The notes under the pieces were generated by a model. That model was not told the DNA's origin. It saw nothing but the letters and a program-made list of their open reading frames with translations, and did no database searches. Shown here piece by piece: positions 1-64,000 of a stretch of DNA of 64,000 nt. A program made the translations under genes and the position numbers. Origin of the DNA: Flavobacterium sp. ALD4 (GTDB lineage Bacteria > Bacteroidota > Bacteroidia > Flavobacteriales > Flavobacteriaceae); contig NZ_PJBJ01000030.1 of the NCBI RefSeq assembly GCF_002836475.1, forward strand, positions 1,116,001 through 1,180,000, given 5' to 3'. The first letter of the stretch is position 1; the number at the start of each line of letters is the position of its first letter.

Positions 1-493
1 CCTTAAAATGATTGAGTATAAGACAGCGGTTCTTGTGGCTGCAGCCATGAAAATGGGAGCTATAGTAGCTGAAGCTTCAGTGGAAAATGCTGAGTTGATT
101 TATGAGTTTGGGTTAAATTTAGGTTTGGCTTTTCAATTGCAGGACGATTATCTTGATGCTTTTGGCAATCCAAAAACTTTTGGAAAGCGAGTAGGGGGTG
201 ATATTATAGAAAATAAAAAAACATACTTGTATTTAAAAGCTATCGCGTTTTCTTCAAAAGAAGAAGCAGCTCAATTACAGCAGTTATTTTCGACGCAGCT
301 TGAGGATAATTTAGTTAAAATTGACTCCGTAAAAGAAATTTTTAATAATTCAGGAGCATCTAAAGCGACTCAAGACGCAATACAAGATTATACTTTTAAG
401 GCTTTTGAAACCTTGGAAAAAATGAATATCGAAGAAGCGAAAAAGGATGTATTAAGAGTTTTTGGCAAAAATTTAATGGGGCGAAAGGTTTGA
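1..493 (+). CDS. Polyprenyl diphosphate synthase, C-terminal part
   Basis: Trans-isoprenyl diphosphate synthase of the farnesyl/geranylgeranyl type, which condenses isopentenyl diphosphate with an allylic diphosphate in the cytosol. The reading frame is open from base 2, so the N-terminal half, including the first Asp-rich motif, lies outside the window. The visible part holds the second Asp-rich motif (QDDYLDAFG, about residue 45 of the fragment) that binds Mg-diphosphate, followed by the GGDI..NKKTYL segment typical of the family. The ATG at base 8 is an internal methionine, not the start. Chain length of the product cannot be told from this half. Family assignment is secure. Confidence 0.9.
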   Translation, partial: LKMIEYKTAVLVAAAMKMGAIVAEASVENAELIYEFGLNLGLAFQLQDDYLDAFGNPKTFGKRVGGDIIENKKTYLYLKAIAFSSKEEAAQLQQLFSTQLEDNLVKIDSVKEIFNNSGASKATQDAIQDYTFKAFETLEKMNIEEAKKDVLRVFGKNLMGRKV

Positions 494-556
494 TTTTGCA
501 GATAGTTATGCAAAATATCTAGTCGAAAAATCAACAGTATACAATCAAAAACAACC

Positions 557-910
557 ATGTTTATAGCTCCTAAAAATACAGATTTACTATTTTCTGAAGC
601 AGAAAAAGAAGCTTTATATCTTAAATTAGTTGAACAAATTAATAAGGATTTTAATTTAGCCAATGAAGCGATAGATTTTCCAATCAGTATTTCTCCCAAT
701 GAATTAAAAATTCAATTGCATGAAAAAATATATCGATTGATTCAGTACAAATTTGCCGAATACCTCAATCTGCTATATATTATCGATGTCTCTGAAGATG
801 AAGTCAAAAAAATGGACGGTTCAGATTTGGTCATATTGGCAGAGCAGGTCTCTTTTCTGATACTAAAAAGAGAATGGCAAAAAGTTTGGTTTAAAAATAA
901 ATACAGTTAG
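557..910 (+). CDS. Conserved hypothetical protein, 117 aa
   Basis: Small soluble, acidic, helix-rich protein that I do not recognise. It starts with MFIAPKN and has no signal peptide, membrane segment or Cys/His metal motif. It lies 63 bases downstream of the polyprenyl synthase on the same strand, so it may be cotranscribed with it, and is followed by a convergent beta-barrel gene. A minus-strand frame overlapping its 5' end (388-699) is a shadow. No function is inferred. Confidence 0.65.
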   Translation: MFIAPKNTDLLFSEAEKEALYLKLVEQINKDFNLANEAIDFPISISPNELKIQLHEKIYRLIQYKFAEYLNLLYIIDVSEDEVKKMDGSDLVILAEQVSFLILKREWQKVWFKNKYS

Positions 911-991
911 AGGATCGGTTTTATTGGGTTTAACGCGCGACTACCTTCGGTTCTTTAGTCTATTCTCTTTAATCTATATTCTATTTCTTTC

Positions 992-1534
992 TCAAAAATA
1001 AACCCTGACAAAAGGCATGAAAGCGCTACCGTAAATATTATTGGTATCGTTTAGTACATTGTAACGGGCTCCTATGGTCGCATTTCCGCTACGGTATCCA
1101 GCTCCTAAAAACAAACCGGTATTCCAATAATCTTGAGAGTTACTGTTAGATCCATCTAAATTGATATTGACACGCAGCTCTTCTAATTCGGCAGAAAGCT
1201 GGATTGCTTGAATGGGATTAAACAACCCTATAATACTGCCGCCATATAAATGGGACGCATAGTAATTTCGTTGTTTTAGATAGGTGTATTGAGCTCCAAT
1301 ACCTAAAGCTACATACTCATTAAAATTATAAATGGCACTTGGAGCCAAAGAAATATCAGTATAATCAGATCCAAAGCCTAAACCAATTCCTCCTCCATAC
1401 TGGACATTTTTCCAGAAATTACCGCTCAATTTAGGTGTAATTGTTTGTTGTTGTGCCAACAAAGTATTTGAAATTAATGTGCTAAAGACAATCAAAACGG
1501 ACTTTGAAATAGTCTTATATCGGTTTTTTCGCAT
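992..1534 (-). CDS. Outer-membrane beta-barrel-like protein, 180 aa
   Basis: Predicted secreted or outer-membrane protein. The first 27 residues form a signal peptide (basic start, hydrophobic core, cleavage near LLAQQ). The rest alternates Gly/aromatic strands and ends in an aromatic residue (FVRVYF), as outer-membrane barrels do. It is divergent from sucA, with about 105 bases between the starts. Proteins of this kind next to sucA are sometimes labelled alpha-ketoglutarate decarboxylase in databases; nothing in this sequence supports an enzyme, and I think that label is copied from the neighbour. The role is unknown; a small barrel or porin-like protein is the best reading. Confidence 0.7.
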   Translation of the reverse strand: MRKNRYKTISKSVLIVFSTLISNTLLAQQQTITPKLSGNFWKNVQYGGGIGLGFGSDYTDISLAPSAIYNFNEYVALGIGAQYTYLKQRNYYASHLYGGSIIGLFNPIQAIQLSAELEELRVNINLDGSNSNSQDYWNTGLFLGAGYRSGNATIGARYNVLNDTNNIYGSAFMPFVRVYF

Positions 1535-1595
1535 AAGTATTTATTCTTTTAACATATTAATATATAAAAGTAAATATAAATTTAGCGGATTATTG

Positions 1596-1603
1596 TACTT
1601 TTG
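1596..1603 (+). promoter_or_regulatory. Candidate promoter of sucA (TACTTTTG)
   Basis: Matches the Bacteroidota -7 consensus TAnnTTTG. It predicts transcription from about 1610, roughly 30 bases before the sucA ATG at 1641, and is embedded in the small dyad GTAC-TTTT-GTAC. No clear TTG lies 19 nt upstream. It rules out the longer open frame that begins at 1479 inside the divergent gene. Confidence 0.5.
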
Positions 1604-1640
1604 TACGACTATTTTAACTAAAAGTATATTCACTAATATT

Positions 1641-4418
1641 ATGGATAGGTTTTCATTTCTAAACGCAGCACATACAGAATTTTTCGCACAATTATACGAT
1701 CAGTACTTAGACAACCCAGATAGCGTAGAGCCAAGTTGGAGAAGTTTTTTTCAAGGTTTTGACTTTGGAATGGAATCCTTCGACGGGGAGGCTCCAGCAC
1801 AAAGCGTTGCCAGCCCATCTGCTGGAACCGCTGACTATGATCAAATTTCGGAAAAACTTCACAAAGAATTTAACGTACTAAAACTGATAGAAGGGTACCG
1901 TACCCGTGGGCATCTGTTTACAAAAACAAATCCCGTTAGAGACAGAAGGGTTTTTGAACCTTCCCTCGATATCAGTAATTTTGGACTTTCATCTGCGGAT
2001 TTAAATACCGTTTTTGATGCCGGTAAAATAGTAGGCAAGGTGCCTTCTACACTTACTGAAATAATAGCACATCTAGATGCTATCTATTGCCAGCACATTG
2101 GTGTTGAATATATGTACATAAGAAAGCCAGAGATTGTTCAATGGATACAAGAAAAAGTAGGACAAAACGACAACTTGCCCGGCTTTTCAGTTGATCAGAA
2201 GAAATCAATTCTTCGGAAATTAAATGAAGCAGTTTCTTTTGAGAACTTTTTGCACACTAAATACGTGGGTCAAAAACGTTTCTCATTGGAAGGAGGAGAG
2301 TCAATAATTCCAGCTCTCGACACATTAATTGAAAGAGCTGCCGAGATGGGAGTGGAGCAATTTGTAATGGGAATGGCACATCGTGGCCGTTTAAATATAT
2401 TGGCAAACATATTTGGCAAATCTACGCAAGATATTTTTGGAGAATTCGAAGGTAAAGATTACGATAAAGAATATTTTGACGGTGATGTTAAGTATCACTT
2501 AGGGCTTACTGCTGATAAGACAACAAGAACAGGGAAGAAAATCAATATCAACTTGGCGCCTAATCCTTCACACCTTGAAACAGTAGGTGCAGTAATCGAA
2601 GGAATTACAAGAGCGAAACAAGATAAGTATTTCCCGAATGACTTTTCAAAAGTATTACCTATTGCCGTTCACGGTGATGCTGCGATTGCGGGACAAGGGA
2701 TACTTTATGAAATTGTACAAATGGCTCAATTAGAGGGGTATAAGACAGGTGGTACAATTCACATTGTAATTAATAACCAAGTTGGTTTTACAACAAATTA
2801 CTTAGATGCGCGATCGTCAACTTATTGCACAGATGTAGCTAAAGTAACTTTATCTCCAGTGCTTCATGTAAATGCAGATGATGCTGAAGCAGTGGTGCAC
2901 GCTATGATTTTTGCATTGGATTTTAGAATGCGATTTGCACGCGATGTATTTATTGACTTATTAGGATATAGAAAGTACGGTCATAACGAAGGTGATGAAC
3001 CTCGTTTTACGCAACCGGTGCTCTATAAAATTATTGCAAAACATAAAAACCCTAGAGATATTTATGCTGACAAATTAATAGCTGATGGTATAATTGACGC
3101 CACTCATGTAAAAAGTCTTGAAAAGGAATACAAAGCTGATCTGGAAATGAACCTAGAAGCTTCTCGTAAGAAAGATTTAACAATAATCACACCGTTCATG
3201 AGAAATGAATGGTTAGGTTTTGAGCAGGTCACTGACGTACAAATGCTGGAAAAGGTAGATACTTCCTACTCAAAAGCTGGGTTAACTCAGGTCGCTGATG
3301 CTGTTTGTAATTTGCCAACGGACAAAAAGTTTATCAATAAAATTCAAAAGTTAATCAACGATAGAAAAACAATGTTTTTCGATACAAACAGGCTTGATTG
3401 GGGAATGGCTGAGCATTTAGCTTATGGATCCTTACTACAGGAAGGTTTTGATGTTCGTATTTCTGGACAAGATGTAGAACGTGGAACTTTCTCTCATCGT
3501 CATGCGGTCGTAAAAGTAGAAGACTCTGAAGAAGAAGTAACATTAATCGATAGATTGGAAGGTAAAAATGGAAACTTTAATATCTACAACTCGTTATTGT
3601 CTGAATACGGAGTTTTAGGGTTTGATTATGGATATGCATTAGCAAATCCAAATACCTTAACAATTTGGGAAGCGCAATTTGGAGATTTCAGTAACGGAGC
3701 CCAGATTATGATAGACCAATACATTTCATGTGGGGAGGATAAGTGGAACAATCAAAACGGGATTGTTTTATTATTGCCTCATGGATATGAAGGACAAGGG
3801 GCAGAGCACTCGTCAGGAAGAATGGAGCGCTATTTGCAATTATGTGCAAGACAAAACATGTATGTAGCTGATTGTACAACACCCGCTAACTTTTTTCACT
3901 TGTTGAGAAGGCAAATGAAAACGAAATTTCGCAAGCCACTTATCGTGTTTACCCCTAAGAGTTTATTGCGTGATTCAAGATGCGTTTCTACTATTGAAGA
4001 ATTCGAAAACGGAAGTTTTCAGGAAACGATCGATGACGATACTGTGAATAAAGCAGATGTTAAAACTTTAGTTTTCTGTACTGGTAAATTCTATTACGAG
4101 CTTACCGCCGAAAGAGAGAAAAATGAACGCAAAGACGTAGCGATTGTAAGAATAGAGCAATTGTTCCCGTTACCGGTAGCGCAGTTAAAAGCAATCATAG
4201 CAAAATATCCAAATGCTGACGATTACGTTTGGGCACAAGAAGAGCCAAAAAATATGGGGGCATATAGCTTCATGTTAATGAACTTCAACTTAGTAAAATG
4301 GAGATTGGCGTCTTTGAAGGCCTATTCTGCATCAGCTTCAGGAAGCTCCACGAGAGCTAAACGCCGTATGGCAGATGCAATACGAATGGTTTTTGATAAA
4401 GATTTATTTAATAATTAG
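1641..4418 (+). CDS. sucA: 2-oxoglutarate dehydrogenase E1 component
   Basis: Thiamine-diphosphate-dependent E1 subunit of the TCA-cycle 2-oxoglutarate dehydrogenase complex, which decarboxylates 2-oxoglutarate and passes succinyl to the lipoyl group of E2. It has 925 residues, close to the usual ~930. Visible are the N-terminal E2-binding segment (FLNAAHTEFFAQLYDQYL), MAHRGRLN near residue 245, the ThDP-binding HGDAAIAGQG near 344 with NNQVGF near 378, and a C-terminal transketolase-like half. The frame is open back to 1479, but that stretch overlaps the divergent barrel gene and precedes the promoter, so the ATG at 1641 is chosen. sucB follows 157 bases downstream and is probably cotranscribed. 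Confidence 0.97.
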   Translation: MDRFSFLNAAHTEFFAQLYDQYLDNPDSVEPSWRSFFQGFDFGMESFDGEAPAQSVASPSAGTADYDQISEKLHKEFNVLKLIEGYRTRGHLFTKTNPVRDRRVFEPSLDISNFGLSSADLNTVFDAGKIVGKVPSTLTEIIAHLDAIYCQHIGVEYMYIRKPEIVQWIQEKVGQNDNLPGFSVDQKKSILRKLNEAVSFENFLHTKYVGQKRFSLEGGESIIPALDTLIERAAEMGVEQFVMGMAHRGRLNILANIFGKSTQDIFGEFEGKDYDKEYFDGDVKYHLGLTADKTTRTGKKININLAPNPSHLETVGAVIEGITRAKQDKYFPNDFSKVLPIAVHGDAAIAGQGILYEIVQMAQLEGYKTGGTIHIVINNQVGFTTNYLDARSSTYCTDVAKVTLSPVLHVNADDAEAVVHAMIFALDFRMRFARDVFIDLLGYRKYGHNEGDEPRFTQPVLYKIIAKHKNPRDIYADKLIADGIIDATHVKSLEKEYKADLEMNLEASRKKDLTIITPFMRNEWLGFEQVTDVQMLEKVDTSYSKAGLTQVADAVCNLPTDKKFINKIQKLINDRKTMFFDTNRLDWGMAEHLAYGSLLQEGFDVRISGQDVERGTFSHRHAVVKVEDSEEEVTLIDRLEGKNGNFNIYNSLLSEYGVLGFDYGYALANPNTLTIWEAQFGDFSNGAQIMIDQYISCGEDKWNNQNGIVLLLPHGYEGQGAEHSSGRMERYLQLCARQNMYVADCTTPANFFHLLRRQMKTKFRKPLIVFTPKSLLRDSRCVSTIEEFENGSFQETIDDDTVNKADVKTLVFCTGKFYYELTAEREKNERKDVAIVRIEQLFPLPVAQLKAIIAKYPNADDYVWAQEEPKNMGAYSFMLMNFNLVKWRLASLKAYSASASGSSTRAKRRMADAIRMVFDKDLFNN

Positions 4419-4575
4419 AGGCTATTTTCTAATACCGAAGTCCGTGATGCTTCAACTAAGTTAAAAAGTTGGGGCAGCGTTTTCCGTCAGAGCTAAAATA
4501 CGAGTACAAAATAAGCAGTAGTTGTTGTTAAAACAATTCGAATAATAAAAATTCATAATTTAAAAATTATACAAG

Positions 4576-5799
4576 ATGATTTTAGAAATGAAAGTCCCAT
4601 CACCAGGGGAGTCTATAACAGAAGTTGAAATTGCAACTTGGTTGGTAAAAGACGGAGATTATGTAGAGAAAGACCAAGCAATTGCTGAGGTTGACTCTGA
4701 TAAAGCAACTCTAGAGTTACCTGCGGAAGCGAGTGGGATTATCACATTAAAAGCGGAAGAAGGTGATGCAGTGGCAGTAGGAGCAGTAGTTTGTTTAATT
4801 GACACAGAAGGAGCTAAACCAGAAGGTTCTGACTCAGAAGCGGCTCCGGCAGCTCCGGTTGCCGAAGCGCCAAAAGCAGTGGCTCCAGCTCCAGCAGCAG
4901 CCGCTCCGGCCGCAACATATGCTTCAGGAACACCATCTCCAGCTGCAAGAAAAATTCTAGACGAAAAAAACATAGCATCTACTGCAGTTAAAGGAACAGG
5001 AAAAGACGGAAGGATTACTAAAGATGATGCCGTAAATGCTACGCCATCTATGGGAACTCCTACCGGAGGAAGCCGTGCATCTGAGCGTACAAAACTGTCA
5101 ATGTTACGTCGTAAAGTAGCAGAAAGGTTGGTTACCGCTAAAAATGAAACAGCCATGTTGACTACTTTTAATGAAGTAAACATGACGCCTATCAACTTGA
5201 TTCGTAACGAGTACAAAGAAGCATTCAAAGCAAAACACGCGGGTGTTGGTTTAGGATATATGTCTTTCTTTACAAAAGCGGTTACAAGAGCATTGAAATT
5301 ATATCCAGATGTCAACTCTATGATGGATGGGGATTATAAAATTGCTTACGATTTCTGTGATATCTCAATCGCAGTTTCAGGACCAAAAGGACTAATGGTT
5401 CCTGTTGTCCGTAATGCAGAGAATTTGACTTTCCGTGGCGTAGAAGCTGATATCAAAAGATTAGCTATCAGAGCACGTGATGGACAAATCACTGTTGATG
5501 ATATGACTGGTGGTACCTTTACAATTACCAATGGTGGTGTATTTGGAAGCATGTTGTCTACTCCAATTATCAACCCTCCACAATCAGGAATTCTGGGAAT
5601 GCACAACATTATCGAACGTCCAATTGCCGTAAACGGTAAGGTAGAAATTCATCCAATGATGTATGTTGCACTTTCATATGACCATAGGATTATTGATGGT
5701 AAAGAGTCTGTTGGTTTCTTGGTTGCTGTTAAAGAAGCGCTAGAAAACCCAATGGAGTTATTATTGGATAATGACCCTAAGAAAGCTTTCGAGTTATAA
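4576..5799 (+). CDS. sucB: Dihydrolipoyllysine-residue succinyltransferase (E2 of 2-oxoglutarate dehydrogenase)
   Basis: E2 core of the 2-oxoglutarate dehydrogenase complex, moving succinyl from lipoate to CoA. The 407 residues have the standard order: one lipoyl domain (1-76) with the lipoylated Lys43 in DSDKATLE; an Ala/Pro linker (about 85-115); a peripheral E3-binding domain (about 118-155, [20 protein letters not shown]); and the catalytic domain (from about 175) with active-site His370 and Asp374 in DHRIIDG. The Ala/Pro linker is common in this enzyme class. A rho-independent terminator follows, closing a sucA-sucB unit. E3 (lpd) is not in the window. Confidence 0.97.
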
Positions 5800-5825
5800 G
5801 AATTATATTTTAAAATAACTAAAAG

Positions 5826-5856
5826 TCCCGTTTGACTATTCAAACGGGATTTTTTT
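5826..5856 (+). terminator. Rho-independent terminator after sucB
   Basis: Perfect 9-bp stem (TCCCGTTTG / CAAACGGGA, 5826-5834 and 5841-5849) with a 6-nt loop and a run of seven T. It sits between convergent sucB and urtE; the T-run is only on the plus strand. Confidence 0.9.
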
Positions 5857-5885
5857 GTGCTATACTTTAAAACTGTATAGGTCTT

Positions 5886-6584
5886 TTATAGTTTAATATT
5901 TTCAATAATCGAAGTTCGGTTTTCATCGGTAATGATTCCTCCATTTGTGATTTGTCCGCCTTGAAGGAAATAATAAGAACTTGATAAATTTAGTGCAAAA
6001 CCTACAAATTGTTCTACCAAAAGTACAGAAACATTCAATTCAGAGGTGATATTTTTTAATATTCTTCCTATTTCCTGTACGACATTGGGTTGTACTCCTT
6101 CGGCAGGTTCGTCTAGAATGATCATTTTAGGCTCTATGACAAGCATGCGAGCAATTGCCAATTGTTGTTGTTGTCCACCACTAAGCATGCCTCCTTTGCG
6201 TTTGCTGATTCCTTTTAAATCTGGGAAATACCCATACCCAATTTCAAGTGCTTTTTTTAAGTTCATTTTTCGAACTTCACAGCCTAATAAAAGATTTTCT
6301 TCTACTGTTAGATAAGGAAAAATCATACGTCCTTGCGGTACATATCCAATTCCTAATTGTGATATAGTTTCCGAATCCATTTTAGAGATATCATTTCCGT
6401 CAAAAATTATTTCTCCATTGGAAGTAGGCAGTAATCCCATAATAGCTTTTAAAAGAGTTGTTTTTCCAGCTCCATTACTTCCTATTATGGAACAAATTTC
6501 ATTTTTGGGGACCTTAATGTTGATATCGTGAATAGCCGCGGTTTCATCTGAATATCCAGCGGTCAAATTTTTTATTTCTAACAT
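5886..6584 (-). CDS. urtE: Urea ABC transporter ATP-binding protein UrtE
   Basis: Second ATPase of the Urt urea importer, of the LivF/branched-chain amino-acid family, acting on the inner face of the membrane. The 232 residues include Walker A GSNGAGKT (35-42), the ABC signature LSGGQQQQ near 135, and Walker B IILDEPAEG near 158. The PAEG after Walker B is usual in LivF/UrtE proteins. It is the last gene of a minus-strand operon (urtA, barrel, urtB, urtC, urtD, urtE), 50 bases after urtD. Substrate assignment as urea rests mainly on the adjacent urease operon and complete urt order; the protein alone would only say branched-chain-type transporter. Confidence 0.93.
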   Translation of the reverse strand: MLEIKNLTAGYSDETAAIHDINIKVPKNEICSIIGSNGAGKTTLLKAIMGLLPTSNGEIIFDGNDISKMDSETISQLGIGYVPQGRMIFPYLTVEENLLLGCEVRKMNLKKALEIGYGYFPDLKGISKRKGGMLSGGQQQQLAIARMLVIEPKMIILDEPAEGVQPNVVQEIGRILKNITSELNVSVLLVEQFVGFALNLSSSYYFLQGGQITNGGIITDENRTSIIENIKL

Positions 6585-6634
6585 TTTTATTTTATTATAA
6601 CGGTGTTGACTATTGGAGAGACTATATAATGAGT

Positions 6635-7405
6635 CTATTTTTGTCTCCCCAAATAAATCTCAATCACCTGTTGATTATTTACAATTTGATCAAAAGTACC
6701 ACGGTCTATTATCATACCTTCATGCATAACAAGTACAGTTGTAGAAAAATTGCTTACAAACTTCATGTCATGCTCTACTACAAACACAGTTCGGTCTTCA
6801 GCAATCTGGGTTAGTAATTCACCAGTTTTGTCGCGTTCGTTTGGAGACATTCCGGCTATGGGTTCATCAACTAATAGTAATTCGGGGCTGTTTATGATAG
6901 CCATTGCAATCTCTAGCCATTGTTTTTGCCCATGCGATAAAGATCCGCTAATAGAGCATTTAAATTGTAATAAATTTAATTTCTCTAGTGTTTCGTCAAT
7001 TAGAGCTTCTTGTTCTCCAGAAATTTTAGAATTGAAAAGATACCAAATAGTAGATTTTCCTGAAATTAAGGCTAATTTCATGTTTTCATAAACTGTTTGG
7101 TTATTAAAAATTGTCGGGTTTTGAAACTTTCGACTAATGCCTAAATGAACAATGTTTTCCGGTTTGTCGTTTTGGATTTCAGTATCTCCTTTATATATAA
7201 TTTTCCCTTTTGAAGTTTTGACTCTACCACAAATAGCATCCAGAATGGTAGTTTTTCCTGCGCCATTGGGGCCAATAATGAATTGAACTCCTTTTGCTGG
7301 GAAATCGATATTTATGTTATTTAGTGCTTTGTAGCCGTCAAAATTCACTTCGACATCATATAAACCAATAATGGGATCAATTAATCTGTAAAAATCTTTA
7401 TTCAT
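6635..7405 (-). CDS. urtD: Urea ABC transporter ATP-binding protein UrtD
   Basis: First ATPase of the Urt importer, LivG-like. Walker A is GPNGAGKT near residue 45, the signature region is LSHGQKQWLEIAMA near 150, and Walker B is LLLVDEPIAGMS. LSHGQKQWLEI in place of the usual LSGGQ is the known hallmark of UrtD and helps fix the whole operon as urea-specific. The frame is open to 7447, but the start MNKDFYRLID at 7405 is preferred: it leaves the common 8-base overlap with urtC, whereas the longer form would overlap by 50 bases. Length 256 aa. Confidence 0.94.
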   Translation of the reverse strand: MNKDFYRLIDPIIGLYDVEVNFDGYKALNNINIDFPAKGVQFIIGPNGAGKTTILDAICGRVKTSKGKIIYKGDTEIQNDKPENIVHLGISRKFQNPTIFNNQTVYENMKLALISGKSTIWYLFNSKISGEQEALIDETLEKLNLLQFKCSISGSLSHGQKQWLEIAMAIINSPELLLVDEPIAGMSPNERDKTGELLTQIAEDRTVFVVEHDMKFVSNFSTTVLVMHEGMIIDRGTFDQIVNNQQVIEIYLGRQK

Positions 7406-8429
7406 TTTTAGTTTTGTTAAATACGTTGTAAAACCATTTTTTCTCAATTAAGCTTCCTATAATCCCTTTTGGAACTATTATAGTGGCCGTAATGAATAGA
7501 AAACCATAAAAATACCACCAGTACTCTGGCATGGATTCAGAAAAACTAGTTTTAGCATAGTTTATTACTAATGCCCCAACGATTGGACCCAATAACGTAG
7601 CTCTTCCTCCGATAGCTACCCAAATCACAAACTCGGTAGACATTAAGATACTCATAATTGAGGGGGATATAATTCCCACAATAGGTACAAATAATGCGCC
7701 TGCAATCCCTGCTATTGCAGCTGATGTTGCTAGTGTAAGTATTTTGAAGGAGTCTGTTTTGTAACCTAAAAAACGAAGTCTTGTTTCTCTATCTCTGATA
7801 GCTCTTATAATTGCTCCAGCGTGCGTATTAAGCATGAATTTGCAAATAAAATAGATTGCGATTAATACGGCTACTACAATTAGGTATAATATTTTAATTA
7901 AAGTTGGGTCGCCTAAGGGGTATCCAAATAATCCTTTAAATCCTGTGATTCCGTTTGATCCACCTGTTAAACCTTGTTGGCCTATAAAAAGTATAGACAT
8001 TATTAGTGTTATGGCTTGACTAATAATGGTAAAATAGACCCCTTTAGTTCCTGATTTAAAAAGTGGTATTCCAACTAGTAAAGCAAGAGACACAGGTAAA
8101 ATAACAACCATTGCTAAGGCAACAGGAAGGTATTGAAAGGGTTTCCAGAACCAAGGTAGCGCTTCTATTCCGGACCATTCCATAAAATCAGGTAGGGGTT
8201 GGGATTGCAACTTGAGGTACATAGCCATAGCGTAACCGCCAAGAGCAAAATAGACACCATGTCCCAAGCTCAAAATACCACTATAACCCCATAATAGATT
8301 GATAGAGATTGCTACTATTGAAAATACTAAAAACTTACTTAGTAAAGAAAGACGGAAATCTGATAATACAAAAATTGGAACAATTATGAGGATTGCAATT
8401 AATAATATAGATATTGTTTTTTGTTTCAT
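7398..8429 (-). CDS. urtC: Urea ABC transporter permease UrtC
   Basis: Inner-membrane permease of the LivM type, 343 aa, with about nine hydrophobic segments. The family stretch SINLLWGYSGILSLGHGVYFALGGYAMAM starts near residue 42 (only part of this is diagnostic: GHG.YFALGGY). RDRETRLRFLGY near residue 215 is the cytoplasmic EAA-like loop that contacts the ATPases. It overlaps urtD by 8 bases and lies 18 bases after urtB. It forms the translocation pore with UrtB. Confidence 0.94.
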   Translation of the reverse strand: MKQKTISILLIAILIIVPIFVLSDFRLSLLSKFLVFSIVAISINLLWGYSGILSLGHGVYFALGGYAMAMYLKLQSQPLPDFMEWSGIEALPWFWKPFQYLPVALAMVVILPVSLALLVGIPLFKSGTKGVYFTIISQAITLIMSILFIGQQGLTGGSNGITGFKGLFGYPLGDPTLIKILYLIVVAVLIAIYFICKFMLNTHAGAIIRAIRDRETRLRFLGYKTDSFKILTLATSAAIAGIAGALFVPIVGIISPSIMSILMSTEFVIWVAIGGRATLLGPIVGALVINYAKTSFSESMPEYWWYFYGFLFITATIIVPKGIIGSLIEKKWFYNVFNKTKNE

Positions 8430-8447
8430 TTTTTATAATTCAAAAGA

Positions 8448-9341
8448 TTAATCAATGGTTCTGTCCTTCATTGGCGATAGGCCTTGAGGTTTGTACTGAA
8501 GGGTGATAAGTACTAAACACAAAATAATTACTTTGGCCATGCTAGAGCTTGTAATACTTTCGATAAAAGGACTGCTCATACCAATTAATAAGGCGCCCAA
8601 GACAGACCCTCTTAAACCTCCAATTCCTCCTAAAATCACCACCAAAAAAGTATCAATGATATAATTTTGTCCTGTTGATGGTCCAATTGAACCTAGCATC
8701 GAGATACAAATCCCTGCAATTCCTGCAAGTCCACAACCAAATGAAAAGGCAAAGGAATCTGCTTTTTTTGTATTGATACCAATGCAAGCTGCCATAGAGC
8801 GGTTTTGCATCACCGATTGAAGAATTCGTCCTTTGGGAGTTTTGTACATGAAATAATATACAAATAGACACAACAAAAGAGAAATAAAAATAATTAAGAT
8901 TCTATTATAGGGTAGTGTAATGTCTTCTGAAACTTTCCAGCCAGTATTTAAAATTTTAGGCATTGGAGCATTTACATTGTTAGAGCCAAAAATGTTGCGA
9001 GCAAGTTGTTGCAGAATTAAACTGACTCCCCATGTAGCCAGAATACTATCTAAAGGGCGGGCGTATAATCTTTTGATAATAAATTTTTCGACGAGAAAGC
9101 CAATTCCAAAAGAAAGTATAAACGAAAGGAAAAATGCTATTAATAAGGTAAACCAAGTGCCTTCATTTCCTAATACTAGACTTACAATATAGCTGCTGTA
9201 ACAGCCAATCATTATAAATTCACCATGAGCAAAATTGATTACTCCCATCATTCCAAAAACAATACTCAGCCCTATTGAAGTGAGTAGAAGGATAGAGCTT
9301 ATACTTAATCCGTTGAATAAAAAGGGTAGAATATCTCCCAT
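8448..9341 (-). CDS. urtB: Urea ABC transporter permease UrtB
   Basis: Inner-membrane permease of the LivH type. The core has the family signatures GMMGVINFAHGEFIMIGCY (about 25-43) and the EAA-like loop with QNRSMAACIGI, plus a Gly-rich GGIGGLRGSVLGALLIG segment near the end. I choose MGDILPFLF at 9341 (297 aa); the frame also opens at 9368, but that codon lies inside a long intercistronic hairpin (9364-9416). Many UrtB proteins outside Bacteroidota carry an extra N-terminal periplasmic domain; it is absent here, so this is the short form. Confidence 0.93.
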   Translation of the reverse strand: MGDILPFLFNGLSISSILLLTSIGLSIVFGMMGVINFAHGEFIMIGCYSSYIVSLVLGNEGTWFTLLIAFFLSFILSFGIGFLVEKFIIKRLYARPLDSILATWGVSLILQQLARNIFGSNNVNAPMPKILNTGWKVSEDITLPYNRILIIFISLLLCLFVYYFMYKTPKGRILQSVMQNRSMAACIGINTKKADSFAFSFGCGLAGIAGICISMLGSIGPSTGQNYIIDTFLVVILGGIGGLRGSVLGALLIGMSSPFIESITSSSMAKVIILCLVLITLQYKPQGLSPMKDRTID

Positions 9342-9363
9342 GACTTTATAATTTTTTGTTAAA

Positions 9364-9416
9364 AGCATACAGATATCATGAATTAATACTTGATTATTTC
9401 ATGAAATCTGTATGCT
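9364..9416 (-). promoter_or_regulatory. Long intercistronic hairpin between the barrel gene and urtB
   Basis: A 19-bp inverted repeat with one mismatch (arms 9364-9382 and 9398-9416) around a 15-nt loop, lying wholly in the gap between the barrel gene stop (9434) and urtB. There is no T-run, so it is more likely an mRNA stability or processing element, or a partial attenuator, than a simple terminator. Confidence 0.65.
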
Positions 9417-9433
9417 GAAAATGTGCGTTATTT

Positions 9434-10207
9434 TTAGAATAAGGTAACACCAAGTAAACCTGTCATTGTGTGGTTAATCGGACTGGCGACTGCGCCTGCG
9501 CTTGCTTTGATGCTATAAGTGTCGGTGATTTTTATAGGTTTACTAATGTTGATTCCTATTTCGTTAAAACCGGAACTCTTGGCGTCTGTAACGGCTTTGT
9601 CTGTCCATTGCCAAAAAGTTCCACCACCATCACTATTTAATGCAAAACCATAAGACACATAAGGGCTAACGGTTACATTGTTTTCTAAGCTAAAGTTATA
9701 CGATGCTTTAAAATAAGAACTATATCTTTGGGAGTGATCTGCATTTCTATCTCTACCCCCAATAATTGTAGCAAGGAAAAGATTCAAATTAGTTTTAGGA
9801 ATAGCGTATCCAATAGATAAATCGATAAAGTGTCTAGTTCCTGTTCCATAATTAAAATAATTGGCTTGTGTATGATTTAAATACCCTGCAAAACCAGCAG
9901 AAGCAGTATAATCACTATAATTAAATATATCCCATAAGGAAATTGTAAATCCTGAATTAGAATATGAAATATAAGTGTCTACATCTTTAAAGGTGCCAGA
10001 TAAACTCATACCGTTCCAAGTACCTATTTCAAGACCTTTATATTTAAAACTAGCCTGTGCTGACACTAAAGGATCAGGGCCCACGGCATATCCTCTCCAG
10101 TACCATTGGTTGTTTAAAGAAGCTGTAATATCAAATGTTCCTTTTTCTTGTGCAAAAATAAGGCTAGTAAATAGCCCCATAACCGTTATCAAAATAATTT
10201 TTTTCAT
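9434..10207 (-). CDS. Outer-membrane beta-barrel protein inside the urt operon
   Basis: 257-aa exported protein with a signal peptide (MKKIILITVMGLFTSLIFAQ, cleaved after AQ). The mature part resembles a 10-14-strand barrel: repeated aromatic-X-aromatic strands (QWYWRGYA, YISYSNSG, YFKASYNF) and a C-terminal Phe (GVTLF). It sits between urtA and urtB in the same direction, 94 bases from urtA and 92 bases from urtB, with a strong hairpin in each gap. I infer that it is the outer-membrane entry route for urea or short amides serving the transporter. It is not a TonB receptor (no plug, too short). No enzyme or named porin family can be claimed from sequence alone. Confidence 0.75.
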   Translation of the reverse strand: MKKIILITVMGLFTSLIFAQEKGTFDITASLNNQWYWRGYAVGPDPLVSAQASFKYKGLEIGTWNGMSLSGTFKDVDTYISYSNSGFTISLWDIFNYSDYTASAGFAGYLNHTQANYFNYGTGTRHFIDLSIGYAIPKTNLNLFLATIIGGRDRNADHSQRYSSYFKASYNFSLENNVTVSPYVSYGFALNSDGGGTFWQWTDKAVTDAKSSGFNEIGINISKPIKITDTYSIKASAGAVASPINHTMTGLLGVTLF

Positions 10208-10233
10208 TATAGTTTTTTTTTCAAATTAGACAT

Positions 10234-10287
10234 AAAGTAGCCGACTTAATCTTTAAAAATTAAATTTTAGTTTAAATCGGCTACTTT
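10234..10287 (-). promoter_or_regulatory. Long intercistronic hairpin between urtA and the barrel gene
   Basis: A perfect 11-bp stem (AAAGTAGCCGA / TCGGCTACTTT, 10234-10244 and 10277-10287). The AT-rich 32-nt loop can itself fold further (TAAAAAT / ATTTTAG-like pairing). It follows the urtA stop by 14 bases and may protect or limit the urtA message so that the binding protein is made in excess over the permeases, as hairpins do in other ABC operons. Confidence 0.65.
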
Positions 10288-10301
10288 GATTTTTTGTTTG
10301 T

Positions 10302-11516
10302 TTATAGAATGTTACCTGGAGCAATTACTCTTTTATCGGTCGCAATACTTGGAAACGGGTCTGCTTTTATCATTTCTGGAGATTGATACATAATGTCAAA
10401 TTGTCCTTTATCATTAGCTCTACCTACCATAAAGTTTTTGATAGTGTGGTTAGTAACTGGGTCAATTGAAACTGTTCCTTCTGGAGCATCAAAACTAACG
10501 CCGCCAATTGCTTTTTGTACAGCAGCTGGTTCAAAAGAACTTGCTTTTTTTACTGCTTCTGCCCATAAATAAACTCCAAAATAAGCGGCTTCGATCGGGT
10601 CATCAGTAACCTTATCATCACCATATTTAGCTTTATACGCTTTGATGAATTTTTCATTAGCTTTACCTTTCATACTCATAAAGTAATTCCAAGCAGTCAG
10701 TTGACCTTTCATAATATTAACTCCTATCCCTTTTAATTCCACTTCTGCAATAGAGAATGACATACAAGTTATTGCTGGCGCTACCAATCCATTAGATTTC
10801 ATTTGTTTAAAGAAGCCAATGTTGCTATCTCCGTTTATTGTGTTTAAAACGGCATCAGCACCAGAACTTTTAATTTTTTGAACAATAGAAGTAAAATCGG
10901 TATGTCCTAGTGGAGCATATTCTTCGCCTACTATTTCATATCCTTCTAATTTTAATTTGGCTTTGATAATTTTGTTAGCAGTTCTAGGAAAAACATAATC
11001 TGAACCTACTAAAAAGAATTTTTTCTTACCTTCTCTAATTAAATAATCAACAGCAGGAAGGATTTGTTGGTTAGGAGCAGCTCCAGTATAAACAACGTTT
11101 TTAGAAGCTTCCATTCCTTCGTATTGAACAGGATAGAATAACAAGTTGTTTTTAGATTCAAAAACAGGTAGAACTGCTTTTCTACTTGATGAGGTCCAGC
11201 ATCCAAAAACCGCTTTCACATTATCTTGGTCGATTAATTTAGTCGCTTTCTCTGTAAATGTGGGCCAGTCCGAAGCGCCGTCTTCAACAATAGGTGCAAT
11301 TTTTTTTCCTAAAATACCTCCAGCAGCGTTTATTTCTTCAATAGCTAGAAGGGTTGCGTTTTTACAATCAGTTTCAGAGATGGCCATTGTTCCTGTTAAG
11401 GAGTGTAGAACTCCCACTTTTACAGTATCGACTTCTTCTGTAGACTCAGTAGATGCAGTTTTCTTGCATGATGTTAACATTGCTAATGTTGTAAGTGCTA
11501 AAATAATTTTTCTCAT
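10302..11516 (-). CDS. urtA: Urea ABC transporter substrate-binding lipoprotein UrtA
   Basis: Periplasmic-side substrate-binding protein of the FmdD/UrtA family, 404 aa. The N-terminus is a lipoprotein signal with lipobox LTSC, so Cys17 would be lipidated and the protein anchored in a membrane; UrtA of other Gram-negatives is usually soluble. The mature domain begins TVKVGVLHSLTGTMAISE, and family features include FGCWTSSSRKAVLPV and LFYPVQYEG. It is the first gene of the urt operon, divergent from ureA across a 258-base control region. Urea as ligand is inferred from family and context. Confidence 0.95.
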   Translation of the reverse strand: MRKIILALTTLAMLTSCKKTASTESTEEVDTVKVGVLHSLTGTMAISETDCKNATLLAIEEINAAGGILGKKIAPIVEDGASDWPTFTEKATKLIDQDNVKAVFGCWTSSSRKAVLPVFESKNNLLFYPVQYEGMEASKNVVYTGAAPNQQILPAVDYLIREGKKKFFLVGSDYVFPRTANKIIKAKLKLEGYEIVGEEYAPLGHTDFTSIVQKIKSSGADAVLNTINGDSNIGFFKQMKSNGLVAPAITCMSFSIAEVELKGIGVNIMKGQLTAWNYFMSMKGKANEKFIKAYKAKYGDDKVTDDPIEAAYFGVYLWAEAVKKASSFEPAAVQKAIGGVSFDAPEGTVSIDPVTNHTIKNFMVGRANDKGQFDIMYQSPEMIKADPFPSIATDKRVIAPGNIL

Positions 11517-11576
11517 GAAATTTGATTTTAAGTTTGTTTTTATTTCAGCGAAATTATCTTTATTTTAACATTAGTA

Positions 11577-11590
11577 CGTATAAAAATAGG
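11577..11590 (-). promoter_or_regulatory. Candidate urtA promoter element mirroring the ureA promoter
   Basis: Reading on the minus strand, CCTATTTTTATACG is identical in 13 of 14 bases to CCTATTTTTGTACG at 11741-11754 in front of ureA. It contains TATTTTTA, a near match to TAnnTTTG, about 65 bases before the urtA start. Same-sequence elements pointing outward suggest coordinated control of both operons. Confidence 0.45.
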
Positions 11591-11742
11591 GGTAATTTGT
11601 GAGAATTATTACATTTATAATTTTACACCCATGTTTTTTGCAATGTTATTTTTGAAACGATAATTTTTTGCGAAATAAGTATTTCGGGTCTTTTTTTTCA
11701 AAATCTTAGAGTTTAGATTCTGATTTCATTTAAAAATAGTCC

Positions 11743-11765
11743 TATTTTTGTACGATAAGTACAAA
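11743..11765 (+). promoter_or_regulatory. ureA promoter overlapped by a 19-bp dyad
   Basis: TATTTTTG at 11743-11750 matches TAnnTTTG and predicts a start near 11757. Overlapping it, TTTGTAC (11747-11753) and GTACAAA (11759-11765) form a perfect 7-bp inverted repeat with a 5-base spacer. This is a plausible operator for a dimeric regulator that would block or steer polymerase. The regulator is not encoded in the window. Confidence 0.55.
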
Positions 11766-11774
11766 GTATATACC

Positions 11775-12077
11775 ATGCACATAAGCCCAAAAGAAATAGA
11801 AAAGTTGCTCCTGCATTTAGCTGGAGAAGTAGCTCACAAAAGAAAAGAGAGGGGTCTCCAATTAAATTATCCCGAGGCAATTGCTTTAATAAGCTCTGAA
11901 CTTTTAGAATCAGTAAGAGACGGAAAAACAGTAGCAGAACTCATGCACTACGGAACTACAATTCTTAATCGTGAGGACGTGATGGAAGGAGTGCCCGAGA
12001 TGATACATGATATTCAAATTGAAGCCACCTTTCCTGATGGAACTAAATTAGTAACCGTTCACAACCCAATCAAATGA
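11775..12077 (+). CDS. ureA: Urease subunit gamma
   Basis: Small structural subunit of nickel urease (urea to ammonia and carbamate), 100 aa, the normal length. Family features are [18 protein letters not shown] at the start and the NYPEAIALI / [17 protein letters not shown] segments. The frame also opens at a TTG at 11748, but that codon sits inside the promoter, so the ATG at 11775 is the start. It overlaps ureB by 4 bases (ATGA), implying coupled translation. Confidence 0.97.
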
Positions 12078-12442
12078 TACCAGGAGAATACATTTTAAAA
12101 GAAGACCCCATCGAAATTAATGCCAATAAGAGAACTATTGTAGTTGAAGTGACTAATGCTGGAGATCGTCCTATTCAAATTGGTTCTCACTTTCATTTTT
12201 TTGAAGTCAATAAAAAAATGAATTTTGATCGTATGAAAGCGTTAGGGATGCGATTGAATATTGCCTCAGGTACAGCAGTACGTTTTGAACCAGGCGAAGA
12301 AAAAGAGGTAGAGTTGGTCGAAATAAGCGGAAATAAAATCTTGTATGGATTCAATAATTTAGTCAATGGAGCAATTGTAAGTTCAAATCCAGAAGAGATC
12401 CAAAAGCAGTTAGATCAATTTCTAAAATCAGTAGAAGAATGA
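12074..12442 (+). CDS. ureB: Urease subunit beta
   Basis: Second structural subunit of urease, 122 aa. It begins MIPGEYILK and has the family core [21 protein letters not shown] (residues about 28-48, diagnostic part IGSHFHF) and [15 protein letters not shown]. It forms the trimeric scaffold with UreA and UreC. It overlaps both ureA and ureC by 4 bases, so the three structural genes form one translationally coupled unit. Subunits are separate, not fused as in Helicobacter or plants. Confidence 0.97.
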
Positions 12443-14160
12443 GTATAGAAATAAATAGAATAAAATACGCCAATATGTTTGGGCCAACAGTTGGTGACAA
12501 AATACGATTGGCAGACACCGAACTGTTTATCGAAATCGAAAAAGATTTTGCCGTTTATGGTGAAGAAGCGAAATTTGGTGGAGGAAAAACCATTCGAGAC
12601 GGAATGGCACAATCAGCAAGAGCAACAAGAGATGAAGGAGTGCTTGATTTTGTGATTACTAATGCTATGATTATTGACCATTGGGGGATCGTGAAAGGAG
12701 ACATCGGTGTCAAGGACGGGAAAATTGTTGCGGTAGGAAAATCGGGAAACCCAGACACCATGGATGGAATTACCGAAAATATGATTATTGGTGCATCAAC
12801 CGAAGTGCATTCGGGCGCAGGGCTTATTGTAACCGCAGGTGGGATAGACGCACACATACATTTTATTTGCCCACAACAAATAGATCATGCTTTATATAGT
12901 GGAGTGACCACCATGATTGGTGGAGGTACTGGTCCAGCTGACGGAACCAATGCTACCACCGTGACACCTGGCGCTTGGAACATTCAAAAAATGTTAGAAA
13001 GTGCAGAAGCTTTTCCAATGAACTTAGGTTTTTTTGGAAAAGGAAACTGTTCAACACTTGCGCCTCTTGAAGAGCAGGTGGAAGCTGGCGTATTGGGATT
13101 AAAAATCCATGAAGACTGGGGCGCAACTGCCGCCACCATTGATGCATCTTTAAAAATTGCGGATAAATACGATATTCAAGTAGCAATACACACTGATACG
13201 CTTAACGAAAGTGGTTTTTTAGAAGATACCATTAAAGCCATTGACGGAAGAGTAATTCATACTTTTCATACCGAAGGCGCCGGAGGTGGTCATGCGCCAG
13301 ATATTATAAAGGCTGCTATGTATCCGAATGTTTTGCCATCAAGTACAAATCCAACGCGTCCGTTTACCATAAATACGATTGACGAACACTTAGACATGCT
13401 AATGGTTTGCCATCATTTAGACAAATCAGTACCCGAAGATGTGTCTTTTGCTGATTCTAGAATTCGTCCCGAAACGATAGCTGCAGAAGATATTCTACAC
13501 GATTTGGGTGTTTTTAGTATGATGAGTAGTGACTCTCAAGCTATGGGTAGAGTGAGCGAAGTGATTATTAGAACTTGGCAAACTGCCCATAAAATGAAAA
13601 TTCAAAGAGGCTTTTTGCCTGAAGATGAAGCTCAAAAGAATGATAACTTTAGAGTGAAAAGGTATATTGCAAAATACACGATTAATCCTGCTATTTCGCA
13701 CGGAATTTCAAAACACGTAGGGTCTATAGAGCCAGGGAAATTAGCGGATTTAGTATTGTGGAAACCAGCTATGTTTGGTGTAAAGCCAGAAATCATCATC
13801 AAAGGAGGAATGATTATTGCCGGCCGCATGGGAGATCCAAATGCTTCAATTCCTACGCCTCAACCTGTAATTTATCGACCTATGTTCGGTGCTTACGGTA
13901 AGGCTTTGCACAAAACCTGTGTTACTTTTGTTTCGAAAATTTCTATCGAAAATAAAACCATAGAGAAATACGGATTAAATAAGATTATCCTTCCGGTCGA
14001 AAATTGCCGTAACATCGGAAAGAAAGATTTAATTCATAACGATAAAACACCAAATATTGAAGTCAACCCTGAGAACTATCAAGTAAAGGTAGATGGTGAG
14101 CATATTACATGTGAGCCTTTGAGAGAATTGCCAATGGCACAAAGGTATTTTTTATTTTAA
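12439..14160 (+). CDS. ureC: Urease subunit alpha (catalytic)
   Basis: Catalytic amidohydrolase-fold subunit with the dinuclear nickel centre, 573 aa (usual ~570). All key residues are visible: the Ni-binding HIH pair His139/His141 in GGIDAHIHF; the lysine to be carbamylated, Lys222, in GLKIHEDWG; His in [25 protein letters not shown]; the mobile-flap Cys324-His325 in MVCHHLD; and Asp365 in SSDSQAMGR. Nothing is missing, so the enzyme should be active if nickel is loaded. It is followed immediately by ureE (TAATG). Confidence 0.98.
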
Positions 14161-14651
14161 TGATCATAACTACTAAAATTAAACACGAAGTGCTATGTAT
14201 TGGGTTAAAAGTAGCAATTTTAATCGATTTTGAATGGTTTGAAACAAGTAAACGCATCCAGCACAAAACGGCAAGAGACGGCAAAATTTTTCGGTTGAAG
14301 TTTTTGAACGAAAACCCTAATTTAAAACAAGATGAAATTTTACACCAAGAAGGAGATATAAATTATTTAGTTAACATTCTTCCTTGCGATTGTCTAGTCA
14401 TTATTCCGAAAAATAATTTTGAGACAGCCTCTATTTGTTATGAAATTGGGAACAAACATTTGCCTTTGTTTTACGAAGAAGAAGCACTTTTAGTCCCTTT
14501 AGAAAAACCACTTTTTCGCCAACTTACAGCTATGGGTTTTGAGGTCTATGAGCAAAAAAGAGCTTTATTAACCCCATTAAGAACCTCAGTGGCACCTCAT
14601 GGAGAAAGTGGCACTTTGTTCTCTAAGATAATGAATCTAACTCAAAAATAA
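14160..14651 (+). CDS. ureE: Urease accessory protein UreE (nickel metallochaperone)
   Basis: Delivers nickel to the UreDFG-apourease complex. The 163 residues have the N-terminal UreE domain (WFETSKRIQHKTARDG-type segment near 28, DCLVIIP near 77) and a C-terminal ferredoxin-like metal-binding domain with NKHLPLFYEEEALLVPLEKP near residue 100, whose His is the conserved dimer-interface nickel ligand. The C-terminus lacks the poly-His tail seen in Klebsiella, leaving only isolated histidines. Its ATG shares the last base of the ureC stop, and its stop shares a base with ureF. Confidence 0.93.
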   Translation: MIITTKIKHEVLCIGLKVAILIDFEWFETSKRIQHKTARDGKIFRLKFLNENPNLKQDEILHQEGDINYLVNILPCDCLVIIPKNNFETASICYEIGNKHLPLFYEEEALLVPLEKPLFRQLTAMGFEVYEQKRALLTPLRTSVAPHGESGTLFSKIMNLTQK

Positions 14652-15337
14652 TGAAAAGTTCCTTACTGCATCTATTACATCTTTCTGATCCTAATTTGCC
14701 AATTGGCGGTTTTTCTCATTCCTATGGTTTAGAGACTTATACTCAAAAGGAAATAGTAAAATCGGTAGAAAGCGTGCGGTTGTTTTTGACCGAAATTTTA
14801 ACACACAGTGTTTTGCCTAATGAAGCGTTTTTTATAAGTCTCGTTTTTGACGCTTGTGAACAAGAGGACTGGGACAAAATTATCGAACTCGATTGCTTGT
14901 GTAATGCGTCTAAATTGCCTAGAGAAATTCGAATGGCCAGTCAGAAATTAGGAACTCGGTTGATGAAAATTTTCAATCCTTTAATCAAAACCGAGTTAAC
15001 CAAACAATTAGAAGTGGCGCTAAAGACTAAAAGTATCTACGGTCATTATTGTATTTTATATGCGATTTATGCTCACGAATTAAGGATTGAAAAAAAGGAG
15101 GCTATAGAAGGGTTTTTCTATAATACTGCTATTAGTTATATTACAAATGCAGTAAAACTAATCCCTTTAAGTCAAGATTCAGGACAAATAATGTTGTTTA
15201 AACTATTGCCTTTTTTAGAAAATTTAACTCAAAAGGCTTTACAACCTAATCTTGATTTACTAGGCATGAGTGCCACTGGATTCGATATTCGGGCTATGGA
15301 GCACGAAAATTTATATTCAAGACTATACATGTCTTAA
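14651..15337 (+). CDS. ureF: Urease accessory protein UreF
   Basis: All-helical accessory protein of 228 aa that bridges UreD and the GTPase UreG during nickel insertion. The N-terminal segment [19 protein letters not shown] is the family hallmark (LPIGGFSHS at about 17-25), and the C-terminal [18 protein letters not shown] segment corresponds to the region that contacts UreG. It overlaps ureE by one base and is followed 10 bases later by ureG. Confidence 0.95.
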
Positions 15338-15347
15338 AAACATAAAA

Positions 15348-15983
15348 ATGGAAAGAAATTATATAAAAATAGGAGTCGCAGGGCCTGTAGGTTCGGGAAA
15401 AACAGCTTTGATTGAATGCTTAACTCGTGAATTTGCTAGCCAATATTCGATGGGCGTAATTACCAATGATATTTATACCCAAGAGGATGCTGAATTCTTA
15501 ACCAAAAACAGTTTGTTAGCAGCTGAAAGAATCATCGGTGTAGAGACTGGAGGTTGTCCTCATACTGCAATTCGTGAAGATGCAAGTATGAATTTAGAAG
15601 CCATTGATGAATTAACGGAACGTTTTCCGGATATTGAATTGATTTTCATCGAAAGTGGGGGCGATAATTTATCGGCTACCTTTAGTCCTGATTTGGCTGA
15701 TTTGACCATTTTTGTAATCGATGTTGCTGAAGGGGACAAAATCCCAAGAAAAGGAGGTCCTGGTATTACCCGCAGTGATTTGTTGATGATTAATAAAATT
15801 GATTTGGCTCCATATGTCAATGCGGATTTAGGAGTAATGGAACGTGATGCCCGAAAAATGAGAAATGGAAAACCTTTTATCTTCACCAATTTAATGAAAA
15901 GAGAAGGCTTGAATGATGTGATTGGATGGATACAAAAATACGCTCTTTTAGAAGAGGTAAATGAACCTAACTTAGTACGATGA
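15348..15983 (+). CDS. ureG: Urease accessory GTPase UreG
   Basis: SIMIBI-class GTPase that powers nickel transfer into urease, 211 aa. P-loop GPVGSGKT (12-19), metal-binding [17 protein letters not shown]-type block (CPH around residue 70) and [13 protein letters not shown] are all conserved; NKIDL is the guanine-specificity motif. The frame extends upstream to 15270 inside ureF; the ATG at 15348 starting [13 protein letters not shown] fits the family length. It overlaps ureD by 4 bases. Confidence 0.97.
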
Positions 15984-16759
15984 TTTCAAGAGTAAGCATA
16001 GAGTCGGAAGAAAAAAATGGGGTTACCCAATTGAAATCGGCTTTTTTTAATACCCCTTTTAAAGTTGTAGTTATTCGTGAAGACAGGAGAAACCCTTTGT
16101 TGGAACTTATCTTGATGTGTTCTTCTCCGGGTGTTTTGGACGAAGACGAGTTGTATTTTGATTATACCTTGCATGAAAATAGTCAATTGGAGATTACTAC
16201 CCAATCTTTTCAACGATTGTTTACAATGGAAAAAAGTGCTTTTCAAGAAACAAAAGTAACTGTGAAAGAAAATGCTTTTTTGTTGTATTTGCCACATCCT
16301 TGTGTGCCACACAAAGGGTCCAGTTTCAAGAGTAGCAATACGATTTATTTGGCAAAAAAAGCGTCAATTGTTTGGGGTGAAATATTAACCTGTGGCAGAA
16401 AAATAAAAGATGAGATTTTTGAACTCGAGCAATTTCAAACGGTAACTAAAATCTATCAAGAAGATAAACTGGTGTTTTTTGAAAATTTATATTTAAAACC
16501 ATCCGAGTTTAATCCATTGAATTTAGGTCAATTTGAAGGTTTTACACATCAGTTGAGTTTGGTTTTTCTGAATGATTCCTGTGAAGTAAAAATATTAAAA
16601 AAGCAATTGGATTCTTTTTTGAATGATAAAAATTGTGTTTTCGGAATTTCCGAAACGCCTACCAATGGCTTAGTGGTAAAAATTTTGCATGACAAAGCCG
16701 AAAAACTGATGTTATGGATGAAAGAAATGACTAAAATGATCAAACAAAATGGATTTTAA
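15980..16759 (+). CDS. ureD: Urease accessory protein UreD (UreH)
   Basis: Scaffold protein that binds apourease and tunnels nickel to it from UreG, 259 aa. UreD is poorly conserved; support here is the family-like block [16 protein letters not shown] near 98-113 ([10 protein letters not shown] in place of the usual P.P.IPFKDA), the [10 protein letters not shown] segment near 135, length, and its place right after ureG with a 4-base overlap. The last 11 bases overlap the downstream permease gene. Confidence 0.93.
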
Positions 16760-17444
16760 TTTAATCTGCCTAATGGCGCTTTCGATTAGTGCATTACATA
16801 CTTTTAGCGGGCCGGACCATTATTTGCCATTTATCGTTTTATCCCGTTCCAAAAAATGGAGTTTAAAAAAAACAGTATTTTGGACTTCCTTATGCGGACT
16901 GGCTCATGTGCTTAGTTCTGTTGTTTTAGGTGTTTTAGGTTTTTTTTTAGGCTGGACTTTATCCAAAACTTTTGATTTCGAATCTATTCGAGGTGGATTT
17001 GCTTCTTGGATGTTATTTGGTTTTGGGTGCGGATATGTGCTGTATGCGATTTATAATTTGAATAAAAATAAAGTTCACAAACATTTTGACACTTCAGGAG
17101 ATGGTGAAATTTTTGTTTTTGAACATCAACACGGACAAAGTGTAGCTCCTAATCAACGTTATAAAATAACTCCTTGGGTCATGTTTTTTATTTTTGCATC
17201 GGGACCAAGCGAGCCTATGATACCGTTAATTATTTATCCAGCAATTGATTATTCTTTGACAGAAGTTGGGGTTTTAATTATAGTCTACACTTTGGCTACT
17301 GTTTTAACTATGGTTGCTTTGGTTTTAGTAGGGTTTTATGGAGCTAATTCAATAAATTATAAGGGTTTTGAAAAGTATATTGAGATTATAAGTGGGTCAA
17401 TAATTTTAACTTGTGGTGTTGGAATGTTATGGTTTGGATGGTGA
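16749..17444 (+). CDS. UreH-type nickel permease (NicO/TauE-like)
   Basis: Integral membrane protein of 231 aa with about six hydrophobic segments. In the first helix HTFSGPDHYLPF (residues about 17-28) matches the His/Asp-His signature of UreH and related Ni/Co permeases, and a second set of His residues (EHQHGQS near 126) lies in the loop between helices. It is the last gene of the urease operon, overlapping ureD by 11 bases, so nickel supply for urease is the natural role. Note the naming clash: UreH is also used for UreD. Transport of cobalt or another divalent metal cannot be excluded. Confidence 0.85.
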   Translation: MDFNLICLMALSISALHTFSGPDHYLPFIVLSRSKKWSLKKTVFWTSLCGLAHVLSSVVLGVLGFFLGWTLSKTFDFESIRGGFASWMLFGFGCGYVLYAIYNLNKNKVHKHFDTSGDGEIFVFEHQHGQSVAPNQRYKITPWVMFFIFASGPSEPMIPLIIYPAIDYSLTEVGVLIIVYTLATVLTMVALVLVGFYGANSINYKGFEKYIEIISGSIILTCGVGMLWFGW

Positions 17445-17484
17445 TAAACGGTTTTTATGGGGTTTTAAAGTCTTGACAGTAAAT

Positions 17485-17925
17485 CTATTTTTTTAAATAT
17501 AAATAATTATTACAACAATCTACAATCGCCTTTCCCTTCAATAATACATCAGCGCCAATGATTCCATGAACGGGTTTAGACTTGTGCTGAATTAAAGCTT
17601 CGTTTACGTGAGATAAGTCAAAAATCACTAAATCAAATTCTAAATTTTTCCAAAAGCCAAGTTGCAGTTTATTATTTGATGCAGTTTGCGTAAGCATTCC
17701 GGTAGCTCCTGCCCCCGAAGCTTTTGTTTTGGAGGCTTTCGCTGTAAGTTGGAATAACTCAATGCTTTCAAAACCCACACAACTGTTTGAGGCTCCGGTA
17801 TCAAGGATAAAATTGCCAGACACCCCATTGATTTTTGCTTTTATCAAAAGGTGTTGTGTTTTGGTGATTTTAAATTTAATTTTTTTATATTTTTCTTTTT
17901 TAAGAATGTCTTGTAGGCTTTTCAT
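17485..17925 (-). CDS. Retropepsin-like aspartic protease-fold protein
   Basis: 146-aa protein with the clan AA signature FILDTGASNSCVG (catalytic Asp42), followed by the second hydrophobic-hydrophobic-Gly element HGIIGADVLLKGKAIVD near residue 120. This one-domain layout would need to dimerise to be an active aspartic protease. No signal peptide, so probably cytosolic. It is convergent with the urease operon and divergent from tatD; no operon partner. Substrate unknown. Confidence 0.8.
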   Translation of the reverse strand: MKSLQDILKKEKYKKIKFKITKTQHLLIKAKINGVSGNFILDTGASNSCVGFESIELFQLTAKASKTKASGAGATGMLTQTASNNKLQLGFWKNLEFDLVIFDLSHVNEALIQHKSKPVHGIIGADVLLKGKAIVDCCNNYLYLKK

Positions 17926-18021
17926 GAAGTAGTAATGATGATCAAAAGTAATCTAAAAAAACCGAGAAACTCAAAAACTAACAATTCAAAATGGTAACTT
18001 TACCACATTCAAATATATAAA

Positions 18022-18789
18022 ATGACAATTACTGACACGCATACCCATTTATATTCAGAAGAATTTGATCAGGATCGTAGCGAAATGATTCAAAGGGCCA
18101 TTGGTGCTGGGGTTTCTCGTTTTTTTATTCCTGCAATCGATTCTTCGTATACTGCCGCCATGTATGATTTAGAAAAGAACTATCCCGAGCAGGTTTTCTT
18201 GATGATGGGATTGCATCCAACCTATGTAAAGGAGAATTATTTAGAGGAATTGCAACACGTCGAAGAAGAATTGGCGAAAAGAAAATTCTATGCCATTGGA
18301 GAAATTGGAATTGATTTATTCTGGGATAAAACTCATTTGCCAGAACAACAAATTGCTTTCAGGAAACAAATTCAATTGGCAAAGCAATATAAACTGCCTA
18401 TTGTGATTCATTGTAGGGAGGCTTTTGATGAAGTATTCGAAATATTGGAAGAGGAGAAATCACCTGAACTGTTTGGGGTTTTTCACTGTTTTACCGGGAC
18501 TTATGAGCAGGCATTACAAGCGATATCTTATAATATGAAATTGGGAATTGGTGGAGTCGTTACTTTTAAAAACGGAAAAATTGACCAGTTTTTGAATCAA
18601 ATTGATTTAAAACACATTGTTTTAGAAACAGACTCCCCATATCTTGCTCCGATTCCTTTTCGAGGGAAAAGAAATGAAAGTAGTTATTTATTAAACGTAA
18701 TTGATAAATTGGCTGTCATTTATGATCTTTCAGCAAAAGAAATTGCGACTATAACGACCGAAAATTCTAAAGTGATTTTCGGGATTTAA
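18022..18789 (+). CDS. tatD: TatD-family metal-dependent hydrolase/DNase
   Basis: TIM-barrel amidohydrolase-type enzyme of 255 aa. The metal ligands are visible: THTHLY (His7, His9), GEIGID with the bridging Glu near 93, IVIHCRE, FHCFTG and ETDSPYLAP near the end with the final Asp. TatD proteins are described as 3'-5' exonucleases and quality-control factors; exact substrate here is unknown. It is followed 69 bases later by an acyltransferase on the same strand, probably one operon with asparaginase. Confidence 0.92.
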   Translation: MTITDTHTHLYSEEFDQDRSEMIQRAIGAGVSRFFIPAIDSSYTAAMYDLEKNYPEQVFLMMGLHPTYVKENYLEELQHVEEELAKRKFYAIGEIGIDLFWDKTHLPEQQIAFRKQIQLAKQYKLPIVIHCREAFDEVFEILEEEKSPELFGVFHCFTGTYEQALQAISYNMKLGIGGVVTFKNGKIDQFLNQIDLKHIVLETDSPYLAPIPFRGKRNESSYLLNVIDKLAVIYDLSAKEIATITTENSKVIFGI

Positions 18790-18858
18790 AATAGAATTTA
18801 TTGAAAATTAATATTTTTTTTGTTCATTTGCCCACCTGAAATAACCAAAACGACCAAA

Positions 18859-20001
18859 ATGCAAAAATTTGACGCTATTCGGCCATTTTATGATGCCGAA
18901 ATTAACGAGTCTATACTAAATGTGATTCATCATCCGATGATGAAGTCCTTGATGAACTTTACCTTTCCTGAGATGCCCGATGAAGAATGGAAAGAGCGAC
19001 TTACAAAAACGCATTCTATCCGTGACTTTCAATGTAACTTTATCTATCATACGCTTCTGAAAGTGCTTGAAAAAAGTTCTGACGGTTTGACGACCTCCGG
19101 GTTTGAAAAGTTAGAGAAAGGGGAATCCTATTTATTCATTTCAAACCATAGAGATATATTACTGGACACGACATTGCTCAATGTGGCTTTGTTCGAGCAT
19201 GGTTTAGTAATGACTGCCTCAGCGATTGGTGACAATTTGGTAAAAAAAGATTTTCTTAACACATTGGCAAAGTTGAACCGTAATTTTTTAGTAAAAAGAG
19301 GTTTGACTCCGCGTGAGATGTTGGGAAGTTCAAAAACATTATCTGAATATATAGGTCATTTATTGACGCATGAAAGTCGATCTGTGTGGATAGCACAACG
19401 TGAGGGTAGGACTAAAGACGGTAATGATGCCACAAATCCAGGGGTTTTGAAAATGGTTGGAATGGGATCTGATGAGACTAATCTGATGGACTATTTCAAA
19501 AAAATAAAGGTAGTTCCCGTATCCATTTCTTATGAATATGATCCGACCGATGTTCTGAAAATCCCGCAAATATTAGCTGAGGCCAATAACGAAGTGTATA
19601 TTAAGGAAAAGAATGAAGATTTCATGACTCTTTTAAGCGGAGTAATGGGTCAAAAGAAGCGAATTCATATTCAAATAGGCGACGTTCTCGATACTGAAAT
19701 TGATGAAATCAAGGAAGGATTCAGTAACTCAAATAAGCAAATTCAAGCGCTTGCTCAGGTAATTGATGATTCTATAATAAAGAATTATAAATTATGGCCA
19801 ACTAATTATATAGCCTATGATATTTTAAATAAAACCAGTACCTATTCCGATCTGTACACAGAAGATGAAAAATCGCTGTTTGAACGTAGATTAGAGATGC
19901 GAATAGATGCTGAAAACCCGGTTGCATTGCAAGGATTACTTGATATGTATGCGAATCCGGTCGTTAATAAATTAAAAGACACGAATGAACCCAAAAGCTA
20001 A
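18859..20001 (+). CDS. PlsC-like acyltransferase
   Basis: Glycerolipid acyltransferase-fold protein of 380 aa. The catalytic HX4D motif appears as SNHRDILLD, followed further on by an EGRTKDG block that fits the conserved substrate-binding EGTR-like motif. It is longer than ordinary PlsC (~250 aa), with extra N- and C-terminal regions. The start at 18859 (MQKFDAIRPFYD) is favoured over the frame opening at 18820. It overlaps the asparaginase gene by 17 bases. Family is secure; the acyl acceptor is not known. Confidence 0.85.
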   Translation: MQKFDAIRPFYDAEINESILNVIHHPMMKSLMNFTFPEMPDEEWKERLTKTHSIRDFQCNFIYHTLLKVLEKSSDGLTTSGFEKLEKGESYLFISNHRDILLDTTLLNVALFEHGLVMTASAIGDNLVKKDFLNTLAKLNRNFLVKRGLTPREMLGSSKTLSEYIGHLLTHESRSVWIAQREGRTKDGNDATNPGVLKMVGMGSDETNLMDYFKKIKVVPVSISYEYDPTDVLKIPQILAEANNEVYIKEKNEDFMTLLSGVMGQKKRIHIQIGDVLDTEIDEIKEGFSNSNKQIQALAQVIDDSIIKNYKLWPTNYIAYDILNKTSTYSDLYTEDEKSLFERRLEMRIDAENPVALQGLLDMYANPVVNKLKDTNEPKS

Positions 20002-21013
20002 AATTCTTTTAATATATACTGGGGGAACCATCGGGATGCGCAAGGATTTTGATACTGGGGCCCTGAAAGCATTTAATTTTAGTAAATTATTACAGCGAAT
20101 TCCCGAGTTGAAACAATTGGATTGTGAAATCGAAACCGTTTCATTTGAAGAGCCGATTGATTCCTCCAACATGAATCCAGGAGAATGGGCTAGAATGGCA
20201 ACCATAATTGAGTCAAATTATATTGAATTTGATGGGTTCGTTGTCCTTCATGGATCCGATACGATGTCTTATTCTGCATCTGCATTGAGTTTTATGCTTG
20301 AAAATCTGGCAAAACCGGTCATCTTTACTGGTTCTCAATTACCAATAGGTGATTTGCGGACAGATGCCAAAGAAAATTTAATTACCGCCATTCAAATTGC
20401 TTCTTTGCAAGAAAATGGGTCGCCCGTTATTACTGAAGTATGTCTTTATTTTGAATATAAATTATACAGAGGAAATAGAACTACCAAGATAAATGCGGAG
20501 CATTTCAAAGCATTTACTTCACCCAATTATCCGGCTATGGTCGAATCCGGGGTTCATTTAAAGATGAGACCGGAGTTATTTTTAGTTAAAAATAAAGGTA
20601 AGGAATTGATAGTGCATAAAAACCTAGACAATAACGTAGTGATAGTTAAAATGTTTCCGGGAATGAGTGAAGCTGTTTTGTCTGCTATTTTTGGCATACC
20701 TGGTTTAAAAGGAATTGTACTTGAAACTTATGGTGCAGGGAACGCAAATACTGAGGACTGGTTTATTGCTTTATTGGTTAAAGCAATAGATAAAGGGCTG
20801 CATGTGATCAATGTAACCCAATGTTCTGGGGGAAGCGTAAACATGGGGCAATATGAAACTAGCACGGGTATGAAAGCGATAGGGGTAATTTCAGGAAAAG
20901 ACATTACAACGGAGGCTGCCATTACTAAATTAATGTACTTGTTATGCCAAAACAGTGCGCAAAAAGACTTTAAAACTAGTTTTGAAACTTCTTTACGAGG
21001 GGAAGTATTATAA
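19985..21013 (+). CDS. ansA: Type I L-asparaginase
   Basis: Hydrolyses asparagine to aspartate and ammonia; 342 aa. The first catalytic Thr is in LIYTGGTIGM (Thr12/Thr15) and the second in LHGSDTMSYSASAL (Thr93, Asp92). There is no signal peptide, so this is the cytosolic AnsA type rather than the periplasmic type II. It overlaps the acyltransferase by 17 bases and is followed by tRNA-Ser. Confidence 0.93.
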   Translation: MNPKAKILLIYTGGTIGMRKDFDTGALKAFNFSKLLQRIPELKQLDCEIETVSFEEPIDSSNMNPGEWARMATIIESNYIEFDGFVVLHGSDTMSYSASALSFMLENLAKPVIFTGSQLPIGDLRTDAKENLITAIQIASLQENGSPVITEVCLYFEYKLYRGNRTTKINAEHFKAFTSPNYPAMVESGVHLKMRPELFLVKNKGKELIVHKNLDNNVVIVKMFPGMSEAVLSAIFGIPGLKGIVLETYGAGNANTEDWFIALLVKAIDKGLHVINVTQCSGGSVNMGQYETSTGMKAIGVISGKDITTEAAITKLMYLLCQNSAQKDFKTSFETSLRGEVL

Positions 21014-21024
21014 TATTGTGATTT

Positions 21025-21032
21025 TACTTTTG
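21025..21032 (+). promoter_or_regulatory. Candidate promoter of tRNA-Ser (TACTTTTG)
   Basis: TAnnTTTG match predicting a start near 21039, about 36 bases before the tRNA. No TTG at the expected -33 spacing. Confidence 0.4.
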
Positions 21033-21074
21033 TAAGTCACTTTTTTTAGTGTTCTTTGCAAACCTTAAATAAAT

Positions 21075-21161
21075 AGAGAGGTGTCCGAGTGGCTGAAGGA
21101 GCTAGCCTGGAAAGCTAGTATGTGGGTAACTGCATCGTGGGTTCGAATCCCATCCTCTCTG
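21075..21161 (+). tRNA. tRNA-Ser(GGA)
   Basis: 87-nt class II tRNA. Acceptor stem AGAGAGG/CCTCTCT is fully paired; anticodon stem CTAGC/GCTAG encloses loop CTGGAAA with anticodon GGA; a long variable arm follows (about 21118-21136); the T arm is GTGGG-TTCGAAT-CCCAT; the discriminator is G as expected for Ser. The 3' CCA is not encoded. Confidence 0.96.
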
Positions 21162-21171
21162 CAATGAAATG

Positions 21172-21202
21172 AATGCTTCCTGAAAGGGGAGCATTTTTTT
21201 TT
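21172..21202 (+). terminator. Rho-independent terminator after tRNA-Ser
   Basis: 9-bp stem AATGCTTCC / GGGAGCATT (one T-G wobble) with a short loop and nine T. Confidence 0.85.
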
Positions 21203-21209
21203 AGAGTAT

Positions 21210-21369
21210 CACAATTTTCTTGTTTGGCGTAAGTGGTAAAACAAGAAAGGCTTCGGCATGTAATACAAATTTATTTATTTATGAGATTCTCTATTTAGGG
21301 AACGCCAGAGGCAATCAGTTTCTCCCTACAACCACACAAAGCTCTGCTAATTTTTTAGCGGGGCTTTTT
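21210..21369 (+). ncRNA. Possible small structured RNA ending in its own terminator
   Basis: Between the tRNA terminator and the next promoter lies about 160 bases with no open frame but with structure: a perfect 9-bp stem (21217-21225 with 21239-21247), then an unstructured stretch, then a second complete terminator (11-bp stem at 21339-21349 and 21356-21366, followed by T residues). A second terminator with no gene in front of it suggests a short transcript. I see no TAnnTTTG promoter and do not recognise an RNA family, so this could also be a read-through product of the tRNA unit. Confidence 0.3.
21339..21369 (+). terminator. Rho-independent terminator with no obvious upstream gene
   Basis: AAGCTCTGCTA pairs with TAGCGGGGCTT (wobble pairs), loop TTTTTT, followed by a T-run. 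Confidence 0.8.
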
Positions 21370-21451
21370 AATATAATTATGTTTCTTAGTTGATCGTTTC
21401 AATTCAAAGAGTTTTTTGAAAACAATACGCATCGAGAACCCTTCAAAATCC

Positions 21452-21459
21452 TATATTTG
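21452..21459 (+). promoter_or_regulatory. Candidate promoter (TATATTTG) of the 21483 barrel gene
   Basis: Exact TAnnTTTG match 24 bases before the ATG at 21483, predicting a start near 21466 and a short leader. Confidence 0.55.
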
Positions 21460-21482
21460 TATAATTATAGAAAAGAAGCTAA

Positions 21483-22238
21483 ATGAAGAATCTAGTTAAG
21501 ACCGCTATGAAACAATCATTAAACCAAAAGAACACTATGCGAATCATTTTTAGTTTTTTTCTAGTACTGTCAGTTTCTTCTATTTTTTCACAAGAAGTAG
21601 AGCCGATTAAAGATAGTGCGGAAGTGAAGGTTGACTCTCTATATAGAGAAGATCAATTTTATTTTGGGTTTACTTACAATACATTACAACAGAAACCACA
21701 AGGGGTATCGCAAAATAAGTTTTCAGTAGGTTTGTCTGCCGGTTTTCTTAGAGATATGCCGATAAATAAAGACCGAACACATGCTATAGCCGCAGGTCTA
21801 GGTATTACGCATAACAATTTCGTTCAAAACCTTGCTATAACTGGAACTGGGGAACTGCCTGTCTATGCTGTTATTGATGGAAAAACAGTATTTAACAAAA
21901 ATAAATTCACGCAATTGTTAGTTGATATGCCCATTGAGTTTAGATGGAGGACATCCACTTATGAGAGTTATAAATTTTGGAGAATTTATGGTGGTGTAAA
22001 ATTCAGTTACGTAGTTTACAATAAGTCTCAGTTCTCTGACGATTTAAGTAAAGTAGAAATTACTAATAATATGGATTTTAATAAATTCCTGTACGGTCTC
22101 TATCTTTCGGTGGGTTATAATACAGTGAATGTATATGCCTATTATGGGTTAAATTCTATTTTTAAAACGGCAGAAATCGACGGGGAAAAGATAAACATGA
22201 AGGCATTAAATATTGGTATTATTTTTTATGTCCTATAG
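21483..22238 (+). CDS. Outer-membrane beta-barrel protein (PorT-like appearance)
   Basis: 251-aa exported protein. A hydrophobic signal segment (IIFSFFLVLSVSSIFSQ) follows an unusually long basic N-region of 18 residues; the internal ATG at 21537 would give a more normal signal peptide and is a possible start. The mature part has many alternating aromatic strands (YFGFTYNT, VGLSAGFL, IYGGVKFSYVVY, LYLSVGYN) and a hydrophobic C-terminus (IGIIFYVL), as in small outer-membrane barrels of Bacteroidota. The gene ends overlapping the convergent membrane protein gene by 6 bases. Function unknown. Confidence 0.7.
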   Translation: MKNLVKTAMKQSLNQKNTMRIIFSFFLVLSVSSIFSQEVEPIKDSAEVKVDSLYREDQFYFGFTYNTLQQKPQGVSQNKFSVGLSAGFLRDMPINKDRTHAIAAGLGITHNNFVQNLAITGTGELPVYAVIDGKTVFNKNKFTQLLVDMPIEFRWRTSTYESYKFWRIYGGVKFSYVVYNKSQFSDDLSKVEITNNMDFNKFLYGLYLSVGYNTVNVYAYYGLNSIFKTAEIDGEKINMKALNIGIIFYVL

Positions 22239-22838
22239 CCACAAGTACAATAAAAGTATTTGTGGAATGCTTCCCAAAAGAACCCCGATAATTAATTCCA
22301 TAGAAGTATGTGCTTTCATCACTAAACGGGAGGAAGCAACAAATCCGTTCATAATAGTAAGAAACGTAATGGCAAAAATATTTTGGGATTGATAATGGAC
22401 GCTTAGTCCAAAAACAAATACCGTCAATGCACTTATACCTATCATATGAAGGCTCGCTTTTGTCTTTACAAACAATAACAATAGCGCAAATAGAGTACTG
22501 AATAAGGCTCCTAAAAGAAAAAAGTGCAACTCCGGATATCGGTCCACCGTAATGCCTTTTCGAACCAACAGGATAAGCAAAAAACATTGAATCAGAAGCG
22601 GTATTTTACGTTCGGATAATAGTGGAGCCATAATGGAGCCAATTTTACCTGTTGCCCGCAAAAGAAAGAAAAAGAGAATCGGAATCACGACGGTGATAAT
22701 TAGCACCTGGAGTAGAACAAAATATTTTTCTTGGTTAAAAAAATAAGAGTTATTCGACAAAAGGTAAAATAGCGTAGCGTAAACCGGAATAAATACCGGA
22801 TGAAAAACATAAGAAAATAAGGAAAGAATTTTTTTCAA
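22233..22838 (-). CDS. PAP2-like membrane protein with degenerate active site
   Basis: 201-aa polytopic protein with five or six hydrophobic segments. The C-terminal SRLVMKAHTSMELIIG (residues about 169-184) has the spacing of the third phosphatase motif of PAP2 enzymes (SR-x5-H-x3-D), but the final acidic residue is Glu, and the second motif (SGH) is at best KASLHM. It may therefore be a diverged PAP2 fold without phosphatase activity. It is convergent with the barrel gene and overlaps its last 6 bases. Confidence 0.65.
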   Translation of the reverse strand: MKKILSLFSYVFHPVFIPVYATLFYLLSNNSYFFNQEKYFVLLQVLIITVVIPILFFFLLRATGKIGSIMAPLLSERKIPLLIQCFLLILLVRKGITVDRYPELHFFLLGALFSTLFALLLLFVKTKASLHMIGISALTVFVFGLSVHYQSQNIFAITFLTIMNGFVASSRLVMKAHTSMELIIGVLLGSIPQILLLYLWL

Positions 22839-23333
22839 CAGTACTGCAATTAATTATCCAAACAAATATAAGGAATATAACCCGTAGGGTGTAGTCTGTT
22901 TTTGATGATAATTTTTCGTCAGGGCGATTGATTCGAAAAGGCGAATCATATCGAGAACAAGAAAAAGTTATTTAAAACGATTCTCGATACACGCCATTTC
23001 GTGTAGCGGAGCTTAGCGATAAGTTTTGTTCCATTTCACTACTCAAAAAAACACTTCCCGCAACAAGTTCGGGATAAAGTGAATTGACGTTTTTAATAAT
23101 TATACTCAACCAGTGAAATAGAGTAACGGAGTTCCTTTAAAACGGTTGTGATTTATGCGAAAGGCAAAATGGTTTCTCTCTTTTTAATTATGTTGTCGTA
23201 ACTTTGAAGAGAAGTGTTATTTTTGAGAAAGTTCACAATAATAATTATTTTTTAGCATGCTGTTATTGGTATAAGAGTATACCGTTTGTAACACTAATAT
23301 AAATAAAATCTGCATTAATCGCATAATATAGCA
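22839..23333. other. Gene-free interval with short dyads
   Basis: About 495 bases without a credible open frame. It contains a 7-bp inverted repeat (TGATTCG/CGAATCA, 22929-22948), the phrase TTCTCGATACACGCC, and a TTCCCGCAACAAGTTCGGGA pseudo-dyad near 23057-23076. These look like worn copies of intergenic repeats common in Flavobacterium. No clear TAnnTTTG promoter is seen in front of murF-alr. Confidence 0.5.
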
Positions 23334-25778
23334 ATGAGCATACTTATTCAAAACATAGTTCCTATTCTGAAGGCGAGAGCCTTTGGTAATACTGCAGAAG
23401 CAGTTATCGACACTGTTTCTATCGACAGTCGATCATTGCAAAACAGCGATCATACTTTATTTTTCGCATTGGTTGGCCCAAATAATGATGCGCATTCTTA
23501 TATTAAAGATTTGATAGCAACCGGGGTGCAAAACTTTGTTGTTTTGCGTATTCCAGAAGGGTGTGCAGATAAGGCTAATTTTCTTATTGTAGAAAATACC
23601 TTGGTTGCTTTACAGCAATTTGCCGCCTATTATCGCAGCCTTTTTCATTTTCCCGTTATTGGTTTGACTGGAAGTAATGGTAAAACGATAGTAAAGGAAT
23701 GGCTTAACTTTCTATTAAGCCCTGACTTTAATGTGATCCGCAGTCCAAAGAGTTATAATTCTCAGGTGGGTGTCCCGTTATCAATATTTGCAATTAACGA
23801 AAAGCACAATCTGGGTGTGTTTGAAGCTGGAATTTCTACCGTTAACGAAATGGCGAAATTGGAAAAGGTCATTCAACCTACCATTGGAATTCTAACAAGT
23901 ATAGGTTCATCTCATGATGAAGGTTTTCTTGATTTAGAAGAAAAAATTAAAGAAAAATTAATTCTTTTTAAAGATGCTGAAATTTTAATATATCAAAAAA
24001 GGGATCTTGTAGATAAATTGATTCTTCCAAAAACAAAAACATTTAGCTGGAGCTTTAGAAGGGCTGAAGCCGATGTTTTTGTTTATAAAAAAGAGACAGA
24101 GGACCAAGACACAGTCTTATATTACAAATACAAAGGAAATGCCTATACGTTGAAAATCCCATTTCAAGATACTGCATCCATTGAAAACGCGATTTCCTGT
24201 TTGGTTGTATTGTTGTATTTTGATTACGATATTGCTACAATTCAATCTAGGATGCTGTTGCTGTTTCCTGTGGAAATGCGATTAAAAGTAAAAACTGGAA
24301 TCAACAACTGCAGTCTTATCGATGACAGTTATAGTTCTGATTTTCAGTCTTTAAAAATCGCGTTGGATTTTCTGGAAAGTCAAAATCAATTCCCAAAGAA
24401 GACGGTTATACTTTCTGATATTTTCCAAAGCGGTTTGTCCAATGAGGAACTGTATTCCAAAGTTTCGCAATTGATTGTTTCTAATAACATTAGTCGAGTT
24501 ATAGGCATTGGAGAAACGATATCTGAATTCAAAGATACCTTTGTCAACTGCATTGTATTCAAAGATACGGCTGGATTTATATCCAATTTTGAAAACTTGG
24601 ACTTTGCAAATGAGACCATTTTGATAAAAGGCGCACGGTCTTTCCAGTTTGAAGAAATTGTTTATTTGCTCGAAGAAAAAACACATGAGACTGTTCTGGA
24701 AATTAACCTTAATGCAATCAGTTATAACTTGAATTTCTTTAAGTCCAAACTGAAACCAAATGCAAAAATTATGGTTATGGTAAAAGCGTTTGGCTATGGG
24801 AATGGTGGTCTGGAGATAGCCAAATTACTCGAACATCACAAAGTGGATTACCTAGGTGTGGCTTTTGCCGATGAAGGTATTTCATTGAAAAACGGAGGTA
24901 TTCATTTGCCAATCATGGTTCTGAACCCTGAGAACACGAGTTTTGCAGCAATTATACAATACAAACTAGAACCGGAAATATATTGTCTAAAAGGACTTTA
25001 TGCGTTTCTAAAAATCGCAAAGGAAAAGAACCTGCATCATTTTCCTATCCATATCAAATTAGATACGGGGATGCACCGCCTCGGTTTTGAGGATGGTTCG
25101 ATGGATGAGTTGATAACCACTTTAAAAGGAAATGAAACAGTCAAGGTGCAAAGTATTCTTTCACATCTTGCCACAAGTGATGATCTAAAGCATCGTGATT
25201 TTACACTTTCCCAAATTAATTTATTCGAAAAAATGTCTTCCAGAATAATGGATGAATTGGGAGTAGATCCAATTCGGCACATCCTGAATACGTCGGGGAT
25301 AAGTAATTATCCAGATTCTCAATTTGATATGGTACGTTTAGGAATTGGTGTTTATGGGGTGTCGAACGATCCTGCGGAGCAAAAATATTTAGAAAACGTG
25401 GGGACTCTGAAATCAGTGATTTCACAAACTAGAACCATCACAGCCGGCGAAAGTGTGGGGTATGGACGAAAATTTATGGCTGAGAAACCTACGAAGGTCG
25501 CAACAATACCTATTGGTTATGCAGATGGTATTTCCAGAGGTTGGGGGAATGGGGTTGGATTTGTAACCATTAAAGATAAAAAAGCAAAAATTTTGGGAAG
25601 TATCTGTATGGATATGTTGATGGTCGATGTTACTGAAATTGATTGCACAGAAGGAGATTCGGTAATTGTTTTTGGCGAAAGCCCAACCGTTTCTTCTATT
25701 GCAAAAAAGCTAAATACAATACCCTATGAAATTCTTACCAGTATATCTCAGCGCGTAAAACGGGTGTTTTATCGATAA
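23334..25778 (+). CDS. Bifunctional MurF ligase / alanine racemase
   Basis: 814-aa fusion of two peptidoglycan enzymes. Residues 1-450 are UDP-MurNAc-tripeptide:D-Ala-D-Ala ligase with ATP loop GLTGSNGKT (110-118) and the family segments YNSQVGVP and FEAGIS. Residues from about 455 are alanine racemase with the PLP lysine Lys484 in VMVKAFGYGNG, the catalytic Tyr710 in VGYGRKF, and GYADGISRGW. Alanine racemase makes D-Ala, the substrate route toward D-Ala-D-Ala used by MurF, so the fusion links successive steps. This fusion is known in Bacteroidota. In the MurF half the motif around residues 330-334 is DDSYSSD where many MurF have DD.YNANP. Confidence 0.95.
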   Translation: MSILIQNIVPILKARAFGNTAEAVIDTVSIDSRSLQNSDHTLFFALVGPNNDAHSYIKDLIATGVQNFVVLRIPEGCADKANFLIVENTLVALQQFAAYYRSLFHFPVIGLTGSNGKTIVKEWLNFLLSPDFNVIRSPKSYNSQVGVPLSIFAINEKHNLGVFEAGISTVNEMAKLEKVIQPTIGILTSIGSSHDEGFLDLEEKIKEKLILFKDAEILIYQKRDLVDKLILPKTKTFSWSFRRAEADVFVYKKETEDQDTVLYYKYKGNAYTLKIPFQDTASIENAISCLVVLLYFDYDIATIQSRMLLLFPVEMRLKVKTGINNCSLIDDSYSSDFQSLKIALDFLESQNQFPKKTVILSDIFQSGLSNEELYSKVSQLIVSNNISRVIGIGETISEFKDTFVNCIVFKDTAGFISNFENLDFANETILIKGARSFQFEEIVYLLEEKTHETVLEINLNAISYNLNFFKSKLKPNAKIMVMVKAFGYGNGGLEIAKLLEHHKVDYLGVAFADEGISLKNGGIHLPIMVLNPENTSFAAIIQYKLEPEIYCLKGLYAFLKIAKEKNLHHFPIHIKLDTGMHRLGFEDGSMDELITTLKGNETVKVQSILSHLATSDDLKHRDFTLSQINLFEKMSSRIMDELGVDPIRHILNTSGISNYPDSQFDMVRLGIGVYGVSNDPAEQKYLENVGTLKSVISQTRTITAGESVGYGRKFMAEKPTKVATIPIGYADGISRGWGNGVGFVTIKDKKAKILGSICMDMLMVDVTEIDCTEGDSVIVFGESPTVSSIAKKLNTIPYEILTSISQRVKRVFYR

Positions 25779-25853
25779 AACCGTATTTATGACTAATAGT
25801 ATCTTGATAATTTCGTATTTTAGATCATTATAAATAACTTAAAACTGGAAGTT

Positions 25854-26276
25854 ATGGGATTTTTTAGCGACTTTAAGGTCTCTTTGATGAAAGGGGATGT
25901 ATTAAGCTTAGCCACTGCCGTTGTTATTGGTGGTGCATTTGGAAAAATTATAGCCTCTGCTGTTGAAGATGTTATTATGCCAATTATTGGTTTAGTAACC
26001 GGTGGTGTTGATTTTACCCAAAAATTCATTGCGCTGGATGGAAACCATTATGAGAGCTTAGATGCAGCTAAAGAAATAGGGGCTGCTGTTATCACCTATG
26101 GTAATTTACTGCAGGCTACCATCAATTTTGTTATTATTGCATTGTTTGTCTTTACCATTTTGAGAGCTGCTGAAAAAATGAAAAAGAAAGAAGTGGTTGT
26201 GCCCGCAGCCGCAGCACCTGCCGGACCTACTCAAGAAGAATTGCTGATTCAAATTAGAGATTTATTGAAAAAATAA
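25854..26276 (+). CDS. mscL: Large-conductance mechanosensitive channel MscL
   Basis: Homopentameric channel that opens under membrane tension to release solutes on hypo-osmotic shock. The 140 residues have the family layout: amphipathic N-terminal helix ([19 protein letters not shown]), TM1 with the Gly/Ala-rich gate ([22 protein letters not shown]), periplasmic loop, TM2 ([19 protein letters not shown]), and a C-terminal helix ending [11 protein letters not shown]. Single gene, 76 bases after murF-alr. Confidence 0.97.
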
Positions 26277-26377
26277 GAATACCACTATACTATGTTTTCC
26301 ACTTAACTATTCTTTAAAGCGGGAGGCTTTTCTCTAATGTTATAATTGTAACATTTTGTTATTTATTGTTAAGCGTC

Positions 26378-26407
26378 TTGTTATGATTTGAATAATACTT
26401 ACTTTTG
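26378..26407 (+). promoter_or_regulatory. Canonical Bacteroidota promoter of asd
   Basis: TTG at 26378-26380, 19-base spacer, then TACTTTTG at 26400-26407. Both elements and the spacing agree with the sigma-A consensus of Bacteroidota. Predicted start near 26414, about 30 bases before the asd ATG. Confidence 0.75.
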
Positions 26408-26443
26408 TAATTCAAATTAAGAATTCTATAATAAATATATACT

Positions 26444-27433
26444 ATGAGAATAGCAGTTGTAGGTGCTACCGGAATGGTTGGCGAAGTAATGTTGAAAGTA
26501 TTGGCAGAGAGAAATTTTCCTGTAACTGAATTGATTCCCGTTGCTTCTGAGAAATCAGTGGGTAAACTTATTGAATTTAAAGGAAAGAGTTATCCCGTAG
26601 TAGGAATGCAAACCGCAGTGGATATGAAAGCAGATATTGCTTTATTTTCTGCAGGTGGTGAAACATCGTTGGAGTGGGCTCCAAAATTTGCTGCTGCCGG
26701 AACAACCGTTATCGATAACTCATCAGCATGGAGAATGGATCCTTCAAAAAAATTGATCGTTCCTGAAATCAATTCTGCTTCTTTGACAAAGGAAGATAAA
26801 ATAATAGCGAACCCTAATTGTTCGACAATCCAAATGGTGTTGGTTTTAGCGCCTTTACATAAAAAATACAATATCAAACGTGTTGTCGTTTCCACTTACC
26901 AGTCGATTACTGGAACAGGTGTAAAAGCGGTAGAGCAATTAGAAAATGAATATGCAGGAGTTCAAGGGGAAATGGCTTATAAATACCCGATTCATAGAAA
27001 TGCAATTCCACAATGTGATTCATTTGAAGAAAACGGATACACTAAAGAAGAAATGAAATTGGTTCGTGAGACTCAAAAAATATTAGACGACAAAACAATT
27101 GCTGTTACGGCAACTGCGGTGCGTGTGCCTATAGTTGGTGGACACAGCGAAGCAGTAAACGTGGAGTTTTCGAATGACTTTGAAGTTTCAGACATTCAAA
27201 GTTTATTGCATCATACAGACGGTGTTGTAGTACAGGACAACAATGATACTTATACGTACCCAATGCCAATGTATGCACAAGGAAAAGATGATGTTTTTGT
27301 GGGTAGAATACGTCGCGATGAAAGTCAGGCTAATACATTAAATATGTGGATTGTTGCTGACAATTTAAGAAAAGGTGCGGCCACAAATACGGTTCAAATT
27401 GCTGAATACTTAGTAGCGTCTAAATTGGTTTAA
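26444..27433 (+). CDS. asd: Aspartate-semialdehyde dehydrogenase
   Basis: NADPH-dependent enzyme converting aspartyl phosphate to aspartate semialdehyde, the branch point to lysine/diaminopimelate, threonine and methionine. 329 aa. N-terminal nucleotide-binding GATGMVGEVML (residues 8-18), catalytic Cys126 in NPNCSTIQM, and the His of VPIVGGHSEAVNVEF near 232. It has its own promoter and a strong downstream hairpin, so it appears monocistronic. Confidence 0.96.
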   Translation: MRIAVVGATGMVGEVMLKVLAERNFPVTELIPVASEKSVGKLIEFKGKSYPVVGMQTAVDMKADIALFSAGGETSLEWAPKFAAAGTTVIDNSSAWRMDPSKKLIVPEINSASLTKEDKIIANPNCSTIQMVLVLAPLHKKYNIKRVVVSTYQSITGTGVKAVEQLENEYAGVQGEMAYKYPIHRNAIPQCDSFEENGYTKEEMKLVRETQKILDDKTIAVTATAVRVPIVGGHSEAVNVEFSNDFEVSDIQSLLHHTDGVVVQDNNDTYTYPMPMYAQGKDDVFVGRIRRDESQANTLNMWIVADNLRKGAATNTVQIAEYLVASKLV

Positions 27434-27453
27434 TTAATTTAGTATTATATTCT

Positions 27454-27501
27454 AAACCATCTATTTTAACAATCTTTTAGTTTTGTTAAAATAGATGGTT
27501 T
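27454..27501 (+). terminator. Strong hairpin after asd
   Basis: Perfect 19-bp inverted repeat (27454-27472 and 27483-27501) with a 10-nt loop and a weak T-rich tail. It separates asd from the next transcription unit. Confidence 0.75.
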
Positions 27502-27518
27502 TCTCTTTGATGTTTTCT

Positions 27519-27526
27519 TACATTTG
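27519..27526 (+). promoter_or_regulatory. Candidate promoter (TACATTTG) almost touching the start codon
   Basis: Exact TAnnTTTG match that ends only 6 bases before the ATG at 27533. With the usual 5-8 base distance to the start point, the transcript would begin at or next to the ATG and so have little or no leader. Confidence 0.5.
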
Positions 27527-27532
27527 CATGCA

Positions 27533-27883
27533 ATGAAAAAGAAGCAACTTATAATTAGTATTTCTTTGGCACTGACGTTATTGTTTTCAATACTGTTTCA
27601 GTGCATTCATACGTATGAGCATTTTGTCAAGCAATTTTCTCAAACGGAATGCCATCACAAACAGAATGGAACTACTGCTCAAATCACACATAAGCATCAT
27701 AGTTTCGACACTTGTAAAGTATGCCATTTCACTTTTGGCTCTTATGTAGCTCCAAAGGTTTTGGCCTACACACTCATTTCAAATTACAAAGTAGCACCTT
27801 ATTTTTACAAAACTGCTAGAGCGATTGTTTCTTTTTCAGGTAGTTTGTATTGTCTTCGGGGTCCGCCTTCGGTTATTATTTAA
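27533..27883 (+). CDS. Small His/Cys-rich membrane-anchored protein
   Basis: 116-aa protein with an N-terminal hydrophobic segment (residues 6-22, signal anchor or signal peptide). A metal-ligand-rich stretch follows (CIHTYEHF, ECHHKQ, THKHHSFDTCKVCHF) and the end is CLRGPPSV. The Cys-X2-Cys-His core and C-terminal RGPP resemble the DUF2946-type proteins often found beside metal-related TonB receptors. It lies 121 bases before such a receptor. A metal-sensing or metal-handling role in the periplasm is inferred; the ligand is not known. The frame extends to a TTG at 27524 within the promoter, which I reject as start. Confidence 0.65.
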   Translation: MKKKQLIISISLALTLLFSILFQCIHTYEHFVKQFSQTECHHKQNGTTAQITHKHHSFDTCKVCHFTFGSYVAPKVLAYTLISNYKVAPYFYKTARAIVSFSGSLYCLRGPPSVII

Positions 27884-28004
27884 ATTACTTTTTTCTCCAA
27901 CCAATTCTTACGAAGGTTTTGTTGGAGATGTTTTACTATTTAAATAATTGCAATTCAGTGGCCTTCTTTAAGATCCTGTTTGAGCACAATACAATCATTT
28001 TTTG

Positions 28005-30215
28005 ATGAGAAAAATTATAATCACCTTATTATTAGGGTTTTCAGCAGTGCTTCACGCACAAAATTCAGTCTCAGGTACGGTAACGGATATGACAAATCAG
28101 CCTGTAAGCGGCGTATCGGTGTATGCGCCTGAGCTACATAAAGGAACTACGACTGATGAAAACGGAAAATTCAGTTTGACGAACCTTCCCAATGGCACCG
28201 TAAAGTTGAGTTTTACTTCCGTAGGGTTCATAACTCAAAATAAAACTATAAAAGGACTTGAAAAAGAAACCCCACTTGATATAATACTAGAAGAAACCGT
28301 TTTTCAAATGGATGCAGTAATCGTATCTACTGCTTTCAATAAAATACAATCACAAAATGTGATGAAGGTAGAGCATAAAACCATTAAGGAATTACAGCAA
28401 AAAGGAACAGCAACCTTAATAGAAGGATTGGCAACTATTCCCGGAGTATCTCAGGTTTCTACTGGAACATCGATAGGGAAACCGGTTATCCGTGGTTTAA
28501 GCGGAAACCGCGTTTTAGTCTATTCACAGGGGGTTCGAATGGAAAACCAGCAGTTTGGAGACGAACATGGTTTAGGGTTAAATGATGCCGGAGTAGAAAG
28601 CGTTGAGGTAATCAAAGGTCCTGCGTCTCTATTGTATGGTTCAGATGCCCTGGGCGGTGTTTTGTATTTTAATCCGGAGAAATTTGCAGATGCGAATACT
28701 TTTAAAGCTAATTTCAGTCAGAAGTTGTTTTCTAATACTTTAGGGAGTAACTCTTCTTTGGGGTTAAAAACGTCTACTGAAAACTGGAAATTTATTGCCA
28801 GAGGAAGTTACAATACGCATTCTGATTATCGAATATCGGGAGGGGATCGAGTAACCAATACCCGTTACAATGAAACGGATTTTAAAACTGGAATTGGCTA
28901 TAGTAACTCCAGCTTTTCTTCGATTCTTCGATACAATTATAACAAATTAGATTTAGGAATTCCAGAGGATGGAATAGCAGAACAAACGTCAAGTAAAAAC
29001 ACAACATTTCCGCGGCAAGGGGTTTTCAACCATCTGTTGAGTTTGAATTCAGTGATCTATCTAAAAGATTCAAAGCTGGATTTTGATTTAGGATATGTAG
29101 CTAATGACCGAAGCGAATTCGAGGATAGTGATGTAGCAGGTCTACGTATGAAACTGAAAACTTTTAATTACGATGCGAAGTACCATTTACCTAAAATGGG
29201 TAAACTGGAATCAATTTTGGGAATTCAAGGAATGCACCAAACCAATTCTAATTTAGGAGAGGAATACTTGATCCCAGATGCTACCACAAATGATTTTGGA
29301 GTTTTTGGAACTATTAATTACGAATGGGACAACAACAGTGCACTTCAGGCAGGTTTGCGTTTTGATAATAGAAAAATAGCTACAACTGAAAATGGAACAG
29401 TGGGAGAAGAAGGTTATTTTAAAGCCGTCGATAAATCATTCGATAGTTTTAATGCTTCCTTAGGGTACAAAACGAATCTTGCTGAGGATTTGACTTTAAG
29501 ACTGAACCTGGCTTCAGGATTTAGGGCGCCTAATTTAGCCGAATTGACTTCCAATGGAGTTCACGAAGGAACCAACCGCTATGAAGTAGGTAACAGTGAC
29601 TTGAAAACAGAACAAAATGTACAGTCTGATATTAATTTAGAATACAACAATAGTCATTTTGAGTTTTTTGTAAATGGTTTTTACAATCACATCAATAATT
29701 ATATTTATACGGCGCCTACAGGAACTCAACGTGACAATAATGATGTTTTTGATTATATTCAAAATAATGCCAAATTATACGGGGGCGAAATAGGATTACA
29801 TTTTCACCCACATCCTTTAGACTGGTTGCACTACGAAACTAGTTTTGAAACTGTTACTGGTAAGAAACAGAATGGGGACTATTTGCCGCTGATTCCAGCT
29901 AATAATTGGAGTAATACTATTAGAACCGAATTCAGAATCAAGAACTGGTTTGAAGCGGGTTATGCTACTTTGAATTTTACTAGCACATTCAATCAAAATA
30001 ATGTTAGCGGATTTGAAACAGAATCCAATGGATATACTTTGGTTAATCTTGGTTTTGGAGGAACCGTAAAACTTGGTGAAACGGTATTCGACATCAATTT
30101 AAACGGAAATAATTTGTTTGATAAAAGTTATATTGCTCATCTTTCTCGTTTAAAAAATGATGGAATTCCAAACATAGGACGCAATATCGTCCTTGGGGTA
30201 AATTTCGATTTATAA
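28005..30215 (+). CDS. TonB-dependent outer-membrane receptor
   Basis: 736-aa receptor. Signal peptide (residues 1-18, ends LHAQ), then a carboxypeptidase-regulatory-like domain (about 20-105, VSGTVTDMTNQPVSGVSVYAP with GTTTDENGKF), a plug domain (about 115-225) with GLSGNRVLVYSQGVRMENQQFG and VIKGPASLLYGSDALGGV, and a C-terminal 22-strand barrel. The substrate is probably a metal complex (zinc, copper or a siderophore-like carrier): the plug is of the ZnuD/BtuB-like kind and the gene before it encodes a His/Cys-rich protein. No TonB-box or regulator is assigned. It is followed by a clear terminator. Confidence 0.9.
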   Translation: MRKIIITLLLGFSAVLHAQNSVSGTVTDMTNQPVSGVSVYAPELHKGTTTDENGKFSLTNLPNGTVKLSFTSVGFITQNKTIKGLEKETPLDIILEETVFQMDAVIVSTAFNKIQSQNVMKVEHKTIKELQQKGTATLIEGLATIPGVSQVSTGTSIGKPVIRGLSGNRVLVYSQGVRMENQQFGDEHGLGLNDAGVESVEVIKGPASLLYGSDALGGVLYFNPEKFADANTFKANFSQKLFSNTLGSNSSLGLKTSTENWKFIARGSYNTHSDYRISGGDRVTNTRYNETDFKTGIGYSNSSFSSILRYNYNKLDLGIPEDGIAEQTSSKNTTFPRQGVFNHLLSLNSVIYLKDSKLDFDLGYVANDRSEFEDSDVAGLRMKLKTFNYDAKYHLPKMGKLESILGIQGMHQTNSNLGEEYLIPDATTNDFGVFGTINYEWDNNSALQAGLRFDNRKIATTENGTVGEEGYFKAVDKSFDSFNASLGYKTNLAEDLTLRLNLASGFRAPNLAELTSNGVHEGTNRYEVGNSDLKTEQNVQSDINLEYNNSHFEFFVNGFYNHINNYIYTAPTGTQRDNNDVFDYIQNNAKLYGGEIGLHFHPHPLDWLHYETSFETVTGKKQNGDYLPLIPANNWSNTIRTEFRIKNWFEAGYATLNFTSTFNQNNVSGFETESNGYTLVNLGFGGTVKLGETVFDINLNGNNLFDKSYIAHLSRLKNDGIPNIGRNIVLGVNFDL

Positions 30216-30237
30216 AAAAACAACAGTATATAATGAG

Positions 30238-30267
30238 GCGCTATCCGAAAGGGTAGCGCTTTTTTTA
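30238..30267 (+). terminator. Rho-independent terminator after the TonB receptor
   Basis: 9-bp stem GCGCTATCC / GGGTAGCGC closed by a GAAA tetraloop, followed by eight T. Confidence 0.92.
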
Positions 30268-30289
30268 TGATCTAATTTCGAAATGTTTA

Positions 30290-30600
30290 TTGGCTTTTTC
30301 GGAAAAGGAGAATTACATAAAGCTTCGCAAAGCAAACGCTAAGTTTTTTAAAGAGTTTTTAAACATTTAGAAATTAAGGATTATTAAGTGTTGGGTGATT
30401 TTTTTACCATATCAGTCATATAAGTGTGATGAGTTTTGGGCTTACTTTTTGTAAATCATTTTGAGAGTAAGAGGCATTAAGAGTTGGCTTAATTTCTTAA
30501 TAGTTTTAAGATTTGCGACTCTCTGCCTTACCTCCGCGTATCTCTGTGAAGCATATTTTCGCTACCATAAATTAAAAAAAGATAAATCATTTATATGTTT
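30290..30600. repeat. Gene-free interval with a degenerate intergenic repeat
   Basis: About 310 bases with no credible open frame. It includes the phrases CATATAAGTGTGATGAG, TTAATTTCTTAATAGTTTTAAG and CTCCGCGTATCTCTGTGAAG. Close variants of the last two occur at 36030-36100, and shorter relatives near 54240-54290 and 55500-55520. This fits a worn repeat family of Flavobacterium intergenic DNA rather than a gene remnant. Confidence 0.45.
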
Positions 30601-30634
30601 TAAAATTTCAACCCCATTTTGATTCTAAGTTCCG

Positions 30635-30671
30635 TATCTTTGTTTAACAGATACACGAAGAGGTTAAACAA
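30635..30671 (+). promoter_or_regulatory. Promoter and inverted repeat of the photolyase operon
   Basis: TATCTTTG (30635-30642) matches TAnnTTTG. Overlapping its end, TTGTTTAAC (30640-30648) is repeated in inverted form as GTTAAACAA (30663-30671): a perfect 9-bp dyad with a 14-base spacer and half-site centres 23 bases apart, about two helical turns. A second dyad, GTATCT/AGATAC (30634-30639, 30649-30654), nests in it. The placement over and just after the start point suggests a repressor site. Confidence 0.55.
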
Positions 30672-30730
30672 TATTATTTTCTAATTAAAATAGAAGACAG
30701 ATTGAATAACAGCAATAAAAATCAAGTAGA

Positions 30731-32221
30731 GTGCTTAAAACTGCAATAAATATTGTTTGGTTCAAAAGAGATTTACGTTTCGTAGATAACGAAGCTTTAT
30801 TTGCTGCGCATAATTCGGGATTACCTTTGTTGTTCGTTTATTTTTTTGAACCTACGGTAATGAATTACGACGACGCTGATGTTCGGCATTGGCGTTTTAT
30901 TTATGAATCTGTTCAAGACTTACAAGCCAAGTTAAATACCGCAAATTCTAAAATATATTTTTTTCACAGTGAAGTAGAGCCTGTTTTTGACGAGTTGCTA
31001 AAACGCTATGATATAAACACGGTTTTTTCGCATCAAGAAATTGGTAATAAGCTCACGTTCGACAGAGATTTAGCCATGAAAGCTTTTTTTCAAAAAAACA
31101 ATATCCTCTGGAAGGAGTCACAAATGCATGGTGTTATAAGAAGGTTGAAGTCAAGACAGCATTGGGATAAACGATGGGAAGATGTTATGCGTGCCGAACC
31201 CAAAATTATTAACGAAGCGGATTTAAAATTAATAAAACTGGAAGATGCTTTTTATGATTCGGTAAGGGGAGAAAACCTTCCTGAGTGTGTTACAACCAGA
31301 AATAAAGATTTTCAGCAAGGAGGGGAACATCTTGCTTGGCGCTATTTAGATAGCTTTGTAAAAGAACGCTATGTCAATTATAGTAAGCATATTTCTAAAC
31401 CGGCATTGAGTAGGAAAGGCTGTAGCCGCTTGTCGCCCTATTTGGCATACGGGAACATCAGTATGCGTATGATTTATCAATACACGAATCAGCATTATGA
31501 GAATTCTAAAAACAAACGAGCGATTCTCAATTTTGTATCTCGACTCCATTGGCATTGCCATTTTATACAAAAATTTGAAGATGAATGTAGGATGGAATTT
31601 GAAAATGTAAATAGAGCGTATGATGTGCTAATTAAGCCAAAAAACGAAGACTACATAAAAGCCTGGCAAGAAGGAAGAACGGGGGTGCCTATAGTAGATG
31701 CCTGCATGCGATGCTTAGTTGCAACGGGATATATTAATTTCAGGATGAGGGCTATGGTGGTTTCGTTTTTTACTTTCAATTTATGGCAAGATTGGCGGGA
31801 GCTGCATTTTTTGGCGAGACAATTTTTGGATTACGAACCAGGAATTCATTACCCACAAGTTCAAATGCAATCAGGAACAACAGGAATTAATACTATTAGA
31901 ATTTATAGCCCAATAAAAAATTCTGAAGATCACGATCCGGATGGTGTTTTTATAAAACAATGGCTGCCTGAATTGGCTGGAATTCCGGTGAATCTAATTC
32001 ATGAGCCTTGGAAATTAAATATGATTGAACAACAATTTTATGATTGCGAAATAGGTATTGACTATCCTGCTCCCATTGTAAATATTGAAGAAACTAGAAG
32101 GTATGCCAGTGACATTGTCTGGAGTTTTCGTAAAAAAGACGAAGTGAAAGAGGAGGGGAAAAGAATTTTGAAAAAGCATGTTTCTAATCCGAATCGGAAA
32201 ACAAGAAAAACAAAACTGTAA
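30731..32221 (+). CDS. Photolyase/cryptochrome-family flavoprotein, classical type
   Basis: 496-aa FAD protein with the N-terminal Rossmann antenna domain ([16 protein letters not shown] near residues 8-23) and the helical FAD domain (WRYLDSF near 204, [10 protein letters not shown] near 270, [12 protein letters not shown] near 315, [25 protein letters not shown] near 396, of which DPDG.FIKQW is diagnostic). DNA repair or blue-light sensing is the family role; whether this one repairs cyclobutane dimers cannot be told by eye. The start is GTG at 30731; no ATG is available upstream in frame. First gene of a five-gene operon; its stop overlaps the next ATG (TAATG). Confidence 0.85.
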
Positions 32222-32955
32222 TGACTATTTTTTTAAAAGCAAACTGGGAAAACATCATAATGGCTAATTATGAAATTGATCCTAAAATACTACTTCCTTT
32301 CTTACCTAAAGGAGTGGAGCTTGATTTGTATAATGGTAAAGCGTACATGAGTCTGGTGGGGTTTATGTTTAAGAAAATCAAGCTATTCAATGTTCCAATC
32401 CCATGGTTTGGCAATTTTGAAGAAATCAATTTACGATTTTATGTAGTTCGAAAAGAGGGTGGCACATTAAAGCGGGGTGTGGTTTTTATAAATGAAACCA
32501 TCCCGTATCCCATTGTGGCTTGGATGGCCAATAAATTATACAAGGAGCATTACACCGTTGTCCCGACGAGGCATGAAATAACTAGGGATACTAAAAGTCA
32601 AAAAGTAAATTTTGAATGGCTCTTAAATAAAAAATGGAATAGTATTTATGTAGAAGCAACTGTAGCGTCTAAGGTGATGAAAAGCCCCTCTTTAGAGAAA
32701 TTCATATTTGAACATTATTATGGATACACTAAAATTGACGAAAATAATACGGAAGAATATAAATTGCAACATCCGAGCTGGCGTGTAAATCAAGTGCTAG
32801 AGTATAAAATTGATTGCGATTTTAAAGCAATGTATGGTGATGCTTTTGAGGTCTTAAATGATACAGAGCCAGAAGCAGTTTTTATAGCAGAAGGTTCAGC
32901 AGTGGGCATAGAATGGAAAAGAAACCGCTTAAATCTAGATGATGAAAGGAGTTAA
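32221..32955 (+). CDS. DUF2071 (YqjF-like) protein
   Basis: 244-aa soluble protein of the DUF2071 family. Typical features are the start [25 protein letters not shown]-like block (recognisable: [19 protein letters not shown]), [10 protein letters not shown] near 41, and ELNLR-like EINLRFYV near 71. Biochemical function is unknown for the family. It is embedded between two photolyase-type genes with start/stop overlaps on both sides, so it is surely cotranscribed with them, and the family turns up in such clusters in related bacteria as far as I recall. Confidence 0.85.
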
Positions 32956-33079
32956 AAAACAAAACTTACCAACTAAAATATGCTTGGTATGCAACAAACC
33001 TTTCACTTGGCGGAAAAAATGGGAAAAGGTTTGGGATGAGGTAAAATATTGTAGTGATAAATGCAGAAGTAACAAATAA
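32942..33079 (+). CDS. DUF2256 zinc-ribbon small protein, 45 aa
   Basis: Short gene starting [19 protein letters not shown] and ending DKCRSNK. It has two metal-binding pairs, Cys14-X2-Cys17 and Cys37-X3-Cys41, with the family core [21 protein letters not shown]2256 proteins are short Cys-rich proteins repeatedly seen next to photolyase/cryptochrome-like genes; their function is unknown. The ATG lies 14 bases inside the DUF2071 gene and the stop is one base before the next ATG, which fits tight translational coupling. A structural or assembly role for the Fe-S photolyase that follows is a guess. Confidence 0.88.
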
Positions 33080-33080
33080 T

Positions 33081-34619
33081 ATGGCAAATAAGACTTTAAG
33101 ATTAATTCTTGGCGATCAACTAAATAGCAATCATTCTTGGTTTAAAAACACGGATGACGCGGTTACTTATGTTTTGATGGAAATTCGAACAGAGACTGAT
33201 TATGTAGCGCATCATATTCAAAAAGTAGTCGGGACCTATTCCGCAATGAGAAATTTTAGCGAAGCGCTAAAGTTAAATAATCATCAGGTTATTTATATTA
33301 AACTAGTGGATGAAAATAACTTACAGTCATTTGAAAAAAACATTCAAAGCCTGATTGTAAAACATAATTTCACTCATTTTGAGTACCAACTTCCAGATGA
33401 ATACAGGGTTGATGTGGTTTTGACAAATCTATGTAACTCGATTTCAATCGAACATTCAGCAGTAGATACGGAACATTTTTTCACCTCTCGTGTGGAGCTA
33501 GCACAGTTCTTTGAAGGGAAGAAAACTTTTGTGATGGAAAACTTTTATCGCATGCTCCGGAAAAAGCACAATGTTTTAATGGATGGGAATAATCCAGTAA
33601 CAGGAAAATGGAACTACGATAAAGAGAATCGTAAAAAGTTACCTAAAAATCATAAACCGACGCCGCCGTTAGTTTTTGATAATGATGTTTCGGAGGTTTT
33701 TGAGGAAATAAAGAAAACAGATATTAAAACCATCGGAAATGTTGATGCTACTAATTTTGTTTGGCCAGTGAACCGAGAACAATCGTTGCAGTTGCTCGAT
33801 TTTTTTCTTGCCGAGTGTTTGCCTTTATTTGGTAGTTATCAAGATGCGATGTCGCCGAACGAATGGTCTTTATATCATGCGCGAATTTCATTTTCGATGA
33901 ATATAAAAATGATTTCACCACAAGAAGTAATTGCTAGTGCAATACAGGAATGGGAAAAGCGACCTGACGAAATTGAATACAATCAATTAGAAGGGTTTGT
34001 ACGTCAGATAATAGGATGGCGTGAGTATATGCGGGGAATTTATTGGTTGAAAATGCCAGATTATGCTAGCATGAATTTTTTCAACAATAAAGAAAAGTTA
34101 CCAGATTGGTTTTGGACCGGGAAAACTAAAATGCATTGTTTAAGAGATACTATAAATCAGTCTTTAAACTATGGATATGCACATCATATTCAGCGATTAA
34201 TGATAACGGGAAATTTTGCGCTTTTAGCAGGCATTAATCCTGACGAATTAGACGCTTGGTATCTCGGGATTTACATTGATGCTATTGAGTGGGTAGAAAT
34301 TACAAATACGCGTGGGATGAGTCAATTTGCAGATGGCGGGATCGTAGGGACAAAGCCGTATGTAAGTTCGGCATCTTATATTAATAAAATGAGCCATTAT
34401 TGTGGCGATTGTTTTTATGATAAAGAAGTAAAAACGGGTGAAAAAGCGTGTCCGTTCAATAGTTTGTATTGGAATTTTTATAATAAAAATGAGGATAAAT
34501 TAGCGAAAAACCCAAGAATTGGAATGATGTATAATGTTTGGAATAAGATGAAGCCCGAATCAAAAGTGGCTCTATTAGAACAAGCTGATTATTATCTAAA
34601 AAAAATAAATGAATTATGA
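33081..34619 (+). CDS. Fe-S bacterial cryptochrome/(6-4) photolyase (FeS-BCP type)
   Basis: 512-aa protein of the PhrB/FeS-BCP family, bacterial (6-4) photolyases with a [4Fe-4S] cluster and FAD. All four expected cluster cysteines are visible: Cys353 (MHCLRD), Cys441 and Cys444 (YCGDC) and Cys457 (KACPF), with the same spacings as in Agrobacterium PhrB. N-terminal LILGDQLN and VLMEIRTE belong to the antenna domain that binds a lumazine in known members. I take ATG 33081 (MANKTLRLILGDQ); the frame opens at 33054 inside the DUF2256 gene. It overlaps the next gene by 4 bases. Confidence 0.92.
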   Translation: MANKTLRLILGDQLNSNHSWFKNTDDAVTYVLMEIRTETDYVAHHIQKVVGTYSAMRNFSEALKLNNHQVIYIKLVDENNLQSFEKNIQSLIVKHNFTHFEYQLPDEYRVDVVLTNLCNSISIEHSAVDTEHFFTSRVELAQFFEGKKTFVMENFYRMLRKKHNVLMDGNNPVTGKWNYDKENRKKLPKNHKPTPPLVFDNDVSEVFEEIKKTDIKTIGNVDATNFVWPVNREQSLQLLDFFLAECLPLFGSYQDAMSPNEWSLYHARISFSMNIKMISPQEVIASAIQEWEKRPDEIEYNQLEGFVRQIIGWREYMRGIYWLKMPDYASMNFFNNKEKLPDWFWTGKTKMHCLRDTINQSLNYGYAHHIQRLMITGNFALLAGINPDELDAWYLGIYIDAIEWVEITNTRGMSQFADGGIVGTKPYVSSASYINKMSHYCGDCFYDKEVKTGEKACPFNSLYWNFYNKNEDKLAKNPRIGMMYNVWNKMKPESKVALLEQADYYLKKINEL

Positions 34620-35905
34620 AAACAGCGATAGTGTGGTTTAAAACAGATTTACGATTATATGATAACGAAGCACTTGTAAAAGCAATCGCACAAGGCGAAA
34701 AAGTGTTACCTGTGTATTGCTTTGATGATGCAGATTTTGTAACAACTCGCTATGGTTTTAAAAAAACGGGTAATTACAGAGCCCAATTTTTATTGGAGTC
34801 GTTACAAGATTTAGACGCTAATTTGCGTAAAATAGGCTCGGGCCTGATGATTTTAAGAGGGAAGCCAGAAGAGGAAATTCCCAAAATTGTAGCAGAATAT
34901 AAAGTCTTAAAAGTTTTTGCTAAACGCGAAGTAGCATATGAAGAAAAGGAAACAGAAACTTTGGTTCAAACAGCCCTTTTTAAATTGCGTTGTGAACTAG
35001 AAACCTTTAGCAGTAGTACTTTGTATCATGCAGAAGACTTGCCGTTTGCTATAAAAGACATTCCAGATGTTTTTACTAATTTTAGAAAAAAAACAGAACT
35101 AGATGCTACAGTAAGAGCTGTTTTTGATAGCCCACTAGCGATGACCTCTCCAGATATTCCTGAAATGATTTTACCTACTTTACAAGAGTTAGGCCTGGAA
35201 TTTTCTGAAATAGACTCGCGTGCCGCAATTCAATTCAAAGGAGGAGAAACGGCAGCAATGAAGCGATTAAATAATTACTTTTTTGAAACGAAAAATCTCT
35301 CTGTCTACAAAGAAACCAGAAATGGAATGGTGGGCGAAGGGTACTCTTCAAAATTTTCGGCTTGGTTAGCTATGGGCTGTATTTCACCTAGGACTATTTA
35401 TAAAGAAATAAGGGTATATGAAAATGAAAATGGGGCCAATGATTCCACGTATTGGTTGATTTTTGAATTATTATGGCGTGATTTCTTTCGCTTTATGTTC
35501 AAAAAATACCAGACTAAATTTTTCTTATATGCGGGTATAAAGGGCGAAAAAGAAAATTCAGAATCCTTGAGTAACAAACTGTTTTCACAATGGGAAAATG
35601 GTGCTACTCCTTCTGATTTTATCAATGCTAATATGATAGAATTGAAACAAACTGGTTTTATGAGCAATAGGGGTAGACAAAATGTGGCGAGCTATTTTTG
35701 TAATGAGCTCAATATGGATTGGCGTCTAGGAGCTGCTTATTTTGAATCTCAATTAATAGATTACGATGTTTGCAGTAATTGGGGCAATTGGGCTTACTTG
35801 GCGGGCGTGGGGAATGACCCAAGAAAACACCGTTATTTTAATATTGAAAAACAAGCGAATGATTATGATAAGGATAGGAGTTTCCGGGATTTGTGGTTGC
35901 AATAA
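34616..35905 (+). CDS. DASH-type cryptochrome/photolyase
   Basis: 429-aa flavoprotein of the CRY-DASH class. N-terminal IVWFKTDLRLYDNEAL; the DASH-typical VYCFDDADF..TRYGFKKTGNYRAQFLLESL region near 35-65 (diagnostic: GNYRAQFL.ESL); KFSAWLAMGCISPRTIY near 250; LLWRDFFRFM near 290; and TGFMSNRGRQNVAS and SNWGNWAYLAGVG near the end. CRY-DASH proteins repair dimers in single-stranded DNA. It lacks the usual C-terminal low-complexity tail. Overlaps the Fe-S photolyase gene by 4 bases (ATGA). Last gene of the operon; no clear terminator follows. Confidence 0.93.
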   Translation: MKTAIVWFKTDLRLYDNEALVKAIAQGEKVLPVYCFDDADFVTTRYGFKKTGNYRAQFLLESLQDLDANLRKIGSGLMILRGKPEEEIPKIVAEYKVLKVFAKREVAYEEKETETLVQTALFKLRCELETFSSSTLYHAEDLPFAIKDIPDVFTNFRKKTELDATVRAVFDSPLAMTSPDIPEMILPTLQELGLEFSEIDSRAAIQFKGGETAAMKRLNNYFFETKNLSVYKETRNGMVGEGYSSKFSAWLAMGCISPRTIYKEIRVYENENGANDSTYWLIFELLWRDFFRFMFKKYQTKFFLYAGIKGEKENSESLSNKLFSQWENGATPSDFINANMIELKQTGFMSNRGRQNVASYFCNELNMDWRLGAAYFESQLIDYDVCSNWGNWAYLAGVGNDPRKHRYFNIEKQANDYDKDRSFRDLWLQ

Positions 35906-35919
35906 ATTGCTTTGAAAAG

Positions 35920-36180
35920 AGTCACAAAGTAATCGCAATGATTCATTAAGCTTTTATATCAGATCAACCATATAAGTTTATACGCTATTTGAGATTGGGT
36001 TTTCACACCTATTGATATTTTTTAACTGTTGGATTAATTTTATTAATTCCTTGATGGTTTTAATTTTTTAAAATTTGTGCGTCTCTGTGAAATAGTTTTT
36101 ACACCAAGCTTCTATTAACTTAGATATTTTAAAATTCGTAACAAATAACCGCTTTTAACGACCTATCTCAGTACCCTTTT
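35920..36180. repeat. Gene-free interval with a relative of the 30.4-kb repeat
   Basis: No open frame of note. TTAATTCCTTGATGGTTTTAA (36043-36063) and GTGCGTCTCTGTGAAATAG (36077-36095) are near copies of phrases at 30490-30510 and 30535-30550, in the same order and spacing class, so these two intervals flanking the photolyase operon carry copies of one decayed repeat. Confidence 0.4.
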
Positions 36181-36209
36181 ATTAATGCAAGAAAGCCAGA
36201 CAATTTGCT

Positions 36210-36217
36210 TATTTTTG
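36210..36217 (+). promoter_or_regulatory. Candidate promoter (TATTTTTG) of the prolyl oligopeptidase gene
   Basis: TAnnTTTG match with predicted start near 36224, 15 bases before the ATG at 36239. It excludes the longer frame beginning at 36185. Confidence 0.5.
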
Positions 36218-36238
36218 ATAACCAACAAAAAAACACTA

Positions 36239-38356
36239 ATGAAAAAACTAATTCTAATAATGGCAGTATTACCTACGATAGCTTCTTTTGCCCAAAATCA
36301 AAAACCAATCCACTATCCAGAAACTAAAAAAGGAGAAACGATAGATCAGTACTTTGAAGCTAAAGTCGCAGACCCTTATCGATGGTTAGAAGACGATCGT
36401 TCTGCAGAAACAGCAGCTTGGGTTAAAGCTGAAAACAAAGTGACTTACGGTTATTTAGACCAAATTCCTTTTCGCGAAGCACTTAAAAACCGCATGGAGA
36501 AACTGTGGAATTATGAAAAAATAGGCGCTCCTTCAAAGGAGGGAAACTTTACTTATTATTCTAAAAATGACGGATTACAAAATCAGTCGGTAATGTATAG
36601 AAAAGATGCTTCTGGTAAGGAAGAGGTTTTCTTGGACCCCAATACTTTTTCTAAAGACGGAACAACCTCACTTGGAGGAATTGATTTTTCAAAGGACGGC
36701 TCAAAAGTAGCCTATGCAATCTCTGAAGGAGGAAGCGACTGGAGAAAAGTGATTATTATGGATGCGATATCTAAAAAAGTGATTGAAGATACTTTGATCG
36801 ACGTGAAATTCAGCGGATTGTCATGGAGAGGGAGTGAAGGATTCTATTATTCCAGTTACGAAAAACCAAAAGGGAGTGAATTGTCTGCCAAAACAGATGA
36901 ACACAAATTATATTTCCATAAACTGGGAACAGCTCAAAAAGAGGATCGTGTAATTTTTGGCGCAGACCAGAAACGCAGGTACATTGGAGGTTATGTGACG
37001 GAGGATGATCGCTATTTAGTAATTTCGGCTGCTAATTCTACGTATGGGAATGAATTATATATCAAAGATTTAACGAAGCAAGACAGCCCGATTAGTACGA
37101 TCGTAGATAATTTCAACAGCGATAACAGTGTAATTGATAATGAGGGAACCAAGTTATTTATAGAAACCGACTTAAATGCACCTAACAAACGTATTGTAAC
37201 TGCAGATGCCACTAACCCATCGCCATCAAACTGGGTTGATTTTATTCCGGAGACGGAGAACGTTTTGTCGCCTTCTACCGGTGGCGGGTTTATTTTTGCC
37301 AATTATATGAAAGATGCCGTTTCGGTAGTGAAACAATATGATTATAGTGGTAAAATGTTACGCGAAATTCAATTGCCTGGATTAGGATCTGCAGGTGGTT
37401 TTAGTGGTAAGAAAAAAGAGGAAACTTTATATTATTCTTTCACTAATTACACTACGCCAGGAACTATATACTCCTTTGAAGCTAAAAAAGGAAAATCAGC
37501 AGTATATCAAAAACCAAAAGTGGACTTTAAAAGTGAAGATTTTGAATCCAAACAAGTTTTTTATACTTCAAAAGACGGAACTAAAATCCCAATGATGATT
37601 ACCTATAAAAAGGGTGTGAAATTGAACGGTAAAAATCCAACAATACTTTATGGTTATGGAGGTTTTAACGTGAGTCTAACGCCAAGCTTTAGTATCGCTA
37701 ATGCGGTATGGTTAGAAAATGGAGGGGTTTATGCCGTACCTAACTTGCGTGGCGGAGGAGAATATGGAAAAAAATGGCACGATGCAGGGACCAAAATGCA
37801 AAAGCAAAATGTATTTGATGATTTCATCGCGGCGGGCGAATACTTGATTGCTCAAAAATATACTTCTTCCGAGTTCCTTGCAATTCGTGGCGGGTCAAAT
37901 GGAGGTTTATTAGTAGGGGCAACGATGACACAGCGTCCAGAATTGATGAAAGTAGCTTTGCCGGCAGTGGGAGTGATGGATATGTTGCGTTACCATACTT
38001 TTACGGCAGGTGCAGGTTGGTCATATGATTACGGAACAGCACAAGACAGCAAAGAAATGTTTGAATATATCAAAGGCTACTCTCCGGTACACAACGTAAA
38101 AGCGGGAACACACTATCCAGCTACTATGGTCACCACCGGGGATCACGATGATAGAGTGGTGCCTGCGCACAGTTTTAAATTTACGGCGGAGTTACAGGAA
38201 AAACAAACAGGAAATAGTCCGGTTTTAATTCGCATTGATGTAAAAGCAGGCCACGGTGCCGGTAAATCATTGGCAGCGACTATCCAAGAAAATGTCGATA
38301 TTCAGGCGTTTACGCTGTACAATATGGGATTCAAAGAATTGCCAAAATTAAAATAA
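36239..38356 (+). CDS. Prolyl oligopeptidase (S9A family)
   Basis: Serine peptidase that cleaves short peptides after proline; 705 aa. A signal peptide ([19 protein letters not shown]) points to the periplasm. The N-terminal [11 protein letters not shown] segment and seven-bladed propeller (about residues 75-420) cap the alpha/beta-hydrolase domain, with Ser553 in GGSNGG, Asp in DHDDRVVP (635-641) and His672 in KAGHGAGK. All triad residues are present. Single gene with its own promoter; chosen start gives a clean signal peptide. Confidence 0.95.
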
Positions 38357-38377
38357 TTTAGATTTTATTTGAAGCTA

Positions 38378-38395
38378 TCCCGATAGCTATCGGGA
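38378..38395. repeat. Perfect 18-bp palindrome TCCCGATAGCTATCGGGA
   Basis: Fully self-complementary sequence 22 bases after the prolyl oligopeptidase stop. The same palindrome is, from memory, very frequent in Flavobacterium intergenic regions. It can form a hairpin at gene ends but has no T-run here. Confidence 0.6.
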
Positions 38396-38522
38396 CTACT
38401 CCCGACGCTTTTAAGCACTGTATTCACGATAACAAAAACTATGGTCTATGCCCTCTTTTGCTAATTCGGGAGATCCCGCTTCAATTAGGAATGGGAAATA
38501 GAAACACAAAGAACTATTTTTT

Positions 38523-38558
38523 ATACAAAACGCCAACCGAGAGATTGGCGTTTTGTAT
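38523..38558. terminator. Bidirectional terminator between convergent genes
   Basis: 14-bp perfect stem (38523-38536 and 38545-38558) with an 8-nt loop; each arm starts or ends in a run of A/T (AAAA / TTTT), so it can act on both the prolyl oligopeptidase and the L,D-transpeptidase transcripts. Confidence 0.75.
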
Positions 38559-38591
38559 TTGCATAAGTTAAAGCAGATAGCGGCTCGTTTT

Positions 38592-40190
38592 TTATAAGTC
38601 GGAAAGTAATATTTTAGACAAGCGTTCGTCGTGTCCATAAATATCTTCATAAAAATGAATTTGACCGTCGCTATCAACCCAAGCCGTAAAATAACCTATG
38701 TATACTGGGATTCGGGTTTTTAGATTGTAAGTTTTCTCGACTTGTCTATTCATGGCGGCATCTATTTTCTCGACTGTCCAGTTTTTATCGTCCTTTAAAA
38801 CTTCGATCGCTAAATCTCTTGGACGAGCTAAACGAATGCAACCATGACTAAATGCCCTTTGTTCTTCGTCAAACAAACTTTTTGATGGGGTATCATGCAT
38901 AAAAATAATATGGGAATTTGGAAAAACAAATTTCACTTTACCCAAGGCGTTCTGTGGTCCGGGTCTTTGCCGCACTCGATGTCCAACCCATTCCATATCG
39001 TGTTTTGCTAGATAGTTACTGTTTCTGGCAATAGCCGGTAAAATTTCTTTTCTTAAAATACTTGATGGTACATTCCAGTAGGGACTAAATATAATTTGGT
39101 TCATTTGGCCGCTGAACACAGCCGTTTTATTCATGGATTTGCCTACGACAACTCTGGAGACGAGTAGGGGCTTGCCTTGCTTGAAATAAGTTAGGATAAA
39201 GGAAGGGATATTCACCACTATAGATTGTTCTATTTTTGTTAAACTGGGCGAAATCCATCTCGAGCGCTCCATATTGACCATAATAGTCTTGATGCGGTCG
39301 TGTGTGGGTATATTCATATTCGTAATATGTTTGGGCAACAGTAAGGAATCCGGATTGAATGCGTTGCGTTTTTTGTACTTTAGGATACCTTCCACTAAGT
39401 AATTATCAAAGATGTTTTTTTTAGAATCTATTATTAAATCTCCGGTAATAAACAGACGGTTTCTAATTTGTAAGATGACATCGGAAGTATCTCCGGGTTT
39501 CAGGGATTTTAATTTTTTGGAAAAAATAATTGGGTCCCAACCCCCTTTTTTTTCAATGTCACGGTAATTTTGAAGTGCCTTTTTTAAAAGGTAATATTGC
39601 CCGGGAAGGTCTTTTAGCTGTTTGTTGAGTAAGCCGGGGTCCTGAAGCAAGGAGTCCAATCGATTGACATACGATTGTTTTTTTCGGGGTAGATACCAAC
39701 CTAGTTCTACCGTTTTTTTCGCATCTAATCCTTTAAAAACGCGATCAGCATAAAAAAAATAAAGAGAAGACATAAGAAGTTCCACCTCCAGATCTGACTT
39801 GTTTATATTCTCCGTATCCTGAAAAATAGTTTGTATTTTTTCTGCATAGGGTACACGTATTTTAAGTCCTTCCTGCTCTAAATTATTGACTTTGTTGTAT
39901 AATAAGGCTGCAAACTCATTCATGCCATTGCTGTCATGCCAAAGAAACTGGTAATCGTGTTTCTTGTAGAGTTGGACAACTTCCGGTTTGAGGTATTTAA
40001 ACTTTGGATATTTAACAAAAAAAGGGGCTACTAAAGTACTGTCAAATGGTATTGGTGGGAAGGAAGGAATTTTTTGGTAATTGAGAGCAGCAGACACTGA
40101 CGAAAAACTACTCGCTGTTGTCGTAGTGGAAAATCCTACTATTAGCAAGCTGTTTATTAAAAAAACAGAAATGACAAGTATGCGTTTCAT
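38592..40190 (-). CDS. L,D-transpeptidase (YcbB/LdtD-like), copy 1
   Basis: 532-aa periplasmic cell-wall enzyme that makes 3-3 crosslinks or related transpeptidations. Order: signal segment (1-28), a scaffold region with the peptidoglycan-binding-like part (about 60-300), and the YkuD catalytic domain (about 310-480) with the active-site Cys451 in SHGCIRLARP. The segment FSPYWNVPSSILRKEILP is characteristic of the YcbB subgroup. C-terminal YIGYFTAWVDSDGQIHFYEDIYG closes the domain. It is the most downstream of three homologous copies in tandem on the minus strand. Confidence 0.93.
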   Translation of the reverse strand: MKRILVISVFLINSLLIVGFSTTTTASSFSSVSAALNYQKIPSFPPIPFDSTLVAPFFVKYPKFKYLKPEVVQLYKKHDYQFLWHDSNGMNEFAALLYNKVNNLEQEGLKIRVPYAEKIQTIFQDTENINKSDLEVELLMSSLYFFYADRVFKGLDAKKTVELGWYLPRKKQSYVNRLDSLLQDPGLLNKQLKDLPGQYYLLKKALQNYRDIEKKGGWDPIIFSKKLKSLKPGDTSDVILQIRNRLFITGDLIIDSKKNIFDNYLVEGILKYKKRNAFNPDSLLLPKHITNMNIPTHDRIKTIMVNMERSRWISPSLTKIEQSIVVNIPSFILTYFKQGKPLLVSRVVVGKSMNKTAVFSGQMNQIIFSPYWNVPSSILRKEILPAIARNSNYLAKHDMEWVGHRVRQRPGPQNALGKVKFVFPNSHIIFMHDTPSKSLFDEEQRAFSHGCIRLARPRDLAIEVLKDDKNWTVEKIDAAMNRQVEKTYNLKTRIPVYIGYFTAWVDSDGQIHFYEDIYGHDERLSKILLSDL

Positions 40191-40361
40191 GTCAATATAT
40201 TTATGGTGTTAACTATAAATATACAAAAAAAAAGGGGGAGTAATTTTTAAGTAACGTTTTGACAAATGGGAAGTTATAAAAAAACGGTCAATATTAATCC
40301 TCGTGAGAAAGATTACCTTGTTGTGAAGCTGTGAATCGTTATTTTATAAATAGCAATGCCG

Positions 40362-40986
40362 CTAATTCGTCATCTCTATTATAAACGTTTCATAAAAATG
40401 ATTGTCTTCCTTGTCATCTGCCCAAGCGGCAAAACAGCCAAAGTAAACCGGGATTTTATTTTTTAATGTCTACCATTTTTCTTCTCCGCTATTCATGGCT
40501 TTGATAATCTTTTGTTTATGCCATTTTTTATCATCTTTCAAGATAAGAGTTGCCAGTTCAATGGGCTTTTCCACTCGAATACAACCGTGACTGAATGCTC
40601 TGTCTTCTTTATTGAATAGACTTTTTGCAGGAGTGTCGTTTAAATAAATAGCATTCGAATTAGGAAACAAGAATTTTATTAATCCCAATGAATTTTTAGG
40701 TGTCGGTTTTTGTCGCACGTAATCGTTATGCCACTGCATACCGTATTCTTCCAAATAATGTCCGTTTTTTTTGATACGGGGAAGAATTTCTTTGTCCAGA
40801 ATGCTCTGCGGAATATTGCAATAAAGACCAAATAAATAGATTTTATTGGAGCGCTGAAAATCACTGTTTGATTCATCACTTTTCCCACATCGGATTGCTA
40901 TCTGATACCCTATTTTTTTTACAAGACAATGTACCAAGTAAAAACAGAAAAAACGCAATTGCGATATGTTAAAATAATTTTCTCAT
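40362..40986 (-). pseudogene. Decayed L,D-transpeptidase, copy 2
   Basis: Remnant of a third paralogue. On the minus strand a start with a lipoprotein signal is readable from 40986 (MRKLF, then an in-frame TAA, then FFLFLLGTLSCKK). Most of the scaffold is deleted. The catalytic domain resumes with VGKVMNQTVIFSAPIK in one frame, shifts frame near 40830, continues (CNIPQSILDKEILP, FSHGCIRVEKP), meets an in-frame TAG after GEEKW at about 40470, and the family C-terminus (IPVYFGCFAAWADD) follows it to 40362. At least three disabling lesions and a large deletion mean it cannot be functional as a full enzyme, though the SHGCIR site itself survives. Confidence 0.88.
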
Positions 40987-41148
40987 ACTGATGGAGTTTG
41001 TACTTCCTTTTAAAACTAATGCTAGAGTACATTAAAAGTCTATATGATATTGCATAGTTGCCTTTGGCATGGTAGTTTAGAATCACAAAAAAATGTATCG
41101 CGTGTGGTATTAATAGAATCAGCAGTGACTTAAGAGAATTGACTAGTC

Positions 41149-42759
41149 TTATTCTGAATCCTTAGAAAATAATAAGTCAGCTAAACGATCGTCTCGTTGG
41201 TATAAGTCCTTATAAAAATTGATTTTTCCAGTATCGTCAACCCAAGCAGTAAAATAACCAATATGTATCGGGATTTCATTCGTGAGTATATGGATAGTTT
41301 GCTTTTCTCCTTTCATAGCTTCATTGATAGCGTATAGGGGCCAGTTCGTATCCCCTTTTAGAATTAATATTGCCAGTTCCTTGGCTTTGTCCATATTGAT
41401 ACACCCATGACTAAATGCACGGTAATCAAATTCAAATAAACTTTTATAGGGGGTGTCGTGTAGATAAATGGCATTCGAATTCGGAAACATAAATTTAACT
41501 AATCCCATTGGGTTTTTGAATCCAGGTCTTTGTCTGATGTTTCCATTATTCCATTCCATGTCGTGTGATTCAAGATAATTTTCGTTTTGAAATATGGCTT
41601 GTTTTAATTCGTTTTCGATGATACTTCTGGGAACATTCCAATACGGGCTAAAAACAATAGAACTGATGGATCCGCTGAAGACTACTGTTTCGGTCATATT
41701 TTTACCCACTAAAAGATTAGATTCCAATTCTTTTTTGCCGTTTCTGTTGTAGGTCAGTTTAAAAGCGGGAATGTTTATAACTATATATTCAGGGACTTGT
41801 GTAAGCTTAGGGTCAATCCATCGACAGCGCTCCATATTTACCATAATAGTGCTGATGTATTTCTTTATTGGTATGTTCATTCGTTGCACTTGCCAGGTCG
41901 AAAGTATTTTGTTGGCTTTGTATCCGTTTCTTTTTTTGAAACTCATGACTCCTGCCATCAATTCTTCGTCATAAAGGTTGCTTCCAGAATCCTGCTTTAA
42001 ATCTCCCATAACAACAAGACGGTGTCTGATTTGACCAATTGTTTTTGAGCTGTCATTGTGTTTGTAGTATTGTACCAAAGGATCAATGTAAATGGGGTTC
42101 CAATCACCGCTTTGTTCTATCGCTCTATATATTTTCAAGACTTCACGGAGTTTGTAATATTGTCCAAATAGTTGCTTTTCATTTTTGCTTAAAAGTTTAG
42201 GGTCTGCTAAAAGGGAATCCAAAAGGTCCTCATATGAAATATTTTTTCGGGGCAGAAACCATCCGATTTCGATGGTTTTAGTGACATCGATTCCAAGGAA
42301 CACTTTCTTTGCATAAAAGATATACATAGTGGTTAATAGTATTTCTGTATCGGTTTGTGAAAGTTCAGTCGCGGTATTCGTATTGAATATCCCGTCAATT
42401 ATGGGGGAATATGTTAAGCTGGATCTCAGACCTTCTTCTTCTAAGCTGTTCACTTTGGAATAAAGTAAATCAGCAAATTCAATCAGGCCTTTTTTATCAT
42501 ACCAAATTGAATTGTAATTTCGGTTTTTATATAAAGCAAGTACATCGGATTGGTATTTTTTTAAATCGGGATATTTGGTAAAAAAAGAATTGAGAATAGC
42601 CTCGTTAATTGGGATTACAGATTTTTCAACAGGAGTCTTTTGAAAAATTTTGGCAATGGAAATTATCTTTGCCGGTATATCGTCATTTCTGTAATGATAA
42701 AAAGCGGCAAGAGAAAAACCACATAAAACAACTACAATCGATAAAAATAAATTTTTCAC
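41149..42759 (-). CDS. L,D-transpeptidase (YcbB/LdtD-like), copy 3
   Basis: 536-aa paralogue of the 38592-40190 gene with the same architecture: N-terminal membrane/signal segment (1-20), scaffold region, and YkuD domain with the active-site Cys453 in SHGCINMDKA and the family segment FSPYWNVPRSIIENELK. The residue after Ile is Asn instead of the usual Arg (SHGCINM versus SHGCIR), a notable change next to the nucleophile. The rest of the domain is intact to YIGYF-like HIGYFTAWVDDTGKINFYKD. First of the three tandem copies in the transcription direction. Confidence 0.92.
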   Translation of the reverse strand: MKNLFLSIVVVLCGFSLAAFYHYRNDDIPAKIISIAKIFQKTPVEKSVIPINEAILNSFFTKYPDLKKYQSDVLALYKNRNYNSIWYDKKGLIEFADLLYSKVNSLEEEGLRSSLTYSPIIDGIFNTNTATELSQTDTEILLTTMYIFYAKKVFLGIDVTKTIEIGWFLPRKNISYEDLLDSLLADPKLLSKNEKQLFGQYYKLREVLKIYRAIEQSGDWNPIYIDPLVQYYKHNDSSKTIGQIRHRLVVMGDLKQDSGSNLYDEELMAGVMSFKKRNGYKANKILSTWQVQRMNIPIKKYISTIMVNMERCRWIDPKLTQVPEYIVINIPAFKLTYNRNGKKELESNLLVGKNMTETVVFSGSISSIVFSPYWNVPRSIIENELKQAIFQNENYLESHDMEWNNGNIRQRPGFKNPMGLVKFMFPNSNAIYLHDTPYKSLFEFDYRAFSHGCINMDKAKELAILILKGDTNWPLYAINEAMKGEKQTIHILTNEIPIHIGYFTAWVDDTGKINFYKDLYQRDDRLADLLFSKDSE

Positions 42760-42921
42760 GGTACTAGCATTTGCTTAAAGATAAATAATTATGTGCTTTT
42801 TATAAAATAAATGGAGGTCAACAAGAGTTTAAAGGAGGTTTTTTGATCTATTCTATTCTGTTTTTCGGTTTTTTCTTTCAAAGAGCAAAAGATTTTATAT
42901 TTTTATCTAAATTATTAGCTC

Positions 42922-43413
42922 ATGAAAAAAATCATATTTGTCCTACTTGTAGTGACGATTTCCTGTAAGCCAACCGAAGACACTATCTTCTCTGATGACA
43001 CTCAAATCAATATATTGCTTGATTCTTGGCATAAAGCTGCAGCAGACGCAAGGTATGACGCCTATTTTAGTAAGATGACCGAGGATGCTGTTTTCATCGG
43101 TACCGATGCGACTGAGAATTGGGGAAAACCCGCCTTTCAAGGATTTGCAAAACCTTATTTTGATAAAGGGAAGGCATGGAATTTTACAGCATTGGAACGT
43201 CATATTTATTTTGATAAAACAAAAGAGATGGCTTGGTTTGATGAATTGTTGAATACGCAAATGAAAATATGCCGGGGTTCAGGAGTACTGGTGAAAATAG
43301 GGAGCGAATGGAAGATCAAACAGTATGTTTTATCGATGACGGTTCCGAATGAAAATGTGAATGCCGTTATCAAAATCAAAGCGCCCATAGAAGATAAACT
43401 GATATCGGGTTAA
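42922..43413 (+). CDS. NTF2-like (SnoaL/DUF4440-type) lipoprotein
   Basis: 163-aa protein with a short lipoprotein signal (VVTISCKPTED, Cys16). The mature part looks like a cone-shaped NTF2-like fold: LLDSWHKAAADARYDAYFSKMTEDAVFIGTDATENW (recognisable DAVFIGTDA), WFDELL, and GSGVLVKIGSEWKIKQYVLSM. In related proteins this pattern marks DUF4440/SnoaL members with no single function. It is divergent from the L,D-transpeptidase genes and has no operon partner. Confidence 0.75.
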   Translation: MKKIIFVLLVVTISCKPTEDTIFSDDTQINILLDSWHKAAADARYDAYFSKMTEDAVFIGTDATENWGKPAFQGFAKPYFDKGKAWNFTALERHIYFDKTKEMAWFDELLNTQMKICRGSGVLVKIGSEWKIKQYVLSMTVPNENVNAVIKIKAPIEDKLISG

Positions 43414-43527
43414 TATAAAGCGAGTCGATAGCCAAATATTTTAGTATAAACAGTACTTTTTTTGTAGGGTATAAGCTGGTTTGGATTAATTTTTCTTTCG
43501 TTCGGTCTTCGGTCTTATATATTTCCT

Positions 43528-43535
43528 TAATTTTG
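43528..43535 (+). promoter_or_regulatory. Candidate promoter (TAATTTTG) of trmB
   Basis: TAnnTTTG match giving a start near 43542, 13 bases before the GTG start codon at 43555. Confidence 0.45.
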
Positions 43536-43554
43536 CAAAAATATTTGAAAAATC

Positions 43555-44232
43555 GTGGGAAGCAAAAATAAATTAAAGAGGTTCGAGGAAAACGAAACAT
43601 TTACCAATGTTTTTCAACCAACAAGAGAAGAAGTAGTGGGTGATTTATTTCCTTTAAAGGGGAAATGGAACGCAGATTTTTTTAAAAATGACAACCCTAT
43701 AGTCGTGGAGTTAGGCTGTGGTAAAGGAGAATATTCAGTTGGGCTGGCGGAAAGATATCCAAATAAAAATTTCATTGGAATTGATATTAAAGGAGCTCGT
43801 TTTTGGCGAGGTGCTAAAACCGCTGTTGATGAAGGCTTGCAAAATGTAGCTTTTATTAGAACTCAAATCGAATTAATCAATCATATTTTTGCCGAAAATG
43901 AAGTGGACGAAATCTGGATTACTTTCCCGGATCCGCAAATAAAATACAAGCGTACCAAGCATAGAATGACAAATTCGGAGTTTTTGCAATTGTATAAAAA
44001 AGTGCTTAAAAAAGACGGTGTTGTAAACCTTAAAACGGACAGTGAATTCATGCATGGATATACACTTGGGTTACTTCATGGTGAAGGACACGAAGTGTTG
44101 TATGCGAATCACAATGTATATGTCAACGAAGGAAGTCCGGAGGAAGTAACTGCCTTTCAGACCTTTTACGAAAAACAATATTTAGAAGTTAATAAAGCAA
44201 TTACGTATATTCGATTCAAAATCAAAGAATAA
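43555..44232 (+). CDS. trmB: tRNA (guanine-N7-)-methyltransferase
   Basis: SAM-dependent enzyme that methylates G46 in the variable loop of tRNAs. 225 aa with motif I VELGCGKGEYSVGLAERYP (about 51-69; ELGCGKGEYS), GIDIKGARFWRGAK, WITFPDPQIKYKRTKHR (about 122-138, PDPQ.K..H.K.R pattern) and a C-terminal TFYEKQY. The start codon is GTG (MGSKNKLKRFEE), which matches the family N-terminus; no ATG fits. Confidence 0.93.
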   Translation: MGSKNKLKRFEENETFTNVFQPTREEVVGDLFPLKGKWNADFFKNDNPIVVELGCGKGEYSVGLAERYPNKNFIGIDIKGARFWRGAKTAVDEGLQNVAFIRTQIELINHIFAENEVDEIWITFPDPQIKYKRTKHRMTNSEFLQLYKKVLKKDGVVNLKTDSEFMHGYTLGLLHGEGHEVLYANHNVYVNEGSPEEVTAFQTFYEKQYLEVNKAITYIRFKIKE

Positions 44233-44285
44233 TTATTTTTTAAAGTTTGAATTGCTAGCCTTTTGCGAATGCTGACACCGTGCCT

Positions 44286-44921
44286 ATGAATTTAATTATA
44301 TCTTTACTTTCTGGTTTTATTACTGCTTTAATTGGGATTACTCCGCCAGGATTACTCAATATGACGGCGGCTAAAGTGAACTTGAAAGAAGGGAAAAAAA
44401 ATGCCTCCTGGTTCATATTCGGTGCAGTGATAATTATTTTTTTTCAAGCCTATTTGGCGATATTGTTTGCGCGCGTCATCGATATTCGACCAGATATAGT
44501 AGTTTTATTGCGTGAGGTGGGCTTCGGGATATTTGGAGCTTTGACCGTTTATTTTTTGTGGTTAGCTAAAAAACCAAAAATCAAGAAAGCAAAAATCAAG
44601 AAGAGTAGTAAAAAGAAGCGTTTTTTTCTTGGCATGCTGCTCTCGGCACTTAATTTCTTTCCAATCCCGTATTATGTTTTTGTAAGTATAACGCTGTCTT
44701 CCTATGATATTTTTTCTTTTAGTACCATCTCGAATCTTATTTTTGTTATCGGTGCGGTAATAGGATCCACTCTTGTTTTTTATTTTTACATTACCTTCTT
44801 TCAAAAAATAGAAAACAAAGCCGATTATCTATTAAGGAATATGAATACTATTATTGGAAGTATAACGGGATTGATTTCGATAATTACGTTATTTAATATC
44901 ATAAGGTATTATTTAGAGTAG
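44286..44921 (+). CDS. LysE-family translocator
   Basis: 211-aa inner-membrane protein with six hydrophobic segments of the LysE/RhtB exporter superfamily. The first helix ends ALIGITPPGLLNMTAAKVNLKEGKK, with the family-like PPG..N pattern; a basic loop (KKPKIKKAKIKKSSKKKR, residues about 96-113) separates the two halves. Substrate (amino acid or other small molecule) unknown. The frame opens at a GTG (44280), but the ATG two codons later is preferred. Confidence 0.8.
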   Translation: MNLIISLLSGFITALIGITPPGLLNMTAAKVNLKEGKKNASWFIFGAVIIIFFQAYLAILFARVIDIRPDIVVLLREVGFGIFGALTVYFLWLAKKPKIKKAKIKKSSKKKRFFLGMLLSALNFFPIPYYVFVSITLSSYDIFSFSTISNLIFVIGAVIGSTLVFYFYITFFQKIENKADYLLRNMNTIIGSITGLISIITLFNIIRYYLE

Positions 44922-44971
44922 TTCGTCGGGTACTTTCAAATAGGCGTAAGCCATCGTTATCATTTAGAACT

Positions 44972-45298
44972 ATGTCAAACGAGAATTTTTTCGAAAGGGT
45001 TTATGCTGTCGCAAGAGAGGTTCCTTACGGAAGAGTCACTTCTTATGGCGCTATTGCTAAAGCCTTAGGAACGGCCCGTTCAGCAAGAATGGTTGGTTGG
45101 GCAATGAACGCCTCACATAATAGGGAAGATGTTCCCGCCCACCGCGTGGTGAATAGAAACGGATTGCTTACCGGAAAATTCCATTTTGAGGGTACTAATC
45201 TGATGCAACAATTATTAGAAAGTGAAGGCATAGAAGTGGTCGAGAATCAAATTGTAGATTTTGAAAAACATTTTTGGGAACCAGAAGTCCAGTTTTAG
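44972..45298 (+). CDS. Alkyltransferase-like protein (ATL)
   Basis: 108-aa member of the MGMT fold that lacks the methyl-acceptor cysteine: the active-site PCHR of O6-alkylguanine-DNA alkyltransferases is PAHR here (Ala56). The rest of the DNA-binding domain is conserved (VPYGRVTSYGAIAKALG, ARMVGWAMN with the arginine finger, HRVVNRNGLLTGK). Such ATL proteins bind O6-alkylguanine and hand it to nucleotide excision repair rather than repairing it. It follows the LysE gene by 50 bases. Confidence 0.9.
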   Translation: MSNENFFERVYAVAREVPYGRVTSYGAIAKALGTARSARMVGWAMNASHNREDVPAHRVVNRNGLLTGKFHFEGTNLMQQLLESEGIEVVENQIVDFEKHFWEPEVQF

Positions 45299-45490
45299 GA
45301 TCTCAATTAATGGGCAACTGATAAGTTAGCGCTATTTGTAATAGGATAAGAAGTGTTAATTTCGGCATCAATAAATCCAATCCAATTCCTTTATTTTAAG
45401 AACTTTTCATAGTATCTTTACAATCTGAAATCAGTTTAAATAAAGATAACGTTTCAACTGTAAATATCAATTGAAAATAGTACAATTATA

Positions 45491-46627
45491 ATGAAATTAG
45501 ATAGAAAAGAAATTCTTAAAGCTTTAGAAACAATTACTATAGCGGGAGAAGGAAAGAATATGGTAGAAAGTGGAGCGGTTACAAACGTAGTCACTTTTGG
45601 AGATGAGGTTGTTGTTGATTTAGTTTTGCACACACCAGCTATGCACATCAAGAAACGTGCAGAAGACGACATTAAAAAAACAATCCACGACTTAGTTTCG
45701 CCAGATGCAAAAGTTAAAGTAAACACCAAAGTGGAAGCGGCTGTGGCTGAAAATCCAAACCAAATAAAAGGAAAAGCTATTCCGGGAATAAAAAACATTA
45801 TTGCTGTAGCCTCTGGTAAAGGGGGTGTAGGTAAATCTACAGTTACTGCAAATCTAGCGGTAACATTGGCAAAAATGGGATTTAGTGTTGGTATTTTAGA
45901 TGCTGATATCTACGGACCTTCCATGCCAATAATGTTTGATGTAGAAAACGAAAAACCAGTTTCTGTAGTTGTTGACGGTAAATCTAAAATGAAACCGGTA
46001 GAGAGCTACGAAGTAAAAATACTATCGATTGGTTTTTTCACTGCGCCAAGTCAAGCTGTAATCTGGAGAGGGCCAATGGCTTCTAAAGCGTTGAATCAAA
46101 TGATTTTTGATGCAGATTGGGGTGAACTGGATTTCATGTTGATCGATTTGCCTCCAGGAACCGGCGATATTCATCTGTCTATCGTTCAGGCTTTGCCAAT
46201 AACGGGAGTGGTAGTAGTAAGTACACCGCAAGCAGTAGCTTTGGCTGATGCCAAAAAAGGAGTTTCTATGTTCATGTCTGAGGCTATTAATGTTCCTGTT
46301 TTGGGTATTATCGAAAATATGGCGTATTTCACACCGGAAGAATTACCTGAAAACAAGTATTATCTTTTTGGAAAAGAAGGAGCAAAAAACTTAGCCGAAG
46401 ACTTGGGAGTTCCATTCTTAGGAGGAATACCAATTGTACAATCGATTCGTGAGGCCGGCGATTACGGGCGTCCGGCAGCCATGCAAACCGCATCTGCAGT
46501 GGAACATGTTTTTGACGAGGTAACTCGTAATGTTGTACAGGAAACCGTAAAACGAAATGAAAATTTACCTGCTTCAGAAGCTGTTAAGATTACCACAATG
46601 GCGGGCTGTTCAGCAGTTAAAAAATAA
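45491..46627 (+). CDS. Mrp/ApbC-type Fe-S cluster carrier ATPase
   Basis: P-loop NTPase that carries and delivers Fe-S clusters. 378 aa: an N-terminal MIP18/DUF59 domain (about 1-80), then the deviant Walker A GKGGVGKST (109-117), ILDADIYGPSMP, FMLIDLPPGTGD and STPQAVALADAKKGVSMF. C-terminal GCSAVKK is short, and the CxxC pair seen in other Mrp proteins is not obvious. It heads a group with the NifU-like and ferredoxin genes (gaps 45 and 143 bases), a coherent Fe-S unit. Confidence 0.93.
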   Translation: MKLDRKEILKALETITIAGEGKNMVESGAVTNVVTFGDEVVVDLVLHTPAMHIKKRAEDDIKKTIHDLVSPDAKVKVNTKVEAAVAENPNQIKGKAIPGIKNIIAVASGKGGVGKSTVTANLAVTLAKMGFSVGILDADIYGPSMPIMFDVENEKPVSVVVDGKSKMKPVESYEVKILSIGFFTAPSQAVIWRGPMASKALNQMIFDADWGELDFMLIDLPPGTGDIHLSIVQALPITGVVVVSTPQAVALADAKKGVSMFMSEAINVPVLGIIENMAYFTPEELPENKYYLFGKEGAKNLAEDLGVPFLGGIPIVQSIREAGDYGRPAAMQTASAVEHVFDEVTRNVVQETVKRNENLPASEAVKITTMAGCSAVKK

Positions 46628-46672
46628 TATAAGATTAGATAGTTCGCTATGATAATCTTTAAATAAAATAGA

Positions 46673-46912
46673 ATGACAACAGAAGAATTAACAACAGAAG
46701 TTCAAAAAGCACTCGAAGAAATCAGACCCTTTTTGAATTCGGACGGTGGAGATATATCTTTAGTTTCCATCGAAGAAGGCAAGCATGTCAAAGTTAGACT
46801 TGAAGGCGCCTGCACCAGCTGTAGCGTCAACCAAATGACACTGAGAGCCGGAGTAGAAACGACTATTAAAAGGTTTGCTCCACAAATTGAAACTGTTGTA
46901 AATATCCTATAA
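46673..46912 (+). CDS. NifU-like Fe-S scaffold protein (C-terminal domain type)
   Basis: 79-aa stand-alone NifU C-terminal domain. The cluster-binding pair is Cys47 and Cys50 in GACTSCSVNQMTLRAG; PFLNSDGGDISL precedes it as in the family. It is thought to assemble or transfer a [4Fe-4S] cluster as a dimer. Placed between Mrp and a ferredoxin, both Fe-S proteins. Confidence 0.93.
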   Translation: MTTEELTTEVQKALEEIRPFLNSDGGDISLVSIEEGKHVKVRLEGACTSCSVNQMTLRAGVETTIKRFAPQIETVVNIL

Positions 46913-47055
46913 CTATTTTTGATGTGTCCCCGCTGAACAAGTGGGGCTGTGTCATCTATTGTAGTATTCCAAATAGAAAGCGGCAGGGTTTCCACTTTTA
47001 TCACTCACACAATAGTATTAACTAGAAGTAAAAAGCTTATAACTATAATTTAATT

Positions 47056-47373
47056 ATGGATGTATTAATAAAAATTAAGGACAGAGAAGGAGTAGTGCAT
47101 GAATTGCAGGCTCCCACAGATATGGCCATGAATATCATGGAACTATGTAAAGCCTACGAACTTCCGGTAGAAGGAACTTGTGGCGGAATGGCAATGTGCG
47201 CTTCTTGTCAATGTTATGTGCTTAATCATGTTCTATTACCAGAAATGGGTGAAGATGAAGAAGCGATGCTCTCAGAGGCGTTTTATGTTAAATCAAATAG
47301 CAGATTGGGTTGTCAAATTCCAATTACCGAAAGTTTAGAAGGATTGGAATTAGAGTTAGCTCCAGAAAATTAA
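47056..47373 (+). CDS. [2Fe-2S] ferredoxin, adrenodoxin type
   Basis: 105-aa electron carrier. Four cluster ligands in the vertebrate/Isc-type pattern: Cys42, Cys48, Cys51 (TCGGMAMCASC) and Cys86 (RLGCQIP). The family segment ELPVEGTCGG is present. The extra Cys53 is in CASCQCYV. It likely donates electrons for Fe-S assembly; the upstream genes support that. A terminator follows at once. Confidence 0.93.
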   Translation: MDVLIKIKDREGVVHELQAPTDMAMNIMELCKAYELPVEGTCGGMAMCASCQCYVLNHVLLPEMGEDEEAMLSEAFYVKSNSRLGCQIPITESLEGLELELAPEN

Positions 47374-47407
47374 AAAAAGCGTCACAATTAAATGTGACGC
47401 TTTTTTT
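47374..47407 (+). terminator. Rho-independent terminator after the ferredoxin gene
   Basis: Stem GCGTCACA / TGTGACGC, loop ATTAAA, then seven T; the A-run before the stem extends pairing. Confidence 0.92.
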
Positions 47408-47525
47408 ATTATTTTTATGTCCGTTGCTGAAATTAAGATTATACTATTTATTTTTCATAAGAGTAAATAAAAGGTATTCAATAATAATAAATACAGAAAG
47501 TCAGTACCATCAAACGCAAAAAAGA

Positions 47526-48308
47526 TTAAGCCATTTCGACTTTCATCTCAATAATCTCTTCAATAGCATCCCATAGACCAATTCTTTTATCTAAAGCCGT
47601 TAGCGAAACTTCTTTGACTTCTGTCCATTTTTGGGCATCGTCTCCGCAAAGTTCTGTAATCATTTTCATAGCCATTGGCCCGTGTTCATCTGCGTCTATT
47701 TCAATATGTCTTTCGAAATAATGAATTAATTTTTTTAGATCAGTATCAGGAAAATTAATTTGAAAATTTTTAATAATCTCCGTAAACATTTTTGGGATTA
47801 AGTCTTCTCTTCCAAAGGTGAAGGCAGCTGCTATTTCATGCGGCTTTCCTTGTTCAATAACGCTAAAAGTGAATTCCAGAAATGCTTTTATTTTGGGGTG
47901 TAAATTACTGGTCTTTATGGCCACAAAAATATTTTGCAACGAATTAACTTCTGCCAGGAAACTTTCAATTTCAACTGTGCTTGCACCGCAATCCTGCATG
48001 GATTCAATGTACATTTCATAGTGGCTTTGTCTGCGACCGTCGAGCGTCAAATCAGATTCTTCTGCCACCACGATTTCATTTATCAAATACCTCGTGTCTG
48101 GGTTTGCAGTTGCAAACCAAGGAGTTGTCGTACAGGTTAATTTAGATTGTAATGCTTTTAGTAAGGACATAAAGTCCCACACGGCAAATACATGGTTTTC
48201 TAAGAACGACTGTAAATCTTCAATCGTTTTTACTTTTTTGTACAAAGTGTGTTGCAACAGGATCTTTTTTTGTGGTTCAATCGCTGTATTGATATCTTGA
48301 ATGTTCAT
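47526..48308 (-). CDS. DUF3050 protein (heme-oxygenase-like fold)
   Basis: 260-aa helical protein of the DUF3050 family. Typical are VFAVWDFMSLLKALQ near 40-54, YLINEIVVAEESD near 73-85, SHYEMYIESM, and FERHIEIDADEHGPMAM near 200-216, whose His/Glu/Asp residues match the metal or ligand side chains of heme-oxygenase-like diiron folds. Function is not established. It lies 91 bases downstream of the acyl-CoA dehydrogenase gene on the same strand, but a terminator separates them. Confidence 0.85.
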   Translation of the reverse strand: MNIQDINTAIEPQKKILLQHTLYKKVKTIEDLQSFLENHVFAVWDFMSLLKALQSKLTCTTTPWFATANPDTRYLINEIVVAEESDLTLDGRRQSHYEMYIESMQDCGASTVEIESFLAEVNSLQNIFVAIKTSNLHPKIKAFLEFTFSVIEQGKPHEIAAAFTFGREDLIPKMFTEIIKNFQINFPDTDLKKLIHYFERHIEIDADEHGPMAMKMITELCGDDAQKWTEVKEVSLTALDKRIGLWDAIEEIIEMKVEMA

Positions 48309-48333
48309 AGATGGTATTTTGATGTAAATATAA

Positions 48334-48368
48334 AAAAGCTTCTTGTTTCCAAGAAGCTTTTGCTATCA
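48334..48368 (-). terminator. Terminator after the acyl-CoA dehydrogenase gene
   Basis: 12-bp perfect stem (AAAAGCTTCTTG at 48334-48345 and its complement at 48350-48361) with a 4-nt loop; on the minus strand it is followed by a T-run (48337-48328 region). Confidence 0.8.
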
Positions 48369-48399
48369 TTTTTATAGATACTTTAATAGTTGTTTACTA

Positions 48400-49578
48400 C
48401 TATTTAAAAGCAGGGATTCCTGTAATATCCATACCCGTAATTAATAAATGAATATCATGTGTACCTTCATAGGTGATTACTGATTCTAAATTCATCATAT
48501 GACGCATGATGGAGTATTCACCACTTATTCCCATAGCTCCTAATATTTGTCTTGCCTCACGTGCAATATTAATGGCCATGTCGACATTGTTTCTTTTGGC
48601 CATAGAAATCTGAGCCGTTGTAGCTCTTCCTTCATTTTTTAAAACACCCAGTCTCCAAGTCAGTAATTGTGCTTTTGTGATCTCCGTAATCATTTCAGCT
48701 AATTTCTTTTGTTGTAATTGTGTTCCGGCAATAGGCTTGTCAAACTGAATTCGTTCTTTAGCATAACGAAGCGCAGTATCGTAACAGTCCATAGCAGCGC
48801 CAATAGCGCCCCAGGCGATTCCGTAGCGTGCTGAATCTAAACATCCAAGTGGTGCTCCTAAACCAGATTTGTTAGGTAACAAATTTTCTTTTGGTACTTT
48901 TACATTATCGAATATTAGTTCTCCTGTCGATGAGGCACGAAGGGACCATTTATTATGTGTTTCGGGTGTAGTAAAACCTTCCATGCCGCGTTCTACGATA
49001 AGTCCGTGAATTCTACCAGCTTCATTTTTTGCCCAAACAACTGCAATATCTGCAAACGGCGCATTTGAGATCCACATTTTAGCGCCATTCAATAAATAGT
49101 GGTCACCCATATCTTTAAAGTTGGTAATCATGCTTCCTGGATCAGAACCATAATTCGGCTCAGTCAAGCCAAAGCAACCCATAAATTCACCGGTGGCTAA
49201 TTTTGGTAAATACTTCTTGCGTTGCTCTTCATTGCCATATTTCCAAATAGGATACATAACCAAAGAAGATTGAACGGAAGAAGTAGAACGTACTCCTGAA
49301 TCACCGCGCTCAATTTCCTGCATGATTAATCCGTATGAGATTTGATCTAATCCTGCTCCACCATATTCCTCAGGGATATAAGGACCAAAACCGCCTATTT
49401 CGCCTAAACCTTTAATAATTTGTTTTGGGAATTCTGCTTTTTGAGCATATTCTTCTATAATAGGAGATACTTCACGTTTTACCCACGCACGAGCGGAATC
49501 ACGCACTAATTTGTGTTCTTCTGTCAATAAATCGTCGAGGTTGTAATAATCGGGAGATTGAAATAAATCTGGTTGCAT
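48400..49578 (-). CDS. Acyl-CoA dehydrogenase, glutaryl-CoA dehydrogenase type
   Basis: FAD enzyme of 392 aa oxidising an acyl-CoA. The catalytic Glu371 is in TYEGTHDIHLLITG, the arrangement of glutaryl-CoA dehydrogenases; CFGLTEPNYGSDPGSM binds FAD near 135-150 and WISNAPFADIAVVWAKN is also typical of that subgroup. It would oxidise and decarboxylate glutaryl-CoA to crotonyl-CoA in lysine/tryptophan breakdown. Separate transcript: likely promoter at 49678-49685 and terminator at 48334. Confidence 0.9.
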   Translation of the reverse strand: MQPDLFQSPDYYNLDDLLTEEHKLVRDSARAWVKREVSPIIEEYAQKAEFPKQIIKGLGEIGGFGPYIPEEYGGAGLDQISYGLIMQEIERGDSGVRSTSSVQSSLVMYPIWKYGNEEQRKKYLPKLATGEFMGCFGLTEPNYGSDPGSMITNFKDMGDHYLLNGAKMWISNAPFADIAVVWAKNEAGRIHGLIVERGMEGFTTPETHNKWSLRASSTGELIFDNVKVPKENLLPNKSGLGAPLGCLDSARYGIAWGAIGAAMDCYDTALRYAKERIQFDKPIAGTQLQQKKLAEMITEITKAQLLTWRLGVLKNEGRATTAQISMAKRNNVDMAINIAREARQILGAMGISGEYSIMRHMMNLESVITYEGTHDIHLLITGMDITGIPAFK

Positions 49579-49677
49579 ATTGAGCTTTTTTATAATAGTA
49601 TTGCAGTAGCAAAGGAATTGTATTCGGTCTTGAGAATAAAACTAAGGCTAATTGCTTGATTATTTGTTTCTACCTCA

Positions 49678-49685
49678 CAAATTTA
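49678..49685 (-). promoter_or_regulatory. Candidate promoter of the acyl-CoA dehydrogenase gene (TAAATTTG)
   Basis: Exact TAnnTTTG match on the minus strand, about 95 bases before the start codon at 49578. Confidence 0.45.
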
Positions 49686-49699
49686 CACAAAGAAATATA

Positions 49700-49995
49700 A
49701 CAAAACCATTATATATTGTTATATTTTGTATAAAACAAATTGTAGTCTCATTTAAAGTTATAAATATATTTTTAAAATAATGCTTCTCATTATGTTTTGG
49801 AAAACAGGGAGGATTTTCAATTTTTTGGATCACATCTAAATAAAGCACCCGTATTTAAACATGAGCAATGATATAGTAAATTTTATATAGATATCAGAAG
49901 TTATAAAATAAATATATATTTATTTATCGGGTCGCATAATTAGTCATTATACCTCTAATAAAAAATATAAAATTAAGAGGTCGTCTATATTTATT
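49700..49995. other. AT-rich gene-free interval
   Basis: About 300 bases, almost all A and T, with no gene and no clear terminator or dyad. It separates the dehydrogenase promoter from the amber-interrupted gene. Confidence 0.5.
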
Positions 49996-50820
49996 ATGGT
50001 TTTCATTGTGATTTTCGCTCTGGTATCCGGTAAAAGCAGAAATTACATTACTTATTACAATAAAGCGAACTCCATTGATAGTGTTTACAAAATTAATCGT
50101 GAAACAATTACTTTTATAAAACGATACAAAAAACTATTTAAAAAATACAAATCGCCCAAGAGCTACGATACCTATAGCAAATATGAAAACTAGATTGTTT
50201 TTTCTGACAAGTACAGCAAAAGCTTTGGAAAAAAAAGCTTGTATAAATTACTTGATGTAGTCGCTCCTTACAAGAGACATTATAAAAACTTGTTTCCGAT
50301 TTGCGCGAAATACGGAATAGATAGCTTAAGTGTTGAGCAGAAAACAGCAAGTACTAAGGACAATATGAATAAACGATTAATAGATTCTTTTTCCGTAGCT
50401 TTTGTTCGTGACCAAGAAGCGAAACGTATGGTTTCCTTGGTGATGGTGAAGAATGATGCGAAAAATGCAAGACTTTTAAAATGGACTTTAGAAAATTATG
50501 GGTACCCGTCATTCCGAAAAATTGCTACGACAGGCAATAATGATGTGTTTATGCCTATGCTGATATTTTGGAGTTACATGTGGATTGGCGTACCAGAATA
50601 TTATTCCTATTTTAAAAATACATCATTGAAGTATGTAAAATCTGGAGAATGTTCTCCACGCGAATATGCAACAATGATAGACCATGAACATGAAAATAAT
50701 TACGGAATTCTCTATGGTGAGTATTTTGGAGATTTTTTGGATACATTAAAAAGTAACCGTAATAGGAGAAGTATTGGTCTTAAAAGTAGAGATTTTAAGA
50801 TAAAAAAAATCAGCAAATAA
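49996..50820 (+). pseudogene. Hypothetical protein gene interrupted by an in-frame TAG
   Basis: Two open frames, 49996-50190 and 50194-50820, lie in the same frame and are split only by the amber codon at 50191-50193. Reading through gives one 274-residue protein with no loss of sense (YDTYSKYEN, stop, IVFSDKYSKSFGKKSLYK). The N-terminus is hydrophobic (MVFIVIFALVSG, likely signal segment). The C-terminal half (GECSPREYATMIDHEHENNYGILYGEY, with DAKNARLLKWTLENYGYPS before it) faintly resembles DUF6624-type proteins. Either a recent pseudogene, an assembly error, or amber read-through. Confidence 0.7.
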
Positions 50821-50895
50821 AGTAGTAAAAAACTAGTAGTTGCATGAAAATTATAGGCAGCCACTATGATCAATATAGCGTGGGTAAATCATTGA

Positions 50896-51603
50896 TTACA
50901 TTTTCAAATAAAACTCTTTAGTCAATTCGATGTATTCTGGAGTATATACATGTCTGGTAACCTCGATGGTTAATTCGTCAATAGGAAAGTCTGTAATTTG
51001 GTTTCGGCTAAAAGCTAACAGGCTACGTTTGATTTCGGTAGTTGGAGTTCCTTTTACGCGAGTGATCTTTATAGGATAAAGTTCCATTTCTTTGGCTAAA
51101 GCCACGAAATTATCTTCCTCTTTAAAAGGAATAATGACCGAAAATATTCCGTTTTCAGAAAGTAATAGATCGGCTGCCTCAATTAAATCTTCAAATGGCA
51201 TCGCATCTTGAAAGCGGGCTAAATCTCTCTGGTCGCAGTCTGTTTTGTAGTCTTCGGAATAAAATGGGGGGTTGGAAACGATTAAATCGTACTCGTCTTC
51301 TGGATCTTCAACAAATTCATCTAAACCGGCATGAAAGCAGAATAAACGATTGCTCCAAGGGGAGCTTTCAAAATTATCGACAGTTTGTTCGTATGCTTCT
51401 TGATCAATTTCCAGTGCGTCAATTTGTTCCGCGGTACTCCGCTGGGATAACATCAATGCAATGAGCCCCGTTCCTGCACCAATATCCAGAATGCTAAATG
51501 GGTTGTTTTCAATTGGCGTCCAGGCACCCAATAAGACACCGTCAGTTCCAATTTTCATGGCACAACGATCTTGTTCAAGCGAAAATTGTTTGAATTGGAA
51601 CAT
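50896..51603 (-). CDS. tRNA1(Val) (adenine37-N6)-methyltransferase-like protein
   Basis: 235-aa class I SAM methyltransferase of the TrmN6/YfiC type. Motif I ILDIGAGTGLIALML (about 41-55) and the target-amine motif SNPPFY (about 113-118) mark an N6-adenine methyltransferase. TDGVLLGAW before motif I is also family-typical. It is the third gene of the rpsP-rimM-trmN6 set, 71 bases after rimM. E. coli TrmN6 acts on tRNA1-Val; specificity here is inferred from the family. Confidence 0.88.
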   Translation of the reverse strand: MFQFKQFSLEQDRCAMKIGTDGVLLGAWTPIENNPFSILDIGAGTGLIALMLSQRSTAEQIDALEIDQEAYEQTVDNFESSPWSNRLFCFHAGLDEFVEDPEDEYDLIVSNPPFYSEDYKTDCDQRDLARFQDAMPFEDLIEAADLLLSENGIFSVIIPFKEEDNFVALAKEMELYPIKITRVKGTPTTEIKRSLLAFSRNQITDFPIDELTIEVTRHVYTPEYIELTKEFYLKM

Positions 51604-51674
51604 ATAGAATTGATATTGAAGATTAACGATTTTTGATTTCAGATTTCTTCGTAACTGAAAACGGATTGCTTCCT

Positions 51675-52199
51675 TTAAAGGTACATCTCGATTAAACCTT
51701 CCGGCAAATCCATGATTACTTTTTTGTTTTCACGGTCAATTTTGACAAGGAAATGGTCAATCATCGGAATTAAGATTTCCACTTCGCCGTTTAGTACTTC
51801 AAAAAGGGGTTGGGCGGTTGAGTCATTTATGGATTCGATTTTTCCAACAATACCAAGGCGGTTATCTTCCACTTCAAAGCCAATAACTTCGTGAAAGTAG
51901 AATTTGTTACCAGTAAGTTTTGGCAACATCTTTAGAGGAAGGTATATGTCGTTACCCATTATGGCATCAGCATCTTCTTCAGTATTCATGTCTTCAAAAC
52001 GAATTCTTAGGAAATCATTTTTGTGTAAGGAGCTATTTTCAATAAAAAAAGGAACCAAGTGTTTGTTGCATTCAACAAACACTGATTCCAAGTTTTCGTA
52101 TAACTCTGGTTCGTCCGTATCTAAATAGGCAAGGACTTCCCCTTTAAAACTAAATTTTTTGGCGATTTTGCCTAAATAGAAACAATCTTCTTTATGCAT
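51675..52199 (-). CDS. rimM: 16S rRNA processing protein RimM
   Basis: Ribosome maturation factor that binds S19 in the 30S head. The 174 residues have the N-terminal RimM domain (FYLGKIAKKFSFKGEVLAYLDTDEPELYENLESVFVE; recognisable GKIAKKFSFKGEV) and the C-terminal PRC barrel (VNGEVEILIPMIDHFLVKIDRENKKVIMDLPEGLIEMY; recognisable LIPMIDHFL and DLPEGL). It lies 14 bases after rpsP, the usual arrangement. Confidence 0.95.
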   Translation of the reverse strand: MHKEDCFYLGKIAKKFSFKGEVLAYLDTDEPELYENLESVFVECNKHLVPFFIENSSLHKNDFLRIRFEDMNTEEDADAIMGNDIYLPLKMLPKLTGNKFYFHEVIGFEVEDNRLGIVGKIESINDSTAQPLFEVLNGEVEILIPMIDHFLVKIDRENKKVIMDLPEGLIEMYL

Positions 52200-52213
52200 C
52201 GTCGCTTATAAAT

Positions 52214-52780
52214 TTATGCTTGAGTTTCTTCGTTGTTTTCTTCTGCAGCAGGAGTTTCTTCAGTTGAAGCTTCAACTTCAGCAACTTCTTCTTCAACAGC
52301 AGGAGCGGCAGCGGCAATAGCATCCGCTTCCGCTTTAGCTGCAGCAGCTAAACGTTTTGCGTTTACATCTTGTTCTGCTTTGAAAGCTTTAGCTTTAGCA
52401 TCAGCTTGCACCTTTGTTAAGCCATCTTTCTTAGCGTCAACTGTTCCAGTTTTAGCTTCTAACCAAGTAGCTAATTTTGCATCAGCTTGTTCTTGAGTTA
52501 AGGCTCCTTTACGGATACCACCATCAAGGTGATGTTTCAATAAAGCTCCTTTATAAGAAAGAATTGCTTTAGCAGTATCAGTTGGTTGAGCACCATTGTG
52601 CAACCATTTAACTGCACTATCAAGGTTTAAGTCGATAGTTGCTGGGTTTGTGTTTGGATTGTAAGTACCGATTTTCTCTAAGTATTTACCGTCTCTTTTT
52701 GAGCGAGCATCTGCTGCTACAACCCAGTAAAAAGGTTTTCCTTTTTTACCGTGTCTTTGTAATCTAATTTTTACTGACAT
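52214..52780 (-). CDS. rpsP: 30S ribosomal protein S16 with long C-terminal extension
   Basis: The first ~85 residues are S16 (KIRLQRHGKKGKPFYWVVAADARSKRDGKYLEKIGTYNP, start MSVKIRLQRHG). The remaining ~100 residues are an Ala/Lys/Glu-rich tail ending EENNEETQA, giving 188 aa against ~80-90 in Escherichia coli. Such tails occur in Bacteroidota S16; their role is unknown. First gene of rpsP-rimM-trmN6, with promoter at 52831-52838. Confidence 0.96.
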   Translation of the reverse strand: MSVKIRLQRHGKKGKPFYWVVAADARSKRDGKYLEKIGTYNPNTNPATIDLNLDSAVKWLHNGAQPTDTAKAILSYKGALLKHHLDGGIRKGALTQEQADAKLATWLEAKTGTVDAKKDGLTKVQADAKAKAFKAEQDVNAKRLAAAAKAEADAIAAAAPAVEEEVAEVEASTEETPAAEENNEETQA

Positions 52781-52800
52781 AATCTAAATGATTAAATTTT

Positions 52801-52838
52801 GAGGTACTCGACCTCTGTTAATTAAGTGTGCAAAGATA
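52801..52838 (-). promoter_or_regulatory. rpsP promoter and leader hairpin
   Basis: On the minus strand TATCTTTG (52838-52831) matches TAnnTTTG, starting transcription near 52824. Just downstream the leader has a perfect 5-bp hairpin GAGGT-CGAGT-ACCTC (52815-52801) about 20 bases before the start codon, a possible site of ribosomal autoregulation. Confidence 0.5.
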
Positions 52839-52951
52839 TACTATTTATTTTAATATGCCAATAGCTTGTTAGTATAATGAATGAGAATAGGTTATGCTGT
52901 TTTTGGCCGTATTTTATTTGCAATAATTGGGTATATTTAGCCCTAATAGTA

Positions 52952-52959
52952 TACTTTTG
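52952..52959 (+). promoter_or_regulatory. Candidate promoter (TACTTTTG) of the DUF6252 lipoprotein
   Basis: TAnnTTTG match 21 bases before the ATG at 52980; a TTG lies at 52927-52929, 22 bases upstream. Confidence 0.5.
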
Positions 52960-52979
52960 TTTACTTAAAGACGCATATT

Positions 52980-53495
52980 ATGAAAAAATATTTTCTTTTT
53001 ATTATCGTGCTTTTTACCCTAATGGCCTGTGAAGAAGACGTAAGGTTTAATAATCCTTCATTTCAAGGGATAAAAGACAATGTATTTTGGAGGGCTGTGG
53101 TGTCCACGGCTTCGGTAGGTCCTAATGGATCTCTGGTAATTGAGGCATACTCTGGTAACGAAGTGATTACTTTAAAGATGCCTATGCCTGCTAAGGTGGT
53201 TAATCAAAAAGATAAAAATAGCTATGTCACCTATGATTTGGGGACAAGTACTTCCAAGATGGCAACTTATGTTCTTACGGATAGTAATGGGACAACTACT
53301 TTTACGACTGGATTAGGACTTGGTGATGGTCAGATTGTCATAACAGAATATGATGTTGTCACTAAAACAGTATCAGGTACGTTTAAGTTTAATGCAGAGA
53401 ATCGCTACAATAACCCTATTGCGGGACCTGTTTTAAATTTTCAACAGGGAGTTTTTTACAAGGTGTCCATAATTGCAGCTATGTCTGTAAATTAA
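52980..53495 (+). CDS. DUF6252-like lipoprotein
   Basis: 171-aa lipoprotein (lipobox LMACEED, Cys17). The mature part is a beta-rich domain with FWRAVVSTASVGPNGSLVIEAYSGNEVITLKMP at the start and GDGQIVITEYDVVTKTVSGTFKFNAEN near the end; the latter pattern (ITEYD...TVSGTF.F.A) fits the DUF6252 lipoproteins of Flavobacteria. Role unknown; outer-membrane or periplasmic anchoring is expected from the lipid. Confidence 0.8.
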   Translation: MKKYFLFIIVLFTLMACEEDVRFNNPSFQGIKDNVFWRAVVSTASVGPNGSLVIEAYSGNEVITLKMPMPAKVVNQKDKNSYVTYDLGTSTSKMATYVLTDSNGTTTFTTGLGLGDGQIVITEYDVVTKTVSGTFKFNAENRYNNPIAGPVLNFQQGVFYKVSIIAAMSVN

Positions 53496-53613
53496 GTAAC
53501 GAGGAGAGTGTTATGTCTCTTTTAGTACTCATGTTTTTGTTTTTGAATGTGTTGGGGAAATAAATTAAATACAGAAATATGCTTATATATAGTGTGTTAT
53601 AAAATAATATGAC

Positions 53614-53621
53614 TATATTTG
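53614..53621 (+). promoter_or_regulatory. Candidate promoter (TATATTTG) of the RRM protein gene
   Basis: TAnnTTTG match with a start near 53628, 17 bases before the ATG at 53645. This supports the shorter protein; the upstream frame from 53609 begins before it. Confidence 0.5.
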
Positions 53622-53644
53622 TTTCATATTATAAATTAGTACAT

Positions 53645-54007
53645 ATGAATATTTTTGTTGGAAGCCTTCCATTCAGTATTGAGGAAGCAGATTTAAGAGA
53701 GTCTTTCGAGGCTTACGGTGCAGTTGATTCTGTAAAAATTATTACTGATAAATTTACTGGAAGAAGTAAAGGATTCGGTTTTGTCGAAATGACAAATGAT
53801 GATGAAGCTCAAAAAGCGATTGATGAATTGAACGGTGCAACTGTTCAAGGACGTGCAATTGTGGTTAACAAATCTGAGCCTAAACCAGAAGGAGAGAGAA
53901 GAAGTTTTAATAATAACAGTCGTGGTGGAGATTCACGCGGTGGTTATGGTGGTGGAAACAGCCGTGGTGGAGAAAACCGTGGTGGTGGAAACAGAGGAGG
54001 GTATTAA
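53645..54007 (+). CDS. Glycine-rich RNA-binding protein (RRM)
   Basis: 120-aa protein with one RRM domain (1-78): RNP2 IFVGSLPF at residues 3-10 and RNP1 RSKGFGFVEM near 41-50. A C-terminal Gly/Arg/Asn tail (RGGDSRGGYGGGNSRGG-type) follows. Such small RRM proteins of bacteria are RNA chaperone-like and are often induced by cold, though no regulator is seen here. Start at 53645 is favoured by the promoter and by the RRM boundary. Confidence 0.9.
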   Translation: MNIFVGSLPFSIEEADLRESFEAYGAVDSVKIITDKFTGRSKGFGFVEMTNDDEAQKAIDELNGATVQGRAIVVNKSEPKPEGERRSFNNNSRGGDSRGGYGGGNSRGGENRGGGNRGGY

Positions 54008-54026
54008 TATCTTATTCTACAACTAT

Positions 54027-54061
54027 AAAAAAAGGTGTCAATGTAAATTGACACCTTTTTT
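54027..54061 (+). terminator. Rho-independent terminator after the RRM gene
   Basis: Stem AAGGTGTCAAT / ATTGACACCTT extended by A-T pairs, 4-nt loop, T-run at the end. Confidence 0.9.
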
Positions 54062-54293
54062 ATTTGGTATAAGTCCTGTGAGTGATAGTTATTATGAAGT
54101 GGTCAAAAAAGATTTATTTGGGGCTTAGATTATAGTTGTTATTTCGTAGAGGTATCCTACGGGTTGCCAGAGAGTAGCACATATTTAGATTTAGTTTGTC
54201 TTGTTTTAGTGCAGAGATTTTTTTGTACCGGATTATCAACAACTATTTTGTGAACCTTTGTTATCTTCTTTGCGTTTCTTTACGAAAGTTCAT
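54062..54293. other. Gene-free interval with decayed repeat fragments
   Basis: No credible gene. The phrase CCTTTGTTATCTTCTTTGCG (54256-54275) belongs to the same loose class as the intergenic repeats near 30.5 and 36.0 kb. Confidence 0.35.
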
Positions 54294-54324
54294 AAAAAAA
54301 GCCATCTATTTTTATAGACAGCTT
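54294..54324 (-). terminator. Terminator of the leu operon
   Basis: In minus-strand RNA a 12-bp stem forms (AAAGCUGUCUAU with AUAGAUGGCUUU) using one U-G and one G-U wobble; in plus-strand RNA the same positions would be mismatches. It ends in a U-run, so it acts on the minus strand only, just after leuB. Confidence 0.82.
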
Positions 54325-54346
54325 TTCATATATTATATTTTGAATT

Positions 54347-55408
54347 TTATAAATTAGCAACTAGCCAATCTCCAACATCACTTGTTTTATAAGCTGTCGC
54401 TCCTTTGTTAGCTAAGTCTTCTGTAACAATTCCTTGTTCTAAAGATTTGTTTACTGCTGCTCTAATAGTGGCCGCTTCTTCATGTAGTCCAAAAGCATCT
54501 TCAAACATCATTGCTGCTGATAATATAGTGGCTAATGGATTGGCAATATTTAATCCTGTTGCTTGCGGGTAAGAACCGTGAATTGGTTCGTATAAGGAAG
54601 TATGTTCTCCAACAGATGCTGAGGGCATTAATCCCATAGATCCGGAAATTACTGATGCTTCATCTGTTAAGATATCTCCAAAAAGGTTTTCAGTAATCAA
54701 TACATCATAGGAGTTTGGCCATTGCACTAATCTCATTGCTACTGCATCCACAAATTCATAACTTACGGTTACTTCCGGATAGTCTTTTTCCATTGCTTGT
54801 ACCGTTTCTCTCCACAAACGGGATGTTTCCAATACGTTTGCTTTGTCAACACAACATAATTTTTTAGTACGAGTCATTGCTAGTTCAAAACCTTTTTTAG
54901 CTAAACGTTGTACTTCTGCTCTTGTGTAAGTGCAAGTGTCAAAAGCAGTTTCGCCTCCGTCAAGTCTTCCTTTTTCACCAAAATAGATTCCTCCTGTCAA
55001 TTCTCTTAAGAAAACTAAGTCAGTTCCTTCGATGCGTTCTCTTTTTAAAGGAGAATTATCGATCAAAGATGGAAAGGTAAAAGTAGGACGTACATTAGCA
55101 AACAAACCTAATTTTTTACGCATTAGCAATAATCCTTGTTCCGGTCTTACTGGTGCCGATGGGTCATTGTCGTATTTTGGGTGTCCGATAGCTCCAAATA
55201 GTACAGCATCTGCAGCCATACATATTTCGTGCGTTTCATCAGGATAAGGAACTCCAACGGCGTCAATGGCGCAAGCTCCGGTTAAGGCGGGTGTCCAAAT
55301 GATTTCGTGGTTAAATTTTTTAGCAATAGCATCAGAAACTTTAACGGCCTCATTAATTACTTCTGGTCCAATTCCGTCTCCTGCTAATAGCGCGATAGTA
55401 TATTTCAT
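54347..55408 (-). CDS. leuB: 3-isopropylmalate dehydrogenase
   Basis: NAD-dependent oxidative decarboxylation of 3-isopropylmalate in leucine synthesis. 353 aa, usual length. GDGIGPEVINEAVKV at the start, GAIGHPKYD, RPEQGLLLMRKKLGLFANVRP and ENLFGDILTDEASVISGSMGLMPSASVG are all present; the conserved Asp pair for the metal is in the last block. Last gene of the leuCDAB operon; 239 bases separate it from leuA, and a terminator follows. Confidence 0.97.
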   Translation of the reverse strand: MKYTIALLAGDGIGPEVINEAVKVSDAIAKKFNHEIIWTPALTGACAIDAVGVPYPDETHEICMAADAVLFGAIGHPKYDNDPSAPVRPEQGLLLMRKKLGLFANVRPTFTFPSLIDNSPLKRERIEGTDLVFLRELTGGIYFGEKGRLDGGETAFDTCTYTRAEVQRLAKKGFELAMTRTKKLCCVDKANVLETSRLWRETVQAMEKDYPEVTVSYEFVDAVAMRLVQWPNSYDVLITENLFGDILTDEASVISGSMGLMPSASVGEHTSLYEPIHGSYPQATGLNIANPLATILSAAMMFEDAFGLHEEAATIRAAVNKSLEQGIVTEDLANKGATAYKTSDVGDWLVANL

Positions 55409-55647
55409 TTTTTATAGGTTTTTCCTCCTTCCGACCCCTCCGAAGAAAGGGGGAGACTGGGTGTATATTGATTGAGTTGTTGTTCGTTTTTTATTCTATT
55501 CTTTGTGCCTCTCTGTGGGAGAGTCTTATAGAATAGATTTGTGTTCACTTATCTATAATCTACGTAATGAGATTAGATTTTTATTCTGATTCGTCTAACA
55601 TTCAGTCTTCGTTTTGGTGTAGACTGAGTATTAATGGTTCATTGTTA
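55409..55647. repeat. Long leuA-leuB gap with imperfect dyads
   Basis: 239 bases without a gene inside an otherwise compact operon. A Pro-rich-looking dyad CCTCCTTCCGACCCCTCCGAAG..AAAGGGGGAG (55425-55455) and a second dyad with arms CTATTCT/AGAATAG (55496-55536) are present, including the phrase TTTGTGCCTCTCTGTGGGAG of the intergenic repeat class. I see no promoter match clearly reading leuB. Confidence 0.4.
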
Positions 55648-57240
55648 TTATTGAGATTGTAGTTCTTTAAGTTTATGTTCCGATTCCGATAAGTCTCCTT
55701 CCCTTACGGCGAAGGTTGGGGTGGGAATCACGTTCAGCATTTTTTGTGTTGCAACGATTGCTGCTACAGTTTGATCAGAGTCCAATCCTCTGGTTTTAAA
55801 TTCTTTACCATTAATAGTCCAGGTGATAATGGTTTCGCATAATGCATCAGAACTACTTCCGGGTGGTATTCTTACTGCGTAATCAATCAATTTGGGTAAT
55901 TGCAGTTCCTTGCTTTTGTATATTTTTGCTAAGGCATTCATAAATGCATCGAATTGTCCGTCTCCCTGTGCATGTTCTTCGATGACTTCCCCGTCTATAT
56001 TTAAACAAAGGGTAGTTGAAGGGCGTAAACCTTTGGCATGAGAGAGAACATAAGATTCGACTATTATTTTTTCCTGATAGGCTTGGCTGTCTAGAACATC
56101 AGAAATAATATAAGGGAGGTCCTCTTTAGTAACAGTTTCTTTCTTGTCTCCCAATTCAATAATTCTTTGGGTAACTAATTTTAGATCTTCTGCATTTAGT
56201 TTTAAGCCTAACTCCTGAAGGTTCTTTTCGATGTTAGCCTTACCAGAAGTTTTACCTAAGGCATATTGGCGTTTTCTGCCAAAACGTTCGGGAAGCAAAT
56301 CGTTGAAATAGAGGTTGTTTTTATTATCTCCATCAGCATGAATGCCAGCAGTTTGTGTAAATACATTATCTCCTACGATGGGTTTGTTAGCAGGAATTCG
56401 ATACCCCGTAAAAGTTTCGACTAATTTACTGACTGAATATAAGGAGGATTCTTTGACGTTGATTTCTATTTCAGGTAAGAAGTCGTTGATTACGGCAACC
56501 GTACTTTCAAGAGGCGCGTTTCCTGCACGTTCTCCCATTCCGTTTACGGTAACGTGCAAGCCGTTAATACCTGCTTTTATAGCTTCCATCACATTGGCGA
56601 TACTCAAATCATAATCATTATGAGCGTGAAAATCAAAATGGATGTTTGGATATTTTGCAGTAATTTGCGAAATAAACTCAAAGGTTTGAGAAGGAATAAG
56701 TACGCCTAATGTATCAGGCAAGAGTATTCTTTTAACTGGTTGTGTCGATAAAAAATCCAAGAATGCGAATACATATTCTGGAGAATTCCGCATGCCGTTG
56801 CTCCAGTCTTCTAGGTATACATTAGTGGCAATATTATTTGCTGAAGCCAAAGCTATTGTTTGGGCGATTTCGGCAAAATGCTGTTCTGGTGTTTTTTTTA
56901 GTTGATGTGTTAAATGATTTAATGACCCTTTCGTCAGTAAATTTTGAACTTTAGCGCCTGCTTTTTTCATCCATTCGATAGAAAGTCCGCCGTCAACAAA
57001 GGTTAATACTTCGATTCGGTCCTCATATCCTTTGGCCGAAGCCCAAGCCATAATTCCTTTTACCCCTTGAAATTCGCCTTCACTCACTCGGGCTGAAGCG
57101 ATTTCGATTCGATCAACATTTAATTCCTCCAGCAACAATTGCGCAATGGTTAGCTTTTCTACAGCAGAAAAGGATACTCCTGAGGTTTGCTCACCATCAC
57201 GGAGTGTCGTATCCATTATTTCAATTTTTCTTTTTTCCAT
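55648..57240 (-). CDS. leuA: 2-isopropylmalate synthase
   Basis: Condenses acetyl-CoA with 2-oxoisovalerate, the first committed leucine step. 530 aa: N-terminal TIM-barrel with IMDTTLRDGEQTSG (8-21), metal ligands HAHNDYD near 203-209, and NGMGERAGNAPLE. A C-terminal regulatory LeuA-dimer domain follows (about 390-510) with the leucine-binding-like region PPGSSSDALCETI. It resembles LeuA and citramalate synthase alike; placement inside leuC-D-A-B decides for LeuA. The operon order leuC, leuD, leuA, leuB is usual for the group. Confidence 0.92.
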   Translation of the reverse strand: MEKRKIEIMDTTLRDGEQTSGVSFSAVEKLTIAQLLLEELNVDRIEIASARVSEGEFQGVKGIMAWASAKGYEDRIEVLTFVDGGLSIEWMKKAGAKVQNLLTKGSLNHLTHQLKKTPEQHFAEIAQTIALASANNIATNVYLEDWSNGMRNSPEYVFAFLDFLSTQPVKRILLPDTLGVLIPSQTFEFISQITAKYPNIHFDFHAHNDYDLSIANVMEAIKAGINGLHVTVNGMGERAGNAPLESTVAVINDFLPEIEINVKESSLYSVSKLVETFTGYRIPANKPIVGDNVFTQTAGIHADGDNKNNLYFNDLLPERFGRKRQYALGKTSGKANIEKNLQELGLKLNAEDLKLVTQRIIELGDKKETVTKEDLPYIISDVLDSQAYQEKIIVESYVLSHAKGLRPSTTLCLNIDGEVIEEHAQGDGQFDAFMNALAKIYKSKELQLPKLIDYAVRIPPGSSSDALCETIITWTINGKEFKTRGLDSDQTVAAIVATQKMLNVIPTPTFAVREGDLSESEHKLKELQSQ

Positions 57241-57376
57241 TTCTAAATTTGATGCTACTACGATTTCAGGTTTAGTGATTGGGAATCGTACAATTGTATT
57301 TTATAAAATAATAAAAGCAGTTATGCAAGGCAACAATAAAACTGCCGCCGCTTTAACCGCCTTTTATCAGTTGTTT

Positions 57377-57973
57377 TTAGTACGGAAGTTCATTTGCAAA
57401 CGCTACTACTTCCTCTTTTATATTTTGTAGGTAGTCAATATCATCAAATCCGTTAATCATGTTGTCTTTTTTGTAACCGGAAATGTCAAAAGATTCTTTT
57501 TCTCCTGTTGCTTTAAGTGTGATGGTCTGCTCTGGGAGGTTGACTTCTAATTCCGTTGTAGGATCTGCTTCGATAGTCTTGAAAATGCGATCTGCAAATG
57601 CGGCACTCACTTGAACAGGAAGTACACCAACATTTAAACAGTTGTTTCTAAAAATATCAGCAAAAAAACTGGAAACTACGCATCTGAAACCATAGTCGTA
57701 AACTGCCCAGGCAGCATGTTCTCTTGAAGATCCAGAGCCAAAGTTTCTTCCGCCTACAAGGATTTTTCCGCTATATGTAGGATTGTTTAAAACGAAATCT
57801 GATTTTGGAGAATCGTCATTATTGTATCTCCAATCACGGAAAAGGTTATCGCCAAAACCAACACGTTCGGTTGCTTTAAGAAAACGAGCAGGAATAATTT
57901 GATCCGTATCTACATTTTCTATAGAAAGAGGGACTGCTGTGCTGGTAAGAATATTAAATTTATCGTAAGCCAT
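57377..57973 (-). CDS. leuD: 3-isopropylmalate dehydratase small subunit
   Basis: Small subunit of isopropylmalate isomerase, pairing with LeuC. 198 aa: DTDQIIPARFLK near 20, FGSGSSREHAAWAVYDYG near 82-99, and NNCLNVGVLPV. The frame opens at 58045, but the region before MAYDKFNILTS is low-complexity (repeated GATTTTTGATTTT), so the ATG at 57973 is chosen. It is 136 bases before leuA and 165 bases after leuC. Confidence 0.95.
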   Translation of the reverse strand: MAYDKFNILTSTAVPLSIENVDTDQIIPARFLKATERVGFGDNLFRDWRYNNDDSPKSDFVLNNPTYSGKILVGGRNFGSGSSREHAAWAVYDYGFRCVVSSFFADIFRNNCLNVGVLPVQVSAAFADRIFKTIEADPTTELEVNLPEQTITLKATGEKESFDISGYKKDNMINGFDDIDYLQNIKEEVVAFANELPY

Positions 57974-58138
57974 CGTAATTTTTGATTTTTGAGTGACGAT
58001 TTTGATTTTTGATTTTCGTTTAAAAAAATAAATCTTGGTCGCCACTATTTTTATATATCTATTAAATATGTAAGTTGACAGTTGGGTAGGTTTTCGATAT
58101 CTGAAATCAAATATCGTTAATCTATATTCAGTAATCTC

Positions 58139-59533
58139 TTACAACAACTCTCGCGGATCTGTTAAGATTCCTGTTACCGCAGCCGCAGCCGCCATAAACG
58201 GACTGGCCAATAACGTTCTTGAACCAGGTCCTTGGCGTCCTTCGAAATTCCTGTTAGAAGTACTAACCGCATATTTTCCGGCTGGGACTTTATCATCATT
58301 CATCGCTAAGCAAGCAGAGCATCCGGGTTGACGTAATACAAAACCGGAATCAGTCAATATATCAAGAATTCCTTCGTCTTTTATTTGTGCCTCAACAACA
58401 TGTGATCCCGGAACCAGCCATGCAGTGACGTTATCTGCTTTTTTTCGTCCTTTTACAATCGATGCAAAAGCTCTAAAGTCTTCAATACGACCATTAGTGC
58501 AGCTCCCTAGAAAAACGTAATCAATTTGTTTTCCTATCATGGCTTCTCCTTGTTGGAATCCCATGTAACCTAAAGATTTGGCATAGGTTTCTTCTCCTTC
58601 AACAACATCTTTAGAATTTGGAATACTTTTAGAAATACCTAATCCCATACCTGGATTAGTTCCATACGTAATCATTGGTTCAATGTCAGAAGCTTCAAAG
58701 TTGAATTCTTCATCAAATTTTGCATCCGCATCTGTTTTTAATGTTTTCCAATAGGCTACGGCTTTATCCCAAGCATCGCCTTTTGGAGCATATAGACGCC
58801 CCTCTAAATAATCAAAAGTCGTTTGATCTGGAGCAATCATTCCTCCACGAGCACCCATTTCGATACTTAAATTACAAACGGTCATACGACCTTCCATAGT
58901 CATGTCTTCAAAAACTTTTCCTGCGTATTCCACAAAATAACCGGTAGCTCCTGAAGTTGATAGTTTTGATATGATATAAAGAGCAACGTCTTTTGGGGTA
59001 ACTCCTAACTGAAGGTCACCAGCGACGTTAATAAGCATTTTTTTAGGTTTCGGTTGCATGATACATTGTGTAGAAAGTACCATTTCTACCTCAGATGTAC
59101 CAATCCCGAAAGCAATAGCGCCAAAGGCACCGTGTGTAGAAGTATGTGAATCTCCACAAACAATGGTAGCGCCCGGTAATGTAATTCCGTTTTCAGGACC
59201 TACAACGTGAACGATTCCATTTTTTTTATTCCCTAATCCCCAGTGACTAATCCCGTATTCTTTTGAGTTTTCTTCTAACGCTCTTAGTTGGTTTGCAGAT
59301 AATGGGTCTTCAACGGGTAAATGTTGGTTTATAGTTGGGGTATTGTGATCGGCGGTGGCAAAAGTGCGCTCTGGATATAAAACCGAGATACCTCTTTCTT
59401 TTAAACCTAAAAAAGCAACAGGACTGGTAACTTCATGAATGAAATGACGGTCAATAAAAAACACATCCGGTCCATCTTCAATTTTACGCACCACGTGCGA
59501 ATCCCATACTTTGTCAAATAATGTAGTGCTCAT
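58139..59533 (-). CDS. leuC: 3-isopropylmalate dehydratase large subunit
   Basis: Aconitase-family subunit carrying the [4Fe-4S] cluster. 464 aa. Cluster ligands are Cys in [16 protein letters not shown] near 349 and the pair in [14 protein letters not shown] near 407-410. [26 protein letters not shown] near 130 and a start [15 protein letters not shown] are typical. It is the first gene of the leu operon, preceded by a leader with a hairpin and a canonical promoter. Confidence 0.97.
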
Positions 59534-59562
59534 TTTAATGTTTTTTAAGTGTATTTCTTCTT

Positions 59563-59593
59563 TTACAACCCCTAAATTCAGCTGCGGTTGTAA
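59563..59593 (-). promoter_or_regulatory. Hairpin in the leu operon leader
   Basis: Perfect 8-bp stem (TTACAACC / GGTTGTAA, 59563-59570 and 59586-59593) in the 5' leader, 30 bases before the leuC start. It could be a control element but shows no T-run and no leader peptide rich in Leu codons, so attenuation is not shown. Confidence 0.45.
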
Positions 59594-59602
59594 CTAAGAG
59601 AT

Positions 59603-59632
59603 CAAATTTAGAAAAAGAAACAAAGGTGTCAA
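59603..59632 (-). promoter_or_regulatory. Canonical Bacteroidota promoter of the leu operon
   Basis: On the minus strand: TTG (59632-59630), exactly 19 bases, then TAAATTTG (59610-59603). Predicted start near 59596, giving a leader of about 63 bases. Confidence 0.75.
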
Positions 59633-59639
59633 TTTGGAT

Positions 59640-60501
59640 TATTCATTATATACGATGCCCAAACCGTTTTTACGGTGTCCTGTAACTTCGTTTTGCCTGC
59701 TTGTCGTTTTATAACGCTTTTTTAATTTTATTTTAATTCTGCGTAGATGTGGTTTTTACTATAGCCGCTGTTGTTTTGGTAAATTATTTATCTGGCATAT
59801 TTGGGCTTTGCATGGCCACTATTATTAGGAATACTGCAATGAGAAATTATTTTAATAGAATATTCCGCAGTGATTGTTTCTTTTTAATTTTAGGAGATGC
59901 GTTTTTATATTCCTTTTCTACTGGGGAAAGGCTTGTTTTTTCACTGCTTTTTCAGGTATTAATTTTGGGGAAATACTACGACATCCAAATAATTTAAAAG
60001 AGGCGCTTTTTTAGATTTCTGACCTGTCAAATTCTAGGTTGTGGCACCAGGAAGCCCTTTTACTGGTATGATCTGAAAGCCGTTATTTTTTAGTTTATTC
60101 TTTACGCCAATTAAAGGCATTAAAGAACGTCTCAACCCAGATATAACGGTTGTTTTAGAGGTCCATTAAAAATCAGTTCAATCTTTTTGTGCTAAAGCCT
60201 ATTTGGTGAAATAGATTTTCAACTATTAGTTATGGTTGCCGAGGCTAGTTCATGATAAATTTGAAAAATGTTTTAAGCAAGTTTTTTTTTCTCTGCTGAC
60301 ACAGCAGGCTAAGTAAGATTAAGTTCTTTCGAAGCTTTTTTAATACGTTGTATTTCTGTTTTTTAAGAAAATTGAAAGTTGATACAATGTATAATTCATA
60401 AAGTTTACTTATGTATTGTATAACAAATATAAATAAAAATTTATGAGTATAATGCATAATATTTGTGCCAGATTTAAAGTCTAATCATTAATAACACAGC
60501 T
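59640..60501. other. Long gene-free interval before the dab operon
   Basis: About 860 bases with only weak open frames (59749-59997 plus, 60245-60457 minus), both AT-rich and without a recognisable protein or start context. A minus-strand open stretch around 60050-60170 reads MPLIGVKNKLKNNGF and GFQIIPVKGLP without a start codon and could be the relic of a lost gene; I cannot place it. Only a small dyad (ACCGT/ACGGT, 59663-59676) is seen. Confidence 0.45.
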
Positions 60502-60816
60502 ATGGATACAAATGGATTAACAAAACCGGCAAATATTAAGCAAAAATTTCAATTGGTAAAAGGAGATTTTACTCCTTCTGAAGCTTCGGATGTAATTATG
60601 TCTTTGATTGATGAAAAAATTAATTTTCATCAAAAACAAAGGCTTCAAAACTGGGAACAAGACCACAAGAGCGATTCAGATGAAATCGATGACCGCATCG
60701 ATCAGCTTGAAAAAGAAAAACAAGCTGTCAAAGAGTTTATTGCAGGCGCTAGAAGTTTAAAAAGTAATTTAAATATAAATGGGATCCTTGAAATCACAAT
60801 TGTAGATAATCAATAA
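60502..60816 (+). CDS. Small protein upstream of dabB, 104 aa
   Basis: Unrecognised helical, acidic protein. DFTPSEASDVIMSLIDEKINFHQKQ and a charged coiled-coil-like DDRIDQLEKEKQAVKEFIAGA stretch are visible; there is no signal peptide or membrane segment. It lies 17 bases before dabB on the same strand, so cotranscription is nearly certain. A regulatory or accessory part in bicarbonate uptake is only inferred from position. Confidence 0.65.
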   Translation: MDTNGLTKPANIKQKFQLVKGDFTPSEASDVIMSLIDEKINFHQKQRLQNWEQDHKSDSDEIDDRIDQLEKEKQAVKEFIAGARSLKSNLNINGILEITIVDNQ

Positions 60817-60833
60817 TAAAAATTAGAGAAAAA

Positions 60834-62273
60834 ATGATATTAAAAAATCATCTACCCCTATTCATTAACAAAATAACCAACTATTTATTGTGGTTATTGT
60901 TTATAGGCAATCTGACTTATTTAATATGTAACTTTCCAAATGTTCCAGAATGGTACTGTGGGAATGTTTTAAAAATTAACGGCTTTACGGCACTTATTTG
61001 GACACTTGTAACATTTTTTAGTGCGATTATAAGCAGCTATGGAAAAAATTATTTGAAAGGGTTTGAATATCACTCTAAATTTTCACTGTTGTGCTTAGGG
61101 TTTACGTTTTCTATCATGGTTTTTGTAATGTCTAACCATGTGGCACTTTTATTAACGATGTGGTTATTAATGGGGCTTTTTATGTCTCAGCTAATAGGTG
61201 TGGATTCTCGGTGGGGTGAAGCAAGAGAGGCATCAAAATTTGCTCTTAAATATTTTGTAGCTGGTAGTTTGTTTTTAAGTGCTGGAGTGCTATTATTGGC
61301 TTTTCAAACGGAAGCTTTTACCCTAAGTGAGATTATTTCTAAGGTAAGCGATGTGCCTAAAAGCATAACACTTGTAGCAGGTTTGTGCATCATTACGGCC
61401 GCTATAATTCAATCGGCAATTTACCCTTTCCATCGTTGGTTACTTTCGGCAATGACAGCTCCAACACCGGCATCGGCATTGATGCATGCAGGTTTTGTAA
61501 ACGGTTCTGGGATTTTATTGGCCTTATTCTCGACCGTGTTATTTGCCTCGAATACTTTAATCATCCTCTTTGTTATAGGAGGTTTGACCGCAGTTATTGC
61601 CCAATTTACTAAACTTCTACAGGTAAATTTGAAGCAAAAATTAGCCTGTTCCACCATTGCCCAAATGGGTTTCATGATTATGCAGTGCGGTTTGGGGTTT
61701 TTCAATGCGGCCGTTGTTCACTTACTACTTCATGGGTTTTATAAAGCCTACTTATTTCTATCTGCAGGAGAGGAAATAGGGCATTCGAAACCGCAAAAAC
61801 CAACGCAAATTAAAATCAAACCGTTACAAGCTATAATTGTACTTTTCTTTGGTATTCTCGGCGCTTTTCTATTTGCTTATTTAACAGGAAAAGGCACAGA
61901 ATTAAATAGCAGTATTTTTCTAACGCTTATTGTCGCCATTACCGTTGGTCAGGCTACTTACAATATTGTTAAAGAACAAAGTTTAAGCCTCTTTCAAAAA
62001 TCAGTTGCGCCACCACTTTTGTTTGTTTGTGGCATGGTAACCTACGCCTTAATATATAAGGGAGTAACAGCATTAATGAGCGATATGCCAATGGTGGTTG
62101 TGCCATTATCGTTATCTGTAATTGAAATAGCGTTTGGTATTTTGTTCCTAGCGGGCTTTTTTATAATGAAGTTGGGTATCTACCGCAACTATCCATGGCT
62201 CTATGCTAAATTGTTAAATATATCTCAGCCCTACAAAAAAACTGTTTTAATGTATAAATCGAAATCATTATGA
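60834..62273 (+). CDS. dabB: DabB: proton-conducting membrane subunit of an inorganic-carbon transporter
   Basis: 479-aa membrane protein of the NADH dehydrogenase/Mrp antiporter family with about 13 hydrophobic segments. The family stretch IQSAIYPFHRWLLSAMTAPTPASALMHAGFVNGSGILLALFS (residues about 190-230; diagnostic PFHRWL.SAM.APTP.SA..HAG) contains the Lys/His-type proton-channel region. In DAB systems this subunit couples proton flow to the soluble DabA. It overlaps dabA by 4 bases (ATGA). A function in Complex I is excluded by the lack of other nuo genes and by the dabA partner. Confidence 0.9.
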   Translation: MILKNHLPLFINKITNYLLWLLFIGNLTYLICNFPNVPEWYCGNVLKINGFTALIWTLVTFFSAIISSYGKNYLKGFEYHSKFSLLCLGFTFSIMVFVMSNHVALLLTMWLLMGLFMSQLIGVDSRWGEAREASKFALKYFVAGSLFLSAGVLLLAFQTEAFTLSEIISKVSDVPKSITLVAGLCIITAAIIQSAIYPFHRWLLSAMTAPTPASALMHAGFVNGSGILLALFSTVLFASNTLIILFVIGGLTAVIAQFTKLLQVNLKQKLACSTIAQMGFMIMQCGLGFFNAAVVHLLLHGFYKAYLFLSAGEEIGHSKPQKPTQIKIKPLQAIIVLFFGILGAFLFAYLTGKGTELNSSIFLTLIVAITVGQATYNIVKEQSLSLFQKSVAPPLLFVCGMVTYALIYKGVTALMSDMPMVVVPLSLSVIEIAFGILFLAGFFIMKLGIYRNYPWLYAKLLNISQPYKKTVLMYKSKSL

Positions 62274-64000
62274 TAAATCTAACCATTAAAAAAAGTATCG
62301 AAGAAGCATCTCAAGTCGTAGGAAAGACATGGCCTTTGTACTCTTTTGTAACTTCGAATCCGTTATCAGGTTATGAGCGAATGCCTTTTGAAAAAGCAGT
62401 AAATCAGGCAGGAAAATTTCTTAATGCTAATGTGTTTCCAGAATCTACGTTATTCCGTCAAGCATGGGAAAAGGGTGAAATTGATGAAAAGGTACTTTTG
62501 AAATCACTTGGAGAAAACCAACTTTTAGAAACTCCCGAGTACTATTTACAACAAATGGCCTCTCATAAAAAAAGCGATGCTAAAAACAGTCATCATGATT
62601 TAGATAGAATCATGGCGAAATGGCTGGCCGCCTTTATGGATGAAGGTTTGGCAGAATGGGAAATGCCCAATAAAAGCGAAGGGTTTTATAGTGCTTGGCG
62701 CAAACTGGCGGTATATGATAATGATATGCCTAAAATGGTTATTGGAGACATCCCAAAAACAAAGACCGAGGCACTAGATACAGTAATGAACGGGTATTCC
62801 TCAAATGATTTTACTAAAATATTTACATGGCACTTAGCCGCATTACCGGGCTGGACGGGATATATAAATTATCGAACTACATATCACTCAGAGTGGCAAC
62901 AAGAATATCCTATAACATTAGAAGATTATCTCGCAGTTAGACTGTGGGTGGCTAAAGAAATAGATGCTGAAATTTATCCGGAAGACAATGATACTTCAAC
63001 CATCTCATCGCTATCGAAGCTACAATACATTTGGTTAAAAGCATGGGAAAAAAGCTGGCAAAAAGAACTTATAAAAGTATTAGATAGCAAACAGATAAGT
63101 ACCCCAACAACCAAAAAAAAAGAACGAGTTCCAGATGCTCAAATGGTGTTTTGTATTGATACTCGATCAGAGTTAATACGAAGACATGTAGAGAATAAAG
63201 GGCATTATGAAACTTTTGGATATGCAGGTTTTTTTGGAATTGCGATGGATTATGAAGATTTAAAAGATGGATTAATACGCAAATCGTGTCCGCCTATTTT
63301 AAACTCTGCCTACCATGTTTCAGAAGTTCCGCAGGAGGGTCACACTGAAAAAGTGCAAGCATATAAGCAAAAAAATGCCGTTTCAAACTTTAAGGAATAT
63401 TTTCTAAAAAGAATGAAAAACATGCTTCCTTCGGCCTTTGGGTATGTTGAAGGCGCTGGACTCTTTTACGGAATGTCTTTAATAGCAAGAACACTGGTGC
63501 CGGGGCATTTATATCGGTTTAATAAGAATAATACAACGGCGTACGAATCTATTTGTGAACCGCAGATTGGGAACACAGACGCCGCCGAAAAGACGCATCT
63601 TGATATTCCTTTGGCAGAAAAGGTAGCGATTGTAAAAGGCGCTTTTGATTTAATGGGATGGGAAAAACTTGCCCCTTTAGTACTTTTTATAGGTCATGGA
63701 AGCCACTCTGCAAACAATCCTTTTGGGTCCAGTTTAGACTGCGGAGCCTGTGCTGCAAGTCCTGGTAGGCATAATGCAAGGATGCTAGCTACAATAGCAA
63801 ATATCCTAGAAGTGCAACAAGCCTTGAAAGAGAATCACAACATTGAAATTCCAGCCAGTACCATTTTTATTGGAGGAGAACACAATACCACTACAGATGA
63901 GATATTGCTTTTCGACTCAGAGATTCCAGACTCCCATAAAGACCAATTGCAAAAATTGAAATTAAATTTACTAAAAACGCAACAAACGGCAACTCAAGAA
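62270..64000 (+). CDS. dabA: DabA: zinc carbonic-anhydrase-like subunit, 3' end beyond window
   Basis: First 577 codons of a DUF2309 protein; family members are ~800 aa, so the C-terminus is off the window. Zinc-site residues are visible as in DabA of Halothiobacillus: Cys295 and Asp297 in FCIDTRSELIRRH, His476 in IGHGSHSANNPFG, and Cys491 in LDCGACAAS, with the same 15-residue spacing between the last two. DabA hydrates CO2 to bicarbonate vectorially when driven by DabB. The gene starts at ATG 62270 inside the dabB stop. In a heterotroph the likely purpose is supply of bicarbonate for carboxylases. Confidence 0.93.
   Translation, partial: MINLTIKKSIEEASQVVGKTWPLYSFVTSNPLSGYERMPFEKAVNQAGKFLNANVFPESTLFRQAWEKGEIDEKVLLKSLGENQLLETPEYYLQQMASHKKSDAKNSHHDLDRIMAKWLAAFMDEGLAEWEMPNKSEGFYSAWRKLAVYDNDMPKMVIGDIPKTKTEALDTVMNGYSSNDFTKIFTWHLAALPGWTGYINYRTTYHSEWQQEYPITLEDYLAVRLWVAKEIDAEIYPEDNDTSTISSLSKLQYIWLKAWEKSWQKELIKVLDSKQISTPTTKKKERVPDAQMVFCIDTRSELIRRHVENKGHYETFGYAGFFGIAMDYEDLKDGLIRKSCPPILNSAYHVSEVPQEGHTEKVQAYKQKNAVSNFKEYFLKRMKNMLPSAFGYVEGAGLFYGMSLIARTLVPGHLYRFNKNNTTAYESICEPQIGNTDAAEKTHLDIPLAEKVAIVKGAFDLMGWEKLAPLVLFIGHGSHSANNPFGSSLDCGACAASPGRHNARMLATIANILEVQQALKENHNIEIPASTIFIGGEHNTTTDEILLFDSEIPDSHKDQLQKLKLNLLKTQQTATQE

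Follow-up and report, generated by a model that had tools for sequence, protein, structure and literature searches.

A five-gene, probably photoprotective operon of Flavobacterium sp. ALD4 encodes a divergent photolyase/cryptochrome class and carries a promoter site that hints at B12-type light control

The window analyzed here is a 64,000-nucleotide stretch of contig NZ_PJBJ01000030.1 of Flavobacterium sp. ALD4. Five genes lie on its + strand between positions 30731 and 35905, preceded by a terminator-like hairpin and by promoter elements. The first gene encodes a protein for which we introduce the name CRYX.

30235-30262, + strand: intrinsic-terminator-like hairpin, 12 pairs (6 G-C) with a T-rich tail, a consensus match
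30635-30642, + strand: -7-like element TATCTTTG, fitting TAnnTTTG, a sequence reading
30639-30671, + strand: palindromic operator-like site TTTGTTTAAC-N15-TTAAACAA, 33 bp, overlapping the -7 element
30731-32221, + strand: gene 1 (CRYX), PF00875 + PF03441, 496 aa, GTG start
32221-32955, + strand: DUF2071 protein, PF09844 (E 9.7e-50), 244 aa
32939-33079, + strand: DUF2256 Cys4 (zinc-ribbon-like) peptide, PF10013 (E 3.8e-23), 46 aa
33081-34619, + strand: FeS-BCP/prokaryotic (6-4) photolyase, PF04244 (E 1.7e-74), 512 aa
34616-35905, + strand: CRY-DASH, TIGR02765 (557.9 bits, cut-off 317), 429 aa

The sequence-only reading had described a five-gene operon joined by overlaps of 1 to 14 bases. The anatomy is as described and most of the joins stand: gene 1 overlaps the DUF2071 gene by 1 nt, the DUF2071 and DUF2256 genes overlap by 17 nt (14 nt with the second Met as start), and FeS-BCP and CRY-DASH overlap by 4 nt, but the FeS-BCP ATG at 33081 follows the DUF2256 gene after a 1-nt gap. 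The terminator-like hairpin probably closes the upstream gene and sets the operon apart from it. Identical five-gene order recurs in 9 of 80 related genome-contig loci, two of which (L073 and L075) have a TspO-like gene inserted; the 80 loci were found with the signature peptides HFIQKFE and FLD[FY]EPGI, which flank residues counted below, so the set carries some bias towards the CRYX class. Given this recurrence, the arrangement is more than chance. Comparison with loci L058 and L090 shows strong divergence at silent sites (pS 0.40-0.71) together with a pN/pS of 0.13-0.26 in all five genes. We conclude that this is a real five-gene operon, probably serving protection against sunlight damage and probably read as one transcript.

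The three photolyase/cryptochrome proteins are indeed different from one another, and genes 4 and 5 belong to the families first proposed for them. Gene 4 has the DPRP domain and matches the Vibrio cholerae FeS-BCP 7ykn at E 2e-166; its Cys353, 441, 444, and 457 align with the cluster cysteines of 7ykn and of A. fabrum PhrB (4dja), and it shows no notable difference from these enzymes. Gene 5 is a CRY-DASH, scoring well above the TIGR02765 cut-off. FeS-BCPs repair (6-4) products and CRY-DASH proteins repair CPDs in single strands. All four cluster cysteines are missing in 7 of 17 FeS-BCP-family proteins of Flavobacteriaceae loci. The iron-sulfur cluster of the prokaryotic (6-4) photolyase family is described as having no known function in the available passages of PMC12082625.

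Gene 1 is a member of the photolyase/cryptochrome superfamily by both Pfam domains and by fold, its AlphaFold model (pLDDT 87.6) matching the 50 best-ranked photolyase/cryptochrome entries at Z 33.5-38. The top-ranked solved folds are an archaeal photolyase (2e0i), the class III photolyase of A. tumefaciens (4u63), and a CRY-DASH (1np7), with Z 37-38 and 24-28% identity (rmsd 2.4-3.0 across 417-454 residues). Rows no more than Z 1 apart count as ties, and the ranking thus favors no class. The protein falls under all five NCBIfam class cut-offs that it matched, including those of the class I models NF007955 (161.7 bits, cut-off 506) and TIGR03556 (141.1, cut-off 884.6), the CRY-DASH model TIGR02765 (150.7, cut-off 317), and the plant cryptochrome model TIGR02766 (145.5, cut-off 603.85). 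In a tree whose other members were restricted to class I, DASH, FeS-BCP, and short forms, the CRYX clade (25 rows) has a support of 99/95.

Residues were counted in 134 CRYX proteins, all distinct and from three phyla, which had been picked by a BLAST score of >200 to two CRYX references and not by the residues in question. Positions follow what we take to be E. coli photolyase crystal numbering, in which Glu274, Asn341, Met345, and Trp384 presumably form the lesion pocket. CRYX shares with class I CPD photolyases (E. coli PhrB and the genome's own canonical copy on another contig, contig 27 or C27) the two-domain fold and Trp277, Arg344, and Asp372, each kept in 134/134. Unlike them, it has Arg at 274, Phe at 341, His for Asn378, and Met at 384, each in 134/134, and Ala or Ser for Met345 throughout the set (134/134); at these sites, all 26 class I rows have the canonical residues. 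The class I Trp triad 382-359-306 is also broken: Trp382 is found in 0/134 (mostly L, I, F, or V) and Trp306 in 3/134, although Trp359 is kept in 133/134. The 134 rows exclude L032, which is frame-broken (fragments of <250 aa), as well as L208 and L209, which are distant; of two more distant relatives outside the set, one, from Marinobacter, has Met for Asn341 and Val for Trp384, and the other, from Pseudorhodobacter, has Leu for Trp277. Gene 1 had been called classical-type and assigned to double-strand dimers, and neither label is supported: the residues that define a CPD photolyase are replaced, and the true class I enzyme is encoded elsewhere in the genome. Public annotation often names CRYX proteins deoxyribodipyrimidine photo-lyase, or else FAD-binding protein.

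CRYX was present in 20 of 148 Bacteroidota genomes at E < 1e-80, a cut chosen after a gap from 1.1e-86 to 2.0e-45 had appeared, and all 20 of these genomes carried both DUF2256 and PF04244. A single-protein scan of viral contigs gave no match. In seven of seven Deinococcus plasmid records, the annotation under the match is a fusion of CRYX to uracil-DNA glycosylase; Pfam UDG confirmed the fusion in both records checked, and the motifs GQDPYH and HPSPLS are visible in the D. proteolyticus translation. These seven records carry the fusion, and CRYX stands alone in the other loci seen. By title and start of abstract, we found no literature on a photolyase/uracil-DNA glycosylase fusion in Deinococcus, a weak absence given that subscription papers lay mostly outside the search. 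We also considered a dedicated flavin reductase as the reducer of CRYX. Such a gene in 17 of 51 loci (3 kb on both sides, 80-locus set) was suggestive, but in the phylum survey it lay within 7 kb of 3/19 CRYX loci versus 2/29 FeS-BCP loci of CRYX-lacking genomes, and 4/14 unlinked FeS-BCP loci; we do not count it as evidence.

The gene 1 evidence bears on several accounts of this protein. Were it an ordinary double-strand-DNA CPD photolyase whose sequence changes are immaterial, the shared fold, the three retained residues, and the frequent photo-lyase annotation would be expected, but Glu274, Asn341, Met345, Asn378, Trp382, and Trp384 replaced in 134/134 (Trp306 in 131/134), scores far under the class I cut-offs, and a canonical class I enzyme already in the genome make this very unlikely. 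A decaying pseudo-photolyase would account for the lost catalytic residues and for the one frame-broken copy in a Flavobacteriaceae genome (L032). However, gene 1 has pN/pS of 0.13-0.14 versus three relatives and the replacement residues are invariant over 134 proteins, a constraint that largely refutes decay and leaves it scarcely credible. It is possible, though doubtful, that gene 1 does no repair and instead serves as a light receptor or regulator, a bacterial cryptochrome signaling to the other genes or proteins. Catalytic residues are lost in cryptochromes too, gene 1 leads the operon, and FeS-BCP-family and DUF2256 genes accompany it in 20/20 CRYX genomes; on the other side, the Trp triad for photoreduction is missing, the genome already encodes a MerR-B12 candidate light regulator, and the uracil-DNA glycosylase fusion argues for direct DNA work. 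Our preferred reading is that gene 1 represents a divergent photolyase/cryptochrome class with a rebuilt working site, so it probably does something other than textbook repair, and that CRYX is probably DNA linked.

The small DUF2256 peptide has the consensus LPxKxCxxCxRPFxWRKKWExxWxxVKYCSxxCR (by eye, 25 rows). The sequence-only reading would have failed had DUF2256 shown no conserved co-occurrence with photolyases, and the opposite was found: among 148 Bacteroidota genomes, DUF2256 occurs in 50, the FeS-BCP family (PF04244) in 49, and both in 46, with Fisher values that are not corrected for phylogeny. The two genes are more than 10 kb apart or on separate contigs in 24 of these 46 genomes. 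Co-occurrence is closer with the FeS-BCP family (Jaccard 0.87) than with DASH (0.63), one or the other is present in 48/48 strong DUF2256 carriers, and DUF2256 also adjoins CRYX in Salinivibrio and Tritonibacter. As a strict photolyase neighbor everywhere, DUF2256 fails: in nine plasmid records chosen from the top 23 rows (136 records in all), a photolyase gene, unannotated frames included, lies near it in two and is missing in seven. A role as iron-sulfur loading factor is made unlikely by the seven cysteine-less FeS-BCP relatives, as DUF2256 is present in six of their seven loci (L031, L034, L035, L037, L040, and L055). Because it sits beside cluster-less relatives as well, we regard DUF2256 as a putative companion peptide of FeS-BCP-family, DASH, and CRYX proteins, with docking or folding a more likely role than Fe-S loading. 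Photolyases are no topic of the DUF2256 literature as far as its available passages show, subscription papers being mostly outside the search.

DUF2071 fared less well as a conserved partner: for this family, the lack of co-occurrence that would refute the sequence-only reading is borne out by half. It occurs in 11 of 80 loci and in 0 of 26 Flavobacteriaceae-genus loci, which rejects it as a core partner and suggests a facultative, lineage-specific add-on. Its predicted fold is acetoacetate-decarboxylase-like (Foldseek E 6e-10, TMq 0.53-0.64, 24 rows at E <= 0.001), in keeping with that superfamily, at 6-12% identity. In the available passages of PMC4520260, the Schiff-base Lys115 is not conserved in PF09844, and DUF2071 is tied to "ygjF, mismatch-specific uracil DNA glycosylase"; the latter link probably reflects a mix-up of the names YqjF and YgjF and was set aside. 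No literature joining DUF2071 with photolyase was found, a weak absence since subscription papers were mostly outside the search.

Position 30635, where the sequence-only reading had begun, is the first base of the -7-like element, whose pattern TAnnTTTG we take to be the Bacteroidota -7 consensus. The sequence GTATnTTTGTTTAAC is common to the window and loci L058, L059, and L090. In exact form, the palindrome occurs at two places in the genome (3,365,212 bases; reversed control, 0), and with at most one mismatch at six distinct sites, all of which coincide with a predicted gene start or lie shortly before one. These precede the five-gene operon, a DUF2452 gene, a CHRD gene, a fasciclin gene, a crtI-crtB-crtZ-SRPBCC-phr operon, and a TetR-ABC1-DUF2805-SDR-FolE-SDR operon. 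The fasciclin and CHRD genes are not obviously photoprotective, an observation that runs against a photoprotective regulon. Carotenoid, photolyase, FolE, flavin-reductase, and further genes have similar sites in front of them. Of 31 Flavobacterium genomes, 28 carry sites; 5 of the 29 sites inspected in this genus have no member of the named families next to them. The idea of a coordinated unit thus gains a promoter with a regulon-type site common to carotenoid and photolyase genes.

The crtI operon on C27 combines carotenoid genes with the class I photolyase and adjoins a MerR-B12 gene, which abuts crtI and has a site at either end (C27:50371, two mismatches; C27:51295, one). A site beside MerR-B12 and crtI genes recurs in L303, L308, L310, and L312. 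The encoded protein has MerR_1 and B12-binding_2 domains, the HTH-plus-B12 makeup beside target genes that characterizes LitR/CarH regulators, and by eye contains W-x9-EH and ExHxxG, which we take to be motifs of such regulators. Its best NCBIfam match is CarH (NF052513; E 1e-20), but at 74.2 bits against a cut-off of 400, and PF02310, the second, Rossmann-type B12-binding domain of CarH, gave no match at E 0.001. As the cut-off is missed, we do not file it as CarH, only as working like one. According to the available passages of PMC9758184, class II LitR acts as a repressor in Pseudomonas, and regulators of this type have phrB, cryB, and folE under their control. The PplR/PmlR2 regulons described there likewise have a MerR-B12 gene beside its targets, a palindrome at the promoter, and photolyase, cryptochrome/photolyase-family, folE, and SDR targets. 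The site here is TTTGTTTAAY-N14-RTTAAACAA, versus T(G/A)TACA-N12-TGTA(C/T)A for Pseudomonas LitR in the same passages; also unlike Pseudomonas, targets here include CRYX, fasciclin, and CHRD, the regulator is under the CarH cut-off, and the light response is one that we infer. A palindrome at the promoter, as in LitR/CarH-type regulons, hints at switching by a B12-type light sensor.

Another regulator could bind the palindrome, such as the TetR_C_23 protein encoded at the head of the FolE operon or a stress regulator, in which case the response would be to UV or oxidative stress and not to light through B12. TetR_C_23 genes carry their own copy of the site, as do the fasciclin and CHRD genes, the arms are wider apart than in Pseudomonas LitR sites, and the MerR-B12 protein scores below the curated cut-off for CarH. 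The sites at both ends of the crtI-abutting MerR-B12 gene, and their recurrence at four further loci, weigh against this unlikely but serious alternative. Rather unlikely, too, is that a light regulon carries DUF2256 and DUF2071 along as passengers, functionally unrelated to photolyases. The facultative DUF2071 (11/80) and the seven of nine plasmid neighborhoods without a photolyase gene would suit such passengers, but the presence of DUF2256 follows that of the FeS-BCP family also where the genes are unlinked (24/46), all strong DUF2256 carriers have FeS-BCP or DASH, and DUF2256 abuts CRYX in two further genera.

We therefore give slightly better than even credence to a photoprotection operon under LitR/CarH-like control, with CRYX a divergent DNA-linked class, DUF2256 a companion of FeS-BCP-family, DASH, and CRYX proteins, and DUF2071 an add-on. 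If the operon works like light regulons of the LitR/CarH type (MerR plus B12), the C27 MerR-B12 protein would sit in the dark on the palindrome covering the -7 element and block the promoter; in the light it would be released, and the five-gene, carotenoid/class-I-photolyase, and FolE operons would be switched on together. FolE is GTP cyclohydrolase, an enzyme of folate precursor synthesis. FeS-BCP and CRY-DASH would then take on (6-4) products and single-strand CPDs, respectively. CRYX retains the fold, flavin-side Asp372 and Arg344, and lesion-side Trp277, but the catalytic Glu274 is replaced by Arg, Asn341 by Phe, the flavin-N5 Asn378 by His, and Trp384 by Met, and the Trp triad is lost. 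It would be a DNA-linked flavoprotein, reduced by something other than the triad and likelier to act on or recognize a non-canonical UV lesion (deamination or uracil related) than to take part in ordinary CPD repair. A lesion ending in uracil is proposed because of the glycosylase fusion in Deinococcus. In its boldest form, CRYX would be a hitherto unrecognized photo-enzyme class of Bacteroidota, Pseudomonadota, and Deinococcota that handles such lesions, be they deaminated pyrimidine dimers or cytosine photohydrates, works alongside FeS-BCP and DUF2256, and is controlled by light through B12, a proposal that we consider speculative and improbable as a whole.

Few photoenzyme families have been studied as closely as the photolyase/cryptochrome superfamily, yet CRYX, a widespread bacterial class with swapped key pocket residues, is hidden in it under photolyase and FAD-binding annotation. 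This class allows the residues that govern flavin chemistry and the choice of lesion to be probed in natural variants, and its fusion to a glycosylase suggests a base-excision step linked to light. Through the common site, a B12-type light regulon that may exist in Bacteroidota becomes accessible, and the prokaryotic (6-4) photolyase family gains in DUF2256 a candidate partner open to testing. V. cholerae Cry2 was reportedly purified by Worthington in 2003; should Cry2 prove to be a CRYX, a member of the class would already have been purified. In the available passages of PMC5241685, Cry2 (VC1392) is a blue-light-induced bacterial cryptochrome termed CRY-DASH. Overlapping photolyase stop and start codons in one operon are also seen in the two-photolyase UV-B operon of Synechococcus PCC 7335, which, in the available passages of PMC9649867, differs in its photolyase classes and partners.

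The five genes of the operon lie in the window where the sequence-only reading had placed them. It had also put overlaps of 1 to 14 bases at every junction; three junctions do overlap (gene 1/DUF2071, +1; DUF2071/DUF2256, +17 or +14; FeS-BCP/CRY-DASH, +4), and the third, DUF2256/FeS-BCP, is a 1-nt gap. The gene 5′ of the operon looks by eye like one for a TonB-type receptor; it stops at 30215 with a terminator-like hairpin 3′ of it, and the next downstream open frame begins at 36185. The window comes from a Flavobacterium genome, and among the matches listed, the closest loci (85 to 86% protein identity) belong to F. hiemivividum and F. gillisiae and contain all five genes. Purifying selection acts on all five genes (pN/pS, 0.11 to 0.26 versus three relatives, L058, L090, and L059). 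Two features lie at the 5′ end of the operon:

30635-30642, + strand, −7-like element TATCTTTG upstream of gene 1
30731, + strand, GTG start codon of gene 1

Gene 1 (CRYX) carries both photolyase Pfam domains, and its AlphaFold model has the photolyase fold (pLDDT, 87.6; pTM, 0.88). Its description as “classical-type” was not borne out: the score is far under the cutoff in all five NCBIfam class models matched, and pocket residues are replaced in 134/134 relatives. The best PDB sequence matches (≤147 bits) are scattered across DASH, animal, plant, and CPD enzymes, and several photolyase/cryptochrome classes rank level in Foldseek and VIA-align comparisons of the model.

We aligned 134 gene 1 relatives, no two identical, with E. 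coli PhrB, 49 DASH proteins, and 26 class I proteins. The relatives comprise 25 from Flavobacteriaceae genera (26 loci, one broken copy being excluded), 80 from named genome contigs (in many cases metagenome assemblies), 19 from phylum-survey genomes, and 10 from plasmid records. Residues characteristic of a CPD photolyase are given in E. coli structure numbering, in which Asn378 is the flavin N5 partner. All 134 relatives have Arg for Glu274, Phe for Asn341, His for Asn378, and Met for Trp384; Met345 is replaced by Ala (127) or Ser (7). The Trp382 position holds L, I, F, V, T, M, or C, and the Trp306 position mostly Lys (Trp in 3/134). Trp277, Arg342, Arg344, and Asp372 are retained throughout, as is Trp359 in 133/134. 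Glu274, Asn341, Asn378, and Trp382 are retained in all 49 DASH rows, and all 26 class I rows are canonical at every position compared.

The gene 1 clade has 99/95 support in a 43-row tree built without plant, animal, class II, or class III references; its 25 clade rows include distant Marinobacter and Pseudorhodobacter forms, which lie outside the 134 rows and differ partly in these residues. A genome-contig scan found at least 579 stretches encoding one or other of two gene 1 signature peptides, representing fewer loci because both peptides can match one locus. The residue pattern was not found in the portions consulted of PMC9649867, PMC7560933, PMC9498864, PMC9852545, PMC5241685, PMC11976125, and PMC9426592. 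V. cholerae Cry2 (VC1392), called CRY-DASH in the consulted part of PMC5241685, may be prior art for this class. In one Flavobacteriaceae genome CRYX is interrupted by a break in the reading frame (L032 7035-8495), either a real loss or a sequencing error. A short photolyase relative (~370 aa) with the FAD domain only, its N-terminal domain unmatched, often lies directly upstream of CRYX (L031 5935-7053; also L116, L118, L122, and L200); it may be of the NewPHL type.

All seven matching Deinococcus records in the plasmid search place the gene 1 match (35.8 to 39.5% identity across 97 to 98% of gene 1) within a gene annotated uracil-DNA glycosylase. The D. proteolyticus (757-aa) and D. aetherius (773-aa) fusions both contain DNA_photolyase, FAD_binding_7, and UDG domains and retain the CRYX pocket residues, and the UNG part of the former has GQDPYH and HPSPLS. 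The Deinococcus fusions carry the glycosylase annotation only, and a partial literature search, of sources seen in part, found no publication on a photolyase-UNG fusion. Two loci carry the fusion:

L203 4992-7265, CRYX fused to family-1 uracil-DNA glycosylase, Deinococcus plasmid
L204 4995-7316, CRYX fused to family-1 uracil-DNA glycosylase, Deinococcus plasmid

Judged by its residues, gene 1 is predicted to lack the CPD contacts and to be unable to use the standard photoreduction chain. The main rival to a DNA role is that gene 1 is a receptor. The fusion, as a Rosetta-stone link, is our main reason for preferring a DNA role, and we propose that gene 1 is a flavoprotein directed at some other DNA lesion; FeS-BCP and CRY-DASH would contribute the activities of their families.

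The idea that both DUF families keep company with photolyases held for DUF2256 in Bacteroidota; DUF2071 is only an occasional neighbor. Across 148 Bacteroidota genomes (≥90% complete), 50 carry DUF2256, 49 carry the FeS-BCP family (PF04244), and 46 carry the two together (Jaccard, 0.87; Fisher, 8e-30 without phylogenetic correction); DASH is above the cutoff in 35 (Jaccard with DUF2256, 0.63). PF04244 or DASH is present in 48/48 strong DUF2256 carriers (two weak matches excluded), and all 20 gene 1 carriers have PF04244 and DUF2256. The DUF2256 and PF04244 genes are >10 kb apart or on separate contigs, some of them short, in 24 of the 46 genomes, so the tie is more than linkage. Only 2/9 plasmid neighborhoods (Vibrio and Sphingomonas) have a photolyase ≤6 kb from DUF2256, which counts against a general tie. 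On Salinivibrio and Tritonibacter plasmids, DUF2256 comes immediately after gene 1 or overlaps it, and on three Novosphingobium plasmids the coordinates put the two genes ~0.6 kb apart. A partial literature search found no publication tying DUF2071 to photolyases, nor, in sources seen in part, DUF2256. The predicted DUF2071 fold is acetoacetate-decarboxylase-like (pLDDT, 85.4; Foldseek E, 6e-10 at about 10% identity), in agreement with the consulted part of PMC4520260.

The four cysteines of the window FeS-BCP align to 7ykn and 4dja. Among 17 other PF04244 proteins in Flavobacteriaceae loci, 10 have four cysteines and 7 have none, the latter with 31 to 34% identity to the window protein. This cluster-less type lies near CRYX at L031 9273-10751 and in L034, L035, L037, L040, L055, and L056.

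In 80 named loci among the matches listed, many of them incomplete, gene 1 is accompanied by FeS-BCP (52), DUF2256 (46), DUF2805 (35), DASH (27), and DUF2071 (11), and the complete five-gene order occurs in 9. Within 3 kb in the 51 loci with ≥3 kb on either side, the counts are 34, 31, 24, 22, and 9, respectively. Gene 1 is found in 27/120 Flavobacteriaceae genomes, that of the window included; the 26 other loci have DUF2256 (17), FeS-BCP (18, one partial), DASH (13), and DUF2071 (0). A larger cluster is mostly present in 12 of these 26 (L035, L037, L041, L043, L044, L046 to L051, and L055), comprising TetR, ABC1, flavin reductase, SDR/DUF2867, DUF2256, DASH, FeS-BCP, gene 1, F7, DUF2805, FolE, SDR, GPx, TspO, SRPBCC, and a class I photolyase (FolE, GPx, and SDR by eye). 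F7 (L047 6655-7110), a conserved ~145-aa protein with no Pfam match, adjoins CRYX in many clusters, often with its own palindrome copy. V. pelagius gene 1 has nearby an annotated flavin reductase gene and a TIGR03643 gene, the same family as DUF2805.

Upstream DNA of the window operon, L058, L059, and L090 shares GTATnTTTGTTTAAC followed by the inverted arm GTTAAACAA or near it. The genome has two copies of the form TTTGTTTAAC-N8-24-TTAAACAA, one at the window operon and one before a DUF2452 gene (reversed control, 0). With Y/R at the inner ends there are three exact places and, at ≤2 mismatches, 23 strand hits (14 sites by our own count; control, 0). Six sites at ≤1 mismatch each lie at or just 5′ of a predicted start: the window operon, DUF2452, a CHRD protein, a fasciclin protein, crtI-crtB-crtZ-SRPBCC-phr, and TetR_C_23-ABC1-DUF2805-SDR-FolE-SDR/DUF2867. 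One two-mismatch site is 5′ of a further fasciclin gene; another runs across the start of a gene that abuts crtI and encodes a 298-aa MerR plus B12-binding_2 protein. The genome has two MerR_1 genes, of which this is one; the top NCBIfam match of its product is CarH, far under the cutoff (74.2 of 400). Sites at ≤1 mismatch occur in 28/31 Flavobacterium genomes (control, 11 strand hits summed across the 31). Of 29 site loci (two pairs being one site on both strands), 24 adjoin MerR/crtI, SRPBCC-phr, DUF2452, flavin reductase, SDR, FolE, DUF2805, TetR_C_23, or fasciclin (one fasciclin match weak, 27%) and 5 do not. A looser form gave 50 sites in 45 of 166 fetched loci, and none in the reversed control or five Markov-shuffled sets; the count is not a genome-wide rate because the loci were fetched around photolyase genes.

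The genome's true class I photolyase, with canonical residues, lies on contig 27 after crtI-crtB-crtZ and an SRPBCC gene (crtB by Pfam SQS_PSY; crtI and crtZ by eye). This putative light cluster (L057, C27:46000-65000) also includes the MerR-B12 gene, has the TetR_C_23-ABC1-DUF2805-SDR-FolE-SDR operon on the opposite strand, and shares the palindromic site of the window operon.

According to the consulted part of PMC9758184, Pseudomonas class II LitR represses its targets in the dark via T(G/A)TACA-N12-TGTA(C/T)A sites, and phrB, cryB, and folE belong to the P. putida regulon. The window palindrome differs from that site, and its window copy overlaps the −7 element. By analogy, the simplest reading for the window operon would be LitR-type dark repression with a different palindrome, in which a dark repressor would sit over the −7 element. 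DUF2452 genes with the palindrome (L271 1035-1433; L300; L322) are elsewhere often near CRYX or DUF2805. The CHRD- and fasciclin-domain genes with the palindrome (C1:388174, C23:395012, and C29:56921 of the genome) are unexpected in a light regulon.
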